DNA from: Zhongshania sp.
Lineage (GTDB): Bacteria > Pseudomonadota > Gammaproteobacteria > Pseudomonadales > Spongiibacteraceae
Assembly (NCBI RefSeq): GCF_029212375.1
Contig: NZ_JARGNU010000013.1
Coordinates: 51,545-115,544 of the forward strand
DNA: 64,000 nt
Direction of reading: 5' to 3'
The notes under the pieces: model-generated
Databases searched by the model: none
What the model was told of the DNA's origin: nothing
Seen by the model: only the letters and a program-made list of their open reading frames with translations
Part shown: positions 1 through 64,000 of the stretch, piece after piece
Layout: the number at the start of each line of letters is the position of its first letter
Numbering within the stretch: the first letter of the stretch is position 1
Position numbers and translations under genes: made by a program

Positions 1-2182
1 AGTCAAAATCGCCATCAAGTTCCAAATCCACAGTATTGACCGCGGGCTTATCGTCTTCAGCGTCTAGCCAATCGCTCACCCCATCAATTGCCGACATTGA
101 CTCTTTAACACGGGCAATCGCTGCAACATCGCCTAAGCTTTGCAGACCAGTATAGGCTTCGATAAAACTTTCGCGGTCGCGGGTATCTAAATAAATATCA
201 GCCAGTTTTACCTGTAGGTCGGCGTTATCTGGATCTTGGCTAATTGCGGTTTTTAATAAGCTCGCCGCTTGATCGTAGCGGCCATAGGCCACATAAATAT
301 CTGCCTCAGCGACGATATCGCCGGTTTGCGGCTGCACGGCTTCACTGTCATCGCTTTCGGCGGCAAATAAATCGATATCGCTTTCGAGTTCTTCTGCCAC
401 CTCAACCTTGGTTTCAATGCCAGCACCGTCAACATCAGCGCTTTCAACATCGATATCGTCAAAGTCAAAATCATTGGCACTGAAAGTTGGTTCCTGTTCA
501 TCATTCAGTTCAGTGGCATCGGTATTTCCAATATCGAAATCAAGCGCCTCTGGCTCGGCGGCAAACACATCGCCCTCGGTCGCAGCTCCTGCAGCCAGAC
601 TTGCTTCAAACGCAGCCAAATCAGCTTCTTCGTCACTGTGAGCTGTCTTTCTACGAATAATCAGTACCAGCAACGCCAGTACCGCCAAACCAAGACCAAT
701 GTATTTCACCAAACCATTACTAAACCACTCCTGAGCGGTGGCAGCCATGGTGTCGGGCGTTACAGCCGCTGATTCTGGCTTGATTTCAGCTATAGGCTCA
801 GCAGCCGCTTCCACGGAGCTGTTGGCAATCTCAGCCACACCCTTATCGGCGGCCAAGTTCGTGTCTGCAACCATTGCCGAGTTAGCCTCAGACGAAGGCG
901 CCTCGGATTCAGGCGACGTCGCAATACTGGCGTCGTCGCTCTGCACATTCATATCTGCGCTTTGGTTAGGCACAGGCACTGCGTCTACACCTGCTACGCC
1001 GCCCTGCAAGGCGGCCAACTGGCTATTCTTGAGGGTAATCAGACTTTGCAAGGTGCGGATTTGCTTTTCCATCTCCACAACGCGAGTTTGCATGGCCTCG
1101 TTTTCTAGCAAGGTCTTATCGAGATTTTCTTGCTCTTCACGCACTTTTTGGCGCAATGCCTCTACATCATTGCTTGCAGAGGCATCACTTCCCGCACTGC
1201 CAACAGAAAATTTAACGGCCTGATCTTGCGCTGCAACAGGACTGCGACCAGATTTATCGGTGGCATCAAGTTGCGGGGCACTGGCCGAAGCCATCGTGGT
1301 TTTAGTTTCAGCAGGCGCTTTTTTATCTGGCGCCGAGCGTTTAACTTTTTCGCCGCGCCACTCCCGAGCTTGCGCTCTAATTTCATTAACCGCTTGGCTC
1401 TGATTAATTTCTTGAACTTCTGCTTCACTGGGGATACGCAACACATAGCCCGACTTTATACGGTTAACATTGCCGCCGACAAAAGCCTTGGGGTTTTTCT
1501 TTAATAGTGCCAGCATCGTTTGCTGGGTTGTTACATAGGCGCTGGGCCTCAGTTTTTGGGAAATTTTCCACATGGTATCGTGATGCTGAACACGGTATTC
1601 AGTGGCGTCCTTCGATTTTGGCAACATTTGCTGTTGGGCAACATCGCGAACTTGCGGCGCTTCGCGACTCGCTATGCCAATACTTCCGCCCTGCTCTCGC
1701 TGACTAGGCTCTGCCAGCGGTGTGGGCTTTGTGACTTTGGACGCGCTAGCAACACTTACACTAGACGCTGAGGATGTGGGCGCAAACACCGGCAAATCGA
1801 GTAGAACCGTGTATTCACGATTCATCTTTCCGTTCGGCCAGCGCACCTCCACAATAAAATCGAGATAGGGTTCTTGAACTGCTTTTTCGGTAGTGACAAT
1901 AATTCGGCCGCGGCCACCGCGCTGCAATTCAACATGAAATTGCAGCGCGCTGAGAAATTGGCTGCGCTCAACACCGGCATTTTCGAATGCGCTAGCATCA
2001 GCTAGCGCAATCCGAATTTGCTCAACGTCGAGTTCACCGACATCTCGCAGGGGAATTTCGGCTCGAAAAGGCTGATTCAAGGCCGACTCAAGGCTTAGCT
2101 CCCCTACGCCGAGCGCGCTCGCAATGCCGCTGTGCAAGGCACCCGTTACCAGTACCGCAGTTGCAAGCCTCTTACTAACCAT
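1..2182 (-). CDS. fimV: FimV-like peptidoglycan-binding inner-membrane protein (3' end outside window)
   Basis: FimV is a polar hub protein that supports type IV pilus assembly and twitching. Read from the ATG at 2182, the protein has a signal peptide (about residues 1-24), a conserved FimV N-terminal domain, a LysM peptidoglycan-binding domain around residues 190-245, a short coiled coil, one membrane helix near residue 500 followed by RRK, and a very acidic cytoplasmic part with one tetratricopeptide-like repeat. The reading frame runs off the left edge, so the C-terminal FimV motif is not visible. It follows asd/usg in the same direction, as in Pseudomonas. No clear terminator separates it from usg. 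Confidence 0.9.
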   Translation of the reverse strand, partial: MVSKRLATAVLVTGALHSGIASALGVGELSLESALNQPFRAEIPLRDVGELDVEQIRIALADASAFENAGVERSQFLSALQFHVELQRGGRGRIIVTTEKAVQEPYLDFIVEVRWPNGKMNREYTVLLDLPVFAPTSSASSVSVASASKVTKPTPLAEPSQREQGGSIGIASREAPQVRDVAQQQMLPKSKDATEYRVQHHDTMWKISQKLRPSAYVTTQQTMLALLKKNPKAFVGGNVNRIKSGYVLRIPSEAEVQEINQSQAVNEIRAQAREWRGEKVKRSAPDKKAPAETKTTMASASAPQLDATDKSGRSPVAAQDQAVKFSVGSAGSDASASNDVEALRQKVREEQENLDKTLLENEAMQTRVVEMEKQIRTLQSLITLKNSQLAALQGGVAGVDAVPVPNQSADMNVQSDDASIATSPESEAPSSEANSAMVADTNLAADKGVAEIANSSVEAAAEPIAEIKPESAAVTPDTMAATAQEWFSNGLVKYIGLGLAVLALLVLIIRRKTAHSDEEADLAAFEASLAAGAATEGDVFAAEPEALDFDIGNTDATELNDEQEPTFSANDFDFDDIDVESADVDGAGIETKVEVAEELESDIDLFAAESDDSEAVQPQTGDIVAEADIYVAYGRYDQAASLLKTAISQDPDNADLQVKLADIYLDTRDRESFIEAYTGLQSLGDVAAIARVKESMSAIDGVSDWLDAEDDKPAVNTVDLELDGDFD

Positions 2183-2320
2183 ATCGTCACCGTCTGTGTC
2201 TTAGCGCTCAGTTCTCAGCGGCTAAACTGAAATACTGCCTTCATATTAAGTAAATCTACCTACCGAATACCACTGAGTGTGAAGATCTTTACATCTCCAA
2301 ATCACATGCGTAGATATTAG

Positions 2321-3286
2321 CTAGATGTTGATTTTAATCAAGATTTTAAGCAGTTCAATAATGTTAAACACCGCACCTTTACGGAGATTATCACCGACAA
2401 CAGTACAACGAAAGGCCGTTTCATCACGTCTATCGTAATAAAGTTGGTCTACATCGATACAATCGCTGCCTTGCAAGCACACTGGTGAGGCTTGCTCAGC
2501 GTCTTCGTTTGGAAATAAACGAAAGCGCGCATCCTCACTTAAGCAGCCGCGCAGTGCAGACAAATCAGGCCGCTCCTCACACGCCACGCGCAACATAATA
2601 GTGTGGCCATAAAACACTGGCACCATCATCACATTAGCAATTACATCAACGTCGGCGCCCAATAGCCGCATAAGATTGTGCTCTAACTCGGCGGCAGCGC
2701 GATCGGCAGACTGGGGCAGTACATTAAAGGCAATCTGCTGACCCAGCGCCGTTGTATCAGGGGTTTGGCCGCCGAGCAGGCGCGCAGTCTCAGCCGCTAG
2801 CGCTTCGATACCATCGCGGCCCGCCACCGAAACCGCCTGGGCAACGCTAATATCAACACGTTTAATGCTGGCCGGTGCCAATTGCTGCAGCAGCGCAGCC
2901 ACATGACTGCTGGCAGCATCTGCAATTGCGAATAGCTTACCCACCGCAACCTCAGCACCCTCGCAGAACATAGCCACATCATCGCGCTGCGCCAAGGTAT
3001 CGGTGGCATCTAGCACCACAATACCAGCGTCGCAGGCGGCGTCCACCAAAGCGGCATCGCTGCCAACCTCGGGGAGAAAAATGGCCAAATCTAGGGCGCT
3101 AAAATCAGCTGTGTCTGGCGCTTTTACCGCGACCGGACGACCGCGAAACATCGCAGTTTCGCCCTCGGCATCCGCCGCAAACACGCTTGCAGTTTCGATG
3201 CCAAGCTCCAAGCCAGATAAGGCTTCTAACAGCGACTCACCTTCAAGGCCAGTGGCACCAAAAATCGCAATGCGCTTAAACGCCAT
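2321..3286 (-). CDS. usg: Aspartate-semialdehyde dehydrogenase-like protein (USG-1/Asd2 type)
   Basis: About 321 residues with an N-terminal Rossmann fold (FGATGLEG) like aspartate-semialdehyde dehydrogenase. I do not see the catalytic Asn-Cys segment that real Asd has; the equivalent stretch reads AIADAASSH. It therefore matches the USG-1 paralog family, whose role is not firmly established. The ATG at 3286 is chosen over an upstream start because it gives the family N-terminus ([10 protein letters not shown]) and overlaps the asd stop by one base (TAATG), which indicates translational coupling. Confidence 0.85.
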   Translation of the reverse strand: MAFKRIAIFGATGLEGESLLEALSGLELGIETASVFAADAEGETAMFRGRPVAVKAPDTADFSALDLAIFLPEVGSDAALVDAACDAGIVVLDATDTLAQRDDVAMFCEGAEVAVGKLFAIADAASSHVAALLQQLAPASIKRVDISVAQAVSVAGRDGIEALAAETARLLGGQTPDTTALGQQIAFNVLPQSADRAAAELEHNLMRLLGADVDVIANVMMVPVFYGHTIMLRVACEERPDLSALRGCLSEDARFRLFPNEDAEQASPVCLQGSDCIDVDQLYYDRRDETAFRCTVVGDNLRKGAVFNIIELLKILIKINI

Positions 3287-4404
3287 TACTTGATATCTCC
3301 AAGCAAAATTCGCAGCATACGGCGCAGCGGCTCGGCAGCGCCCCACAGCAACTGATCGCCAACGGTAAAGGCCGACAAATACTGATCGCCCATGTTCAAT
3401 TTACGCAAACGGCCAACGGGCACATGAAGCTTGCCGGTGACTGCGGTCGGCGTCAGTTTGGCAAGGGTTTCAGCGCGGTCATTAGGCACAACCTGCACCC
3501 AATCATTGGCGCTGGCCAAAATGCTTTCCACTTCGCTAATCGCAACGTTTTTATTGAGTTTAATGGTCAGGGCCTGGCTGTGGCAGCGCATGGCGCCGAT
3601 ACGCACGCAGTTCCCGTCAATGGCGATAGGCGACTGCTCGCGACCAAGAATTTTATTGGTCTCGGCTTGGCCCTTCCACTCTTCGCGGCTCTGGCCGTTT
3701 TCTAGCTGAGTATCAATCCACGGCAGTAAGCTGCCCGCCAAGGCGTGACCAAACTGTTCTTTAGGAAAAGCATCGCTGCGCATCATCTCGGCAACTTTAC
3801 GGTCGATATCGAGAATATTGGAGCGCGGATCGGCCAACTCGTCGGCAACGCAGTCCCGTACAGTGCCCATCTGGTTAATCAATTCACGCATATTTTGTGC
3901 GCCGGCGCCGCTAGCCGCCTGATATGTTTGAGCGCTAACCCACTCCACCAAGCCTTCACGGAATAAGCCGCCAACAGCCATCAGCATTAAGCTCACGGTA
4001 CAGTTGCCGCCGATAAAGTTTTTAACGCCGCGGCTCAAACCGTCTTTAATCACGTCGAGGTTAACGGGGTCGAGGGTGATAATAGCGTCGTCTTTCATGC
4101 GCAGTGAAGAGGCCGCATCAATCCAGTAGCCGTCCCAACCGCCCTCACGCAGCGCAGGGAATACGGCTTTAGTGTAATCGCCGCCCTGACAGGAAATGAT
4201 AATATCCATTTGCCGCAATTCAGCCACGTCATTGGCGTCTTTTAAGGCCTCGATGTCACGGCCAATCGCAGGGCCCTGACCGCCGACGTTGGAGGTAGTG
4301 AAAAATACCGGTTCAATGCTGTCAAAGTCTTTTTCATCTAGCATCCGACCCATCAATACTGAGCCAACCATACCGCGCCAACCTACAAATCCTACTTTTT
4401 TCAT
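3286..4404 (-). CDS. asd: Aspartate-semialdehyde dehydrogenase
   Basis: 372 residues. It reduces aspartyl phosphate to aspartate semialdehyde with NADPH, the branch point to lysine, methionine, threonine and diaminopimelate. The NADP-binding loop GWRGMVGS is at the N-terminus and the catalytic cysteine is in GGNCTVS. The ATG at 4404 gives the family start MKKVGFVG; an upstream TTG would add eight unrelated residues. It lies downstream of leuB and is coupled to usg by a one-base overlap. Confidence 0.96.
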
Positions 4405-4477
4405 AATGACTCCAAAACTGTTTTGCAATCGACGACACCGCCGACGCTAATCTCTACCCAGAAACAGACCGTGCGTT

Positions 4478-5560
4478 TTAAAGCGCAGCGATAACGGCAT
4501 CGCCCATTTCTACGGTGTTCACAAGGGTGCTGCCCGGCGAGAAGATATCACCAGTACGCAGCCCCTTGTCCAGCACTTTGCTCACGGCGTCTTCAATCGC
4601 TTGCGCCGCATCCGGCTCTGCCAGCGAATAACGCAACATCATCGCCACCGACAAAATCGTCGCCAATGGGTTTGCTTTATTTTGTCCTGCAATATCTGGC
4701 GCCGAACCGTGACAGGGCTCGTACATGCCGCGACCATTCACATCCAGCGAGGCAGACGGCAGCATGCCAATTGAACCGGTGAGCATGGCGGCGGCGTCAG
4801 ACAAAATATCACCAAACATATTACCAGTAACCACTACATCAAACTGCTTGGGTTCGCGAATCAACTGCATGGCGGCATTGTCGACATACATATGACTCAG
4901 CTCAACATCGGGGTAGTCCTTGGCCATGTCGTCCATCACTTCTCGCCACAGCATGGTTACTTCCAAAACATTAGCCTTATCGACGGAGCACAGGCGACCA
5001 CCGCGCTTTTGCGCCGCTTCAAAGGCCACCTTACCAATGCGCCGAATCTGCGACTCGTTATACACATAGGTGTTATAGCCTTCGCGTTCGCCATTTTCTA
5101 AAACCCGAATACCACGAGGCTGACCAAAATAAATACCGCCGGTCAGCTCTCGTACGATCAATATATCCAAACCAGCAACCAGCTCGGGCTTCAGCGACGA
5201 GGCATCCGCCAACTGCGGATACAAAATCGCGGGGCGCAAATTGCCAAACAAATCCAAACGCCGACGAATTTCTAACAGCCCGGCTTTCTCTGGGCGATCT
5301 GCCGGTGGCAGCTTATCCCACTTAGGACCACCCACTGCACCCAGTAGAATTGCATCAGCGCGGGCGCACAGTTCAAAGGTCGCCTCGGGCAACGCACTAC
5401 CGTGGGCATCAATAGCAGAACCGCCCACTAAGGCGTGCTCTAAATTTAAACCCAACTCAAAACGGGCATTGACGTTTTCTAAGACCTTAACGGCTTCTGC
5501 CATGATTTCATGGCCAATCCCGTCGCCAGGTAATACTGCAATTGTTCTTTGTGTAGACAC
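4478..5560 (-). CDS. leuB: 3-isopropylmalate dehydrogenase
   Basis: 360 residues, the normal length for the family. It oxidises and decarboxylates 3-isopropylmalate in leucine biosynthesis, using NAD+ and Mg2+ or Mn2+. The N-terminus ([13 protein letters not shown]), the substrate-loop arginines and the C-terminal NAD site ([12 protein letters not shown]) are all present. It is the third gene of a leuC-leuD-leuB set on the minus strand. Confidence 0.97.
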
Positions 5561-5606
5561 CTTATACTCCTTTTAAAATAGCTTTTACTGTTGCTAAACC
5601 AATTTA

Positions 5607-6257
5607 TTAAGCGATGTGCTCACGAAACAACCACGGCGACGTCGTCATCAACTTGCTCTCATAGGCGCGAATGTCATCGGCGTCTTGCAGCGTTAAACCA
5701 ATGTCGTCCAAACCGTTAACAAGGCAGTGCTTGCGAAACTCATCCACCTCAAAGGGAATGGATTCGCCTGCTGGCGTAATTACCGTCTGCGCTGGCAAGT
5801 CTATTTTGAGCTTATAGCCTTCATCGGCATACATTGCAGCAAACAGCTCAGCCACTTTGGCTGCGGGCAAAACAATCGGCAAAATGCCGTTTTTAAAGCA
5901 GTTATTGAAGAAAATATCGGCAAAGCTCGGCGCAATCACGCAGCTAAAGCCGTAATCTTCTAATGCCCAGGGCGCGTGCTCGCGACTTGAGCCGCAACCA
6001 AAATTTTCCCGCGCCAACAAAATTTCGGCGCCTTGATAGCGCGGCTGATTCAGGGGGAAGCTTGGATTTAGCGGGCGCTGACTATTGTCGCGACCAGGCT
6101 GGCCTTCATCAAGATAACGCAGCTCATCAAACAGATTAGGACCAAAACCACTGCGCTTGATCGACTTTAAAAACTGCTTGGGAATAATCATATCGGTATC
6201 TACATTGGCGCGATCCATTGGCGCTACAATACCGTCTAACACTGTAAATGCTTTCAT
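5607..6257 (-). CDS. leuD: 3-isopropylmalate dehydratase small subunit
   Basis: 216 residues; it pairs with LeuC to isomerise 2- to 3-isopropylmalate. The swivel-domain signature ([15 protein letters not shown]) is intact. The start at 6257 is preferred to an upstream ATG because it has a GAGGAA ribosome-binding site at good spacing and the usual N-terminus MKAFTVLDG. It starts ten bases after the leuC stop. Confidence 0.96.
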
Positions 6258-6267
6258 AGCCAATTCC

Positions 6268-7704
6268 TCAAATCCAGTCCCGAACATCAACAAAATGACC
6301 TGCTACTGCGGCGGCTGCCGCCATGGCGGGGCTCACCAAATGGGTGCGACCGCCAAAGCCCTGACGGCCTTCAAAATTGCGGTTGGAGGTCGAGGCGCAG
6401 TGCTCGCCAGCGCCGAGCTTATCGGCATTCATGGCAAGGCACATTGAGCAGCCTGGCTCGCGCCATAACAAACCCGCCTCGATAAAGATTTTATCTAAAC
6501 CTTCTGCCTCGGCCTGCTTTTTCACCAGACCGGAACCAGGTACAACCAAGGCCTCTTTCACATTGGCAGCCACTTTTTTACCGCGCACAACAGCGGCTGC
6601 TTCGCGCAGATCTTCGATACGCGAATTGGTACAAGAACCAATAAATACACGATCTAGCTTAATATCGGTAATCGCCTGGCCCGCTTTTAAGCCCATATAC
6701 TCCAGCGCCCGCTCGCAGCCGCTGCGCTTGGCAGGGTCAGTGTAATCGTTGGGGCTAGGTACAATGCCATTGATCGGCAACACCATTTCTGGGCTAGTAC
6801 CCCAGGTTACTTGGGGCAGAATATCGGCGCCATTAAGCACGACCGTGGCATCAAATACAGCGTCATCATCGCTGTGCAGGGTGCGCCAGTACTTAACCGC
6901 TTCATCCCACTCTGCAGCGCTGGGCGCAAAGGGGCGACCGTTAACGTAGTCGAGGGTAATATCGTCTACCGCAACCATACCGACACGGGCGCCGCCTTCA
7001 ATCGCCATATTACAGATAGTCATACGACCTTCCATAGACAGCTTGCGAATCACCTCGCCACCAAACTCAATTGCATAGCCAGTGCCACCCGCCGTACCGA
7101 TTTTACCAATAATGGCCAGCACCACGTCTTTTGCGGTTACGCCGGGACCCAATTCACCGTCGACCCGCACCAGCATGTTTTTGCTTTTCTTTTGAATCAG
7201 GCACTGGGTGGCAAGGACGTGTTCTACCTCTGAGGTACCAATGCCGTGGGCCAATGCCCCTAGCGCGCCATGAGTAGCCGTGTGGGAATCGCCACACACC
7301 ACGGTCATGCCTGGCAGAGTTGCGCCCTGCTCGGGACCAACCACGTGCACAATGCCTTGGCGCACGTCATTTATTGAAAATTCGGTGATGCCAAATTCGC
7401 TGCAATTCTCATCTAAGGTGCGCACTTGGATACGCGACACTTCGTCGGCAATGGCCTCTACCCCGCCGCTGCGCTCAACCGCTTCGGTGGGCACATTGTG
7501 GTCTGGCGTTGCCAAATTTGCCGTTACCCGCCACGGGCTACGCCCAGCTAAACGCAGGCCTTCAAACGCCTGTGGCGAGGTAACTTCGTGTACCAAATGA
7601 CGGTCGATATACAGCAGCGCCGTGCCATCGTCGCGCTCTTTGACCAAGTGAGCCGCCCACAATTTGTCGTAAAGTGTTTGTCCTTTCTTATCCTGACCAG
7701 CCAT
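6268..7704 (-). CDS. leuC: 3-isopropylmalate dehydratase large subunit
   Basis: 478 residues, an aconitase-family hydrolyase with a [4Fe-4S] cluster. The cluster cysteines are seen in FIGSCTNSR and in CSMC near the C-terminus. It is first in the leuCDB-asd-usg run and reads away from a divergent LysR gene. The 12-bp palindrome between the two genes (7794-7822) is a likely control site for both. Confidence 0.97.
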
Positions 7705-7793
7705 ATCCTGTCCCGCCGTACTGACTAAAAGAGTAATTTCAGAGCTGCAATATTACGCAGGCACATCAAATAACACAAATTCATATTTTTCAT

Positions 7794-7822
7794 TATTTGC
7801 ATTCCATACGGGAATGCAAATA
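7794..7822. promoter_or_regulatory. Perfect 12-bp inverted repeat between leuC and the LysR gene
   Basis: TATTTGCATTCC, a 5-base spacer (ATACG), then GGAATGCAAATA. The arms match perfectly. The position between divergent leuC and a LysR-type gene, together with LysR-like dyad symmetry, suggests the autoregulatory and activating operator of that regulator. It covers an alternative ATG at 7814, which supports using the later ATG at 7832 for the regulator. Confidence 0.65.
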
Positions 7823-7831
7823 CAATTCGGC

Positions 7832-8710
7832 ATGGATACCGAATCTCTCAAAGCCTTTCTCGCTGTAGCCGAGCAGCAGTCATTCTCGCTGGCCGCGGAG
7901 CAGCTGCACATTACCCAACCCGCCGTGAGCAAGCGCATTGCCGCGCTAGAGCGGCAATTAAGCTGCAAATTATTCGACCGCATTGGCCGCAACATCCATT
8001 TAACCGAGGCCGGTCGCGCGCTCATGCCCCAGAGTCGGCGCATACTGCAAGACATTAAGGAGGCGGTGCGCAGCATTCACGACCTGCGCGGCTCCGTTAG
8101 TGGCCGCCTGTCGATGGGCATAAGCCACCACATAGGCTTACACCGCCTGCCGCCAGTATTGCGCGAGTTCAGCCAGCGCTATCCCGAGGTAAAACTCGAT
8201 ATCGACTTTATGGATTCGGAACTCGCCCACCAGCGCATTTTGCATGGCGAGATGGATTTAGCGGTAATCACCCTGTCACCGAGCGACGACCAACAATTGC
8301 AGTCGATCCCGATATGGGAAGATCCGCTGTCTGTTACCGTGGCCAAGGATCACCCTCTGGCCAAGTTCAACACCGTGAGCGCCGACATGCTCAGCCAACA
8401 CACCGCGCTACCGCCGGGCTTAAACACCTACACGGGGCAAATTATTAAGGACTTGTTCGACCAGCAAGGCCTGAGCATGAACATTGGCATGTCGACCAAT
8501 TATTTGGAAACCATCAAGGTGATGGTCAGCATTGGCTTGGGTTGGAGTATTCTGCCCCTCACCCTACTCGACGACACCGTAGTGGCGCTGCAATGGCAGG
8601 GCCAGGCTTTGTCGCGCACTCTGGGCTGCGTACACCACCGCAGCCGCAGCTTATCGAATGCCGCCGACGCTTTCATTGAGCTACTGCTGGCAGAGCGCGC
8701 ACCAAAATAA
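7832..8710 (+). CDS. LysR-family transcriptional regulator, divergent to leuC
   Basis: About 292 residues. An N-terminal winged helix-turn-helix (SFSLAAEQLHITQPAVSKRIAAL is the recognition region) is followed by a LysR substrate-binding domain. The ATG at 7832 gives the usual start MDTESLKAFL; the ATG six codons earlier lies inside a perfect palindrome. Its head-to-head place with leuC parallels the LysR gene beside leuC in Pseudomonas. The inducer is not evident; control of leucine synthesis is an inference from position. Confidence 0.88.
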   Translation: MDTESLKAFLAVAEQQSFSLAAEQLHITQPAVSKRIAALERQLSCKLFDRIGRNIHLTEAGRALMPQSRRILQDIKEAVRSIHDLRGSVSGRLSMGISHHIGLHRLPPVLREFSQRYPEVKLDIDFMDSELAHQRILHGEMDLAVITLSPSDDQQLQSIPIWEDPLSVTVAKDHPLAKFNTVSADMLSQHTALPPGLNTYTGQIIKDLFDQQGLSMNIGMSTNYLETIKVMVSIGLGWSILPLTLLDDTVVALQWQGQALSRTLGCVHHRSRSLSNAADAFIELLLAERAPK

Positions 8711-8714
8711 GGAC

Positions 8715-9314
8715 TTATTCCGGCCGCAAGCGCGGCTTCAGGCTGAGTAATAGCTCCGCCATTTGCGCTGGGGTATCCGCGTCTTGGTAAATCCCTTTGT
8801 CGCCCACAGCGACTTCTTCAACAAATTTAGCCTGACTTGTTAATACCGACTTTGCGCCAACATCGCCACGCAACTCGCACAATTGCGGCCAGAAGTTGCG
8901 ACCAAAACCAACTGGGTGGCCCCGCCGCCCCGCGCACACCGGCATCACAATATTGTTTGGCTTAAGGATTTTTGCGACTGCAAGCAGTGACTCTATACGC
9001 AACAGCGGCAAATCCACCGGCAGAACTAATACGCCCAGCGCCGACGACGTTAAACGTAAATGGGTAAGCCCATCGGCAATGCTATGGCCCATGCCCAAAC
9101 TGGCATTGACCGATAAAATGCAGGGCGCATCGATACGATCAGAAACATCGTCACCCGCGTCAATGACCACCGAAACATCGAGACCCGCTTTGCGCGCCCG
9201 CCGCACCAAAGCGTTAACCAATACCCCGCCGTGGGGCAGCGGTGCAAAACGTTTATCTGCCTCGCCAAAGCGTCGGCTTTTTCCCGCCGCCAGAATCAGT
9301 ATGGGCAAACTCAT
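8715..9314 (-). CDS. Molybdenum-cofactor nucleotidyltransferase-like protein (MobA/MocA family)
   Basis: 199 residues with an NTP-transferase fold: LAAGKSRRFG at the N-terminus followed by a lysine (DKRF), and PVDLPLL in the middle. Relatives attach CMP or GMP to molybdopterin, usually cytidylation for xanthine-dehydrogenase-type enzymes. Its start overlaps the XdhC stop by one base, so the two are coupled. No molybdenum hydroxylase is seen in the window, so the enzyme served is unknown. Confidence 0.8.
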   Translation of the reverse strand: MSLPILILAAGKSRRFGEADKRFAPLPHGGVLVNALVRRARKAGLDVSVVIDAGDDVSDRIDAPCILSVNASLGMGHSIADGLTHLRLTSSALGVLVLPVDLPLLRIESLLAVAKILKPNNIVMPVCAGRRGHPVGFGRNFWPQLCELRGDVGAKSVLTSQAKFVEEVAVGDKGIYQDADTPAQMAELLLSLKPRLRPE

Positions 9315-10294
9315 TAGCTTATTGGTGCCTCGAGGTCAGCCCGCCTCTTCAGCGCCCGCAATTGCGTTAACTCGGCCATAATCGCCAAGGCGATTTCCAT
9401 GGCAGATTTACTGCCAATTGGCAGCCCAACAGGAGCATGTAATTGCTGCAATTGCTGATCACTAATATCTAAAGCCTTTAAACGTACACGGCGTTTATCG
9501 GATGTGCGCTGCGAGCCTAAGGCGCCCACATAAAACAAGCGCTGGGTTAGCGCCTGCATCAGCGCCATATCGTCGATGCGCGGGTCGTGAGTTAAGGTCA
9601 CGACAGCCGTAAAACTGTCGCCATGCTGACTAACCGCATCGTCGGGCATATCGGCCAATAACTCTGCACCGCTAACCGACCACTGACTGCGACGATCTTC
9701 ACGTGGATCGCAGACCATAACGCGGTAATCCATCGCCAAGGCAATTTCCGCAATGCAACGAGCTAATTCATTCGCGCCGATTAGCAATAACTGAAACCGC
9801 GGACCAAAATCTTGCTGCAGGCTATTGCTATCAATTTGCAATGCTTGGCAACTATTTATCGTCATTAGCTGCCAGTCACCCGTCATTAAAGTCACCACAC
9901 GACGAATGGGCTGCCGTGCAGCCAAGGCATTATTTAATTCCGCAAGCTGCTCGCAGCGAATTTTATCGGGCGACAAGGGCTCCAATAAAATATGCATGCG
10001 CCCACCGCAGGGCAAACCAAAACGCTCGTTTTCTTCGGGGCTCACGCCGTATTCCAATAGCTCTGGCCCTGCGCTGGCCAACTCGCCGGCTTGTAATTTG
10101 GCGAGTAACTCATCTTCTATGCAACCACCAGAAAGCGAGCCATGCACATTACCATCCACGTCTAAGGCCATCATTGATCCCAGCGGCCGAGGGGAAGCAC
10201 CGAAGGTTTTAACCACGGTACACAACCAGCCAGACTCACCTCGTTGCAAGAATGCTGATGCCGCCGCAAGTACTAATTGATCTATTGTTTTCAC
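9314..10294 (-). CDS. xdhC: XdhC/CoxI family protein (molybdenum hydroxylase maturation)
   Basis: 326 residues. XdhC proteins bind molybdenum cofactor, help add the sulfido ligand and insert it into xanthine-dehydrogenase-type enzymes. The N-terminal XdhC domain (SPRPLGSMM and GSLSGGCIEDE) and the C-terminal Rossmann domain (LLIGANELARC) are both clear. It is translationally coupled to the MobA-like gene. The lack of structural subunits nearby is unusual but not rare. Confidence 0.87.
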   Translation of the reverse strand: MKTIDQLVLAAASAFLQRGESGWLCTVVKTFGASPRPLGSMMALDVDGNVHGSLSGGCIEDELLAKLQAGELASAGPELLEYGVSPEENERFGLPCGGRMHILLEPLSPDKIRCEQLAELNNALAARQPIRRVVTLMTGDWQLMTINSCQALQIDSNSLQQDFGPRFQLLLIGANELARCIAEIALAMDYRVMVCDPREDRRSQWSVSGAELLADMPDDAVSQHGDSFTAVVTLTHDPRIDDMALMQALTQRLFYVGALGSQRTSDKRRVRLKALDISDQQLQQLHAPVGLPIGSKSAMEIALAIMAELTQLRALKRRADLEAPIS

Positions 10295-10324
10295 TAAGTA
10301 AAACCTGTTTGTAAAGGCAAAAAA

Positions 10325-10344
10325 AACGCCGCTTGCGCGGCGTT
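10325..10344 (-). terminator. Intrinsic terminator of the first TonB-dependent receptor
   Basis: AACGCCGC, loop TTGC, GCGGCGTT; on the minus strand the stem is followed by an eight-T run (10319-10326 on the plus strand reads as A's). It sits just after the stop of the receptor gene at 10371 and before xdhC. Confidence 0.88.
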
Positions 10345-10370
10345 ATATTCTTTCATCCCTTAGGACAAAA

Positions 10371-12893
10371 TCAATACCAGCGGTAAGTCGCTTGCAAAGC
10401 TATAGTACGCGGTGCGTCGATAAAGCCGTAATGGCCTATCGAGCCAAAAGTACTATAGGACAACGGCGTGTCATTTGAATAAGAAATGGTCGTTTCATCG
10501 GTCACATTCTTAACCAATATCGCCGCATCCCATCCTGCAGTAACATCAGCCAAAGAGAAACGTAAATTCGATTTTACGTAGGCGTCCTGCTCCTGACTAG
10601 GATCTAAATTCTGTGAAGAATTATAGGCGCCAGTGAAAACAAAGTCTGCACCGCCACGGAACTCAATATCCTTCGACACCATTGTGGTATAAACAAAGGT
10701 TAAGTTTCCAGAGTAATCGGCGACATACTGATTCGTTTGCCCCTTGTAATTACAGTAGCCCCTATCCTCCTCCATGCTGTCTGCAACTTGTCCCTGATAG
10801 CATTGACCATTTTTGAAGTCGGTAAATTCAAAGTCTAGAAACGCTAGCGCCCCCGTCATCATTAAGTTTTCAGTTAGCGCCATACGGCCGTCGAGCTCAA
10901 GCCCCATAGTCGTTGCAGCACCCGCATTGCCAACGTTGAAACCCAAAGTGCCGTCAAAGATACTCACCTGAAGATCGTCATACTGAGTGTAAAACGCAGC
11001 AACATTCAGCTCTGCAGCACCGTCAAGTAAGGTGGTTTTGGCACCGGCCTCAAAGCTGGTCGCCTGCTCATCGTCATACTCAAAACTACCCTTGATGACC
11101 AAGGTTTCACCGCCGGTGTTTTGAAGAGGGCGAATTACATTAAGCTCTGGCGATGCATTTGAACGCGCATCGAAACCACCAGACTTGTAACCGACACTCG
11201 CGGTGGCATAGAGCATTACGTCGTCGCTCCAGTCATGTTGTATATTCAACGAGGGCGCCAAGTTACCACCAGAACGTTCACCACTTAGATCATGACGCTC
11301 GGCTGAGAAGTTCTTTGCTACAACCGTATCAACTTCACCTTCGGCACGAATTTCACCCGTGGTGATATCCGTAAAATTGAGCGAACGCGAACCATCTTTT
11401 TCTTCATAGGAATAGCGCAGACCCAAGGTTGCACGGGTCAAATCAGTCATATTCCAAGTCGCTTGAATAAAGCCGGACAAAAGTTTGGTGTCTGAGGTGA
11501 AGTTACGCGGTGTACCTAAGTTTCTAATTTCATCGCCCGCATCACCAATACCACCGGCAGGTAAATTGACATTGATTAAACTTAGATCCGGGCCACCAAG
11601 AACGTCAAATGGCGGCCGTTCGCCTCGGGCGCCGCCTTCTAGCACATCGGCGCCATTTAACAATTTGGGCAAAATATCGCTTTCAACACGAATACTGTCG
11701 AAGAAATCCAAGGAACTCTGCTGGTAAAAAGCACCGGCTATAAATTCAAAGTTTTCGCCCACTGGTGATACCCAGCGAATTTCTTGGCTAAATTGCGAGT
11801 ATTCTTCTTCGGCAGCAACGCTAAACACCGACGCACCGGTAAAGTCACAATCGCACAATTCTGCCGTTTCATAACCCAGAATACCGGTGATGAAGGTAAA
11901 GGTGTGTTCGCCCCAAGCGTAATCAACATTTAACGTCACATTATGGGTGTCGTTGTAGCTAAAATCGCCGTTTGAAGAGCGCTTGTAGTCTTGATAGTTA
12001 TTGAGCACTGATGAGTCTGCGTCAACCGTACCTAAAAGCCCGCCTGGGCCGATTTCGAAGTTATCTAGGATCTGAGCGTAGGTCTTGCCGTCAAAGGTTG
12101 AATCTGTAGACGGATTATCGTTGATGATCTCAATCTGGCGACCATTTACGTCAAACTGGCCAACTTCCAGCTTCAGCGCAGCGGTCAAATTTGCGGTCGC
12201 GTCCCACTCAAAAATAGCGCGAATGGTTTGCTCGTCGCGCTCGGGCTCATCCCGGTTTAGCGTGAGATTTTCCATGTAACCGTCGGTAAGACGCTTTCGA
12301 ACTGCCAAACGCGCACCCACAGAGTCAGTCAGTGAGCCAGAAAGCACCAAGTCTAGCACTTGCTCATTAGTCTCAACCTCGTAAGTGCCCGAAACCATTC
12401 CCTCAAATTCTTGGCTGGGACGCGCTGAAATTAAGCTTAATGCCCCTGCAATACTGTTTTTACCAAATAGAATATTTTGTGGTCCGCGCAGTACTTCAAC
12501 CCGCGCCAAATCCAAGAAAGGCGCTCGACTCAATTGCGCACGCCCATAACTCACACCATCGAAATACATACCAACAGACTGTTCAAAGCCTGGGTTGATA
12601 CCAGAACCGATACCGCGAATATAAATATTGGTACCAATGCCAGTTTCCGACATGGTCAAGTTGGGGACATAGGCTTGTAGATCTTCTACTTTGCCGATCC
12701 CCGCCTCCATCATTTTCTCACCCGACACCGCATTAACCGATACCGGAACATCTTGTAGGCTTTCGGCGCGCAAAGTGGCCGTAACGATTACCTCTTCGAG
12801 CACTCCTGCCGCCTGAGTTTGCGCAGAGCACAAGACGACAGCGGCCGCCAAGGCAGATAAACGGAAGTCAAAAATGGTGTTTTTCAAGGTCAT
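10371..12893 (-). CDS. TonB-dependent outer-membrane receptor (paralog 1)
   Basis: 840 residues: signal peptide (cleavage near QTQAA), TonB-box-like EEVIVTAT, plug domain with VEVLRGPQN and the segment GIGSGINPGFEQSVG, then a 22-strand-type barrel ending in an aromatic residue (YRWY). Such receptors import siderophores, vitamins or hydrophobic carbon compounds with TonB-ExbBD energy; the substrate cannot be read here. The plug is almost identical to that of the next gene (10371 and 13236 genes are tandem paralogs). A strong Shine-Dalgarno (GGAGG, five bases from ATG) fixes the start. It has its own terminator. Confidence 0.93.
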   Translation of the reverse strand: MTLKNTIFDFRLSALAAAVVLCSAQTQAAGVLEEVIVTATLRAESLQDVPVSVNAVSGEKMMEAGIGKVEDLQAYVPNLTMSETGIGTNIYIRGIGSGINPGFEQSVGMYFDGVSYGRAQLSRAPFLDLARVEVLRGPQNILFGKNSIAGALSLISARPSQEFEGMVSGTYEVETNEQVLDLVLSGSLTDSVGARLAVRKRLTDGYMENLTLNRDEPERDEQTIRAIFEWDATANLTAALKLEVGQFDVNGRQIEIINDNPSTDSTFDGKTYAQILDNFEIGPGGLLGTVDADSSVLNNYQDYKRSSNGDFSYNDTHNVTLNVDYAWGEHTFTFITGILGYETAELCDCDFTGASVFSVAAEEEYSQFSQEIRWVSPVGENFEFIAGAFYQQSSLDFFDSIRVESDILPKLLNGADVLEGGARGERPPFDVLGGPDLSLINVNLPAGGIGDAGDEIRNLGTPRNFTSDTKLLSGFIQATWNMTDLTRATLGLRYSYEEKDGSRSLNFTDITTGEIRAEGEVDTVVAKNFSAERHDLSGERSGGNLAPSLNIQHDWSDDVMLYATASVGYKSGGFDARSNASPELNVIRPLQNTGGETLVIKGSFEYDDEQATSFEAGAKTTLLDGAAELNVAAFYTQYDDLQVSIFDGTLGFNVGNAGAATTMGLELDGRMALTENLMMTGALAFLDFEFTDFKNGQCYQGQVADSMEEDRGYCNYKGQTNQYVADYSGNLTFVYTTMVSKDIEFRGGADFVFTGAYNSSQNLDPSQEQDAYVKSNLRFSLADVTAGWDAAILVKNVTDETTISYSNDTPLSYSTFGSIGHYGFIDAPRTIALQATYRWY

Positions 12894-12990
12894 AAGACCT
12901 CCAGATGCAGTGGGTTTTTTTTATATGTCGCCGCCTGATATTCGACCAAGCAAGCTACCTTCTTTTCAAAGTAGTCGACATTATACGATT

Positions 12991-13032
12991 ATGCCAAAAT
13001 GTTTGCATTGAAAACATATCGCATTTTGGCAT
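12991..13032. promoter_or_regulatory. Perfect 11-bp inverted repeat upstream of TonB-dependent receptor 1
   Basis: ATGCCAAAATG at 12991-13001 and CATTTTGGCAT at 13022-13032, separated by 20 bases. A second, nested dyad (ATGTTT, 7 bases, AAACAT; 12999-13017) lies inside it. It is about 100 bases before the receptor start, so it may be an operator. The same motif was not seen upstream of the paralogous receptor at 15614. Confidence 0.45.
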
Positions 13033-13160
13033 TTGGTTCAATCAATTAGAATTTTTAATCCATATAGCGACCATAAACACGAAAAATAATCACCTCACTC
13101 GCCTATTCAAACTAGACATCGAAGGCATGGAGCCAAATAAAGGGTATCCACAAAAGGGGC

Positions 13161-13185
13161 AAAAAAAATGCCGCATGTGCGGCAT
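13161..13185 (-). terminator. Intrinsic terminator of the second TonB-dependent receptor
   Basis: ATGCCGCA-TG-TGCGGCAT at 13168-13185; on the minus strand the stem is followed by eight T's. It is placed after the stop of the receptor gene at 13236. Confidence 0.85.
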
Positions 13186-13202
13186 AAAAACGGTGAGATG
13201 TT

Positions 13203-13227
13203 GTAGCTAGCACTAAGCGCTAGCTAC
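13203..13227 (-). repeat. 9-bp stem-loop just after the second receptor gene
   Basis: GTAGCTAGC, loop ACTAAGC, GCTAGCTAC: perfect arms, no T-run. It sits between the stop codon and the intrinsic terminator, so the transcript would carry two hairpins in series. A role in 3'-end protection is possible but inferred. Confidence 0.5.
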
Positions 13228-13235
13228 ATTGCCGA

Positions 13236-15614
13236 TTACCAGCGATAGCTCGCTTGAACAGCCACGCTGCGGGGACGCTCAATAAATGCATAATGACCAA
13301 TGCTACCAAAACTACTATTGGCTAAGGGCACATCATTCGAGTAAGAGATGACGTTTTCATCCGTCAGGTTTTTACCCACCAAGGCTAGCTCCCAACCCGA
13401 TTTTACATCTGCAATCGCCAAGCGCGCATTCACCTTCACATAGGCATCTTGCTCTTGGCTAGGGTCCAAGTTCTGCGAGGAGTTATAGCTGTCTGTAAAG
13501 ACAAAATCGGTGCCAGCCCTTAACTCCATAGCATCACCAAATTCACGGGTATACGTGAAGGTCACATTACCTGAGTAGTCAGCTACGTACTGGTTGCTTT
13601 TACCAGTGTAGTCGCAATAGATACCGTTATCCGGCGTCTGCCCTTGGTAGCACTGACCGTTTTTAAAATCAGTAAATTCAAAGTCGAGGAATGCTAGCGC
13701 TGCACCCATCATCAAGCGGTCGGTAAGTGCAAAGCGGCCATCAAGCTCGATACCCTTGATCTCTGCTGCACCGGCGTTGCCCACATTAAAGCCCAAAGTA
13801 CCATCAAAAATACTTACCTGAAGATCGTCGTACTTAGTGAAAAAGCCGGCAATATTTAATTCGCCGCGACCATCCATAAAGCTGGTCTTAGCACCAACTT
13901 CAAAGCTAGTTGCCTTTTCCTCATCGTATTCAAAGGAACCATCGAGCGTGCCACCTGGCGAGGCATTGGAGCGCGCATCAAAACCGCCTGATTTATGCCC
14001 AATACTCAAGGTTGCATAGGCCATCACATCATCATTAACGTCATATTGAACATTTAAAGACGGCGCTAGATTGCCCCCACTTTGCTTACCTTTGAGATCG
14101 TGACGTTCAACCTTAAACACGCTGGCGAGCACAGAATCGACCGTACCCACAGCACGCTCATTGCCGCTCAAGTCGGCAACGGTCAGACTTCTGCTACCCT
14201 CTTTGTCTTCGTAAGAATATCGAAGACCGAGAGTGGCTCTCAAGCGATCCGAGGCATTCCACGTAGTTTGCCAAAACACCGACCACAACTCTGCGTCGCT
14301 GGTAAAATAACGAGGTGTCGTGGTATTTGAAATTGCCGCCATCGACGCCCCCGCCGCGCCAGAAGAGGTCGGCTCGCCAGCTGCCCCCCCATAAAGATCG
14401 TAAACTTTTGAATACACAGCCTTAGGAATAATATCGCTGTCAATCACTATCGCATCGTAGAAATCTAGCTCACTTTTTTGATAATACATACCGCCGATAT
14501 GCTCAAAGGTGCCGCCAGCGGCAGAAACCCAACGAATTTCCTGACTGTATTGATCGTAGTCTTCTTCAAACGGCACGCTAAATACTGGCGCGCCAGTAAA
14601 ATCACAATCGCAAAGTTCAGCAAACTCGTAATGCAATAAGCCTGTAATAAAGGTAAGCGTACTCTCACCCAAGGCGTAATCCACATTTAAGGTTAGGTTT
14701 TTAGTGCGGTTATTACTGTAATCGCCGTTCGAAGAACGCTTGTAATCCTGCTTGGTATTTAATACCGACGAATCCGCACCAAAGGACGCGTTCAATGCCT
14801 GCCCGTACGTCGCCCCACCAAGTAGCGCAGAGGGCTGATCGTTTACAATTTCCACTTGACGACCCAGAACGTCAAATTTACCCAGTTCAAATTTAAGCAT
14901 CGCGGTTAAATTTTCGGTGGCGTCCCAATCAAGAATCGCTCGAATAGTCCCTTCATCTCGCTGCGGTTCATCACGATTCAAAGTCAGGTTTTCAATATAG
15001 CCGTCCATCTCGCGCTTGCGCAGCGCTAATCGACCGCCAAGGGTGTCGGTGATCGGGCCAGACACCATAAAATCGACAACTTTTTCGCCGTGATCGGGCT
15101 CATACAAACCGGAAATCATGCCCTCATTTTCTTGCCCAGGGCGGGCAGATATCAAACTCAAAGCACCGGCGATACTGTTTTTGCCGTAAAGAATATTTTG
15201 CGGACCGCGCAACACCTCAACCCGCGCTAAATCAAGAAACGGCGCGCGGGTAAGCTGACCACGGCCATAGGAGATACCATCAAAATACATACCTACCGAC
15301 TGTTCAAAGCCTGGGTTAATACCCGAGCCAATACCACGGATATAAATATTGGTGCCGATACCTGTTTCTGACATGGATAAATTAGGTACATAGGCTTGTA
15401 AGTCTTCAATCTTATCAATGCCCGCCTCGGCCATTTTTTCGCCAGACACGGCATTTACTGAAACCGGCACGTCTTGCAGGCTTTCAGTACGCAGGGTCGC
15501 GGTAACTAGGACTTCCTCCAAAGCGGGTGCAGCCATCGCCGCGGTGTTTGCACACAAACCCACAGCCATTGCCAAGGGCATAAAATGACGGTTTGATTTG
15601 GAATGATTTCTCAT
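13236..15614 (-). CDS. TonB-dependent outer-membrane receptor (paralog 2)
   Basis: About 792 residues: signal peptide (cleavage near AAMAA), TonB-box-like EEVLVTAT, plug domain and barrel ending in YRW. The start at 15614 (MRNHSKSNRH) is chosen because GGGAG lies eight bases upstream; the longer TTG version would overlap that site. The plug and many barrel strands match paralog 1 closely, with differences concentrated in outer loops, as expected after tandem duplication with changed specificity. Substrate unknown. Confidence 0.93.
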   Translation of the reverse strand: MRNHSKSNRHFMPLAMAVGLCANTAAMAAPALEEVLVTATLRTESLQDVPVSVNAVSGEKMAEAGIDKIEDLQAYVPNLSMSETGIGTNIYIRGIGSGINPGFEQSVGMYFDGISYGRGQLTRAPFLDLARVEVLRGPQNILYGKNSIAGALSLISARPGQENEGMISGLYEPDHGEKVVDFMVSGPITDTLGGRLALRKREMDGYIENLTLNRDEPQRDEGTIRAILDWDATENLTAMLKFELGKFDVLGRQVEIVNDQPSALLGGATYGQALNASFGADSSVLNTKQDYKRSSNGDYSNNRTKNLTLNVDYALGESTLTFITGLLHYEFAELCDCDFTGAPVFSVPFEEDYDQYSQEIRWVSAAGGTFEHIGGMYYQKSELDFYDAIVIDSDIIPKAVYSKVYDLYGGAAGEPTSSGAAGASMAAISNTTTPRYFTSDAELWSVFWQTTWNASDRLRATLGLRYSYEDKEGSRSLTVADLSGNERAVGTVDSVLASVFKVERHDLKGKQSGGNLAPSLNVQYDVNDDVMAYATLSIGHKSGGFDARSNASPGGTLDGSFEYDEEKATSFEVGAKTSFMDGRGELNIAGFFTKYDDLQVSIFDGTLGFNVGNAGAAEIKGIELDGRFALTDRLMMGAALAFLDFEFTDFKNGQCYQGQTPDNGIYCDYTGKSNQYVADYSGNVTFTYTREFGDAMELRAGTDFVFTDSYNSSQNLDPSQEQDAYVKVNARLAIADVKSGWELALVGKNLTDENVISYSNDVPLANSSFGSIGHYAFIERPRSVAVQASYRW

Positions 15615-15820
15615 CAAAGACTCTCCCAAAGAGATTTATTTTAATAATTTCAGCTCAAATAGCATCGCATTAATAGCGAGCACATTGGGGCTAATACACA
15701 GTCTAGTCTGGAATCTGAGAATGTAAAATGTGAATAACCCCTATAACCCCCCATGAATGGCACAAGACATGCTACGAATAGTAGGTCGTTTTAGATCAAG
15801 CAGATAATTAGTGAGTTGTC

Positions 15821-16294
15821 TTAGAAAATTCCGAGTTCGAGGCCCGCAGCAAAACCGGCGCCGAGCTCTTCAGCTTGCTCAAATGCCCTAGGTCCAGGCT
15901 CGCCGCAACAGATAACGGGCTCGCTAACACAGCGCCAAGCGTAGCCCTTGGCAATTTTTTCAAATTGGCGCAGGGCATTGCTCCCATCATTACCCGTACA
16001 CATAAATACGCCATAGGGACGGTGAAGCTCGCGGGCAATTACGGGGTAAAACGTGCGATCATAAAAATCTTTCATGCCCCCCGCTAAGCTGCCAAAATTT
16101 TCGGGCATAAAAAATAAAATACCATCACACCACATTATGTCGCGGGTGCCCGCCTCCGCCGCACGCAGCAAGCGCAGCTGCACACTTGGCTCGGCTGCGA
16201 GCGCAGCGGCTTGGGCCGCATAAGCTAGACGCTCGTTTCTACCCGACTGGCTGTGGTATACAATTAATAAATGTTTTGATTCAGAATCCGACAC
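15821..16294 (-). CDS. Flavodoxin-fold protein / NAD(P)H-dependent oxidoreductase-like
   Basis: About 157 residues. The N-terminal strand and phosphate loop (LLIVYHSQSGRNERLA) and the middle stretch DGILFFMPENFGSLAGGMKDFYDR fit a flavodoxin-like FMN protein of the short NAD(P)H reductase/tryptophan-repressor-binding-protein type. A GTG at 16303 would add three residues. It stands alone, divergent to the glyoxalase gene. Electron donor and substrate cannot be told. Confidence 0.75.
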   Translation of the reverse strand: MSDSESKHLLIVYHSQSGRNERLAYAAQAAALAAEPSVQLRLLRAAEAGTRDIMWCDGILFFMPENFGSLAGGMKDFYDRTFYPVIARELHRPYGVFMCTGNDGSNALRQFEKIAKGYAWRCVSEPVICCGEPGPRAFEQAEELGAGFAAGLELGIF

Positions 16295-16385
16295 AAAGCA
16301 CACTCGCTAGCCCAAACAAGGGCAATGAAAACACAGCCGCCGTCAATTTACACCTAGACATAAGCAAAGCCACGGAAGCGATACC

Positions 16386-16826
16386 ATGAAATATTTACAC
16401 ACTATGGTTCGGGTAAAAGACCTCCCGCAATCCATGCACTTTTACTGCGATTTACTGGGGCTAAAAGAAATTCGCCGCTACGAAAGCGAAAAAGGTCGAT
16501 TTAGCCTCATTTATTTGGCCGCAGCCCAAGACGTCGAAACTGCGCAGAGCGCTGAGGCGCCAATGATTGAATTAACCTACAACTGGGATCCAGAAGAGTA
16601 CGACGGTGGCCGCAACTTTGGCCATCTCGCGTTTTTAGTTGACGATATTTACGCCAGTTGCCAAACCCTGCAAGACGGCGGCGTGTGCATAAACCGGCCG
16701 CCCCGCGACGGCCACATGGCTTTTGTGCGTTCTCCCGACAATATATCTATTGAATTATTACAACGCGGCGAGGCGCTCGCCCCGCAAGAACCTTGGCTCT
16801 CAATGCCAAATACCGGCGAGTGGTAA
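16386..16826 (+). CDS. gloA: Lactoylglutathione lyase (glyoxalase I) family protein
   Basis: 146 residues, a single vicinal-oxygen-chelate protein. It probably converts the methylglyoxal-glutathione hemithioacetal to S-lactoylglutathione. Likely metal ligands are His5, Glu62, His80 and Glu123, all in the expected strand contexts (LHTMVRV, IELTYN, FGHLAF, SIELLQ). Assignment to glyoxalase I rather than another VOC enzyme rests on this ligand set. Confidence 0.82.
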   Translation: MKYLHTMVRVKDLPQSMHFYCDLLGLKEIRRYESEKGRFSLIYLAAAQDVETAQSAEAPMIELTYNWDPEEYDGGRNFGHLAFLVDDIYASCQTLQDGGVCINRPPRDGHMAFVRSPDNISIELLQRGEALAPQEPWLSMPNTGEW

Positions 16827-16857
16827 AACCAATTAAAGGAAAATGACGCACTAGGGA

Positions 16858-17462
16858 TTAAAAAATCCCGAAGAACCAGCCCCCGCTTTTCAAATCCTTT
16901 TCGCAGCGGGCGAGCTGGGCAGTGTAAGTTTGGGCGCGGGACGTCACTTTGCCAGCCACCCGCTTCAACCACGGTTTATTATTGAAGCTGCGTTTTTTGA
17001 AGCCACCATGACCTTCATGATATGCCATATACAAGCTATAACTGTCGTTTGGATTAATACCGACCATTTTATTACTGACATTGTTATACCAGCCAATAAA
17101 GTCGATGGCATCGCTAAAATCGTCGCGATCCGCGCCCCAATTCCCAGATTTATCCACATACCACGCCCAAGTTGAATCCTTGGCTTGGGCGTAGCCGTAG
17201 GCGTCAGACATACGGCCAGCAGGAATAAAACCCAGCCAGTATTTCTTGGGCGGCTTGGCTTTGGCAACAAAGCCCGATTCCTGGTACATGATCGACATCA
17301 TGATAGGAATCGGTGAATTCCACTTTTTAGACGCCGATTTTGCATCGCCATACCAATCGTCTTTTTCGCGAAAAATAGCGCAAATATCACCGGGATTACG
17401 CGGTGGCGAAGTACTGCATGCGGTCACCGACAACAGCAGTAATGCCACTAAAATAGCCTTCA

Positions 17463-17463
<1 letters not shown>
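16858..17463 (-). CDS. Lipoprotein with a lytic-transglycosylase (SLT)-like domain
   Basis: 201 residues. The signal peptide ends in a lipobox (LSVTAC), so it is a membrane-anchored lipoprotein. The region IMMSIMYQESGF carries the Glu-Ser of lysozyme-like SLT domains, and AYGYAQA and YHEGHGG fit the fold. It may cleave peptidoglycan during division. Its ATG overlaps the ligA stop by one base, making it the last gene of the smc-zipA-ligA set. A short dyad (GGGATT-AAAA-AATCCC) spans its stop. Confidence 0.8.
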
Positions 17464-19487
<2,024 letters not shown>

Positions 19488-19534
19488 TCAAGACGCCGTT
19501 GTTATAGTGGATTGTATACAGCGCCCGCCGGCCC

Positions 19535-20503
19535 TTACATCAAGGTTAGTTGGCGGCGCTCAAAATCACGGATTCGCTGTTTATAGTGCTCTAGTGTTTG
19601 CTTGGTCGCGACACTGTGGGTTTGATCACGCAGCTCGCCTTCTAAATTATTTACCAAACAACGCGCAGTTTCGGCCATGGCTTCATAGGCCTTCATGCTG
19701 TCTTTGGGGCCAGGCAGATGCATAAAGAAAACCACACCTGGAGTGGTGAATTCATCAATCTCATCTAGATCAAAATTGCCAGGCTCAACCAAATTAGCCA
19801 CACTGAATTGAATTTCACCGGTGCCGTCGGCATTTTCGTAACGATGAAAAATATTCATCTTGCCGTAGCGAACATCGCAGGCCATTAAAATTTGTAATAA
19901 ATCATTGCCCTTAAAAGGCTTTTCGGCAGGCGACATTACATTGAGCACTATCAATTCCTGATGCGCGGCTGGCGTTGCTTGTGCAGACTTTAAGGACTTA
20001 GCATCCCCCTCCGCTCGACGACTGCCGCTGCTGCTGCTGCTCTTAGATGTTGACGTCGTTTCGCTTACGCTAGAAGAGCTAGGCAGAATTTCGTCATGGC
20101 CATCGAGTTCGCCTTCCCAGCCAGCGGCAACATTATGTAGCTCTTCGCGGTCTGACGCAGGCTTAGCGGAATACTCTTCGGCTGGATCGCGAAATAGTAT
20201 ATCGTCGTCTGCGTCGTCTAACTCATCAAGCTTAGCAACCGGCTTGCGCGCCGCCGCCAAACTACTCGGTGCGCGCTTAACATGCAGGCTCGGCGAGACT
20301 TGCTCACGCACAGCAATAACCCGCGCCGAGCCACCTGGCAACTCTGGGTTAACAAGATCGTCGTCTACTTCACGACGGTTTTTAGGTGTTAAACGGATGG
20401 TATCACTACGGTCTTTGTGCATCCGCCGATAGCCATCGAGCAACACTGCCAGTGCTAGCAGCGCGCCAATTATAATTAACCAATCTCTGACACTGAGGTC
20501 CAT
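19535..20503 (-). CDS. zipA: Cell division protein ZipA
   Basis: 322 residues. A single N-terminal membrane helix (DWLIIIGALLALAVLLDG) anchors the protein, followed by a charged and serine-rich linker and a C-terminal FtsZ-binding domain from about residue 180 (LIVLNVMSPAEKPFKGNDLL). It tethers FtsZ polymers to the membrane. It sits between smc and ligA, as in Pseudomonas. Confidence 0.95.
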   Translation of the reverse strand: MDLSVRDWLIIIGALLALAVLLDGYRRMHKDRSDTIRLTPKNRREVDDDLVNPELPGGSARVIAVREQVSPSLHVKRAPSSLAAARKPVAKLDELDDADDDILFRDPAEEYSAKPASDREELHNVAAGWEGELDGHDEILPSSSSVSETTSTSKSSSSSGSRRAEGDAKSLKSAQATPAAHQELIVLNVMSPAEKPFKGNDLLQILMACDVRYGKMNIFHRYENADGTGEIQFSVANLVEPGNFDLDEIDEFTTPGVVFFMHLPGPKDSMKAYEAMAETARCLVNNLEGELRDQTHSVATKQTLEHYKQRIRDFERRQLTLM

Positions 20504-20657
20504 TACCTAGCCCTTTTTGGCCTTTACGACCGAATCCCCGACAATAACTCGCTGTGGCGTTAGATAAAATTCTGTCGCTATTGTTCCACGCGGTTTACTA
20601 AATTTCCAGATTTTCGCAGTTTAAGCCCGCAAGCATAGCGCCAAGTGCCGCGCCAAA

Positions 20658-23600
20658 CTACATTGCAGCCATTTCTGCTGCTTTTTCTAAGTCTACCGAA
20701 ACCAAGCGTGACACACCTGGCTCGTGCATGGTTACCCCCATCAATTGGTGGGCCATTTCCATCGCAATTTTATTGTGGCTAATATAAATAAACTGCACTT
20801 CAGAAGACATCTCTTTCACCATCCGCGAATAGCGACCAACGTTGGCGTCATCAAGTGGCGCATCAACCTCGTCAAGCATACAGAACGGTGCGGGATTCAA
20901 TCTGAAAATGGAGAATACCAAAGCAATGGCTGTTAGTGCTTTCTCGCCACCCGACAGCAAATGAATGGTGCTGTTCCGCTTGCCTGGCGGCCGCGCCATA
21001 ATCGAAATACCGGTGTTGAGCAGATCATCGCCGGTCATTTCCAAGGAGGCGCTACCGCCACCAAACACCTTTGGAAAGAGGTCTTGTAAACCGGCATTCA
21101 CGCGATCAAAAGTATCTTTAAAGCGATTGCGGGTTTCCTTATCAATCCTGCGAATTGCAGCCTCTAAGGTTTCTAGCGCTTGGACCAAATCGGCGTTCTG
21201 GGCATCTAAATAGTTTTTGCGCTCAGACTGCTGCTTATACTCTTCTATTGCCGCGAGGTTAATCGGCCCCAAACGGGCAATGCGACGCCCGACTTGTTCT
21301 AAAGACTCTAGCCATGCCGCCTCATTTGCGGCTTCAGGTAAACTATCAAGCACAGCCTGCAAGTCGAACTGGGCTTCTTGCAGCTGATCTTGCAAGCCTT
21401 TGCGGCGCACTTGCAGGCCCTGATTATCGACCCGCGCCTGTTCTAAGCGGCTTCGCACTGCTTGTAAGCGCTGCTCAATACCATGGCGCTTTTGCTCGTT
21501 TTCGCGCAGCTGATGGTCTACCACTTCCAGCGCTCGGCGCGCCTCCGCCAGCTCTTCTTCCACTGCGAGACGCTGTTCAAGCCGCGCCTCCAGCTCAATT
21601 TTTAAATCATCGATGGGCGCATCGTTATCTTCCATGCTCAGCGCCAATTGCTCACGGCGCTCCTGCAATTGGGCAAGCTGCTCTTCGGTGCGACCAATGT
21701 TTTGCAGTATTGAGTCGCGCTGGGTGCGCAGCGACTGGTGACGCATCGCCAATTGATGGGAGTGATCCTTAGACTGACGCGCGGTTTGCCGCGCCGCATC
21801 GAGTGCACTGCGGTTATTATCGCGCTCGCCAAGTAGCAGTTCACGCTTGCCGGAGTCTTGCTCCATGGCTTCGATGGCCTCTTGCAAGGTCATTCGCGCC
21901 TCGGCAACAGACTCCTGCTCCATGGCAAATTGGTTGCGCAACTCTCGGCCATCGCCCTCTAGCTGCTGGCGCCGCGCGCTTAACTGCTCTACTCGCGCTT
22001 GCTGTGCGCCAAGTTTAGAGCGCAATTCACTAAGCTGGCGGTTGAACTGCTGCACTGCGCGGTTAACGGCTTCCCGCTCTTGCTCGAGGGTTTTTAATAA
22101 CTCGCGGTCGCTGTCGAGGTTACCAACAATTTCGCCAACTCGGGCCTCACTCGCAGACATTGCCTCACGCAGTTCCTGCAAGTCTTGCTGGCGCTGTAAC
22201 ACCCCGCCTTGCGCGGTATTGCCGCGACTTACCCGCAGCCAGTTGCCACCCAACCACAAACCATCGGGGGTAATCACCGATTCATGGGCCGCTAAGCTGG
22301 CGCGCAGGGCCAATGCTTCATTTAGGTCGCCAGCCAATTTAACGGTCGCCAAAACACCAGACAGCAACTCGTTACCACTGACCTTATCGGCCAACGAGGC
22401 TACCGAACTGACCGGTGAAGTTTTATGGGCTCCGCCCTGAGTTTCAACAAAGGCAACACTGCCCTCGGCAAAGCCGCTGAGCAAATCAGCAACACCATCG
22501 AGGGACTCGACGCATAGCGCTTGCAGCTGGTCTGCCAACACGGTTTCTACCGCCAGCTGCCAGCCGTCTTCCACCTGCAACTGCTCAGCCAAACGCGCTT
22601 TAGTATCAAGGCCGTGACTCGCCAGCCACTGACTCGTGGCTTTGTCGCCCTGGCCCAGCGCCGCTTGTTGCAACGCTTCTAGCGACGCTGTGCGGCCGCG
22701 CATGCTCTGCAGCTCGCTGCGACCGCGATCCAGCTCATCATTGGCCTGTTTAATCCGGTCGCGGCATTCACTAATTTGCGGCAAAAGCTGGGCGTGGCGC
22801 TCTTGGGCAGCCGACTCCTCCAGCTCCACTTCAGCGACTTCCTGCTGGAGCAGCTCAATGTCTTCGTCAACATCCGCTACCGTCAAGCTCTTGCGCTCAT
22901 GGTCGAGCTTTTCTACCCGCTCCTGCAAACGCTGCAAACTGAGTTCCAGATGCTGAATTCGCGACTGCTCTACCTCGGCGCGCTGGCGTGGCCCGGCCGC
23001 AGTGTGGTTAAACTCATCCCAGCGCTGCTGCCAAGATTGCATGGCCTCTTCGGCGGCGGCCAAGGCCTCGCTGGCACTCTCTTCGGCGGCCTCAGTCAAT
23101 TCTAGTTCTGGCTCTATCTCGCCGATTTCTTCTTCCCACAGGGCAATTTTTTCGCGATCACTGTCAAGATGACGAGTGGTTTCCAAAACATTGCCAGCCA
23201 CCTGCTGAAGGTCGGCGTCTAATTGCCGACGGCGCTCCTGCTGGTGCTGAATTGTCTGCTCGGCGCGAGCGATTTCAGTACCAATGCTGTAAAAACGGCC
23301 CTGCACTTCATTGAAGGTGTCATTTAGCTGGCTGTGCTGATCACGGGCCTGTTCAATCCCCGTATTTAAACCCACCTGTTCGGTGACAATGGCTTCGCGG
23401 TCGAGCTCTAAGCGGTTTATTTCCTGCTCTTTTCCACTAACTTGGATGTCGAGCGCCTTCCACTGCAAAACCTGCAGCTGGGCTTTAAGCAGCCGCTCTT
23501 CTTGTTTAAATTCGGTGTATTTTTCCGCCGAGGCCGCCTGACGCTGCAAATGCTGCAACTGGCGCTCTAATTCATCGCGTAAATCAGTGAGGCGCTCTAA

Positions 23601-24170
23601 GTTTTCTTGGGTGCGGCGCATGCGACTTTCGGTTTCACGGCGGCGCTCCTTGTATTTAGAAATGCCGGCCGCTTCTTCGATAAACACCCGCAGTTCTTCC
23701 GGCTTGGACTCAATCAGCCGCGAGATCATGCCCTGTTCAATAATTGCGTAACTGCGCGGGCCAAGGCCGGTGCCCAAGAAAATATCGGTAATATCGCGGC
23801 GCCGGCATTTACTGCCGTTTAGGTAGTATTCCGACACCGCTTCGCGGGTCACTTTACGGCGAATAGCAATTTCATTGTAAGCCGCGTATTCGCCGCCTAA
23901 TTTTTTGTCGGTGTTGTCAAAAACCAGCTCTATAGTGGCTTGTCCAACCGGTTTGCGATTGACCGAGCCATTGAAGATAACGTCGGTCATCGATTCGCCG
24001 CGGAGATTTTTGGCCGAACTTTCGCCCATTACCCAGCGCACGGCATCAATAATATTCGATTTTCCACAGCCATTGGGGCCGACAACCGCCGACAAATTGG
24101 TGGGAAAATGAACGGTTGTCGGGTCTACAAAAGATTTAAACCCCGCCAACTTAATACTTTTAAGACGCAT
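20658..24170 (-). CDS. smc: Chromosome segregation protein SMC
   Basis: 1170 residues. The N-terminal ATPase half has a Walker A motif (GPNGCGKSN); two long coiled coils flank a hinge near residues 500-650; the C-terminal half has the LLSGGEKALTAIAL signature and Walker B (CMLDEVDAPLDD). It compacts and helps segregate the chromosome. Presence of SMC rather than MukB fits a Pseudomonas-like lineage. It is the first gene of the smc-zipA-ligA group. Confidence 0.97.
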   Translation of the reverse strand: MRLKSIKLAGFKSFVDPTTVHFPTNLSAVVGPNGCGKSNIIDAVRWVMGESSAKNLRGESMTDVIFNGSVNRKPVGQATIELVFDNTDKKLGGEYAAYNEIAIRRKVTREAVSEYYLNGSKCRRRDITDIFLGTGLGPRSYAIIEQGMISRLIESKPEELRVFIEEAAGISKYKERRRETESRMRRTQENLERLTDLRDELERQLQHLQRQAASAEKYTEFKQEERLLKAQLQVLQWKALDIQVSGKEQEINRLELDREAIVTEQVGLNTGIEQARDQHSQLNDTFNEVQGRFYSIGTEIARAEQTIQHQQERRRQLDADLQQVAGNVLETTRHLDSDREKIALWEEEIGEIEPELELTEAAEESASEALAAAEEAMQSWQQRWDEFNHTAAGPRQRAEVEQSRIQHLELSLQRLQERVEKLDHERKSLTVADVDEDIELLQQEVAEVELEESAAQERHAQLLPQISECRDRIKQANDELDRGRSELQSMRGRTASLEALQQAALGQGDKATSQWLASHGLDTKARLAEQLQVEDGWQLAVETVLADQLQALCVESLDGVADLLSGFAEGSVAFVETQGGAHKTSPVSSVASLADKVSGNELLSGVLATVKLAGDLNEALALRASLAAHESVITPDGLWLGGNWLRVSRGNTAQGGVLQRQQDLQELREAMSASEARVGEIVGNLDSDRELLKTLEQEREAVNRAVQQFNRQLSELRSKLGAQQARVEQLSARRQQLEGDGRELRNQFAMEQESVAEARMTLQEAIEAMEQDSGKRELLLGERDNNRSALDAARQTARQSKDHSHQLAMRHQSLRTQRDSILQNIGRTEEQLAQLQERREQLALSMEDNDAPIDDLKIELEARLEQRLAVEEELAEARRALEVVDHQLRENEQKRHGIEQRLQAVRSRLEQARVDNQGLQVRRKGLQDQLQEAQFDLQAVLDSLPEAANEAAWLESLEQVGRRIARLGPINLAAIEEYKQQSERKNYLDAQNADLVQALETLEAAIRRIDKETRNRFKDTFDRVNAGLQDLFPKVFGGGSASLEMTGDDLLNTGISIMARPPGKRNSTIHLLSGGEKALTAIALVFSIFRLNPAPFCMLDEVDAPLDDANVGRYSRMVKEMSSEVQFIYISHNKIAMEMAHQLMGVTMHEPGVSRLVSVDLEKAAEMAAM

Positions 24171-24285
24171 AAACCAATAACCAAGCCATATTGCCCTTGC
24201 CGATTAGGGTGTTGTTATCGTTTTGTGGCAAGCGCAGGATAAATTTGCGCAAAGCGCGATTATAGCTGTCGCAGCGGGGACTAAC

Positions 24286-24318
24286 AGTAGAAATTCCGAC
24301 TTTAGCGCAATTTCTACT
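24286..24318. repeat. 10-bp perfect inverted repeat across the ccmI stop codon
   Basis: AGTAGAAATT (24286-24295) and AATTTCTACT (24309-24318) with a 13-base spacer. The second arm includes the ccmI stop. There is no T-run, so it is not a standard terminator; it may be a 3' stem-loop of the ccm transcript. Confidence 0.5.
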
Positions 24319-25537
24319 TGGCGCCCTGAATCCCATTGATATTTAACTCTATTTGCCGCGATTTATCGCCGCTCTGGGTTATTTGAATGGGTTCGGCCAG
24401 CCAGTCTCCGGCACGACGGATCGCAGTGCCCGCCAAACTAATATGTGCCGACACAATTAACTCTGGAAAATCCGCTAGCACCTTGCCTTGGCGAATCACA
24501 TCGCTGTCGGTTAAATACAGGGTCAGCGGCCACGCCGGCCCATCACTGCCCCCCGACAGCGGTAAACGCGTTGCCGCCACGGGCATAGGAGTGCCATCGC
24601 TACTCTTGGCCACCACAAATAGTACGCCATCAGGCACTTCACCCAAATCGGAATTCATCGTGACGGTCACCGCCAAACCCTGGAGATCACCCGCTGTGAT
24701 AGCACGGCGCTTCGCCTCCGCAACACCGCCGGCAATGATTCCAGCTTCCGCAGAGTTAGGCGGCAGCCCAGTTAATAAGCGCTGCCAATAGCCCAAAGCC
24801 TCAACATAGCGCGCAGCAGCAAAGGCGTTAATGCCCAACACCCCCAAAGCGGTGGCCTGCTGAGGGTTTATTGCCAGCGCGCGATCCAACAATAGCTGCG
24901 TTTCTGCATCGACCACACGGTCATTCACAAGATAGCGTGCCTGTGCCAGCTGGCCCAGCACATCGGCATCATCGGGATAGACAGTTGCTAGACGCTCGTA
25001 ATAAGGCAGCGCCCCCGCAAAATCACCCTGCTGGCGGAACAACGTGGCCATCATGACCAAGTGCTCGCCACTGCTTGGGCGCTGCGCCAGAATATCGGCA
25101 ACGATGTCTTGGTAACGCCGCCAGCGCGCCTCGGTCATCCCCTCTTCAATAATCTCGCTTTGTAAATTGCGCAGCTGTAAATCTTGGCGATAACCGAATT
25201 GGCTGTATAAAAATAGCGCCACCAGCGGAATCGCAAGCCCGAGAGCCAAGATCAACCAGTAATTTCGACGTCCTTGCTTGCCCTCGGCGTTGGTCGCTGA
25301 CTCGGCCATCAACTGCCGATCTAATTCCCGCTCCAGCTCCACATACTGCTCGCTATCGATCAAACCCGCATCGCGATCGGCGCTTAATTCTGTTTGACGC
25401 TGCTGATAAAAACGGCGCTGGGCACCGCGATGCAGCTGGCTGTCGGCCGGCCGCTGGGGCTGACGGCGGGCGGGCAGGTATAAAAACAACAGCGCAATCG
25501 TTAGCAATAGCGCAATGCCCAAGTACAAATCACTCAC
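24314..25537 (-). CDS. ccmI: Cytochrome c maturation protein CcmI
   Basis: 407 residues. Two N-terminal membrane helices (about residues 4-21 and 92-110) flank a heptad-rich cytoplasmic loop, then a periplasmic tetratricopeptide domain and a C-terminal beta domain. CcmI chaperones apocytochrome c to the CcmFH ligase. Its start overlaps the ccmH stop by four bases. Confidence 0.93.
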   Translation of the reverse strand: MSDLYLGIALLLTIALLFLYLPARRQPQRPADSQLHRGAQRRFYQQRQTELSADRDAGLIDSEQYVELERELDRQLMAESATNAEGKQGRRNYWLILALGLAIPLVALFLYSQFGYRQDLQLRNLQSEIIEEGMTEARWRRYQDIVADILAQRPSSGEHLVMMATLFRQQGDFAGALPYYERLATVYPDDADVLGQLAQARYLVNDRVVDAETQLLLDRALAINPQQATALGVLGINAFAAARYVEALGYWQRLLTGLPPNSAEAGIIAGGVAEAKRRAITAGDLQGLAVTVTMNSDLGEVPDGVLFVVAKSSDGTPMPVAATRLPLSGGSDGPAWPLTLYLTDSDVIRQGKVLADFPELIVSAHISLAGTAIRRAGDWLAEPIQITQSGDKSRQIELNINGIQGAK

Positions 25538-26037
25538 TGGCTGCGCCCCTCACTGTCTGTCTTGGTATCGAGTTCATCTCGCTCGCTGAGCAAGTCCTGC
25601 AATTGCTGTTGCTCTGCCGGTGTTAGCTCAGCTGATGCAGTCGCGCTTGGCCGCGCGCGCTTGCTCCACATTCGCCACCACACCAATAAGCCAATCAACA
25701 GCAAGGCGATTGGCGACAGCCACAATACCGCTGTAGAGGAATTAAACTGAGGCCGGTAGAGAATAAAGTCACCGTAGCGCGCCACCATATACTGGGTGAT
25801 TTCAATGTCTGATTTATCATCCATAATCATGCGGTGAATCTGGCGGCGTAAGTCTTCGGCAATGGCCGAATCGGAACCAGAAAGATTCTGGTTCTGGCAT
25901 TTAGGACAGCGCAGCTCCTCAATAAAATGCTGGTAGCGGGCACGTTGAACGTCGGTATCAAACTGATAAGTTTCAATCACCGCATTGGCGCTGAGGCTCA
26001 TCAAAAATAAACAGCTTATTAGAAATAGATTCCTCAT
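25534..26037 (-). CDS. ccmH: Cytochrome c maturation protein CcmH (thiol reductant)
   Basis: About 167 residues: signal peptide, the LRCPKCQNQNL motif whose two cysteines reduce the apocytochrome CXXCH disulfide, and one C-terminal membrane helix. The ATG at 26037 gives a proper signal peptide and overlaps the ccmG stop (ATGA); a longer frame upstream is inside ccmG. Confidence 0.95.
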   Translation of the reverse strand: MRNLFLISCLFLMSLSANAVIETYQFDTDVQRARYQHFIEELRCPKCQNQNLSGSDSAIAEDLRRQIHRMIMDDKSDIEITQYMVARYGDFILYRPQFNSSTAVLWLSPIALLLIGLLVWWRMWSKRARPSATASAELTPAEQQQLQDLLSERDELDTKTDSEGRSQ

Positions 26038-26591
26038 TGGCCCGCCCCAAGCACCGGCAATTTGGCAATCAACGGCGCAAAATTCCGATCCCAAACCTTT
26101 TGTTCCAGCGCACCTTGATAGCGAAACCGAACAATGCCTTCGCCGTCGACCAAATAGGTTTCTGGCGCACCAGTCACCCCTAAATCGAGGCCAAAGCTGC
26201 CAGCCGCATCAAATATTGTCGCTTTATAGGGGTTGCCCTTCTCTGCCAACCAGCGCCTAGCGGCGGCGGCCTCATCTTTGTAGTCCACGCTATAAATAGT
26301 CACACCCTGCTCGGCGAGGCTTACAAGAAAGGGATGTTCGTAATGACAGGTCGGACACCACGTTGCCCACACATTGAGCAAAAACCACTCGCCTTGAATA
26401 TCGCTATTGGTGAGTATTCTGCCATCGTCTAAGGCTGGCAAAGAGAATACTGGCAAGGGCTGATTCAGCAGCGCAGAGGGCAAATCGGTGGGCGCGTAAT
26501 CACCACCTTGAATTTTACGCTCTACCCCAAAGAACACGGCCGCAAGGGCAACAAATACCAGTAGTGGAATAAATAATTTAAACCTTTGCAT
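26034..26591 (-). CDS. ccmG: Thiol:disulfide interchange protein CcmG/DsbE
   Basis: About 185 residues with an N-terminal anchor helix and a thioredoxin fold. The active site is WCPTC and the cis-proline loop reads TGAPETYLVD. It passes electrons to CcmH or apocytochrome c in the periplasm. Adjacent ATGs exist at 26594 and 26591; the second is better spaced from GGAG. The start overlaps ccmF. Confidence 0.95.
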   Translation of the reverse strand: MQRFKLFIPLLVFVALAAVFFGVERKIQGGDYAPTDLPSALLNQPLPVFSLPALDDGRILTNSDIQGEWFLLNVWATWCPTCHYEHPFLVSLAEQGVTIYSVDYKDEAAAARRWLAEKGNPYKATIFDAAGSFGLDLGVTGAPETYLVDGEGIVRFRYQGALEQKVWDRNFAPLIAKLPVLGAGQ

Positions 26592-28566
26592 CATTCACTC
26601 CTACCTCATTCACCCCAGCATCGCGGGGCGCGGCGCCGCGATAGCGTTTATCGCAGATTGCCAACAAACCGCCCAGCGCCATTAAAATAGCACCCAGCCA
26701 AATAAAGCGGATAAAGGGCTTAACATGAATACGCACCGCCCACGCATCGCTGCCCACCGGCTCGCCCAGAGCGATATACACATCGCGAAGCAAGCTGGCA
26801 TCAATTGCCGCCTCAGTCATAACTTGGCTACTGCGCGCGTGATACCGGCGCTTTTCAGGGTGCATTTCGGCAATAACTTCGCCATTTTCCCACAGCGAAA
26901 AACTGCCTCGCTGGCCCTGGTAATTTGGTCCGGTAATGGCTTGCACGCCATCAAAGCTCACTTCATAGCCTGAGCCCCCAGCGGCACGCTCGCCAACATG
27001 CATGCGAATATCGCGCTCGTCATTAAAGCTCACCACCATTGCCACGCCCAGCACACTGGCGGCAAAACCAATATGGGCGAGCAACATACCGTAATAGGAC
27101 GGGGTCAAGCGCCGTAAGCCTTTTAGCAACGACGGTGCATTGCGGGTTTTATTACGTAAATTGGCGAGACTGCTCAGCACGATCCACGCGGTGAGCAACA
27201 CCCCAATGGTGGCGCTGAACTGAAAATGACCGGCAAACCACGTTGGCAAAATCAGTGCGATTAGCACGCTGCTAAGAAAGGCCCCAAGCAGTGCCCGCCA
27301 CCAGCGTTGGGCGCTGGTGCGCTTCCACTGTGACGAGGGGCCAATGCCAACCAACAGCGCTAACAAACACATTAGCGGCACAAATATCGCGTTGAAATAC
27401 GGCGGCCCCACCGAGTATTTGCCAAGGCCCGCAAAGTCCATAATGAGCGGGAACAAGGTACCCAAGAGCACGGTCATTGCCGCGACTAAAAGCACAATAT
27501 TATTGGCTAGTAGTAGCGCTTCCCGCGACAGCCAACCAAAGCTCGGCGCAGAGCGGTTGGCGGGGGCCTTCAGGGCATATAAAGTGAGTGAGCCGCCCAC
27601 CACCAAAAACAAGAATGCCAGTATGAACATGCCCCGCGTGGGGTCGGCAGCAAACGCGTGTACCGAGGTTAATACCCCCGAGCGAACCAAGAATGTGCCG
27701 AGTAAACTCAGAGAGAAAGCAAAAATCGCCAACAATAAAGTCCAGCTTTTAAATACGCCGCGCTTCTCTGTTACGGCAAGCGAATGAATTAGCGCGGTGC
27801 CGACCAGCCACGGCATAAACGAGGCGTTTTCCACTGGGTCCCAAAACCACCAACCGCCCCAGCCCAGCTCGTAATACGCCCACCAACTGCCCAGCGCGAT
27901 ACCCACGGTTAAAAACAACCACGCGGTGTTCGTCCATGGCCGCGACCAGCGCGCCCAGCTGGCATCCATACGACCACTGAGCAACGCCGCAATAGCAAAG
28001 GCGAAGGCCACTGAAAAGCCAACATAGCCCACATAGAGCATCGGCGGATGAATCACCATGCCAGGGTCTTGCAAAAGGGGATTTAAATCTTGGCCGTCGC
28101 TGGGAATATTAAGTAAATGCCGAGCAAAGGGGTTTGAGGTAAACAGCGAGAAGCTAAAAAAGCCCACCGCAATCATGCCCATTACCGCCAATACGCGGGC
28201 GAGAATATCGCGGGGCAGTTGCCGAGAGAAAATTGCGACGGCCACCGTCCACAGGGTAAGGATTTCTAGCCACAGCAGCAGCGAACCTTCATGACCGCCC
28301 CACAGCGCGCTAAATTTATAGGCGGGCGGAAGCAGTGAATTAGACTGGGCCGCAACAATATCCACCGAAAAATCATCAGTCATAAAAGCGTAAACCAAGC
28401 AACCGGTTGCAATAGTGGTAAACACACACTGAGCAAAGCTGAGATGGCGCGCTGCGGCCATCGCCAATTGATCGCCTCGCTGCACGCCCCACAGCGGCAA
28501 AATAGCGAGTACTAAAGCAAAACAAAAACCCAGTATTAATGAAAAATGCCCTAGTTCGACTATCAC
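26578..28566 (-). CDS. ccmF: Cytochrome c haem lyase subunit CcmF
   Basis: 662 residues with about fifteen membrane helices. The WWD haem-handling motif ([19 protein letters not shown]) is intact. It attaches haem delivered by CcmE to apocytochrome c. It overlaps both ccmE and ccmG ends by a few bases. Confidence 0.97.
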
Positions 28567-29072
28567 AGGCCGGCCTTCTCTGCTGGTGCAGGGTCGTTTA
28601 TGTTTTGCTCAGCAGTGCTCGCGCCCTCCATGTCACGCTTGGCGGCAGAGTCTTCTAAGGCCGCGCTCACCTCCGGTGGCATATACTTTTCATCGTGTTT
28701 AGCCAAGACTTCGGTGGCGTAAAAAACGCCGTCTTCAGCCAATTTACCCGACACCACCACGCCCTCGCCCTCGGCAAACAAGTCGGGCAGAATGCCCTCG
28801 TATTCAACAGTCACTACCGCCGAGTAATCCGTTACCACAAAACGAATTTTCAAACTGTCGCTGGCCCGCTGCACGCTGCCTTTCTGCACCATACCGCCGG
28901 CGCGAATCGCTTTACCCACCGGCGCTTTGCCAGACACAATCTCGGCTGGGGGGTAGAACAAATTGATGTTTTCTTTCAGCGCATAGCCGAGTAAGCCGGC
29001 GGCTAAACCCGCGACCACCAAAATAAAAACAATAATCAAAAGACGCTGTTTGCGCTGGGGATGCATAGCCAT
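28563..29072 (-). CDS. ccmE: Cytochrome c maturation haem chaperone CcmE
   Basis: About 169 residues. An N-terminal membrane helix is followed by an OB-fold domain; the covalent haem histidine is in [13 protein letters not shown] start at 29072 gives [10 protein letters not shown] and has AAGAG upstream; a longer frame would overlap ccmD with no homology. The tail after the haem site is long and charged, as is often seen. Confidence 0.93.
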
Positions 29073-29079
29073 AATTTTT

Positions 29080-29268
29080 TTACTCTTTACCAGTACTTGC
29101 CTGCTTGCGACGCACCACAGTACGCACGGCTTGTTCGGCACTTTGGCGGCGACGGCGCGCCTCCCAAAGCAAGCCACCTAAGACCACAGCGGTCACGCCG
29201 TAGCAAAACCACACATAGGGTCCGTGGCCATCCATGGCCAAAAAATCGCCAAGGCTGTCAAAATACAT
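29080..29268 (-). CDS. ccmD: Haem exporter protein CcmD
   Basis: 62 residues: one membrane helix ([18 protein letters not shown]) followed by an Arg-rich cytoplasmic tail. CcmD releases holo-CcmE from CcmC. Size, topology and place between ccmC and ccmE identify it. Confidence 0.9.
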
Positions 29269-29294
29269 AATTTGTCTCCGTCACTTGTTCGCCA

Positions 29295-30056
29295 TCACTT
29301 TACACCCTGTTCCTGCACGCCACACACAAGGTCTTGCACCCAGCGGGTATTGCGTTCGCGGTCGAGAATTTCGGCGCGGGTAAACAACAGCATTGCCCAG
29401 GCAAAGAACAAGTACATCCCCGACAGCGTCGCCATCAGCGGCCGCAACATGCTCGGGTGAATTGTAGACTCACCTATAAAACGGATACTCGCGGGCTGGT
29501 GCAGGCTATACCACCATTCTACCGACCAATAAATAATCGGAATATTCACTGCGCCAACAATCACTAATACCGCACAGGCCTTAGCCGCCGCGTCGCGATT
29601 ATCAAAGGCTTGGTGCAGGGCCATTACACCCAAATACAAAAAAAATAAAATGAGTACTGAGGTAATTCGTGCGTCCCACACCCACCACGTACCCCAGGTA
29701 GGTTTGCCCCACACCGCGCCAGTAAGCAGCGCAAGAAACGTTAGCGAGGCGCCGATTGGCGCGATGGCCTTCATTACCATGGCCGCCAATTTCATGCGCC
29801 AAATCAAATGAATCGCGCCGGCTATGGCCATGGTCATATACGCGCCCATGGCCACTGCCGAGGCCGGCACATGAATATAAATAATCCGGAAGCTATTACC
29901 CTGTTTATAATCGGCGGGCACCAAGGCCAAGCCCCACACCGCCCCACCAATTAATAACAGCAGCGACAAGCCGGCCAAATACGGCAGCAAGCGACCACTA
30001 AACTGGTAAAACCAACGCGGCGAGCCCCATTTGTGAAACGTAGTCCAAATCGACAA
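29295..30056 (-). CDS. ccmC: Haem exporter protein CcmC
   Basis: 253 residues with six membrane helices and the tryptophan-rich motif WGTWWVWDARITS that presents haem to CcmE. It lies 82 bases after ccmB, a wider gap than elsewhere in the operon, with no clear promoter. Confidence 0.96.
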   Translation of the reverse strand: MSIWTTFHKWGSPRWFYQFSGRLLPYLAGLSLLLLIGGAVWGLALVPADYKQGNSFRIIYIHVPASAVAMGAYMTMAIAGAIHLIWRMKLAAMVMKAIAPIGASLTFLALLTGAVWGKPTWGTWWVWDARITSVLILFFLYLGVMALHQAFDNRDAAAKACAVLVIVGAVNIPIIYWSVEWWYSLHQPASIRFIGESTIHPSMLRPLMATLSGMYLFFAWAMLLFTRAEILDRERNTRWVQDLVCGVQEQGVK

Positions 30057-30138
30057 AACTCTTCTCTCTCTTCGCTAAAGCCAAGTGGCTGCCAGCTAAA
30101 TAATCACCGCGCGGCAGTATATCAGAAGCCCTGCGCAA

Positions 30139-30828
30139 CTATTGGTCGACACTAATCCGCAGCGCGCCGCATATTGCCAGCGGCGCCAGCGCCAGTGCCA
30201 GTAGAAAAAACACACCTAACATTGCCAACTGAGGAAGGTATGGCCCAGCCTCAACTGCGGCCTTAACGGCGCTACTGCCAAAGATCAGCACCGGAATATA
30301 CAGGGGTAAAATGATCAGTGACAATAATAAACCGCCTTTGCGCAGCCCCACCGTTAATGCCGCGCCAATCGCGCCAATAAAACTCAGCACCGCGCTGCCC
30401 AACGCCAAGCTCGCCATCAGCGCGCCCATCCCCGCCATCGGCAAATGCAGGAGCACGCCTAATAATGGCGACAACAAACTGAGGGGCAAGCCGCTTAATA
30501 GCCAATGCGCAATGGTTTTGGCAATAACTTGGGGGTAGAGAGGCTGATGACTTAACAACATTTGCTCGAGGGTCGCATCGTCGTAATCGCCGCGAAACAC
30601 ACTGTCGCTGGCCAATAGCGAAGCCAATAGCGCAACTACCCATAAAATACCTGGCGCCAATTCGGCCAAACGCTCGGGCTGGGGGCCAATGCCGAGTGGG
30701 AACAGCGCGCAGACCATGATGAAGAATACCAGCGGATTAGACCACTCACTGCCGCGCCGCGCCGCCGCACTCAGGTCTCTGCGCAAAACCGCTACAACTA
30801 AACTAGACACGCCTGCAGAGGCCATCAA
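30139..30828 (-). CDS. ccmB: Haem exporter protein CcmB
   Basis: 229 residues with six predicted helices, the membrane partner of CcmA in an ABC complex that drives release of haem-loaded CcmE. Its start overlaps the ccmA stop by four bases (ATGA). Confidence 0.95.
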   Translation of the reverse strand: MMASAGVSSLVVAVLRRDLSAAARRGSEWSNPLVFFIMVCALFPLGIGPQPERLAELAPGILWVVALLASLLASDSVFRGDYDDATLEQMLLSHQPLYPQVIAKTIAHWLLSGLPLSLLSPLLGVLLHLPMAGMGALMASLALGSAVLSFIGAIGAALTVGLRKGGLLLSLIILPLYIPVLIFGSSAVKAAVEAGPYLPQLAMLGVFFLLALALAPLAICGALRISVDQ

Positions 30829-31454
30829 AACGCCCCCAAATCGATGACCCGCAGCGGACGCTGCATTGCCAAGGGGTGGTGGGTGGTTAATAACACCGCG
30901 CCACCAGCGTTGGCAAAATCACTGATCCAAAGCTCGATTTCAGCCACGCCGCGCTGATCAATGGCAGTAAAGGGTTCATCTAAGATCCACAATTGCGCGG
31001 GAATACAGAATAATCGCGCCAAATTAACCCGGCGCTGCTGGCCGGCAGACAGGCTGTAGCAAGGCTGCTGCTCAAACCCCTGCAAACCCACCTTGGTCAA
31101 GGCCTGAAAAATGGTTTCATCGCTTTGTTTTAGGCCGCGCAGCGCGCAGGACCAGCGTAAATTTTCAAGGGGGCTCAACGCCGCTTTAATACCTGCGCCG
31201 TGGCCAATATAGAGTAATTGCTCCAGATAGGCGGCGCGCTGCTGATCTAAGGAGTGCGACTGCCAAAAAATATCACCCTCATAACGACTGGAGAGACCGG
31301 CTAAAATTCTGAGTAGGCTGGTTTTACCACTGCCATTGGGGCCGGCAATTTGCAGCACGTCCCCAGCATTTAATGTAAAGCACAGGTCGGCAAACAGCAC
31401 GCGGTCATCCCGCTCACTGTAGAGCTGCCTTACCTCCAACCCCTGTTCTGCCAA
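30825..31454 (-). CDS. ccmA: Cytochrome c biogenesis ATP-binding protein CcmA
   Basis: About 209 residues from a TTG at 31454, with GGGAG five bases upstream. Walker A is GPNGSGKTS, the signature is YSLSAGQQRRVNLARL and Walker B is LWILDEPF. An in-frame ATG at 31568 would add 38 residues unlike the family; the short form equals the normal CcmA length, so I prefer it. First gene of the ccm operon, directly downstream of the flagellar/chemotaxis-remnant genes, as ccmA follows the chemotaxis genes in Pseudomonas. Confidence 0.93.
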   Translation of the reverse strand: MAEQGLEVRQLYSERDDRVLFADLCFTLNAGDVLQIAGPNGSGKTSLLRILAGLSSRYEGDIFWQSHSLDQQRAAYLEQLLYIGHGAGIKAALSPLENLRWSCALRGLKQSDETIFQALTKVGLQGFEQQPCYSLSAGQQRRVNLARLFCIPAQLWILDEPFTAIDQRGVAEIELWISDFANAGGAVLLTTHHPLAMQRPLRVIDLGAF

Positions 31455-31610
31455 AATCACTCCCGTTAGCGACTGCCAATAGCCAGCCTCAGCATCAATT
31501 AAAACGCCGCCAAGTATATACGAAGCAGAGGGGAAATTAGCGTCAAAAAGTAGATTAGCCCGACTCAAAATGCAGTTATTAGCCGGTGGCGCGCACTGGT
31601 TTTAGCTGAC

Positions 31611-32471
31611 CTACTTGCGCCCAGCCAGCCAAGCTTCCATATCTTGGGTAACCAAATCGAGGTACGACAGCGCTTTGTCCAACTCGGCACTTTGCTCAAG
31701 CCCTTGGAAACGCAGCAAACGATTGCGCACCCAGCTCAGCTCCTGAACCAAATTATCAATATTGCCTTCGTCATTGCTAGACCGCGCCACAGCACTGCGC
31801 TGCAGCGGACGCACTACCGCCTCAAGAGCAAGTTCGCCGGCATCTGCCGAGTGCACCCTGCTATCCGGCCGCGGCGTTGGCCCGCGGCCCTTGCCGTAGA
31901 GGCTGTCGAGTAGGTTTTCAAATTCGTCATCTGTAATCTGCCCGTCGGCCTCAGGCTTAGCCCCCGCAAGGTCTCGATCAGCTACACGCTCAGGCTTACG
32001 CGGCTGTAAACGGCCGTCGAAAAACAGCCCCATTGAATCTACCGACGGGCGTGTCGCTGGCGCCGCATTATCTGCTTTATAGCCCTCTTCTGCCGCGCGC
32101 ATAAGCCGCAACTTTAAATTGGCACTGAGCGGCTCGGGGGGCTGGTGATTTATCCGCCGCGCCAGCATTACCTCAATAACTTCAACTGCGCTTAAGATTA
32201 AGGAAACCGCGCTGGGGCTCAAGGACAAGCGCCGAGTTCGCAGGCGCTCCATTAACCGTTCAGACAGCTGGGCACACTCTGCCAGCTCGCTTAACTCAAG
32301 TACCGCAGCGCCGCCATATAAGGTGTGGAAACCGCGATGAATGTCGTCGAGGATGCGCTGACCGTCATAGCCATAATGCAATTCAGCCAATTGCTCGGAA
32401 AGGCGCTGGACAATTTCTTCGGCTTCCGCCAAAAAAATCGCCAAAATCCCTTCATGTTCGTTTCTGTTCAC
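31611..32471 (-). CDS. Truncated CheA-like protein (Hpt plus partial dimerisation region, no kinase)
   Basis: About 286 residues from a GTG at 32471 (an ATG at 32555 would add 28 unrelated residues). The first 120 residues match the CheA P1 phosphotransfer domain, with His49 in FHTLYGGA, where CheA has Lys in place of Tyr. A middle linker carries the CheA-like segment ITDDEFENLLDSLYGKG. The end, LVQELSWVRNRLL to ALSYLDLVTQDM, matches the start of the CheA P3 helices, then the protein stops. The ATPase (P4) and CheW-like (P5) domains are absent, so it cannot phosphorylate itself. It follows cheY in the flagellar-remnant cluster. Confidence 0.82.
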   Translation of the reverse strand: MNRNEHEGILAIFLAEAEEIVQRLSEQLAELHYGYDGQRILDDIHRGFHTLYGGAAVLELSELAECAQLSERLMERLRTRRLSLSPSAVSLILSAVEVIEVMLARRINHQPPEPLSANLKLRLMRAAEEGYKADNAAPATRPSVDSMGLFFDGRLQPRKPERVADRDLAGAKPEADGQITDDEFENLLDSLYGKGRGPTPRPDSRVHSADAGELALEAVVRPLQRSAVARSSNDEGNIDNLVQELSWVRNRLLRFQGLEQSAELDKALSYLDLVTQDMEAWLAGRK

Positions 32472-32594
32472 CGAGTTCTCACTACTGATTGCGCCACGCA
32501 GGCACTGGGAATATATTTTTATTATTATCTGAAAATACCGGCATCGGTACTGCAAGCTCGGTCACAAACCCAACAGATAGCGACTAAATTGTGC

Positions 32595-33074
32595 TTATTC
32601 GCCGCCAAGCCGGCTAAATATTCGCAGTATTTTACTTTCTAGCATCGCCGCGGTAAAAGGCTTAACAATATAGCCATTCACCCCCGCCTGAGCGGCTTCG
32701 ATGATTTGCTCGCGTTTAGCGTCGGCAGTAATAATCAAAACCGGAATATGACAAAGCTTGCGGTCGGCACGAATGGCGCGCAGCAGCTCCAAACCCGACA
32801 TATGAGGCATTAATAAATCGGTAATAACAAAATCAAAGTGCTGGTTATGTAGCATTGGCAAAGCAGCCAAGCCATCGTCGGCTTCGCTAATATAGCGATA
32901 ACCCAAATCACCCAGCAAATTGCGGATAATACGCCGCATGGTCGAAAAGTCCTCTACCACCAATATCCGCATCTCACTGCGCACGAACGTGTGGGTCGAT
33001 ACGGGGTCCTGCGCGTCGTGGCTATGATTAAACGGGTTGGGGGAGGATAAACCGTCTTTAAATTGATCGCTCAC
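32595..33074 (-). CDS. cheY: Chemotaxis response regulator CheY with N-terminal extension
   Basis: 159 residues. From residue 35 it is a close match to Pseudomonas CheY (MRILVVEDFSTMRRIIRNLL). Acidic pocket Glu41/Asp42, phospho-acceptor Asp86 (DFVITD), Thr116 and Lys138 (VKPF) are all present. The first 34 residues are extra and polar. The GTG start overlaps the fleN stop by four bases (GTGA), which supports it over the internal Met35. Expected role: phospho-dependent binding to FliM. Confidence 0.9.
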   Translation of the reverse strand: MSDQFKDGLSSPNPFNHSHDAQDPVSTHTFVRSEMRILVVEDFSTMRRIIRNLLGDLGYRYISEADDGLAALPMLHNQHFDFVITDLLMPHMSGLELLRAIRADRKLCHIPVLIITADAKREQIIEAAQAGVNGYIVKPFTAAMLESKILRIFSRLGGE

Positions 33075-33916
33075 GAATCCTGCTCCGCAGCGGCTGGCCG
33101 TAACGTATTGGCCGCCAGCAATTGCTCAACAAAAAACAATAAATGACCTTCAAGCCGATTAGGTAGTGGCCAGTCCAGAACTTTGGCGCTTAACTCGCGC
33201 AAAGCGCGTGCAGAACGGCTACTCGGCGCTGCGACCATAACCGGTGTGCGCTGGCGCACCGCATCGCGCAACTGTTGATCAAAGGGAATCGCGCCGGCAT
33301 AAATAAGCGCCACGTTAATAAACTGTCGGCACACGGTATTCAAGGACTCAAACAACTGTCGGCCCTCGCGCTCGTCGGCCACCATATTAGCTAAAACCCG
33401 AAAGCGGGTGCGACCAAAATCACGATTCAATAATTTAATCATCGCGTAGGCATCGGTCATCGACGTTGGCTCATTGCACACCACCAGCAACACCTCGTGC
33501 GCCGCGCTTACAAAATTAACAACAGAATCCGATATTCCCGCCGCGGTATCGACTATCAGCACATCAAGCTGATCGGCAATATCACTAAACGCGTGAATTA
33601 ATCCGGCGTGCTCCAAACTCGTCAGTTTGGTGAGCCGACGGGTACCCGACGAAGCGGGAATTACTTTAATACCCGCTGGCCCCGTTAACATTACATCCTG
33701 CAGTGAACAACTGCCCGCCAGTACATCTTCTATCGTTTTAGTGGTGTTTAATCCCAGTAACACATCAATATTAGCCAAACCAAAGTCGGCATCCAGTATT
33801 ACTACCCGCTTGCCCGCCTCGGCAAGGGCAACACTAAGGTTAATCGAAACATTGCTCTTGCCCACGCCGCCCTTGCCACCGCTTACCGCAATGACTTGTA
33901 TCGCCTTAGTGCTCAC
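33071..33916 (-). CDS. fleN: FleN/FlhG-type MinD-like ATPase
   Basis: 281 residues. The deviant Walker A is SGGKGGVGKS, followed by LDADFGLANIDVLLGL and VDTAAGISDSVVNFV, close to Pseudomonas FleN throughout. FleN limits flagellar number by antagonising the activator FleQ and, with FlhF, places flagella at the pole. The GTG at 33916 gives the proper N-terminus and overlaps the preceding stop. FlhF, its usual neighbour, is absent here. Confidence 0.93.
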   Translation of the reverse strand: MSTKAIQVIAVSGGKGGVGKSNVSINLSVALAEAGKRVVILDADFGLANIDVLLGLNTTKTIEDVLAGSCSLQDVMLTGPAGIKVIPASSGTRRLTKLTSLEHAGLIHAFSDIADQLDVLIVDTAAGISDSVVNFVSAAHEVLLVVCNEPTSMTDAYAMIKLLNRDFGRTRFRVLANMVADEREGRQLFESLNTVCRQFINVALIYAGAIPFDQQLRDAVRQRTPVMVAAPSSRSARALRELSAKVLDWPLPNRLEGHLLFFVEQLLAANTLRPAAAEQDS

Positions 33917-34466
33917 CCGAATGCGCCCCAGCGAGGTCGCGCTGCCGCCAAGGAAAGCCCGGCAATAATCGCGAATAATCGGCAATTTGTTCTGCGTTGC
34001 ACATACCCATAATTTTTTTGACCAAGCGCTGATCGATATCGTGTACATCTACGAGCAATACCAAGCGGCCGTCGTCTACATAAGACTGAAAGGCGCAGAG
34101 ATCTGGGTTATCTTCGGTCAAACCCACAAAGCCGCCTTCCCATGCACCAAAACACAAAAAACTGATTGGCAGCGAAAAATTGAGAATCGACCGCGCCAAG
34201 CCGTCTTCCAAGCCAAACGCAGAGGTAAAGATCAAAACTAATAAGCAGCCCAACATCAAGCCCCAAAAGCCACCACGCCACGCCCGACCCCACAAATTAC
34301 TGAGCAGCAATGCCGACGCTACCGGCACCCCCAAGCGCTGCACATCGGCAATATGTTTACTCACCACACGCCAGCGCCAACCGCTCAAGTGGGGCTGGTC
34401 TAACATATCGGCAATTTCACGCAATTGCGCCGGTGTTTTGCTGAGAAAAACCAAGCGATGCTTCAC
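33906..34466 (-). CDS. Two-helix membrane protein of unknown function in the switch-remnant operon
   Basis: 186 residues. Layout: a short alpha/beta start (HRLVFLSKTPAQLREIADML), two closely spaced membrane helices at about residues 60-85 and 92-115 (GGFWGLMLGCLLVLIF and LNFSLPISFLCFGAW), then a soluble tail with YVDDGRLVLLVDV. The layout recalls DUF1269-like proteins, but this is only a visual match. It overlaps the fleN start by eleven bases, so it is clearly co-translated with fleN. No function is proposed. Confidence 0.75.
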   Translation of the reverse strand: MKHRLVFLSKTPAQLREIADMLDQPHLSGWRWRVVSKHIADVQRLGVPVASALLLSNLWGRAWRGGFWGLMLGCLLVLIFTSAFGLEDGLARSILNFSLPISFLCFGAWEGGFVGLTEDNPDLCAFQSYVDDGRLVLLVDVHDIDQRLVKKIMGMCNAEQIADYSRLLPGFPWRQRDLAGAHSGEH

Positions 34467-34494
34467 GTCATTAACTCCGCACTCGTCCCTGCAT

Positions 34495-34926
34495 TCATCG
34501 CAATGACTGCAGCCGTTCAGCTGGGCTAACCACTTCGGTTAAACGGATACCGAGTTTATCTTCTACCACCACAACCTCGCCCCGCGCAATTAATGTCCCA
34601 TTAACTAAAACATCGAGGGGATCGCCCGCCTGGCGATCCAGCTCGACAATTGCGCCCTGGTGCAATTGCAGCAGTTCTCTAATCGGCATATCGGTGCCGC
34701 CCACCTCAAGGGTAATGCGCACAGGAATATCCAGCACCATTTCCAAATCCGGCGCGGCGGGACTGCGATCGCGTAACCGCCCGCTTGCATCTTGAAACGC
34801 CTCACGCTCCTGAAAAGCGCCGCTCTCTTTAAAAACACCAGCATCTTGAAAGGCATTGCGATCCGCGGCTTCTATCTCTTCCTTCAACGCACGACGCTGG
34901 CGACGCAGCTCTTCTTGATTATCCAT
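34495..34926 (-). CDS. fliN: Flagellar switch protein FliN-like, with N-terminal hexapeptide repeats
   Basis: 143 residues from the ATG at 34926 (AGG five bases upstream; a GTG at 34950 would add eight). Residues 62-135 form the SpoA domain (LDIPVRITLEVG, LHQGAIVELD, VNGTLIARGEVVVVEDKLGIRLTE). In front lies an unusual tandem repeat, residues 25-48: AFQDAG, VFKESG, AFQERE, AFQDAS. In flagella FliN forms the base of the C-ring. It is 42 bases after fliM. Confidence 0.92.
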   Translation of the reverse strand: MDNQEELRRQRRALKEEIEAADRNAFQDAGVFKESGAFQEREAFQDASGRLRDRSPAAPDLEMVLDIPVRITLEVGGTDMPIRELLQLHQGAIVELDRQAGDPLDVLVNGTLIARGEVVVVEDKLGIRLTEVVSPAERLQSLR

Positions 34927-34968
34927 AACACCTGTCCCTACCCCAATCACGCACTGCTCGTCGTGTCA

Positions 34969-35916
34969 TCATTCGATTATTTTCAATGCTAACTGACCAT
35001 TGGTTACACCTAGGCTCGCCTTGGCCATTGCAACGCCACCCGCTTTAAGCACCGAGCGCTGGGCGACACCCAAAGGAATAATGTCGCCCACCTTCATACT
35101 TGCCACGTCTCGCAGGCTAACGGTCGGCTCGGCAATCGTGCAACGCGTAGGCACCCGCAAATCCAGCACCGACTCTCGCAATGCCGCCTGCCAAACGGGA
35201 TCGTCTACGCCCTGGCCTGCCGACTCACTGTTAGCCAATATATCGCGCATCGGCTCGAGCATTGTTTGCGGCAGAGTAATATGAAACTCACCGCCACCGC
35301 CGCCTTCTAGCTCTATTTGAAAGCGGCACAATACGACGGTTTCGGCCTGCGCGGCAATCGCCGCCATCGCGGGATTAACTTCTACCCCAATAGCCTCGCA
35401 CTGCACTTCTGCCGCCAGCTGCCACGCCTTTTGATAATCACTGTGCGCGCGGTGAACCAAGCGCCCAATCACACGACGCTCCACCGGACTAAATTCGCGA
35501 CCATCTGCACTTCCCTGCGCACCGCTACCACCAAAAAACATATCAACCAAGCGAAACACCAAACGCGCATCAAACACCAACATAGCGGCGCCTTTAAAAG
35601 GATGCACACGCATTAAATTTAAACTGGTGGGTACGTAGAGGGAATGCAGGTATTCACTATAAGGTAAAAATTGCAGCTCTAGCGCAACAACATCTACGCC
35701 CTGCCCAAGAACATCAGAAATACTGTCGCGAAAGCGCTCAGCAAAGCGTTTATTAATTTGTTCTAAACCGGGTAAACGGCGCTTTTTAATTTGCTGGCGG
35801 CTAGCCAAATCAAAGCGTCGAGCTGGCACCACATCGCTGTCAGGACGCAAATCCTGAGTTTGGACATTAGCCAACAAGGCATCGATCTCGGCCTGTGAGA
35901 GTAAATCTTTCACCAT
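34969..35916 (-). CDS. fliM: Flagellar motor switch protein FliM
   Basis: About 315 residues. The N-terminal CheY-binding motif (LLSQAEIDALL) is intact. The CheC-like middle domain has FFGGSGAQG and REFSPVERRVIGRL; the C-terminal SpoA domain ends the protein. FliM links FliG to FliN and receives phospho-CheY. The ATG at 35916 is preferred to a GTG four codons earlier. A sigma-54-like promoter (35964-35979) and a FleQ-box-like site (36023-36036) lie upstream. Confidence 0.95.
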   Translation of the reverse strand: MVKDLLSQAEIDALLANVQTQDLRPDSDVVPARRFDLASRQQIKKRRLPGLEQINKRFAERFRDSISDVLGQGVDVVALELQFLPYSEYLHSLYVPTSLNLMRVHPFKGAAMLVFDARLVFRLVDMFFGGSGAQGSADGREFSPVERRVIGRLVHRAHSDYQKAWQLAAEVQCEAIGVEVNPAMAAIAAQAETVVLCRFQIELEGGGGGEFHITLPQTMLEPMRDILANSESAGQGVDDPVWQAALRESVLDLRVPTRCTIAEPTVSLRDVASMKVGDIIPLGVAQRSVLKAGGVAMAKASLGVTNGQLALKIIE

Positions 35917-35963
35917 CTGTAAGCGCACCGCGTAGCACTGAATGTGACTATTCGCTTATACAA

Positions 35964-35979
35964 TGCAAGGCCTGCGCCA
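35964..35979 (-). promoter_or_regulatory. Sigma-54-like promoter upstream of fliM
   Basis: On the minus strand: TGGCGCAGGCCTTGCA, that is, GG and GC at the required 10-base separation with TGGC and TTGCA cores of the -24/-12 consensus. It is 48 bases before the fliM start. Pseudomonas flagellar operons under FleQ use this promoter type. Confidence 0.6.
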
Positions 35980-36022
35980 ATATTTATTTTATAATAATCA
36001 GTCACTTACAAAATAAAACGCT

Positions 36023-36036
36023 GTCAAAAAAATGAC
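36023..36036. promoter_or_regulatory. FleQ-box-like site upstream of fliM
   Basis: GTCAAAAAAATGAC, matching the GTCA-N6-TGAC, A/T-centred form of the FleQ site known from Pseudomonas. It lies about 45 bases upstream of the sigma-54-like element. The reverse complement of a 15-base stretch here (36022-36036) recurs exactly upstream of the FliF-like gene (38223-38237). Confidence 0.6.
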
Positions 36037-36054
36037 GCGCTCCATTTTTTGCGG

Positions 36055-36396
36055 TCAGGGCTGCGCCAACCATTTATTAAGCGACGCCATCGCCTCTTCA
36101 AAACTGCGCACGGTATTACTCAGGTCCTGCTCAATACCAGAAAAACTGGCATCCCGACCCCGCAACTCCAAACCGCGAAACTGTTGGGACAAACTCACCG
36201 CGCCAAGCGTCGCCGCACCACCTTTTAAGCTGTGAGCCGCCAATCGCAGGGTTTCCGTGTCGCGATCATCTATCGCCCTTGCAAGAAGCTGTAGACGCTC
36301 CCGAGTATCAACCTCAAATTCATGAATCAGAATATGAACATCAGATTCCATAAATTCGCGCAGCTCATCCAATAAACTTAAGTCTAATGCTTCCAT
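36055..36396 (-). CDS. Histidine phosphotransfer (Hpt) domain protein
   Basis: 113 residues, a free-standing Hpt four-helix bundle. The phospho-accepting histidine is in AAHSLKGGAATLGA with the usual following Lys. Its place between fliG and fliM matches an Hpt gene in Pseudomonas flagellar loci that relays phosphate to biofilm/flagellar output (HptB type); equivalence is inferred. It may carry phosphate between an outside hybrid kinase and the CheY here. Confidence 0.87.
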   Translation of the reverse strand: MEALDLSLLDELREFMESDVHILIHEFEVDTRERLQLLARAIDDRDTETLRLAAHSLKGGAATLGAVSLSQQFRGLELRGRDASFSGIEQDLSNTVRSFEEAMASLNKWLAQP

Positions 36397-36458
36397 TGTT
36401 ATGACGTCCTTGTAAATATCGGCTTAACGCGGCGCACTCCGGTAACGGACGGTCTACG

Positions 36459-37469
36459 CTAGAACACATCTATTTTACGCGCATCCAGAATTATTTCACC
36501 CACGGCTGCCATCTGTTTGGCTACGCTCACAATTTCTGCGCGGGCAGACTCTCGCTCGGCGGGAGTGAAGCGCGGCTCAATTCCCGCAAGTGCCGCGCGT
36601 TTGTCGGCAGCCAAGCTCGCGAGCAAACGCGCACGCAAACCAGACTGCACGCCCAGCAACGCCGGCGCCAAAACCTCTGGCGCAAGCTGGCGCACCAATA
36701 CCGCCACATCGCGATCGGCCATGTTCATAATTTGCGCAAAGCCAAACATCAACTCCTCTACTCTGGCCGCACTTTCTGGCTGACTTGCCCGCAAGCCGTT
36801 AAGCAAAGCGCTCTCAGCACCCACATCCATCTCATTTAATAAATTCGCGGCCATCGTATCGCCCGATAACGCACGACCAACCGGGCGACCCAAATCATTA
36901 AAATATTGCTCTAACAGCCAATCTAGCTCTTCAAGCGCCGCAGGCGTCAGCGATTTAAGGCCCGACAAACGCCCTAATAAATCGACACGCTTTGCCTCAT
37001 CAAATTCCAGCAACACTTCGCTGGCCAACAGAGATTCAAGACACGCAATAACCACTGTTTGGATTTGCGGGTGCTCACGGCGAATTATGCCCGCTATGGT
37101 TGCCGCATCTAGCCACTTTAATTTAACAATATGCTTAGCCTGACCATGAAAGGCGAGACGGTCGCTTAACAGCTTCGCCCGCTCCTCGCCAAGCGCTTCT
37201 TCCAACAGCCCCAATACCGCATCGCTGGCGCTGGCCTTAACCCCCGAATAACGCTTAACGTCATTGTGAAAACGCTGCAGGATTGCTGCAAACTCGCGGC
37301 TATCGGGCGCCGACATGGTGGTCATCACCGCCGCCAAACGGTGTAAATCTCGCGGCGGCAAGGCCCGCATTACCGCCGCCGCATCGCGCTTATCTAACGA
37401 CATTAATAATGCTGCCGCCTGCTCGGCATTCGATAGCTCTGTTTCTGGCCCTGTTGCTAATGCTGTCAT
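36459..37469 (-). CDS. fliG: Flagellar motor switch protein FliG-like, lacking torque residues
   Basis: 336 residues with all FliG domains: FliF-binding N-terminus (NAEQAAALLMSLDK), middle domain with REHPQIQ (residues 131-137), armadillo linker, MFGF at 241-244, and a C-terminal domain ending GEIILDA. The charged helix that meets the stator (Lys264, Arg281, Asp288 and Asp289 in E. coli) reads here ALLGVQSGLRARLLASLA then KRAALAGIE, so by eye-alignment Lys264 becomes Leu and the Asp pair is lost. The ATG overlaps the stop of the FliF-like gene by one base. Confidence 0.9.
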   Translation of the reverse strand: MTALATGPETELSNAEQAAALLMSLDKRDAAAVMRALPPRDLHRLAAVMTTMSAPDSREFAAILQRFHNDVKRYSGVKASASDAVLGLLEEALGEERAKLLSDRLAFHGQAKHIVKLKWLDAATIAGIIRREHPQIQTVVIACLESLLASEVLLEFDEAKRVDLLGRLSGLKSLTPAALEELDWLLEQYFNDLGRPVGRALSGDTMAANLLNEMDVGAESALLNGLRASQPESAARVEELMFGFAQIMNMADRDVAVLVRQLAPEVLAPALLGVQSGLRARLLASLAADKRAALAGIEPRFTPAERESARAEIVSVAKQMAAVGEIILDARKIDVF

Positions 37470-38119
37470 TACTGCGTTTCACCATTTAACCAATCACTCA
37501 ACACCCCAGCTATGCGCACTGGCTCCTCGTTGGCAATGGTTTTCAAGGCCCGTAATTGCTCACGATAATCCTCAAACTGCTGGGCTTTGGCACGCCGGCG
37601 CCGACGCCCTGCGCGAGCAATCAGCAGTCCTATCGTCGCCAAAACCACCAAACCCAACCCCATAGCCGCCCGCCAAAACATCGACTGTTTAACGAGCATC
37701 GCCATGCCTATAGGGGCGCGGCTAAAGCTCCGAAACTGCAAAGTTACACGGTCGCCACGAGACTCTCGCAAGGCCAAGCCAGTCCATACCATCTCATGCA
37801 AGGCCTGACTAAGCGCCGCATCCACTTCGCCGCGGTTGATGAGTAAAAGCACATGCCGCGCCTGTGCAGCCGCCTCGTCAATAACCACCGATACTTTTAA
37901 ATCGCGCTCGGCAAGCAGGCTCGAGGCCAAATTAAGGGTTTGATCTTGAAGATAGGCCTCACGCTGACTTTGGTTATCTATTGGCTTAGTACGAAAGTAG
38001 TCGCCGCCCCCACTCAACTGCCACTGCCAGAGCGCCTGGCCAATCAAACCGGCGCCAAGCAAAAGCAGCGCGGTAAACACCGCGAACCACGGTTTGTTAG
38101 TCGATAAATTCTCACTCAC
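37469..38119 (-). CDS. Minimal FliF-like membrane protein (shortened MS-ring protein)
   Basis: 216 residues against roughly 550 in FliF. Helix 1 spans residues 11-31, a periplasmic piece of about 115 residues follows, helix 2 spans about 146-169, then RRRRR and a cytoplasmic tail. The tail (YREQLRALKTIANEEPVRIAGVLSDWL) resembles the FliG-binding C-terminus of FliF. The periplasmic part ends with LHEMVWTGLALRESRGDRVTLQF, like the last ring-building segment of FliF before helix 2. The first two ring-building motifs and the beta-collar are missing. It starts the cluster and is coupled to fliG. Confidence 0.75.
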   Translation of the reverse strand: MSENLSTNKPWFAVFTALLLLGAGLIGQALWQWQLSGGGDYFRTKPIDNQSQREAYLQDQTLNLASSLLAERDLKVSVVIDEAAAQARHVLLLINRGEVDAALSQALHEMVWTGLALRESRGDRVTLQFRSFSRAPIGMAMLVKQSMFWRAAMGLGLVVLATIGLLIARAGRRRRRAKAQQFEDYREQLRALKTIANEEPVRIAGVLSDWLNGETQ

Positions 38120-38171
38120 TACACAGTCTCAACAGCGCAACCTCAAATCAGCGCGAACGAGCACGCCATAA

Positions 38172-38185
38172 GTCAAATAAATGAC
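38172..38185. promoter_or_regulatory. FleQ-box-like site 1 before the FliF-like gene
   Basis: GTCAAATAAATGAC, a GTCA-N6-TGAC dyad with an A/T centre close to the Pseudomonas FleQ box (GTCAATAAATTGAC as I recall it). It is 52 bases before the start codon and 51 bases (centre to centre) from site 2. Confidence 0.62.
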
Positions 38186-38222
38186 ACATCAACTGCATCG
38201 CATCGCTAGCACTCGCAAAGAA

Positions 38223-38236
38223 GTCATTTTTTTGAC
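38223..38236. promoter_or_regulatory. FleQ-box-like site 2 before the FliF-like gene
   Basis: GTCATTTTTTTGAC. The reverse complement equals the site upstream of fliM. It sits between the candidate sigma-54 element and the gene, a position used by FleQ in leader regions of some Pseudomonas flagellar promoters. Confidence 0.58.
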
Positions 38237-38282
38237 AAAACACCCAACACAAAGTTGAATTTCATCAATCTACTGTAGCCTT

Positions 38283-38298
38283 TGCAGAATTTAGGCCA
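38283..38298 (-). promoter_or_regulatory. Possible sigma-54 promoter for the FliF-like/fliG operon
   Basis: On the minus strand TGGCCTAAATTCTGCA: GG and GC are ten bases apart and TGGC and TGCA cores match, but the middle is poorer than the element before fliM. It would give a leader of about 150 bases containing both FleQ-box-like sites. Confidence 0.4.
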
Positions 38299-38372
38299 GC
38301 CAATAGCGCATGCTAGGCATTAAAGCAAAGAAGGAGAGAAAGGAGAGAACGGAGACGCAAAAAGGAAATCAA

Positions 38373-38398
38373 GCCGCCGGCAAGATACCGGCAGCGGC
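38373..38398 (-). terminator. Possible terminator of ttcA
   Basis: On the minus strand GCCG-CTG-CCGG, loop TATCTTG, CCGGCGGC, followed by TTGATTTCCTTTTTG. The stem has a three-base bulge and the T-run is delayed, so the call is tentative. Confidence 0.35.
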
Positions 38399-38438
38399 AA
38401 TACAACTTTGGCGAGGAATGCCCTCCCCGCCGCCAGCA

Positions 38439-39341
38439 CTAATTTATTTGAGTTACTTCAATAAAGTCGCTGCGCGACGACAGCGGCTCAGGCACACCAC
38501 CAGAATCAATGGTCTGGCTAGAATCAAAGCCATACTCTTTGCGCTCGCCAGTGCGGTCAATAGTGAGGTTGGCAAAATCGAATAATTCGGTATCCGCCAT
38601 TTGTGATGGGGCAATGTTTTGCATAGACGAGAAAATTTTCTCAATGCGGCTGCCGTCAGCCTTTTCCCAATCCAGCAGCATTTTGCGTATATTCTGGCGC
38701 TGCAAATTCTCCTGTGAGCCACAGAGGTTACAGGGAATAATGGGGAATTCCTTGTACTCAGAAAAAGCTTCGATATCTGACTCGCGGCAGTAAGCTAGCG
38801 GCCGAATCACAATATTGCGTTTGTCGTCTGACAGCAGTTTGGGGGGCATACCCGACAGCCGCGAGCCGTAGAACATGTTCAAAAACAGGGTTTGCACAAT
38901 ATCGTCTTTGTGGTGACCCAGTGCAATTTTAGTCGCGCCGATTTCTTCCGCAAAGGCATACAAAGTGCCACGCCGCAAACGCGAACACAGCCCGCAGGTG
39001 GTTTTACCTTCAGGAATCTTTTGCTTAACAATCGAGTAGGTGTCTTTATTGACGATGTAATACTCAATGCCCAGCGCGTCAAGGTACTCAGGCAGAATAT
39101 GCTCGGGATAGAACGGCTGTTTCTGATCCATATTGACCGCCACCAGTTCAAACTTTACCGGCGCGCTCTTTTGCAGATTCATTAAAATATCCAGCATGGT
39201 ATAGCTGTCCTTGCCACCAGACAGGCACACCATCACCCGATCGCCCTCTTCGATCATTTTATAGTCTTCAATCGCCTGTCCCGCATGGCGGCGCAGGCGT
39301 TTTTGCAATTTATTGAACTCTAGCTTTGGCAAATTGGACAT
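38439..39341 (-). CDS. ttcA: tRNA 2-thiocytidine biosynthesis protein TtcA
   Basis: About 300 residues. The PP-loop ([11 protein letters not shown]) binds ATP and the CGLC and CNLC cysteine pairs hold the Fe-S cluster; it thiolates cytidine 32 of certain tRNAs. The ATG at 39341 (MSNLPKLEF) is the usual start, five codons inside a longer frame. Confidence 0.95.
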
Positions 39342-39492
39342 AGCACTTAAAATCAATCGGGGCTGGGGCTGCGCATTATATAGAAACCATGGATATGCGG
39401 CTACAAAGTAGCCAATGGAAAGACCAAGAAACCATATACACTACTCAGCGCGCCAATTAAAATCAGCCGAAAACCGGCGTTTTTAGCACTCA

Positions 39493-39524
39493 CCACGGCT
39501 CAGCACTGGCATTCCGTGGCTGAG
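39493..39524. repeat. Interleaved inverted repeats upstream of mdh
   Basis: CCACGG-CTCAG, ten bases, CCGTGG-CTGAG. The first and third pieces are complementary, as are the second and fourth, so two hairpins exclude each other. It is about 150 bases before mdh. Function unknown. Confidence 0.35.
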
Positions 39525-39672
39525 ATGACTATCATTAGGCCGCCAAAATCTGCTGGCACGAGGTGTATTGGACACGGCCAGACCCCGGCACGGGTGCATG
39601 TCGGACTGTGTAATCCACATCCGATCGCACCCGCTCAAAAATTCAGCCACTCATCACAAAGGGAATCGCCCC

Positions 39673-40653
39673 ATGAAACAAGCAGTTCGCGTCACCGTTA
39701 CCGGTGCAGCCGGCCAAATTGGCTACGCTCTTCTTTTCCGTATCGCTTCTGGCGCTATGCTGGGCGACGATCAGCCCGTAATTCTGCACCTGTTAGACAT
39801 CACTCCAGCGATGGACGCCCTGCAAGGCGTGCGCATGGAACTTGAAGACTGTGCATTCCCACTATTGGCCGGTGTTGTTTGCACCGACGATCCAAATGTT
39901 GGCTTTAAAGATGCCGACTACGCCCTGCTGGTTGGCGCACGTCCACGTGGCCCAGGCATGGAGCGTAAAGACCTGCTCGAAGCTAACGCGGCAATCTTCT
40001 CTGTTCAAGGCAAGGCCATTGACCAGAACGCCAGCAAAAACATCAAAGTATTGGTTGTTGGCAACCCAGCTAACACCAACGCCCTGATCGCCCAGCGCAA
40101 TGCGCCGTCGATCAGCCCGCGCAACTTCACTGCCATGACCCGCTTGGATCACAACCGCGCCATGACTCAGATTGCCATCAAAACCGGCAAAACTGTGAAC
40201 GACGTGACCAACATGACCATTTGGGGCAACCACTCTGCCACTCAGTACCCAGACCTGTTTAACGCCAAGGTTTCTGGCCAGACTGCAAGTGATTTGGTTG
40301 ACCAAGCATGGCTCGAAGGCGACTTCATCCCGACTGTTCAGCAGCGCGGTGCAGCCATCATCAAAGCCCGTGGCGCGTCTTCTGCCGCTTCTGCTGCAAA
40401 CGCCGCTATCGGCCACGTGCGCAGCTGGGCACTGGGCACCGAAGGCGACGACTGGGTTTCTATGGGTGTTTACAGCGACGGCAGCTACGGCATTGCCGAA
40501 GGCCTGATCTACTCTTTCCCTTGCCGCTGCAAAAATGGCGAGTGGGAAATTGTTCAAGGTGTTGAAGTTAACGACTTTAGCCGCGCAAAAATGCAAGCTT
40601 CTGAGCAAGAACTGGCTGAAGAGCGCGACGGCGTAAAACACTTACTGCCATAA
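39673..40653 (+). CDS. mdh: Malate dehydrogenase
   Basis: 326 residues, NAD-dependent malate/oxaloacetate enzyme of the TCA cycle, of the cytosolic-type MDH group. [11 protein letters not shown] binds [22 protein letters not shown] and the catalytic His in [11 protein letters not shown] are present. The ATG at 39673 has AAAGGGA upstream; a longer frame adds unrelated sequence. Monocistronic, with a strong terminator after it. Its codon use looks like that of a highly expressed gene. Confidence 0.97.
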
Positions 40654-40690
40654 CAGCTTGTTATAACTTACTATTATTAGTAAGGCAGAT

Positions 40691-40722
40691 AAAAAAGGCG
40701 GCCTCTCGGGGCCGCCTTTTTT
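40691..40722 (+). terminator. Strong intrinsic terminator after mdh
   Basis: A6-GGCGGCC, loop TCTCGG, GGCCGCC-T6. Being flanked by A's and T's it could act in both directions, but only mdh ends here. Confidence 0.95.
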
Positions 40723-40846
40723 GCATTAAACCGCACAACAAACACAATCTCGCTAACGCGCAATAATGACTCTTCGGTTAAAACGCGTTACCGTTTTACT
40801 TTTGTTTACAGCCAACACGTAAACTACCGTCACAGGACTCACACCA

Positions 40847-41512
40847 ATGAATGTCTCCGATGCCATTGCCGCACGTCGCTCGATTCGTGGCTTTAAACCT
40901 GACGCCATTGCGCCAGAATTGCTGGAAAAAATATTTGCCACCGCCAGCTTAGCGCCGTCCAACTGCAATACCCAGCCATGGCACACCGTTGTGGTTTCTG
41001 GCCAAGCCAGAAAAGATTTGCAGGCGGCGATTTTTGCCGAAATCAATGCTGGAAAAATGCCCACCCCCGAGTTCACGCCTGGCGATCAAAATTTAGCCGG
41101 CGCCTACAAAGATCGCCAGTACCAATGTGCGTTTACTTATTACGGCACCATGGGCATTGAGCGTCACGAAAAAGACAAACGCCATGCCCTGATGCTAAAA
41201 AACTTCGAGTTCTTTGATGCTCCCCACGTTGCTTTTATCTCCATGCCAAAAACCATGGGCGCAGTCAACGCAGTGGATATTGGGATTTATCTGCAAACCC
41301 TAATGCTGGTTTTAGTAGAGCACGGTTTGGCGAGCTGCGCCCAGGGTGCGCTGGCCCTCTACCCAGACGAAGTTCAAAAAATTGCCAACATCCCCGAAGG
41401 TAATGCCATTCTTTGTGGCTTATCATTTGGTTACGAAGACGTTGGTGCCCGCATCAATGACGCAATTATGGACCGCGCGCCACTTGCCGAAACAGTGCAG
41501 TTTATTAGCTAA
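40847..41512 (+). CDS. Nitroreductase family protein
   Basis: 221 residues, FMN-dependent nitroreductase fold. RRSIRGFKPD near the start, SNCNTQPWHTVVV and the C-terminal LCGLSFGYED fit the family. Substrate cannot be read; relatives reduce quinones or nitroaromatics with NAD(P)H. Monocistronic. Confidence 0.88.
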   Translation: MNVSDAIAARRSIRGFKPDAIAPELLEKIFATASLAPSNCNTQPWHTVVVSGQARKDLQAAIFAEINAGKMPTPEFTPGDQNLAGAYKDRQYQCAFTYYGTMGIERHEKDKRHALMLKNFEFFDAPHVAFISMPKTMGAVNAVDIGIYLQTLMLVLVEHGLASCAQGALALYPDEVQKIANIPEGNAILCGLSFGYEDVGARINDAIMDRAPLAETVQFIS

Positions 41513-41536
41513 ACCCAATCAGGTTACACATCGTTG

Positions 41537-42016
41537 CTATGCTTTGGTTGATACCCGAGTAAAACCTGTTGCAAAATTCGCAGCAGGTTTATCCGGCTGC
41601 TGGCGCTGCAAGCTCCGAATACCAGCTTGCAGCCTCACCCGCAACTCCTCACGCCAGGCAGGTTTGGCTATAAAATCATCTGCACCGGAATCCATTGCTG
41701 CAATGAAATCCGCGCCAGCACTTTGGCCTGTTAGCATTATAAAATAAGGCCGCCCAAAGGTGGGGTCAGCGGCAATCCGCTGACACAAATCGAGACCATT
41801 CACACCGGGCATACGCCAGTCGCTTAGTACAATATCGACAAAATTCTTTTTGAGAAATCGTAGCGCCTCAGTCGCATTTTCGGCAGTAATAACGGCTAAA
41901 CCCATGCCCTGCAATACTGCATGTAAGCGCATACGCTCTACTTTGTTATCTTCTACAACCAAAACTTTGACCGCCCTGCCGTCAAGATGCATCGCTGTTT
42001 TCTCAAAAAACTCCAT
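41537..42016 (-). CDS. Single-domain response regulator
   Basis: 159 residues, one receiver domain (VKVLVVEDNKVERMRLH), with phospho-acceptor Asp in DIVLSDWRMPG, Thr in IMLTGQ and Lys in IAKPAW. There is no output domain; the last 30 residues are polar. No kinase is nearby, so the partner is unknown. It is not close to CheY in sequence. Confidence 0.87.
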   Translation of the reverse strand: MEFFEKTAMHLDGRAVKVLVVEDNKVERMRLHAVLQGMGLAVITAENATEALRFLKKNFVDIVLSDWRMPGVNGLDLCQRIAADPTFGRPYFIMLTGQSAGADFIAAMDSGADDFIAKPAWREELRVRLQAGIRSLQRQQPDKPAANFATGFTRVSTKA

Positions 42017-42263
42017 ACATCACCTATCACGTCTAATTTACTTTCTTAAGTTAAGTAAAAGAGAGCAAGCTTTAAGCCACTGCATACCATTATCGTAACC
42101 ATCTGAATTAAAAAGGAAAATCGAAATAAAATTTATAAGTCCCCCCATTTAAATATACGAAACACCTATTGCTTAGCACTTTGCGATGCAAATTACACAT
42201 AGCTTCAGTTTAAGCATGCCTAATTTGCGCGACGGTATTCCGCCAACGCCTACGCCCACTCTG

Positions 42264-43316
42264 TTAACACGCCATACAAGGTGGTCGATTGCGCTCGGTA
42301 AACTGCCCATTCCAATAGGGGTAATACGGGTATGGCACAGCGACTTTACTCACCTCATTCAAGGCGGCTAACTGCGCGCTATTCAGCGACCAGCCCACCG
42401 CGCCGATATTATCCAGCAGCTGCTGTTCATTTCTTGCGCCAATTAACACCGACGACACACTGGGCCGGCTGAGCACCCAATTAAGCGCAATTTGCGGAAT
42501 GGTTTTACCCGTTTCTGAGGCGATCTGTTCCAGCACGTCCACCACGTCATAAACATGTTCGTCCGCCACCGGCGGCGCAAACTGCTTGGTTTCATGGAGG
42601 CGACTTTGCTCGGGCAAGGCCTGGCCACGGCGCATTTTGCCGGTGAGTCGGCCCCAGCCTAGCGGGCTCCACACAATGGCCCCCAAGCCTTGATCTAAGC
42701 CAAGAGGCATCAGCTCCCATTCGTAATCACGCCCAACAAGAGAGTAATAAGCTTGGTTGGCAACAAAGCGCTGATAGCCGTAGCGATCTGCCACCGCTTG
42801 GGATTTCATGATTTGCCAGCCAGAGAAATTAGACACGCCGATATAGCCGACCTTGCCGCTTTGCACCAAGTCATTCAGGGTTTTCATTACGCTTTCTACA
42901 GGGGTGTGGGCGTCAAAATGATGAAGCTGAAGGATGTCAATATGATCGGTATTCAAACGTTGCAGAGCTTGCTCGGTGGCTTTAATCAGGTGATGGCGTG
43001 AGGCACCAACTTCATTGGCGCCATCCCCCACGCGCAAACTCATTTTGGTCGAGATAATCGCCTTATCTCGCTTACCCGCCAAGGCTTTGCCAAGAATGCG
43101 CTCCGACTCCCCGTCTGAATACACATCTGCGGTGTCGAATAAATTCACGCCGTGCTCAAGGCAAAGATCCACTATTCTGGTGGCCTCTTGCACTTGGGAA
43201 TTACCCCAAGCGCTAAACAATGGCCCCTGCCCGCCAAACGTACCAGCGCCGAATCCCAATACCGGCACTTTAAAACCAGAGTGACCTAAAAACCGCTGTT
43301 CTATCGATATACTCAT
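42264..43316 (-). CDS. Aldo/keto reductase
   Basis: About 350 residues, a TIM-barrel NADPH-dependent oxidoreductase. The catalytic Asp/Tyr (LFDTADVYSDGESE), Lys (AIISTKMS) and His (ILQLHHFD) are seen. ATG at 43316 has AGGAG six bases upstream. Related enzymes act on varied carbonyls. It is followed upstream by an MFS gene in the same direction; a LysR gene diverges from that pair. Confidence 0.9.
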   Translation of the reverse strand: MSISIEQRFLGHSGFKVPVLGFGAGTFGGQGPLFSAWGNSQVQEATRIVDLCLEHGVNLFDTADVYSDGESERILGKALAGKRDKAIISTKMSLRVGDGANEVGASRHHLIKATEQALQRLNTDHIDILQLHHFDAHTPVESVMKTLNDLVQSGKVGYIGVSNFSGWQIMKSQAVADRYGYQRFVANQAYYSLVGRDYEWELMPLGLDQGLGAIVWSPLGWGRLTGKMRRGQALPEQSRLHETKQFAPPVADEHVYDVVDVLEQIASETGKTIPQIALNWVLSRPSVSSVLIGARNEQQLLDNIGAVGWSLNSAQLAALNEVSKVAVPYPYYPYWNGQFTERNRPPCMAC

Positions 43317-43367
43317 CACTTTCTCCTATTGCACTTATCAAACTCACATTTTGCATGGCGCATGGAT

Positions 43368-44582
43368 TCAAATACGCAAACACTCAAGCGGAGCGTCATC
43401 TGGCCCGCTCACTGTTTGAACTGACGCTCTGCTATCAAATACCGCGAGCACCATCGCCACGAGCACTAACACCGCCGCCACCCATGGCAAGTAAGCAACA
43501 CTGAGGTACTGGCTCATCACGACTCCACCGAGCCACGCGCCAAAGGCATTGCCCAAATTAAAGGCCGCAATATTCAGGCTAGACACCATGGTCGGTGGCA
43601 GGCCCTGCGCGGCATTCAGCATATTCATTTGCAGGGGCGCCACGGTGGCAAATGCCCCCGCACCCAGTAGCCCAAAAAGCACTACCGTCAAAATCGGCTG
43701 ATTCAGCGTGAGCGGCAAAATCAACAGCGACAGCAGTAAAATAGACAGGGTAATGAGATTGGCCCAGCGCGGCTGGCGATCGGCAATGCGGCCGCCAAAA
43801 GTATTGCCAATCACAATACCCAGCCCTACCACCAATAAAATGGCCGACACCGCATCTAGGCTAAACCCCGACACCTCGGTCAGCAGGGTTTGCACATAGG
43901 TGAACACGGTAAAGAAACCAGCAAAGGCCAGTACCGTCATCAGCAATTTGGATAAAATATTCGGGTTCAATAAACCCATTAAGGACGCATTTTCGCCGAC
44001 TTGGGGCTGATCATTTTTCGTCGCTGGCAAAAACAAATACAAAATAAGCATGGCGACAAGGCCAATCAGGGCGATCACCGCAAAAGGCGTGCGCCAGCTA
44101 AAATTCTGCCCCAGCCACGCACCGGCGGGCACCCCCAAAATAGTCGCCAAGGTTAAACCGCTAAATATAAACGCAATGGCGCTGGCCTTTTGGGAGGGCG
44201 CCACAACTTTGGTGGCAACCACCGAGCCCACCCCAAAAAAGGTGCCGTGGGCGAAGGCGGTAATGATTCTGGCCGTCAAAATTAGCTCGTAATTGGGTGC
44301 CCACCAGCACACCAAATTGCCCACGGTAAAAATCAACATCATCAACATCAAAGTGCGCTTATGGGCCAGTTGCGCACTTAAATAGGTAAATATTGGCGCA
44401 CCAACCACAACCCCAAGGGCGTAGCCCGAAATAAGAAAGCCCGCCGCCTGCAGACTTACCTGCATGTCGCTGGCGACCTGTTCCAACAAACCCATAATCA
44501 CAAACTCGGTGGAGCCAATACCAAAAGCCCCCACCGCCAGCGCATAAAGCGCCGGATTTTTGATATACCGCGAAATAGCCAT
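43368..44582 (-). CDS. MFS transporter (AraJ-like drug/sugar efflux group)
   Basis: About 404 residues, twelve helices. GIGSTEFVIMGLLEQVASD and the loop LSAQLAHKRTLM match the DHA1/AraJ group. The ATG at 44582 (MAISRY) is preferred to a TTG six codons earlier. With the aldo/keto reductase downstream and the divergent LysR gene it probably forms a small inducible unit; the compound exported is not known. Confidence 0.87.
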   Translation of the reverse strand: MAISRYIKNPALYALAVGAFGIGSTEFVIMGLLEQVASDMQVSLQAAGFLISGYALGVVVGAPIFTYLSAQLAHKRTLMLMMLIFTVGNLVCWWAPNYELILTARIITAFAHGTFFGVGSVVATKVVAPSQKASAIAFIFSGLTLATILGVPAGAWLGQNFSWRTPFAVIALIGLVAMLILYLFLPATKNDQPQVGENASLMGLLNPNILSKLLMTVLAFAGFFTVFTYVQTLLTEVSGFSLDAVSAILLVVGLGIVIGNTFGGRIADRQPRWANLITLSILLLSLLILPLTLNQPILTVVLFGLLGAGAFATVAPLQMNMLNAAQGLPPTMVSSLNIAAFNLGNAFGAWLGGVVMSQYLSVAYLPWVAAVLVLVAMVLAVFDSRASVQTVSGPDDAPLECLRI

Positions 44583-44691
44583 CAATGCATTACTCAACAA
44601 GAAATAGAATGCAGCAAGCTTAGAGCCCTTGTATTAGATGCACTAGCGGTGTAAATATTGTTTTACTTTCAATGAAACGTTGATAATTAAT

Positions 44692-45594
44692 ATGGATACC
44701 CTGAGCGACATCGCCATCTTTATTCGGGTTTTAGACACTGGCAATATCAGCGCCGCCGCGCGCAGCTTGGGCCTTAGCCCAGCGGTGGCCAGTAAACGGC
44801 TGATTAGTTTAGAAAAATACTTGGGTGTGCGCTTATTGCACCGCACCACGCGGCGGGTCAGCGCCACCCCCGAAGGCGTGGAGCTGGCCACCCAAGGTCG
44901 CCCGTTAATCGAAGATTTAGAAGCCCTCACCAGTGGTTTAAGCCAGTCAGGTAAAGAAGTGAGCGGTACTTTGCGCATTACCGCCGCAGTGTCTTTTGGC
45001 CACCATTATATTTCGCCCTTGCTGCCGCGCTTTTTAGCCCAACATCCGCGCCTGCACGTGCAGTTGAATTTAACCGATGAAAAGCGCGACCTGATTAACG
45101 ACGGTTTTGACTTGGCGATTCGCATTACCAGCACACTGCAAGACTCCGGTTTGGTGGCAAGGCGTTTGGCCCGCAATCGCCGCATTATGTGTGCCTCGCC
45201 GGCGTATTTGGCTCGCCTTGGCGCGCCGCAAACCTTGGCCGAGTTGAGTCAGCACCAATGCTTGCTACTTGCGGGATTTAACGGTGTAGAAGACCGCTGG
45301 CAACTCACCGACAAGCACGGCGAGAAACACAGCGTTAAGGTGAAAGGTCGGTTAGAAAGTAATCTGGGCGATGCCCTGCGCGACGCGGCGCTATCGGGTT
45401 TGGGAATTTCGCTGCACTCCAGCTGGCACATCAATAAAGACCTCAACGACGGCAAACTGCAGGTGGTCCTTCCGGACTACCACATGGACACGGCGATCTT
45501 TGCGGTAATGCCCCAGCGCCGTCTTGTTCCCCCGCGCGTTAAAGCCTTTATCCAATTTTTAGAAGAGCAAGTGGCCGAAGAGAACTGGGCTTAA
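44692..45594 (+). CDS. LysR-family transcriptional regulator
   Basis: 300 residues. Helix-turn-helix in the first 60 residues (NISAAARSLGLSPAVASKRL), then a substrate-binding domain. Start MDTLSDIAIF at 44692; a TTG four codons earlier is less likely. It diverges from the MFS gene at 44582, with about 110 bases between, and is the likely regulator of it. Confidence 0.9.
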   Translation: MDTLSDIAIFIRVLDTGNISAAARSLGLSPAVASKRLISLEKYLGVRLLHRTTRRVSATPEGVELATQGRPLIEDLEALTSGLSQSGKEVSGTLRITAAVSFGHHYISPLLPRFLAQHPRLHVQLNLTDEKRDLINDGFDLAIRITSTLQDSGLVARRLARNRRIMCASPAYLARLGAPQTLAELSQHQCLLLAGFNGVEDRWQLTDKHGEKHSVKVKGRLESNLGDALRDAALSGLGISLHSSWHINKDLNDGKLQVVLPDYHMDTAIFAVMPQRRLVPPRVKAFIQFLEEQVAEENWA

Positions 45595-45617
45595 CGCCGC
45601 CGTTACGCGATGAAATG

Positions 45618-46904
45618 CTAAACCACAGGCCCGTCTGGCGGCATATCGCCACCGGAGTCTGTCTCTGAGCCAGCCAAGGCATCTTCATCCATACGCGGGT
45701 CTAGTTCAAAAATTACCGGCGAGGTCACCGACACGGGGCGGAAGGGTTCGGTTTCATCGACAATCGGCATCGCGTGGGATTTGCGCCGAATAGCAATACC
45801 CAAGGTAAAGCCAAGCAAACTGAGTGCAGAGAACACAAACAAACCCTGTGGGCCAAGCAGCGACATTAACAGTGAGGCCAGTGGCGCACCCAGCGCCGAG
45901 CTAACGCCAAAGATAAACAGAATGCCGCTGCCGATTAACACAAAATCGCTGGGTTCGGCGTTGTCTGAGGTATGGGCTAAACAGATGGAATACATGGTCA
46001 TCGCCGACGCGCCCCACAGCACCGCGAGTAGCAAGAGAAAATTGCCGCTAGCGGGAATAAAGGCCAGTATCAGTGATACCACGGCGCCAAAAATGCTGGT
46101 AAAAAACAAGACCAGCCGCCGGTCGTAGCGGTCAGACAATCGCCCCAGCGGCAGCTGAAACAAGGCGCCGCCCAATACCGCGCCGCTCATAAATAAGGTC
46201 AGTTGCGCAGTATCTAATCCCAAACCCCGCGCATACACCGGCCCCAAGGCCCAAAATGCGCCGGTTATTAAACCGCTGCACACCGCGCCTTCCATACCGA
46301 CATGAGATAGCTGCCATAAACGCCGAAAATTCAGTTTCACTACTTGCATCGGCGCGGGCGCCAAGGTCAGGGTCAGCGACACTGGCACAATGGCCAGCGA
46401 CAAAAGTATCCCCGCAAGGCCAAACAGCATTGGCCCCGACGGCTCAGCAAAGTTAATCATTTGCTGGCCCAAAATAATCATACTTAAATTAATTACGGTG
46501 TAGGTCGACAACAAGGTGCCCCGCGTCTCGCGGGTGGCGCGGTCATTCAGCCAGCTCTCAATCACCATATACAAACCGGAAATGCAAAAACCCAGCACAA
46601 AGCGCAGCACCAGCCACACCTCAACCACTGGCAGAGCGTGGAATAGAAATACAATGGCAGAAAAAATCGAACCCAGCACCGCAAAACTGCGAATATGACC
46701 CACCCTGCGCACGATATGCGGGGTCATCAAGCTGCTAACCACAAAGCCAACAAAATAGCAGGAGGCGGTAAAACCAATCTCGGTTGGGCTAAATTGCTCA
46801 ATTTCAGCCCGCAGTGGCAATAGGGTTAGCATCATGCCGTGGGCAAGTAGCAGTAAGGCGTCAGACAGTAACAGTGCCGTTAACGGCAATAACAAACGTC
46901 TCAT
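45618..46904 (-). CDS. MFS transporter (YcaD-like)
   Basis: 428 residues, twelve helices; the start MRRLLLPLTALLLSDALLLLAHGM and loop GRLSDRYDRR are typical of the YcaD-like MFS group. The tail of about 45 residues is acidic. Substrate unknown. Convergent with the LysR gene on its left. Confidence 0.85.
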   Translation of the reverse strand: MRRLLLPLTALLLSDALLLLAHGMMLTLLPLRAEIEQFSPTEIGFTASCYFVGFVVSSLMTPHIVRRVGHIRSFAVLGSIFSAIVFLFHALPVVEVWLVLRFVLGFCISGLYMVIESWLNDRATRETRGTLLSTYTVINLSMIILGQQMINFAEPSGPMLFGLAGILLSLAIVPVSLTLTLAPAPMQVVKLNFRRLWQLSHVGMEGAVCSGLITGAFWALGPVYARGLGLDTAQLTLFMSGAVLGGALFQLPLGRLSDRYDRRLVLFFTSIFGAVVSLILAFIPASGNFLLLLAVLWGASAMTMYSICLAHTSDNAEPSDFVLIGSGILFIFGVSSALGAPLASLLMSLLGPQGLFVFSALSLLGFTLGIAIRRKSHAMPIVDETEPFRPVSVTSPVIFELDPRMDEDALAGSETDSGGDMPPDGPVV

Positions 46905-46962
46905 TCATCGTCCATCTTAGGAGCTATAACCGCGATGCTATATGGCGGCCCAGAGTTTCTAT

Positions 46963-46974
46963 ATGCTATAGCAT
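46963..46974. repeat. 12-bp palindrome between the YcaD-like gene and tamA
   Basis: ATGCTATAGCAT, with a second ATGCTATA at 46935-46942, 28 bases away. It lies upstream of the YcaD-like gene. Possible operator, unproven. Confidence 0.3.
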
Positions 46975-47122
46975 GCTGGACGCCCATTAATAGTCCAACA
47001 CCAACTAAACACTTGCCGTAGTGACAAACTGCCCGTCATAAATGCGGCTTTCTCGGCAATAGCTGCCATAGTTAACACAGCGCAGTAAAGGCTGATAAGC
47101 ACTACACCACTATCAGAATAAT

Positions 47123-47138
47123 CCCAGCAATAGCTGGG
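47123..47138 (+). repeat. Small stem-loop in the tamA leader
   Basis: CCCAGC-AATA-GCTGGG, 28 bases before the tamA start; a second dyad (CTGATA/TATCAG, 47092-47116) lies just before. Neither is followed by T's. Confidence 0.35.
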
Positions 47139-47166
47139 CAATACATAACAGGCAATCTCAGAATTT

Positions 47167-49014
47167 ATGTCAAAAGCCTCAAGCTTAAACACTCGTCACT
47201 CAAGCATTGCGCATTTTTTAATATTACTGTGTTCAGTATTCGCGGCCTCCTCAGCTTGGTCCGCAAATGACGTCAGTTTAGAGATACTAGGCGGAAAAAC
47301 TGAGCTGCAAGATAATATTCGCGCCCATCTCGACCTTAGCGACATTCACTGCAATAGCTCGGAATTAAGGCTGCGCAGTCGCCTACGGGGCAGCGATCAA
47401 AAAATTTCTGATGCAATGCGAGCACTGGGCTATTACCACGGCAGCTGGACGCTGCGACGTGAACAACGGGCGCTAAAAACCAGCTTGCTCAAAAGCAACC
47501 CCTTGAGCAAGGCCGTTAAAAAAATTGCGGCCAGCACATCTGCCACCCCCGACACCGAAGTCGATAGCTGTTGGGTGCTAAGCCTTGATCTCACACCAGG
47601 CCCCCAAACCCTAATTACCCAATTAGATGTACGGGTTATTGGCGAAGGCCAAAACGACCCCGTGTTCACCAAATACCTCGCCAAACTTCCAGTCGCCGTT
47701 GGCGACCCTGTGCAACACGATGTTTACGAAGCCACCAAAAACGCCATTAATCAGCGCGCCCGCAATGCTGGGTATATCGACGGCCAACTTCAAGAGCACC
47801 GATTAGAAGTTAATACCGATACCCATAGCGCCACTATTGCGCTGGTATTTAATAGCGGCAGTCGCTATCGGTTTGGCGAAGTGGCATTTGGGCCCTCGCT
47901 CATCAGCACTGAACTTATGCAGCGCTACGTACCATTCAAGAGTGGCGACCCCTTTGACTCGAGCAAAATAGTGCAATTGCAAAACAATCTGATTAGCAGT
48001 AATTATTTTGCGTCAGTCAATATTGACCAAGAAAACCAAAACGCCGAGCAACAGCGTATTGACCTTAACGTGCAAACAGCAGAAAAACGCAAATACGAAA
48101 CCACTGCCGGTATTGGCGCCTCTACCGATACCGGCCCGCGTGTTAGCTACGGTCTGCGCAACCGCCGCATCAACGCCGCCGGTCACACCTATCAAGTGGC
48201 CAGCCAATACTCGCCGGTGCTCTCTAACCTGAGCTTTCAGTACACTGTGCCGGGCAGCAAACCCCTTACCGACAAAATCCAACTTTCAACTGGTGTCGAA
48301 CGCAAAGATACCGACACCACCGAGAGCCTGAGCTACCGCGCTGAAATTGCGCAAATTTCCCTGCAAAGTAATAACTGGATTCAAACCCTGAGCCTGAAAT
48401 TTTTGCGCGAAAACTACGACATTGCCGACGAGCACAACACCTCCACCCTACTCATGCCAGGCATAGCGTGGGCGCGCAGCGAGGCCAATGATCGCCGCTA
48501 CCCCACTAAGGGCTGGCGCATCAATGCGGCAGCGCGGGGCGCGCTACAAGGCGTGATATCCGACGTAAGTCTGGCTCAGGCAGAACTCGACAGTAAATTA
48601 ATCTTCCCGCTGTGGGGTGGCCGCGTAATCAGTCGTGGGGGTTTAGGCTTAACGATATTAGATGATTTTTCAGAACTGCCAGCCTCGCTGCGTTTCTTTG
48701 CGGGCGGCGACAATAGCGTGCGCGGTTTTGGCTACGAAACCCTCGGCCCCGAAAATGCCTTGGGCGAAGTGGTTGGCGGTAAACATCGCATCACGGGCAG
48801 CATTGAATACGATCACCGCGTGTGGGGCGACTTTGCGCTGGCCACTTTTTTCGATGCCGGTAACGCCTTCGACACCAATACCTTCACCCTTTATGAAAGT
48901 GCGGGCCTTGGCCTGCGCTGGCTGTCCCCCATTGGCCCAGTGCGGGTTGATTTTGCCTTTCCCCTGAAAGACGGTGGATTCCAATTTCATCTGTCGATGG
49001 GGCCAGACCTATGA
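47167..49014 (+). CDS. tamA: Translocation and assembly module protein TamA (BamA family)
   Basis: 615 residues. Signal peptide (cleavage near AWSA), three POTRA domains to about residue 270, then a 16-strand barrel with the conserved FAGGDNSVRGFGY and an end of the usual type. With TamB it helps insert some outer-membrane proteins and move lipid to the outer membrane. The tamB start overlaps its stop (ATGA). Confidence 0.95.
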   Translation: MSKASSLNTRHSSIAHFLILLCSVFAASSAWSANDVSLEILGGKTELQDNIRAHLDLSDIHCNSSELRLRSRLRGSDQKISDAMRALGYYHGSWTLRREQRALKTSLLKSNPLSKAVKKIAASTSATPDTEVDSCWVLSLDLTPGPQTLITQLDVRVIGEGQNDPVFTKYLAKLPVAVGDPVQHDVYEATKNAINQRARNAGYIDGQLQEHRLEVNTDTHSATIALVFNSGSRYRFGEVAFGPSLISTELMQRYVPFKSGDPFDSSKIVQLQNNLISSNYFASVNIDQENQNAEQQRIDLNVQTAEKRKYETTAGIGASTDTGPRVSYGLRNRRINAAGHTYQVASQYSPVLSNLSFQYTVPGSKPLTDKIQLSTGVERKDTDTTESLSYRAEIAQISLQSNNWIQTLSLKFLRENYDIADEHNTSTLLMPGIAWARSEANDRRYPTKGWRINAAARGALQGVISDVSLAQAELDSKLIFPLWGGRVISRGGLGLTILDDFSELPASLRFFAGGDNSVRGFGYETLGPENALGEVVGGKHRITGSIEYDHRVWGDFALATFFDAGNAFDTNTFTLYESAGLGLRWLSPIGPVRVDFAFPLKDGGFQFHLSMGPDL

Positions 49015-52000
49015 AACGCCTCGTTCGTATCATACTGCGCAGCGTACTACTGCTCGCCGCCATCGCCCTACTCGGTGTAGCGAGCATCTACCTGATACTC
49101 GACACCCAGCGCGGCAGCGACTGGTTACTCAAACAGAGCTTGGCCTTGGTATCGCCTAACGCCAGTTTCGACGCTTACAGTGGCAGCCTCGCAAAGGGTG
49201 TGCAAATTGAAGGCTTAACGCTACCCCTTGCGGGCCTCACCATTGAACTAGGCAGCGTGCAGAGCAGCTGGAATTTATGGGGGGTATTGGCTGGCCGGCT
49301 GCCTATTGAGACCCTCTACCTTAAAGAGCTGAGTATCACCCTAGCCGAGACAGACGCGGCAGCACCAAGCTCGAATACCGAAGCCCTAGGGCCATGGCCC
49401 CATTTAAGCCTGCCTATCGCCATTAATCTTGCCGATCTGCGCATCGACGGCCTGCATATTATTCGTGTCGACAGCCGCCAAGACATAGAACGGATCCGCC
49501 TCAGCGGCAATCTTGGCCTGCTTAATACCACCATCAAAAACTTTAGCGTTGTTACCGCCAAGCAACAGATCAGCCTAGAAGGCAAAATTAAAAACCGGCC
49601 GCCCTACGCCATGAATATGGCAATTCGCTGGGCAGCGAATATTGACGACATGCCACCCTTGAGTGGTAGCGCAACGCTCAAAGGCGACTTAACTAAGCTG
49701 CGGCTCAAACACCAATTAATTCAACCCAGCGTCATCGACAGCCGGTTAAGCGTAGCGCTGCCCTTTGACCCCGAGCATTTAACAATTGATGCCAAGGCCA
49801 TTACCGTTGCCCTCAGCAGCCAATGGCAGGATCTCATCATCCCATTACCCAGTGCCGAATCGGTCGCGAATCAAAATCCAGCGCCTAGCGTAAATTTCAT
49901 CAGCGCCGGAAAAATACGCTTCGACGGTCGCTGGCAAGACTACCAGCTCACCTTAAACACTGAACTCAGCGCGCCCCTTAACAAAACCGCCGAGGTTTCG
50001 AGTGCGGCACAACAAAGCCAAAGCCCAACTCAAAATCCAACGCCAAGCCCAGCGCAAAACCAAGCACCAAGCCCAGAAGCTAGCAATGCGGTGGAAATGC
50101 TAAGCACCTTATTGCAGCAGCCTGGCCAGCTCGACGCCAAAATCAGCGGCAATCAATTAGAGGTGGCGATTGCCCATATCAGGCTAAAAACCAGTTCCGG
50201 CACCCTACTCTTATCTGGCAACGTAGACGCAAACAGCTTGCTCGGTGGCAACAGCCAAGCGGCGGCAAGTACAACTAACACTGCAACAAATACAAAAGCC
50301 GAGGCCGTGCAATGGCAGCTCGCACTAACCACCACCGACCTCAGCACCAATACCCTATTACCAAAATGGCCAGCGACCCTCACCAGTCAACTCAGCAGCC
50401 GTGGCCGCTGGCAGGCCAATCACTACCAAGCCAGCCTCAATATCAAGGCACTTAATGGCGAGTTTTTAGGGCGGCCAATTAAGGGCAGCGGCGCGCTTCA
50501 GCTCAGCGATGAACATCAAGAATTCAAAAATCTTAGTTTGCAGCTCGGCGACAACCAGCTCCAAGTTAATGGCCGCCTCGCCGACACCAGCAGCCTAGAC
50601 TGGATGCTAGACGCCAAAGACCTCAATCAGTTACTGCCCGAGCTCGGCGGCGCGCTGCACAGCACAGGTAGCTTACGCGGTGGCCCGCTCAGCACCTTGC
50701 TGCAAGCCCCAGCGGCTAAAAACCCCAATTTTCCGCAAATTAGCACTGCGCTCAGCGCAAGCAAACTGCGTTACCAAGGCTACGCCATTGCGAGCGCCGA
50801 GCTGGACCTAAAGCTCAAGGCCAATCAAAACATCGTATTAAATGCCAGCGCCACTGGCCTAAGCGCCGCGCCCTTAAACAATGCCACATTAAGCTTACAG
50901 GCCAGCGGCAGCGTTGAGCACCACCAACTTGCGCTAGACCTAAAAGATGCAGAGAGTCAGCTACGGCTAGCCCTAGACGGCGGCCTAAACCGCGAGTTCA
51001 AACCCAGCAAGTCGGCCGCAGCAAGGCCAGCATGGCAGGGCCAAATTCAAGAATTTGCTGTAAACCACCCCCAGCTCGGCCCTTGGCTACTTGGCGAACC
51101 AGCCGCGCTCGTGGCCGCCAGTGGCGCAGTGCAACTCAAGGGCTTTTGCTTAAATCAGGAACAAGACACCACCCCCGCCGAGCTGTGTAGCGATCTTGGC
51201 CTAAACGACAAAGACATCAAACTAACGGGGCATATCCACGCCCTGTCACTGAATCGTATCAGCGCCAGTCTGCCACCGGGTTCCTCATTACAGGGCGAGC
51301 TGAACAGCGAATTTAATGTCGCCGGTGCCCTCACCGGCAATATCGCCGACTTAAAAGGCCAATTTGCGCTGAATGCCGACCCAATCCTAATTCGCTATCA
51401 AGCCGGTGTTAACGAAGACATTCTCGAACATCACGCCAGCCTTAGCGCCAGCGCCACACTCAGCGACCAGCAGCTAAACAGCCAACTCAATTTTGATATT
51501 GCAGAAGTCGGCAGTTTACGCGCCAATGTCAGCACGGCTAATCCGCAGTCAAACGCCAATATTAATTTAGGCCCAAACAGCAAAATTAAAGGTGAGATCA
51601 CCAGCCAATTTGACAATTTACAATGGCTGGGCGGCTTTTTTCCTGCCCTTGAAAAGCTCGATGGCCAGCTCAACGCGGCAATGGCGGTTGCCGGCACCTT
51701 GCAAGCACCGTTGATTAGCGGTGAGGCAAAGCTCAACGAGGTAACCATGCAGCTACCCGCCATTGGCCTTGCCCTTAAGACCGGCACGGCCCAGCTCAAT
51801 TTAGCCGACAATGGCAACTGGCAATTAGACGCAGGCATTACCTCCGGCACCGGCCGCCTCAAACTTCTTGGTCAAGGTTCGCTGGGGCAGGGTTCGCTGG
51901 AAAGTGCGAAGCAAAACGCCCAAGTCGCGCATAGCGGCCCCAGCGGCAATATTAGTATTAGTGGCGAGAACATCACCGCCGTCGATCTCCCCGATGCCTC

Positions 52001-52892
52001 GGTCATCATCTCGCCGGACATTAATATCGGCATTGCGCCCGAGCTAATTAAAATTCGTGGCAGTTTGAAGATTCCCAAGGGCAAATTTGTTCTTAAATCC
52101 CTGCCCGAGCAAGCCACCTCGGTGTCGGCCGACGAGGTCATTAATAGCAGCACGAGCCAAGCTAGCGCCAGTGCTGGCACATTAATAGATACGCAGATCA
52201 CCATCACCCTAGACGACAGCTTTGAATTTGCCGGCTACGGCCTGAGCACCCGCCTAGGCGGCAAACTTCGCATCGCGCAAAAATCCCAATCAGCGGTGCA
52301 GGCCTTTGGCAGCCTTGCCCTGTATGACGGCGTTTACAAAGCTTATGGCCAAGACCTATCGATTCAGCGCGGCTTATTATTATTTCAAGGCCCTGTAGAC
52401 AACCCAGGCTTAAATATTAGCGCGGTGCGCGAGGTTAAAACCTATACCGTTGGCATTAATATCGGCGGCTTCGCCCAAGATATTCGCAGCGAATTATTCT
52501 CTGATCCCGCCATGCCGCCCACCGATGTTATCTCCATGCTCATTACCGGCAAGGTGCCCGGTGAAATGAGCCAGTCGGATGCCAACCAAGTGATGAATGC
52601 CGCCACCGCCTTGGGTATTTCGCAGAGCAAGGGCATCACCAGTACCCTGCAAAACACCTTTGGCATGGATGTATTGAATTTACAGGGTGGCGACAGCTAC
52701 GAAGACAGCTCGCTGGTGGTGGGCAAATACCTTAGCCCCGATCTGTTTATTAGCTATGTGCAAAACTTGTTCACCCCCGCTGGCAGTATTCAGCTGGACT
52801 ACACCCTGAGCAAATCGCTGGGTTTAAAAGCCCAATCGGGCAAAACGCAAAGTGTGGATTTGCTCTACCGCATCGAACACGGCAAGGATTAA
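49011..52892 (+). CDS. tamB: Translocation and assembly module protein TamB
   Basis: 1293 residues. An N-terminal membrane helix (residues 5-28) is followed by a very long beta-rich AsmA-like groove and a C-terminal DUF490/TamB domain. A low-complexity Pro/Gln/Ser stretch near residues 325-345 (SPTQNPTPSPAQ) interrupts it. It forms a periplasmic bridge with TamA. Ends six bases before the converging SDR pseudogene. Confidence 0.96.
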   Translation: MKRLVRIILRSVLLLAAIALLGVASIYLILDTQRGSDWLLKQSLALVSPNASFDAYSGSLAKGVQIEGLTLPLAGLTIELGSVQSSWNLWGVLAGRLPIETLYLKELSITLAETDAAAPSSNTEALGPWPHLSLPIAINLADLRIDGLHIIRVDSRQDIERIRLSGNLGLLNTTIKNFSVVTAKQQISLEGKIKNRPPYAMNMAIRWAANIDDMPPLSGSATLKGDLTKLRLKHQLIQPSVIDSRLSVALPFDPEHLTIDAKAITVALSSQWQDLIIPLPSAESVANQNPAPSVNFISAGKIRFDGRWQDYQLTLNTELSAPLNKTAEVSSAAQQSQSPTQNPTPSPAQNQAPSPEASNAVEMLSTLLQQPGQLDAKISGNQLEVAIAHIRLKTSSGTLLLSGNVDANSLLGGNSQAAASTTNTATNTKAEAVQWQLALTTTDLSTNTLLPKWPATLTSQLSSRGRWQANHYQASLNIKALNGEFLGRPIKGSGALQLSDEHQEFKNLSLQLGDNQLQVNGRLADTSSLDWMLDAKDLNQLLPELGGALHSTGSLRGGPLSTLLQAPAAKNPNFPQISTALSASKLRYQGYAIASAELDLKLKANQNIVLNASATGLSAAPLNNATLSLQASGSVEHHQLALDLKDAESQLRLALDGGLNREFKPSKSAAARPAWQGQIQEFAVNHPQLGPWLLGEPAALVAASGAVQLKGFCLNQEQDTTPAELCSDLGLNDKDIKLTGHIHALSLNRISASLPPGSSLQGELNSEFNVAGALTGNIADLKGQFALNADPILIRYQAGVNEDILEHHASLSASATLSDQQLNSQLNFDIAEVGSLRANVSTANPQSNANINLGPNSKIKGEITSQFDNLQWLGGFFPALEKLDGQLNAAMAVAGTLQAPLISGEAKLNEVTMQLPAIGLALKTGTAQLNLADNGNWQLDAGITSGTGRLKLLGQGSLGQGSLESAKQNAQVAHSGPSGNISISGENITAVDLPDASVIISPDINIGIAPELIKIRGSLKIPKGKFVLKSLPEQATSVSADEVINSSTSQASASAGTLIDTQITITLDDSFEFAGYGLSTRLGGKLRIAQKSQSAVQAFGSLALYDGVYKAYGQDLSIQRGLLLFQGPVDNPGLNISAVREVKTYTVGINIGGFAQDIRSELFSDPAMPPTDVISMLITGKVPGEMSQSDANQVMNAATALGISQSKGITSTLQNTFGMDVLNLQGGDSYEDSSLVVGKYLSPDLFISYVQNLFTPAGSIQLDYTLSKSLGLKAQSGKTQSVDLLYRIEHGKD

Positions 52893-52898
52893 GGGCAG

Positions 52899-53690
52899 CT
52901 ACCACACAGTTTTCATAGTGCCGCCGTCAACCACCAATGTTGAACCGGTAATATAACTGGCCGCGGGCGACAGTAAAAAAGCGCCGGCCTTGCCAAACTC
53001 CTGCGCCTCGCCGTAGCGGCCAAGAGGAATTGCCCGTTCATTAGCGCTGCGCTGCTCAGCAGCGCTAATGCCCTTGGTGGCCGCTTGGCTGCTATCTAAA
53101 TTTTGCATGCGGTCGGTGGCAATAGTGCCCGGCACCAAATTATTTACTCGAATATTTTCCCCCGCCAACTGCTTAGACAAACTCTTGGCCAAACTCGTTA
53201 CCCCAGCGCGCATCACATTCGACAGCAATAAATAGTCGATGGGTTCTTTCACCGACGACGAGGTTAAAGTCAGAATCGCGCCGCCACCGGCTTTGCGCAA
53301 ATGGGGCAGGGTTTCTCGCACCATACGCACCGCGCTCATTAGGGTGAGATTAAAGGCCGCCTGTCAGTCTTCGTCGCTGAACACATCAAACTGCCCCGCC
53401 GGAGGGCCACCGGCATTCACCAACAAACCGTCTAAGCGGCCAAAGTCCGCCGCAGCCATGGCGATTGCCGCCGCGATACTCGGCTCGGAACTTGCGTCCA
53501 TTGTGTAGCCTCGCGCAAGTCCCTGCCCGCAAGTATTGAGTTTTTCGGCTGCCGCCTGCACAGCGGCGCGGTCGCGACTGGCAATTGCAACTGACGCGCC
53601 GTTACAAATTAATTCTTCAGCAATGGCGTAGCCCAAGCCACGACTCGCCCCGGCAACAAAATAAACCTTATCTGCAATTTGCAATTCCAC
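52899..53690 (-). pseudogene. Short-chain dehydrogenase/reductase gene with an in-frame TGA
   Basis: Together 264 codons. The N-terminal half (from ATG 53690) has the NAD(P) motif GASRGLG and VNAG. A TGA at 53364-53366 interrupts it; the same frame continues with QAAFNLTL and the rest of the SDR, so a single TGG-to-TGA change (Trp in most relatives) explains it. Downstream, TSSSVKEPIDYLLLSNVMRAG keeps the serine but has no YXXXK, as in an atypical SDR subgroup. It may be a recent pseudogene, or a sequencing error; the second half has no obvious start of its own. Confidence 0.8.
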
Positions 53691-53816
53691 TCACTACACT
53701 CCTATTGCGCTGTTGTTGCTGTTAGGCACCGATGCCCGCGCACAGCTTACATTTGACTGTCATATATTACCGTTAAGCTGCACGCCTATTAACGCCACCA
53801 CGCCTAACGAGCCATT

Positions 53817-54743
53817 ATGCCTAAATCTCTGCGCTGGTTTCTCGCCAGCGCAATTCTCATTGCGGGCCTGTTTTGGGTAGAGCACACACTGGGCTGGCAA
53901 CAGGTTTTACGCCCGTGGCTAAGCATTTCGTCATGGTATATTTTTGCCTTAAGCCTACTCACCTTAATAAGCTATGCCCTGCGCGCCCAACGCGTATTTG
54001 ACTATTTTGGCAAAGCCAAACACCACCGCTTCACCCCGTATTTGCGCATTAGTTTACTGCATAATGCCCTCAATAATTTTTTACCGATGCGCCTTGGCGA
54101 GGCCAGTTTTCCGCTGCTAATGAAACGAGAGTTTTCGCTCAGCATGCTGCACAGCAGCAGCGGCTTATTGTTTATTCGGCTGTGTGATCTGCATTTTCTG
54201 CTCTGTTTGCTCACTATTTCACTCGGTTTTAGCCTTAGTATTAGTCGGCACCTCGTTGTTTATAGCGCCATTACTGCGCTACTCGGCCTGCCGCTGCTGC
54301 TATTCCGGTTTAGCCGCCCCCTGCTAAATTTATTGCCAGTAAACTGGCAAACTTGGCTACGCCAAATACGGCCGTTCTTTCCCAGCACCAGCCGCCAGTG
54401 TTTGCGAATATACGCCCACACCATCGCCATTTGGTGCAGCAAACTGCTCGCCCTCGCTATGGTGATGCGCTGCTTTATCGACATTCCCTTGCAACAGGCC
54501 CTGCTCGCGGTCGTCAGCGCCGACCTCAGCAGTGTTTTGCCGGTGCATGGCTTGGCGGGTAGCGGCACCTTTGAAGCCGCAATACTGCTCGCCCTCGCGC
54601 CCTTTGAACTCAGCCACGATGCGACGCTGCTAGCGGCGCTCAATGTTCACCTATACCTATTGGCAAGCAGCCTGCTGCCGCTGCCATTGGCCCTACTGCT
54701 GCGCAGGCTGCCAACTGGCAATAAAAGCGCCATGCAACCGTAA
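53817..54743 (+). CDS. LPG-synthase-like (UPF0104) multispanning membrane protein
   Basis: 308 residues with about eight helices; YALRAQRVFDYF, NNFLPMRLGEASFPLL and VHGLAGSGTFEA match the lysylphosphatidylglycerol-synthase transmembrane/UPF0104 family, often next to glycan-lipid genes. It starts a four-gene run with GT2, GT39 and PAP2. The substrate is not known; a role in lipid-carrier flipping is an inference. Confidence 0.82.
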   Translation: MPKSLRWFLASAILIAGLFWVEHTLGWQQVLRPWLSISSWYIFALSLLTLISYALRAQRVFDYFGKAKHHRFTPYLRISLLHNALNNFLPMRLGEASFPLLMKREFSLSMLHSSSGLLFIRLCDLHFLLCLLTISLGFSLSISRHLVVYSAITALLGLPLLLFRFSRPLLNLLPVNWQTWLRQIRPFFPSTSRQCLRIYAHTIAIWCSKLLALAMVMRCFIDIPLQQALLAVVSADLSSVLPVHGLAGSGTFEAAILLALAPFELSHDATLLAALNVHLYLLASSLLPLPLALLLRRLPTGNKSAMQP

Positions 54744-54851
54744 CAAATACGTCTTCTCTGCCGATTATTCTTGCTTAGCATTAGCGCTGTCACATTGCCG
54801 ACATCTCGCCGCCGCATTCCTGCCGCAAATTGCCAATGGATTTAAATATTG

Positions 54852-55913
54852 ATGAGCCCAAGCCGCCCGCCAAATCACATTCCAAAGCCAGACCCAAGCC
54901 TCTCGCCTAACCATTACCCGAGCCTCTCGGTTGTTATTCCCATGTACCGCGAACAAGACAGTGTCGCGCCACTAATTGAGTGTATTCACCAAGGCTTGCG
55001 TGACTACCCTGGCCGCTGGGAATTGATCTGTGTAGACGATGGCAGCCCAGACCACACCGTGGCGGAACTGCGCCACGCCCGCGAGCAATACGGCCCGCAT
55101 ATTCACATAATTGAACTACAGCGCAACTTTGGCCAAACCGCCGCCATGCAAGCGGGTATCGACGCCTCGCGGGCGGAGCTGATTGCCACCCTAGATGGCG
55201 ACCTGCAAAACGACCCAGCAGATATCCCGCGCATGGTCAGCGAGCTACTCGCCCGCGATCTCGATTTGCTGCAAGGTTGGCGGCAAGACCGCCAAGACGC
55301 GGCCATCAGCCGCAAGCTGCCCTCCCGCTTTGCCAATGCGCTTATTGCCAAAGTTACCGGTATTGCCCTGCACGATTACGGCTGCAGCCTAAAAATTTAC
55401 CGCACCGCTATTATTCGCCAGGTTCGCCTCTACGGCGATATGCATCGTTTTATTCCCGTGTGGATGGCTGGCGTAACCCTACCCAGCCGCATCGGCGAAA
55501 CCGTGGTTAGTCATCACGCCCGCCAGTTCGGCCAGTCTAACTACGGTATTGGCCGCACTATTTTGGTTATTATCGATTTAATCTCGGCGTTTTTTTTCCT
55601 GCGTTACCGCGCGCGGCCCGGCCATTTCTTTGGCAGTATTGGCCTCGCCACCGGCAGCCTTGGCGGCGTAATGCTGAGCTGGCTACTGGCGGTAAAATTT
55701 CTATTAGGTGAAGACATTGGCCATCGGCCCATGTTGATGATGGCGGTCTTACTCATATTGGTGGGCATGCAGTTAATCACCACTGGCGTGATCGCCGAAA
55801 TGCTCAGCCGAATATTTTTTCAAGGCAATAACGGCCGCAACTTTGTTACCCGCCCCTACTCCTCCCCCCAATCCGACGACGGCTGGCATAGCAATAAGGA
55901 GTCGCCATTGTGA
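54852..55913 (+). CDS. Family 2 glycosyltransferase (polyprenyl-phosphate sugar transferase type)
   Basis: About 353 residues. The GT2 fold shows VIPMYREQDSV, VDDGSPDHT and the metal site DGDLQND; two helices near residues 240-310 anchor it. This matches ArnC/GtrB/DPM1-type enzymes that load a sugar onto undecaprenyl phosphate. The start at 54852 is one codon inside a TTG-started frame. Its stop overlaps the start of the next gene by four bases (GTGA). Confidence 0.88.
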   Translation: MSPSRPPNHIPKPDPSLSPNHYPSLSVVIPMYREQDSVAPLIECIHQGLRDYPGRWELICVDDGSPDHTVAELRHAREQYGPHIHIIELQRNFGQTAAMQAGIDASRAELIATLDGDLQNDPADIPRMVSELLARDLDLLQGWRQDRQDAAISRKLPSRFANALIAKVTGIALHDYGCSLKIYRTAIIRQVRLYGDMHRFIPVWMAGVTLPSRIGETVVSHHARQFGQSNYGIGRTILVIIDLISAFFFLRYRARPGHFFGSIGLATGSLGGVMLSWLLAVKFLLGEDIGHRPMLMMAVLLILVGMQLITTGVIAEMLSRIFFQGNNGRNFVTRPYSSPQSDDGWHSNKESPL

Positions 55914-57481
55914 GCCCCTCACCAGAACGCCTATTCAGCCGCAAACTACTGCCATTGTGGCTACTGCTATTTTTGTGTTGCGGCTTTGTGCTCAACTCCG
56001 GCAATGTGCCGCTATTTGATTTAGACGAAGGCGCATTTTCGGAAGCCAGCCGCGAAATTATCGAGTCTGGTGTTTGGTCGGCCACCTATTTAGACGGCCA
56101 ACCCCGCTACGACAAACCGATTTTAACTTACTGGCTACAAGCCACCTCCGTTACCTTATTTGGCCTAAATGAATTTGCCCTGCGCCTGCATTCAATGGTT
56201 TTTGCCCTGCTGTGGGCGGTCGCCGTAGGCCTATTTTGCCGCCAATTTATTAACCGGCGCAGCGCTGCCGTTGCAGTGATGATATTCAGCTCCACCCTGC
56301 TCATTACCATGATCGGCCGCGCCGCCACTGCCGACGCCGTGTTAAATTGCTTTATTGCCCTAACCTTGTTTGATATTTATCGCTATCAACGCAGCGATCA
56401 GCGCCAGTACTTATGGCGCAGCTGGCTTTGGCTTAGCTTGGGCATGCTCACCAAGGGGCCAGTGGCGGCGGGTATTCCACTGCTGGTTAGCGGCATTTGG
56501 TTTTTTAGCCTTGGCGAACAACAGCGCTGGTTTAAAGCCATATTCAACCCCAAGGGCTGGGCCATATTATTAATGATCCTCAGTCCTTGGCTCTATTTTA
56601 TTTGGCAGGAACAGGGCAGCGGCTTTTTCTACGGCTTTTTGGTAGACCATAATTTTAATCGCTTTACCGAAACCCGCGAGGGCCACGGCGGCCAGTGGTT
56701 CTATTACTTTGTACTGCTCCCCATTGGCCTGCTGCCCTACTCCGGCATCTTACTCACCCTCGCCACACGGCTCCGGCAATTGTGGTCGCGGCCATTTGAA
56801 CGCCTATTGCTAATCTGGTTTGTAGTGGTGTTTGTACTGGTGTCGATGTCGCGCACCCAATTACCCCACTATGTTTTATACGGTGTTACTCCACTCATCA
56901 TCCTATTCGCCAAATACCGTCAACTTATCCGCGGCCAATTCTGGCAGCTGATATTCCCAGCCAGTTTTATTGCCCTGCAAATTGGCCTGTATATTTACAG
57001 CCGCCAACTCCCCGATCCCAGTGCCAATGCGTATATGCAAGAAATGCTCGCCAATGCCAGCGCGGTGTTTAACACCCCATTTTTGTTGGCGATAATAGCC
57101 CTGAGCGCCGCGCTGCTATTTTTAAGTTTTTACCCCTGTTTAATGTGGAAAAAGCTTGTTGCCGCTGGGCTATTACAAATGCTATTTTGCTATTTCTTGC
57201 TGATTCCAGCCATTGGCCAACTGCAACAACAGCCCGTTAAAAATGCTGGCCTGCTAGCCCGCGACATTAATCCCGACTTTGTCGCCCACAAAATTAATAT
57301 GCCCAGCTTTAGCGTTTACCATCGCGCAATTACCGAGCGCCGCGCCGCCAACCACGGCGACTATGTGTTTACCCGCAGCGACAAGCTGGCCGATTTACGC
57401 GCGCAATTTGGCCCCGAGCAAGTGCAGTTACTCTATCGCCAAGGCGGTATTGTGTTACTCAAAATAGGAGACGCAAAATGA
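55910..57481 (+). CDS. ArnT-like family 39 glycosyltransferase
   Basis: 523 residues, about eleven membrane helices. The periplasmic first loop has LDEGAFSEASREII and DGQPRYDKPILTYW, typical of the PMT/ArnT family that moves a sugar from a lipid carrier to an acceptor such as lipid A. GTG start at 55910. The likely donor is the product of the preceding GT2. Confidence 0.88.
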   Translation: MSPSPERLFSRKLLPLWLLLFLCCGFVLNSGNVPLFDLDEGAFSEASREIIESGVWSATYLDGQPRYDKPILTYWLQATSVTLFGLNEFALRLHSMVFALLWAVAVGLFCRQFINRRSAAVAVMIFSSTLLITMIGRAATADAVLNCFIALTLFDIYRYQRSDQRQYLWRSWLWLSLGMLTKGPVAAGIPLLVSGIWFFSLGEQQRWFKAIFNPKGWAILLMILSPWLYFIWQEQGSGFFYGFLVDHNFNRFTETREGHGGQWFYYFVLLPIGLLPYSGILLTLATRLRQLWSRPFERLLLIWFVVVFVLVSMSRTQLPHYVLYGVTPLIILFAKYRQLIRGQFWQLIFPASFIALQIGLYIYSRQLPDPSANAYMQEMLANASAVFNTPFLLAIIALSAALLFLSFYPCLMWKKLVAAGLLQMLFCYFLLIPAIGQLQQQPVKNAGLLARDINPDFVAHKINMPSFSVYHRAITERRAANHGDYVFTRSDKLADLRAQFGPEQVQLLYRQGGIVLLKIGDAK

Positions 57482-58365
57482 CCGGCATTGCGCCACACCT
57501 AGCCCGCCTAACGCGCATGACGTGGAGCGACATTTGCCAACTGCGGCCCATACCACGCCGGCACTCCAGACCCTCGCAACTGCGCCAATCGCGGTCGCTC
57601 TTATTTGCACTCTGTATTATTGCCTGCGCTGGCGCGCTTTTACTGTATGTTGTTGCGGGCTACCACGGCGCGTTTCTCAATATGAATTACGTTGGCGCGC
57701 AGCTGCCCGATGAACTGTGGATGAGCCTTACCGTATTAGGCGATACGCGGCTCGCCATCGCCCTATTATTATTTTATGTCTACCGTCACCCACAAATTCT
57801 GCCTGCCGCCTTACTCGCCGCCTTGCCCGTTACCCTCATTGTTCAATTCTTTAAACGCGGTATGCCAGTCCCCCGCCCCGCCAGCATTTTTGAGCCCGAG
57901 CAATATCATCATATGGGTGTGGTATTAAAAATGGGGAGTTTTCCCAGCGGCCACTCCGCCACGCTTGGACTACTAGCCGGATTTATCTGCCTAGTCTCAA
58001 CCTCTAATACCCCGCGCTTTCTCGCGCTGGGCGTATTAATTATGGCCGCCCTAAGCCGAGTCATGGTTGGCGTGCACTGGCCCATCGACGTTCTCGTCGG
58101 CAGCAGTGTCGGCGTACTCGCCGCCCTCTGGAGTTACCGCCACGCTGTTCGCCACCGCCTATGCCAGCACCCCTTAAGCCAATGGGCGGGAATGGCCTTG
58201 GTGTTTTATGCCGCCATAAGCCTATTCGCCAACGATTGCGCCTACCCAGATGTGCACAGCGTAATTATGCTACTGAGTGGCGCAGCCCTAAGCTGCTACT
58301 TTGTGCAGCTAAGTGGTTTGTCTATGAAGGATTTAAAGCTGAGGCTGGCGAGTCAAACCCCGTAA
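57478..58365 (+). CDS. PAP2-family membrane phosphatase
   Basis: 295 residues, six helices. The three PAP2 motifs are KRGMPVPRP, PSGHSA and SRVMVGVHWPIDVLVG. It probably recycles undecaprenyl (pyro)phosphate released by its neighbours. ATG overlaps the GT39 stop by four bases. First 35 residues are Arg-rich and may be cytoplasmic. Confidence 0.87.
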   Translation: MTGIAPHLARLTRMTWSDICQLRPIPRRHSRPSQLRQSRSLLFALCIIACAGALLLYVVAGYHGAFLNMNYVGAQLPDELWMSLTVLGDTRLAIALLLFYVYRHPQILPAALLAALPVTLIVQFFKRGMPVPRPASIFEPEQYHHMGVVLKMGSFPSGHSATLGLLAGFICLVSTSNTPRFLALGVLIMAALSRVMVGVHWPIDVLVGSSVGVLAALWSYRHAVRHRLCQHPLSQWAGMALVFYAAISLFANDCAYPDVHSVIMLLSGAALSCYFVQLSGLSMKDLKLRLASQTP

Positions 58366-58615
58366 AACGTCTGCGATAAATGAAGTGTATTGTTCCGAAC
58401 TAAAGTTGAAAGGCCTGTATTGGCAAGAGGCTGCGACCCTATCGATCTCTAAGCATTTTTGCAATTAAGTGAGCAGCCTAGCGTCCTCCACCGAAATTCG
58501 AACGCCAGCGTTCATAGGGTATTGAAGGCAGTAAAAACATATACCTAGCTTATGCCATATTTTCGGTATCAGTGGTCAAGACGGTCTGTGCTATTGCCGG
58601 TCTATTATTCTAAGT

Positions 58616-59581
58616 TCAAACACAATAATACTGCCGATACCACGTCACAAACTTGGCCACGCCTTCTGCTATACCCACTGAGGGGCGGTAAGCTACTCGC
58701 TGTTGTAAGTCACTCACATCTGCCCAGGTATCGACTACATCGCCGCTTTGCATGGGCAGCAAGTTGCGCACGGCGCTGCGGCCCACGGCTTCTTCGAGCA
58801 GGGAGATAAAGCTGCCGATATGCACCGGCTCGCCGCGACCAATATTGTGCAGGCATTCGGGCGGCTTGCCATTGGGAATATGGTCTGTTACTGCCAGCAC
58901 GCCACGCACAATGTCGTCTATAAAAGTGAAGTCGCGGGAGTGGTTGCCATAGTTGTATACGTCAATGGCTTCGCCGCTGAGTATTGCGCGCAAAAACTTA
59001 AAGGGCGCCATGTCTGGTCGCCCCCAAGGACCATAAACCGTGAAGAAACGCAGCCCTGTTACCGGCAGCCCGTAAAGCTGGGCATAGCTGCTGGCCATGA
59101 GCTCATTGGATTTTTTGGTGGCGGCGTAAAGACTCACGGGCTGGTCAACACGGTGTTTAATACTAAAGGGCATTTGGGTATTAGCGCCATATACACTCGA
59201 CGACGACGCGTAGACCAAGTGTTGAATATGATGACGGCGGCAGGCTTCGAGAATATTCACAAAGCCAACCAGATTAGAATCCACATAGGCTTGGGGGTTT
59301 TCAATGGAGTAGCGCACCCCTGCCTGAGCAGCGAGGTGAATCACCCGCTCGGGGCGATGGTCCGCGAACAGCGTTTTTATAAAATCGGCATTTTCCAAAC
59401 TGCCTATAAAATCCCGATAATTGGCCTTTGCCAATAAGGTGTCGCGGCGCGCCACTTTTAAGCCCACATCGTAATAGCTATTGTGATTATCTAGCCCAAT
59501 CACCGTGTCGCCGCGATCTAGCAGGGCGTGAGCGACGCCGTGACCAATAAACCCCGATGTTCCGGTTACCAGTACTCTCAT
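58616..59581 (-). CDS. NAD-dependent nucleotide-sugar epimerase (UDP-glucuronate epimerase-like)
   Basis: About 321 residues, extended SDR. GTSGFIGHGVA binds NAD, SSSSVYGANTQMPF and YAATKKSNE (catalytic Tyr and Lys) follow. The pattern is closest to UDP-glucuronate 4-epimerase and relatives in envelope-sugar pathways. ATG at 59581 (MRVLVTG) is preferred. It converges with the four-gene glycan-lipid run. Confidence 0.87.
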   Translation of the reverse strand: MRVLVTGTSGFIGHGVAHALLDRGDTVIGLDNHNSYYDVGLKVARRDTLLAKANYRDFIGSLENADFIKTLFADHRPERVIHLAAQAGVRYSIENPQAYVDSNLVGFVNILEACRRHHIQHLVYASSSSVYGANTQMPFSIKHRVDQPVSLYAATKKSNELMASSYAQLYGLPVTGLRFFTVYGPWGRPDMAPFKFLRAILSGEAIDVYNYGNHSRDFTFIDDIVRGVLAVTDHIPNGKPPECLHNIGRGEPVHIGSFISLLEEAVGRSAVRNLLPMQSGDVVDTWADVSDLQQRVAYRPSVGIAEGVAKFVTWYRQYYCV

Positions 59582-59587
59582 ACTCAA

Positions 59588-59889
59588 TCACTATTCCCAT
59601 ACGTCGTGCAATATTGCAGCCTGCTGTGGGGAACTAGCATAAAAAGTAAGTGTGACCGTATCGCTACCACCGCAGACTTTATTACCTGCGAGGGAATACC
59701 ATGCGATTTACAGGGCAACTCGGCATGTTATAGAGTTGAGGCTGCAACATGCAGTGCAGAAAAAGCGTAAAATAGCGGCGATACTACACCAGCACCGGCG
59801 AGGTTGCCGCAGCTTGGGAATTTAAGGGATGACATCGACCATAATCAGTGTCAACATTACAATTTTGTTGGATTCAGAAACTGCGCAAC
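59588..59889. other. Intergenic region between the epimerase and TetR genes
   Basis: 302 bases. Besides the short inverted repeat at 59852-59870, I see nothing definite in it. Confidence 0.5.
59852..59870. promoter_or_regulatory. Possible operator upstream of the TetR gene
   Basis: CAACA, nine A/T-rich bases, TGTTG. It lies 20 bases before the preferred TetR start, where autoregulatory operators are common. Short arms, so tentative. Confidence 0.3.
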
Positions 59890-60543
59890 ATGGCTATTAT
59901 TAATACCACTACCTACCACCATGGTAATCTCCGTCAAGAACTCATGGAGCTTGCCGAAAAGCACCTTATTAGTCACGGCATTGCCGAGCTGAGCCTGCGG
60001 GCACTAGCGCGAGAAATTGGTGTTTCGCAAACCGCGCCCTACCGCCACTTTAAAGAAAAAAATGCGCTGCTGGCCGCCTTGGCCACAGAAGGCTTTCGGC
60101 GCTTTTTTATGCTGTGCGAAGAGAGTGAAAAAGAACCGCGGGCAGATTTAAGCTTGCTGCTGTTTGGCTTGAGCTATGTAAAGTTCGCCAAGTTGCACAC
60201 CGAAATGTTCCATTTAATGTTTGGCCCTGTATTGCAGCCCCGCAGCGACTATCCAGAGCTGTTTGCCGCTGGTCGCGAAGCTATTTACAAGGTGCGGGCA
60301 GGTGTTGAGCGCGGTTTTAAAACTGATGTTATTCGCCAGCTAGACGATGTTGCTTCAATGGCGCACACCGTGTGGGCCGCAGTTCACGGCGTGGCAACCC
60401 TGATGCTTGACCACGGCGACACCTACGGCTACCACCGCGACCTTGACCTGCAGGCAGAAAAATCGCTGCGCATGATGATCGCGAGTTTGTGTACCGACCC
60501 CACCGAAATCTCCAAGTTACCCCAAGCAAAACCGGCAGTTTAA
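59890..60543 (+). CDS. TetR-family transcriptional regulator
   Basis: 217 residues. HTH in the first 60 residues (YHHGNLRQEL, LSLRALAREIGVSQTAPYRHF), then a WHG-type ligand domain. The ATG at 59890 gives MAIINTTTYHHG, the common N-terminus of this group; an earlier ATG at 59848 would put the start before the dyad. Target and ligand unknown. Convergent with the permease gene. Confidence 0.87.
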   Translation: MAIINTTTYHHGNLRQELMELAEKHLISHGIAELSLRALAREIGVSQTAPYRHFKEKNALLAALATEGFRRFFMLCEESEKEPRADLSLLLFGLSYVKFAKLHTEMFHLMFGPVLQPRSDYPELFAAGREAIYKVRAGVERGFKTDVIRQLDDVASMAHTVWAAVHGVATLMLDHGDTYGYHRDLDLQAEKSLRMMIASLCTDPTEISKLPQAKPAV

Positions 60544-60552
60544 GGCGGGCAT

Positions 60553-63051
60553 TTACTGCCGCGCCAAAACTTGGAGCGGCGGCGTGCTTATCACCACTCG
60601 GCAATACAGCCAGCCGGTAATGGCCATGGTCATGGCGCCCAGCACTGGCACCACCATAAATACGCTGCCATGCCACACCGGCGCCATATCTAAAACCCAG
60701 CGCTGCACGCCATACAGGGCAATATTACTGCCCAGCGCCGCCAATAGCCCCGCCAAGAAGCCCACCGCTGCAAATTCCAGCAATAAACCATTGGCAATTA
60801 ACTGCCGACTGGCGCCGAGCGCCCGCAGTATCGCGTTCTCTTGTAGGCGGCTATCGAGACTAGCTTGCACATTGGCCACACTCACCAATAAGGCGCAAAC
60901 CACCACCAAAGCCAGTACCAGACCAATGGCCGCACTCACTTGCCCAACCACGGTATTCATTTGCGCGATAAGGGCATCAATCTCAATTAAGGTCATGGTT
61001 GGAAAGGCTCGCAACAAATCTGTTAGCAGCGGCTTTTCTGCGGCCGGCAAATAAAAGCTGGTGATATAGCTACCGGCGTAGTCCCGCAAACTGTCTGGCG
61101 GAAATATAAAATAAAAATTGGGCCGCATACTGCTCCAGTCTAAGCTGCGGATGCTGCTCACCACCGCCACTAGACTTTGGCCGCCAATATTAAAACTCAG
61201 CTCGCTACCTAGGCTGAGCTGCAACTGCTTGGCTAAATCTGCTTCCACCGACACCGGCACTCTCTCCGTCGCGACCAAGTCGGATGCTGTCCACCACGTA
61301 CCAGCTTCAATGCGATTGTCGCTCGGCAATTCCGCCGCCCAGCTCAAATTGATTTCGCGGTTCACATTGCCCCGCTCGGCATCAATATCGGCAATATCCT
61401 TAATCGCGCGCTGGTCAATGTGCGTTAAGCGCCCCCTCACCATCGGATACAAACCTGCGTTACTAAGGCCGTGCTCTTGAAAAAAGCCCTCTAGCGGCGC
61501 TATTTCAGTGGGCTGAATATTGATTAAGAAGTGATTGGGCGCGCCCTCTGTAAGCTGCATTTGCCAATCGACTAATAAATTGGCGCGCAACAGGCCTAGG
61601 CTGGTCAAGGTCATCAAGGCCAGCGCAAAACTGGCCACCTGAAAGGCATTAGCAAAGCGGCGCCGATATATCGCCGCCAACGCCAAGCGCAGTGCGCCCC
61701 GTGACCGCCCCGCACTTAGGCGCCGAGCTTGGCTCACCAGCCACAGCACCAAAACCGTGGCGAGCAAGCCCAAGGCAATACTCGCCACCAACAGCGCTGC
61801 ACTGAGCTGAATATTGCCGCTATACCACCACATCAAGCCGCCAATACCCGTTACCCCAATGAGCGCACTGGCCACCATGCCCTCGCTGCTGTCCTCGGTG
61901 TCGCGGCGTAACACCCGCAGCGGCGCCACCTTGCTCAAGCGCCACACCGGCGGCAGCGCAAACACCGCCGTACACAGCAGCGCCGTTATTGCGCCCACCA
62001 GCAGGGGGCGCCACACCGGCGGCGGAATATCGATGTCGATCAGGCCCTGCAAGCTGGCAAACAAGGCCCACTGCAAACCGTGACCAAGCAGCCCACCCAG
62101 CACAATCGCCGCTGCGCACAGCAGGGCGAGCTGAGCCAAATAATGATGCAAAATTTGCCGACGACGGGCGCCGAGGGTTTTCATTACTGCCACATTGTCG
62201 CTATTGCGCTGGCCGTAGCGCCGCGCGGCCAAGGCAATAGCCGCCCCCGCCAACGCCACGCCCAAGCTCGCCGCCAACAGTAAATAACCTTCGGCCCGTT
62301 TAAGCGTTGTGGCCATGGCCGGCTGGCCGTCGCGCACATCTTCCCAGCGCTGGCCAGCTTCTAGCAGCGGCGTTAGCCAATTTTCGTAATCAGCCAATTG
62401 CGCTTCGCTGCCGGCGAATAAATAGCGATAGCGCACCAAGCTGCCTGGCTGCACGACCTTGGTGGCCGCTAAATCGGCCAAATTAATCATCGCGCGCGGC
62501 GCCAGCATCTCATTCATATTGCCGCGATCTGGCTCGCTGATTAAAGCGCGACTCACCGTAAAGTCGGCCTCGCCCACACCAGCTTCGCCACCGGTCGTTA
62601 AATCCAACAGGGCTAGCAGCCGTGAATCTAACCACAGCTCACCGGCACTCGGGCCATGCTCCACCAATTGCGCATCACCAAAGGCCGCGTCACTCACACC
62701 AAGCTGGCCAATCAGCGGGTAGCCGTCGGAAACCGCCCGTATTGACGCTAACTGCATTTGCTCGCCGGCGTAAATCATAGAGCGAAAGCTCGCCACAGTT
62801 GCGGTTTTTAAGCCGCGCTGCTGGGCCTCAAGCAGCCAGCTATCTGGCACTGTGCGCGCGGTTTTCAGCACGCGGTCTGCCGCTAAAAAATGGTGGCTCT
62901 GCTGCTCCATGCCTCGGCTTAGGCGCTCAGAAAAACCGGCAATACCGGTGACGATGCTTACCGCCAAGGTCAGCGAAAATGCCAGCAGGCCCAATTCGCC
63001 CCCGCGCCACGCCCGGCGAATATTACGCAGTGCTAGCATCATCAGGCGCAT
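60553..63051 (-). CDS. ybbP: ABC transporter permease (YbbP/FtsX family)
   Basis: 832 residues with about ten helices: an N-terminal helix and periplasmic domain, an FtsX block at about residues 250-370, a middle pair of helices, another periplasmic domain and a second FtsX block at the C-terminus. It pairs with YbbA; the function in E. coli is not fully known. Its start overlaps ybbA's stop by ten bases. Confidence 0.9.
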   Translation of the reverse strand: MRLMMLALRNIRRAWRGGELGLLAFSLTLAVSIVTGIAGFSERLSRGMEQQSHHFLAADRVLKTARTVPDSWLLEAQQRGLKTATVASFRSMIYAGEQMQLASIRAVSDGYPLIGQLGVSDAAFGDAQLVEHGPSAGELWLDSRLLALLDLTTGGEAGVGEADFTVSRALISEPDRGNMNEMLAPRAMINLADLAATKVVQPGSLVRYRYLFAGSEAQLADYENWLTPLLEAGQRWEDVRDGQPAMATTLKRAEGYLLLAASLGVALAGAAIALAARRYGQRNSDNVAVMKTLGARRRQILHHYLAQLALLCAAAIVLGGLLGHGLQWALFASLQGLIDIDIPPPVWRPLLVGAITALLCTAVFALPPVWRLSKVAPLRVLRRDTEDSSEGMVASALIGVTGIGGLMWWYSGNIQLSAALLVASIALGLLATVLVLWLVSQARRLSAGRSRGALRLALAAIYRRRFANAFQVASFALALMTLTSLGLLRANLLVDWQMQLTEGAPNHFLINIQPTEIAPLEGFFQEHGLSNAGLYPMVRGRLTHIDQRAIKDIADIDAERGNVNREINLSWAAELPSDNRIEAGTWWTASDLVATERVPVSVEADLAKQLQLSLGSELSFNIGGQSLVAVVSSIRSLDWSSMRPNFYFIFPPDSLRDYAGSYITSFYLPAAEKPLLTDLLRAFPTMTLIEIDALIAQMNTVVGQVSAAIGLVLALVVVCALLVSVANVQASLDSRLQENAILRALGASRQLIANGLLLEFAAVGFLAGLLAALGSNIALYGVQRWVLDMAPVWHGSVFMVVPVLGAMTMAITGWLYCRVVISTPPLQVLARQ

Positions 63052-63779
63052 GGCAGCTCGCCGGATTGCGCTGGGGAGCTTTGCTTCATTCCTGTATCCG
63101 CAGACTCGGCATTGCTCACTGCCTCGGTCAACACACCGTCGTGCATCACAAACTGGCGACCACAGCGCTGGGCAAGCGCCATTTCATGGGTTACCAAAAC
63201 AAGGGTGGTGCGGGTTTCGCTGTTTAAGGCAAACAGCAGTTCAATAATACGCTGGCCGGTTTGCTCATCTAAATTGCCGGTGGGTTCGTCGGCAAACAAA
63301 ATATCTGGCTCCACCGCAAACGCCCGCGCCAAGGCGACCCGCTGCTGCTCGCCGCCAGACAGCTGACGCGGGTAATGATGGCCGCGATCAGCCAAATCGA
63401 CTTTTTCAAGAAAGACCCGCGCGGCAGTTTCCGGCGAGGCATGACCACTCAGCTCAAGCGGTAGCATCACGTTCTCTAGCGCCGTTAAGCCAGGTAATAG
63501 CTGGAACGACTGAAACACAAAGCCAACATGCTGCGCTCGCAACGCGGCGCGCTGATCCTCAGTCATTAAACTGATGTTTTGACCATGCAAATAAATATCG
63601 CCGCTAGTGGCGTTGTCTAGCCCCGCCAACAAACCCAGCAGGGTAGATTTACCCGCGCCAGACACCCCGATAATCGCCGCGCTCTCCCCCGCCTTGATTT
63701 CAAGGTTAATCCCTCGCAATATGGCAAGCTCTTGGGCACCGCTGGTGACTGTTTTACAGAGATTTTGAACTCGAATCAT
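63042..63779 (-). CDS. ybbA: ABC transporter ATP-binding protein (YbbA/LolD family)
   Basis: 245 residues. Walker A GVSGAGKST, signature QLSGGEQQRVALARAF, Walker B ILFADEP. The last 20 residues are an unusual polar tail. Its start codon (63777-63779) overlaps the divergent tesA start (63778-63780), sharing CATG. The order tesA-ybbA-ybbP is the same as in E. coli. Confidence 0.93.
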   Translation of the reverse strand: MIRVQNLCKTVTSGAQELAILRGINLEIKAGESAAIIGVSGAGKSTLLGLLAGLDNATSGDIYLHGQNISLMTEDQRAALRAQHVGFVFQSFQLLPGLTALENVMLPLELSGHASPETAARVFLEKVDLADRGHHYPRQLSGGEQQRVALARAFAVEPDILFADEPTGNLDEQTGQRIIELLFALNSETRTTLVLVTHEMALAQRCGRQFVMHDGVLTEAVSNAESADTGMKQSSPAQSGELPCA

Positions 63780-64000
63780 GTTGAAACCTGTGTTTTCATT
63801 TTATTCCCGCGCTATTCACCTTGGCCAATGGTCAACGTTGCTTAGAGTGTTACTCGCGTGCTTGATATTGACGTGCCTGCCACGCTTGGCTCAAGCCGAT
63901 GCGGCCAAAGAAAATATACTGGTACTTGGCGACAGCATCAGCGCTGGCTACGGCTTTGACCCTACACTGGGCTGGGTGACGCTTCTCAGTAAACACGTCC
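63778..64000 (+). CDS. tesA: Arylesterase/lysophospholipase TesA-like (3' end outside window)
   Basis: The 74 visible codons give a hydrophobic signal sequence ending near RLAQA, then NILVLGDSISAGYGFD, the first block of GDSL/SGNH esterases with the catalytic serine. It cleaves acyl esters or thioesters in the periplasm. The ATG at 63778 is the first in frame; GTG codons at 63790 and 63847 are possible alternatives. Confidence 0.87.
   Translation, partial: MLKPVFSFYSRAIHLGQWSTLLRVLLACLILTCLPRLAQADAAKENILVLGDSISAGYGFDPTLGWVTLLSKHV

Follow-up and report, generated by a model that had tools for sequence, protein, structure and literature searches.

A reduced flagellar gene block in Zhongshania sp. 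as a possible torque-less docking scaffold beside a complete flagellum

Introduction

Why should a bacterium keep the switch of a flagellar motor in a gene block that holds neither the parts that export a flagellum nor those that turn it? The question is raised by nine genes of Zhongshania sp. situated in a stretch of 64,000 nucleotides (contig NZ_JARGNU010000013.1, positions 51,545 to 115,544), hereafter referred to as the window. A preliminary description, made from the window alone, regarded the block as a flagellar switch complex without a flagellum, whose membrane ring would serve signalling or polarity and not act as a motor. Two findings were named beforehand as speaking against it: a complete flagellar gene set elsewhere in the genome, with the block being only a second copy, and frameshifts in most relatives. 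Our own reading, to which we give a probability of about 0.6, is that the block is a reduced native flagellar remnant, the products of which would form a torque-less C-ring serving as a docking scaffold for CheY and FleN, a function inferred from sequence. Compared genomes and contigs are designated with G and C numbers, respectively.

Results

The block consists of nine adjacent minus-strand genes, all with open reading frames as initially described (Table 1). Starts later than those of the longest frames are likely for FliM2 (about 35916), FliN2 (about 34926), FleN2 (about 33916) and HptC (about 32471), as judged by us from relatives. No Pfam match to export apparatus, flagellin or rod families was obtained for the nine proteins, and the export gate and ATPase, hallmarks of non-flagellar type III secretion systems, were absent among the nine genes. 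FlhA, MotB, CheW and Flg_bb_rod gave matches on other contigs only, in support of their reported absence from the window. The gap upstream of FliFs lacked a sigma-54-like pattern, which we presume to represent such promoters, and this was counted against our reading; with 8 occurrences in the window against 7.6 expected the pattern was abandoned as a guide, and the scan for promoters and terminators did not outperform shuffles.

Table 1. Genes of the block and of its flanks, with positions in the window.
Gene	Position	Strand	Size and assignment
FliFs, short FliF	37469..38119	-	216 aa
FliG2	36459..37469	-	336 aa; FliG N, M and C domains
Hpt1, stand-alone histidine phosphotransfer protein	36055..36396	-	Pfam Hpt
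FliM2	34969..35928	-	Pfam FliM; N-terminal LSQAEIDALL
FliN2	34495..34950	-	Pfam; above NCBIfam fliN cut-off
X, small membrane protein	33906..34466	-	no Pfam or NCBIfam name
FleN2/FlhG2, MinD-type ATPase	33071..34048	-	Pfam ParA/MinD-type ATPase
CheY2, CheY-type receiver	32595..33074	-	Pfam receiver domain
HptC, truncated CheA	31611..32555	-	Pfam Hpt (second Hpt protein of the block)
ccmA, ccmB, ccmC, ccmF	26578..31568	-	NCBIfam; downstream flank
ttcA	38439..39356	-	NCBIfam; upstream flank

The flagellum thought to be missing is encoded outside the window. Family searches elsewhere in the genome recovered FlhA, FliP, FliR, FlhB, FliF, FliG, FliI, FliM, FliN, flagellin, FlhF, MotA and MotB, as well as six rod/hook-type matches, all on contig C1 at 196-204 kb; FleN, FliA and others of this second flagellum were read from the sequence. 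An apparently complete flagellum is thus distributed over contigs C1, C2 and C18, the last with the only FlhA of the genome, with MotAB in addition. Every part searched for turned up, and the idea of a genome with no flagellum was discarded. This flagellum, here called primary (FliF1, FliG1, FliM1, FleN1), and the block have homologous FliF, FliG, FliM, FliN and FleN, but the primary set is full, its torque motifs are intact, and its FliM, FleN and FlhA belong to a different lineage. The first of the two adverse findings therefore holds in its first half only: the full set exists, but the block is no mere duplicate of it: genes for export, rod, hook, filament and stator are all missing from it, its FliG has lost the stator-facing motifs and kept the assembly motif, and its frames are open with mostly low dN/dS.

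The FliFs protein of the window comprises a transmembrane helix (12-30), one ring-building-type domain (alpha-beta-beta-alpha-beta, RBM3-like, with a weak fold score), a second transmembrane helix (150-168) and a C-terminal FliG-binding-type tail. The only Pfam match was a weak one to PF08345 (E=0.023, profile end 98-147, below cut-off); no match to YscJ_FliF (PF01514), i.e., no RBM1/RBM2, was obtained, whereas FliF1, with 551 residues against 216, has this domain. In Foldseek, ranks 1-6 for the model were taken by Salmonella FliF chains, the best at E=2e-3 and none at or below 0.001. The protein was labelled FliF because the model fold and the C-terminal tail resemble canonical FliF. In some relatives the ring-building domain is missing and the periplasmic part dwindles to none, with the FliG-binding tail retained. 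A FliF stub or tail is fused to FliG2 in 8 of 20 genomes, and in the other 12 a separate FliF gene with the tail adjoins it. Two observations count against our reading: no membrane helix was found in the block of G010, and FliFs is fast-evolving (dN/dS 0.33).

FliG2 matched Pfam FliG_N, FliG_M and FliG_C above cut-off but stayed below that of NCBIfam FliG (132 of 227 bits). When identical patterns were applied to both sets, torque-helix motifs were present in none of the 20 block FliG2 and in 20 of 20 distinct canonical/primary FliG (19 if K/R is demanded in the second motif), while EHPQ, which like FGG of FliM we take to be a switch-complex contact motif, was found in all 40 (20 in each set). 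In 12 separate FliG2 copies, the 8 fused ones being excluded, the torque segment, with borders chosen by us, showed 38% identity and 1 of 38 positions invariant, compared with 77% and 19 of 42 in 15 FliG of the order. The best-conserved part of an ordinary order FliG is the worst-conserved part of FliG2. These values bear on a device that still rotates, in which MotAB or another proton channel would drive the C-ring to turn a load other than a filament. MotAB is present in the genome, and the C-terminal helices of FliG2 are still predicted, in a low-confidence model (mean pLDDT 65.6), but the stator-facing motifs are absent from all 20 copies, the segment is unconserved, and the G010 block is without a detectable membrane helix, so we regard rotation as hardly credible.

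The rest of the switch complex is retained. Pfam FliM and FliMN_C were matched above cut-off, and FliM and FliN both exceeded their NCBIfam cut-offs, so that FliG, FliM and FliN are all present with their domains, along with the contact motifs EHPQ (20/20) and FGG (19/20). The N-terminal LSQAEIDALL of FliM2, whose preservation had been pointed out, is a docking motif of the CheY/FlhG type, and an EIDALL-type motif was found in 20 of 20 genomes. The corresponding motif of FliM1 has diverged in this genome to LDPEELEALM. One could accordingly picture FliG2, FliM2 and FliN2 as minor subunits of the primary C-ring, acting as a brake, a clutch or a CheY adaptor, since FliM2 keeps the motif that FliM1 has not and each of the 20 block-bearing genomes has two FliG. 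However, FliG2 is fused to, or adjoined by, a tailed FliF of its own, favouring a separate ring, and it is about 23% identical to FliG1; a modulator of the existing flagellum is in our estimate unlikely.

X matched no Pfam or NCBIfam family; its alignment had hits in 180 of 390 order genomes, so we consider it related to a common membrane protein and of no use as a marker of the block. FleN2 is a MinD-type P-loop ATPase clustering with FleN of the order, and the P-loop noted earlier is kept, with GGKGGVGK[ST] and DTAAGI in 18 of 18 copies. Such an ATPase, together with a FliF-FliG-FliM-FliN-FlhG set resembling that of Campylobacter jejuni in the available excerpts of PMC3228812 and PMC6946799, would also suit a polar landmark for division-site control, where FleN2 would be gathered at the pole by the ring to hold FtsZ off. 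Within the genus, 17 of 18 genomes contain MinC, and therefore an ordinary Min system probably exists; moreover, the block of the sister genus (G018, G019) retains the core, but no FleN2 was found in it. Both points make a landmark improbable, about as much as the modulator. The failure to find FleN2, and likewise Hpt1, in that block was also counted against our own reading.

At the phosphorelay end, the histidine of Hpt1 is kept in 18 of 18 copies, as proposed. In G076 and G093 a counterpart is flanked by FliI/FliJ and FliM, and in G047 one follows FliJ, with FliM falling outside the stretch examined; G056 gave no match. The CheY2 residue Asp86 (E. coli Asp57), described as conserved, is present in the window and in 18 of 20 genomes but lost in G004 and G015. 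The second pocket Asp is replaced in ten of the 20 (once by Glu), the pocket of the window being Glu-Asp. The CheY2 chemistry, as read from these residues, is eroding, and this was counted against our reading. HptC is indeed a CheA fragment, made up of P1 with its His, a linker with one ITDDEFENLLDSLYGKG peptide and the start of P3; the alignment stops within P3, Pfam recognized Hpt only, and neither a P4 ATPase/kinase nor a P5 CheW-like domain was found. The linker peptide was dropped as a general hint of CheY docking, its pattern occurring in 4 of 17 genus copies checked. Two further points weigh against our reading: the His of HptC is lost in G004, and no kinase feeding the Hpt proteins was identified, the sole CheW-domain kinase of the genome being ChpA-like.

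The block occurs with open frames in 20 of 21 family genomes; frameshifts in most relatives, the other adverse finding, were thus not seen. Named matches belong to Zhongshania, Spongiibacter and Neomelitea, and a contig scan with two HptC peptide patterns gave 10 loci, a number that may omit the window's own record and miss relatives. Two FliG were found in 20 of 21 family genomes against none of 75 other genomes of the order. FliG2, FliM2, FliN2, CheY2 and HptC are open in 20 of 20 genomes, and dN/dS was 0.032-0.081 for seven of the nine block genes in a single pair, G002 and G011 (G006 and G016, largely saturated, were excluded), near the 0.019-0.10 of seven of eight primary flagellar genes measured. 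The earlier argument against decay was borne out by these frames and ratios in most genes, and plain decay was rejected. A long-lived functionless relic, still decaying, would agree with the parts lost between genomes, the fast FliFs and the eroding CheY2, but against the open frames and low ratios we consider it very improbable.

The block is collinear with the flagellar-chemotaxis cluster of the order members G056, G076 and G093, an arrangement similar to that in Pseudomonas. Shared genes run in the same order, but the block is without FliH, FliI, FliJ, FliP, FliR, FlhB, FlhA, FlhF, FliA and the CheA kinase, its FliF is shortened and its FliG has lost the torque motifs. Flanks are conserved, with ccm downstream and ttcA upstream in 15 of 15 relatives examined, and ccmABC-F also follows the complete cluster of G056 on its downstream side; it was absent from the stretches examined in G076 (about 28 kb beyond CheA) and G093 (about 11 kb), which speaks against the proposed origin. 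In the trees, which for FliM, FleN and FlhA held only three order sequences each, block FliM and FleN clustered with these three, and FliM1 and FleN1 were placed on long separate branches. Primary FlhA was excluded from the order-sequence clade (97/94) and stood beside other orders with weak support (84/65). The FliG tree was contrary, with FliG1 inside order FliG and FliG2 on a long branch, and identities to four order FliG (40-45% for FliG1, only 32-34% for FliG2) likewise count against this origin; long branches and program warnings apply to both the FliG and the FliM trees. Derivation of the block from the native polar flagellum gene cluster is well supported but not proven.

Discussion

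The identity and order of the parts, the loss of the torque motifs and the conservation of the block can be read directly from the genes. The block looks protected by selection though it is without the force-transmitting part, the export and the propeller, and therefore it is probably a signalling or polarity scaffold. The suggestion of such a device, as opposed to a motor, is still the best interpretation, even though its premise of no flagellum was wrong. In our proposal the native polar flagellum cluster would have shrunk, and been retained once swimming had passed to a second, complete flagellum, losing the export, rod, hook, filament and stator genes along with the region of FliG that couples to the stator and the kinase portion of CheA. 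The remaining FliF stub, FliG2, FliM2 and FliN2 could assemble a membrane-bound C-ring, which should not transmit torque and would most likely be a multivalent docking platform. Through the EIDALL tails of FliM2 it may bind CheY2, loaded via Hpt1 and HptC, and the MinD-type ATPase FleN2, so that the phosphorelay state and ring assembly would set the amount of FleN2 and CheY2 held at the membrane or pole. FleN2 would then probably control flagellar gene regulation or number via FleQ/FlrA, or the marking of the pole. Ring formation, the binding of CheY2 and FleN2 to it and the target of FleN2 are what we infer here. With slightly less than even chances, the block may represent a new class of membrane-associated ring (in one lineage perhaps cytoplasmic): a retired rotor, maintained beside its replacement flagellum in about twenty sampled species as a CheY/FleN-binding scaffold read by a phosphorelay.

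The block resembles a natural separation-of-function experiment, in which torque, export and propeller were removed from the flagellar base and the switch retained. If the ring forms, selection maintains a task of the C-ring that does not depend on motility. Mutants of C. jejuni suggest such a task, yet there, in the excerpts available, it is inseparable from a working flagellum (PMC3228812, PMC6946799). The graded reduction of FliF down to a fusion of its tail with FliG would also show which components of the MS ring this task can do without, and a role of the C-ring besides turning becomes testable in culturable marine bacteria.

A word search of titles and abstract openings in open-licence literature gave, among the matches listed, no example of a switch complex retained in the absence of export and torque. 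A likeness is found in C. jejuni, where, in the accessible parts of PMC3228812 and PMC6946799, FlhG acts with MS- and C-ring proteins in division and flagellar number and is proposed to control the division site with the MS ring and switch proteins, i.e., a similar protein subset acting beyond motility. There, however, the ring belongs to a functioning flagellum in a species that lacks Min, whereas the present block stands apart and MinC occurs in nearly all genomes of the genus. In monotrichous bacteria, as excerpted from a review (PMC12826062), FlhG binds the FliM N-terminus and FlrA/FleQ; the block also keeps the FliM motif and FlhG/FleN, but it builds no flagellum, and the interaction is predicted from the motif. 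Non-flagellar type III secretion and a hat-like inner-membrane structure are likewise connected with flagellar proteins outside motility, but in the available part of PMC9380563 they are secretion systems or linked to an export apparatus, and the block has no export gene. Finally, the engineered FliF-FliG fusion rings of Salmonella, as outlined in the accessible portion of PMC6079021, have a natural counterpart in the fused copies of the block, which differ from them in lacking much, or even all, of the periplasmic part of FliF.

Gene content and distribution of the block

All nine open reading frames on the minus strand at 31611-38119 were present as the preliminary description had them. By Pfam, the block encodes FliG with N, M and C domains (FliG2), FliM2, FliN2, a MinD/ParA-type ATPase (FleN2), a receiver domain (CheY2) and two Hpt proteins, Hpt1 and HptC. 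FliM2 and FliN2 scored above the NCBIfam cut-offs; FliG2 was well below (132 of 227 bits). HptC aligned to P1 and the first part of P3 of CheA and stopped before the kinase. A TGA at the FliM2 match was read as the natural stop, since the protein match extends to the last FliM2 residue. On one side the block is bordered by ttcA and malate dehydrogenase, on the other by ccmA, ccmB, ccmC and ccmF. Gene X had no Pfam family. It is one of a group of related small membrane proteins that carry no family name; 180 of 390 genomes of the order gave matches, and the own genome has a second one on another contig.

Coordinates of features in the window and on other contigs of the same genome
Feature	Position	Strand	Remark
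HptC, likely start	~32471	minus	starts agreed among relatives, our reading
FleN2, likely start	~33916	minus	starts agreed among relatives, our reading
FliN2, likely start	~34926	minus	starts agreed among relatives, our reading
FliM2, likely start	~35916	minus	starts agreed among relatives, our reading
X	window:33906-34466		small membrane protein
Receiver-like ORF	window:41537-42016	minus	past upstream flank of block; named by reading only
Second X match	C21:200099-200563		contig C21
Primary FliM1	L041:18839-19831		stretch on contig C2
Tandem duplication	L041:5975-10233		stretch on contig C2

A FliG match was found in 74 of 96 genomes, own genome and relatives together. Two FliG occurred in 20 genomes, all within the family of the window (20/21), and in none of the other 75; the exception in the family, G020, had no FliG match in a genome 70% complete. 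The block was extracted from all 20, and FliG2, FliM2, FliN2, CheY2 and HptC had open frames in each. FleN2 and Hpt1 were present in 18/20, not being found in the sister genus (G018, G019), and X also in 18/20, not found in G010 and G019. Named block matches in a contig search came from Zhongshania (6), Spongiibacter (3) and Neomelitea (1). In block trees the window genome was closest to G002 and G011.

The first gene, FliFs, gave only a weak FliF_C match, below the Pfam cut-off. Its model (mean pLDDT 76.5, pTM 0.43) has two transmembrane helices around an alpha-beta-beta-alpha-beta domain. Foldseek ranked Salmonella FliF chains in the first six places (best E 2e-3, target TM 0.29-0.47, large rmsd), so that the predicted likeness to FliF rests on family agreement and not on score. 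FliFs is a separate gene in 12 of the 20 genomes; in the other eight (G001, G004, G007, G010, G013, G014, G018, G019) the FliF-type tail stands at the N-terminal side of FliG2 itself. The tail was seen in 20/20, in G009 by a later check and not by the pattern match. In G001, G007 and G013 just one or two hydrophobic stretches come before it, and in G010 no hydrophobic stretch or membrane helix was found there; G010 is also alone among the 18 genus genomes in lacking a MinC_C match. Judged from these sequences, the membrane part is progressively whittled down. Engineered FliF-FliG fusions form rings (PMC6079021), and the fusion in the block is thus compatible with ring formation.

Selection and loss of torque motifs

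Decay of the block had been doubted in the preliminary description, and the open frames in 20/20 for five genes, together with low dN/dS for most block genes, argue against it. By a simple counting method, G002 against G011 gave 0.060 for FliG2, 0.081 for Hpt1, 0.035 for FliM2, 0.047 for FliN2, 0.063 for X, 0.034 for FleN2, 0.032 for CheY2, 0.122 for HptC and 0.331 for FliFs. The primary genes, encoded outside the block, ranged from 0.019 to 0.10 (FliF1, FliG1, FliH1, FliI1, FliJ1, FleQ1, FlrC1), with FliD1 at 0.187 and no value from FliC1. The picture was similar for G016 against G017 (FliFs 0.20, X and HptC ~0.12, remaining genes 0.013-0.056); G013 against G014, with few changes, gave 0.025-0.29.

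The assembly motif EHPQ was found in 20/20 FliG2. Neither NMSx[RK]A nor [DE][DE][LMI]xxxGP, at the position which we take to be that of Asp289/Arg281, occurred in any of these, and they occurred in 20/20 distinct canonical and primary FliG (15 from the order, 5 primary). In the 12 separate FliG2, the eight fused copies being left out, this torque segment was 38% identical with 1/38 columns invariant, and the neighbouring segments 64% and 77%. It is the most conserved part of the 15 order FliG (77%, 19/42 invariant); the five primary FliG gave 72% and 23/42. The segment is taken as stator-facing because of the published contacts, in which MotA Arg90/Glu98 act on FliG Asp289/Arg281 (PMC7564593). 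To judge from its sequences, the block looks neither decay-like nor motor-like.

The flagellum encoded elsewhere and the origin of the block

The block had been proposed to exist without a flagellum; however, other contigs of the same genome encode an apparently complete one. Contig C1 encodes flagellin-type proteins, a FliF of 551 aa, FliG and FliI, with six rod/hook-type matches upstream; C2 carries FliM, FliN, FliP, FliR and FlhB; C18 FlhA, then FlhF, FleN1 and FliA; and C6 a MotA-MotB pair and the genome's single MotB_plug match. Also among the primary genes, named by reading the sequence, are FliD, FliS/T, FleQ/FlrC-type, FliH, FliJ, FliK, FliL and FliO. Near fliL-fliM-fliN on C2 lies a tandem duplication of an outer-membrane-type protein and a thioredoxin-like gene, likewise named by reading. 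Spongiibacter nanhainus CSC3.9 bears a single flagellum and has its chemotaxis genes in a cluster (PMC8805636), in keeping with a working primary flagellum in this group.

No separate flagellar CheA/CheW was found among the CheW domain matches of the whole genome, since both CheW domains sit in one Pil-Chp-like cluster on C7 (two receivers, a CheW protein, an MCP and a ChpA-like kinase with four Hpt stretches), although a flagellum is present. Among the 18 genus genomes, CheW matches numbered five in 12, including a CheA-sized ORF of 683-715 aa, three in G003 and G012, and two in G000 (own genome), G001, G002 and G011. As the counts vary among block-bearing genomes, the block is kept with or without flagellar chemotaxis in the cell.

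In three genomes from other families of the order (G076, G093, G056) a cluster reads FliF-FliG-(FliH)-FliI-(FliJ) ... FliM-FliN ... FliP-FliR-FlhB-FlhA-FlhF-FleN-FliA-CheY-CheA, brackets marking genes detected in some of the three. G076 and G093 have an Hpt match placed between FliI/FliJ and FliM, and the G056 cluster has none; in G047 the 60 kb looked at contained the cluster up to FliJ, then an Hpt match. The block lacks most of these parts but follows the same order: FliFs-FliG2-Hpt1-FliM2-FliN2-X-FleN2-CheY2-HptC, with ccmABC next. In 15/15 relatives looked at, it sits between ttcA and ccmA. In G056, ccmA-B-C-F lies ~7 kb past CheA; no ccm match was found in the stretches past CheA in G076 (~28 kb) or G093 (~11 kb). 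In trees, FliM and FleN of the block join the three order sequences, FliM1 and FleN1 forming separate long branches. Primary FlhA is excluded from the clade containing the three order FlhA (97/94); its closest neighbours in the tree, at weak support (84/65), come from families in other orders. Its best matches among 369 class genomes were 63-65% identical and outside the order; four sampled order genomes reached at most 60% among matches listed with identity. We read the whole as a native cluster that was probably reduced in place, with a second flagellum acquired, likely by transfer, the alternative being an old duplication. FliG runs counter to FliM, FleN and FlhA on origin: FliG1 shares 40-45% identity with four order FliG and falls within the order's FliG in the tree, and FliG2 shares 32-34% and is a long branch.

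Proposed function and comparison with known systems

The core common to all 20 genomes is FliF tail, FliG, FliM, FliN, CheY and P1. We propose a torque-less ring in which the FliM2 tails would hold CheY2 and FleN2. The motif [LM]SQxE[IV]DALL occurs in 20/20 FliM2; the primary FliM1 of this genome, distant from order FliM, has the diverged N-terminal docking motif LDPEELEALM. A simple phosphorelay is counted against by residue losses: the acceptor Asp of CheY2 in G004 and G015, its second pocket Asp, replaced in ten genomes (G003, G004, G005, G006, G008, G009, G012, G015, G016, G017), its Thr87 equivalent, replaced in G004, G012 and G015, and the HptC His in G004. The failure to find FleN2 in the block of the sister genus speaks against its being the essential part.

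The block proteins are of known kinds. Among the titles and abstract openings listed by word searches of open-licence papers, none reported a switch complex retained in the absence of export and torque, and the torque-less assembly kept here was not found described. The block is classed as a switch-complex variant and not as a flagellum because three defining flagellar features were looked for and found absent. The FlhG (FleN) of monotrichous bacteria is a repressor of FlrA/FleQ that also binds the N-terminus of FliM (PMC12826062). In C. jejuni, FlhG restrains polar division with FliF, FliM and FliN, to which a later paper adds FliG, and C-ring proteins influence where FlhG localises and how many flagella form (PMC3228812, PMC6946799). 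Division control by the block would be a comparable role; against it, 17 of the 18 genus genomes have MinC. Compared with the C. jejuni set, the block keeps a similar subset, plus CheY and two Hpts.
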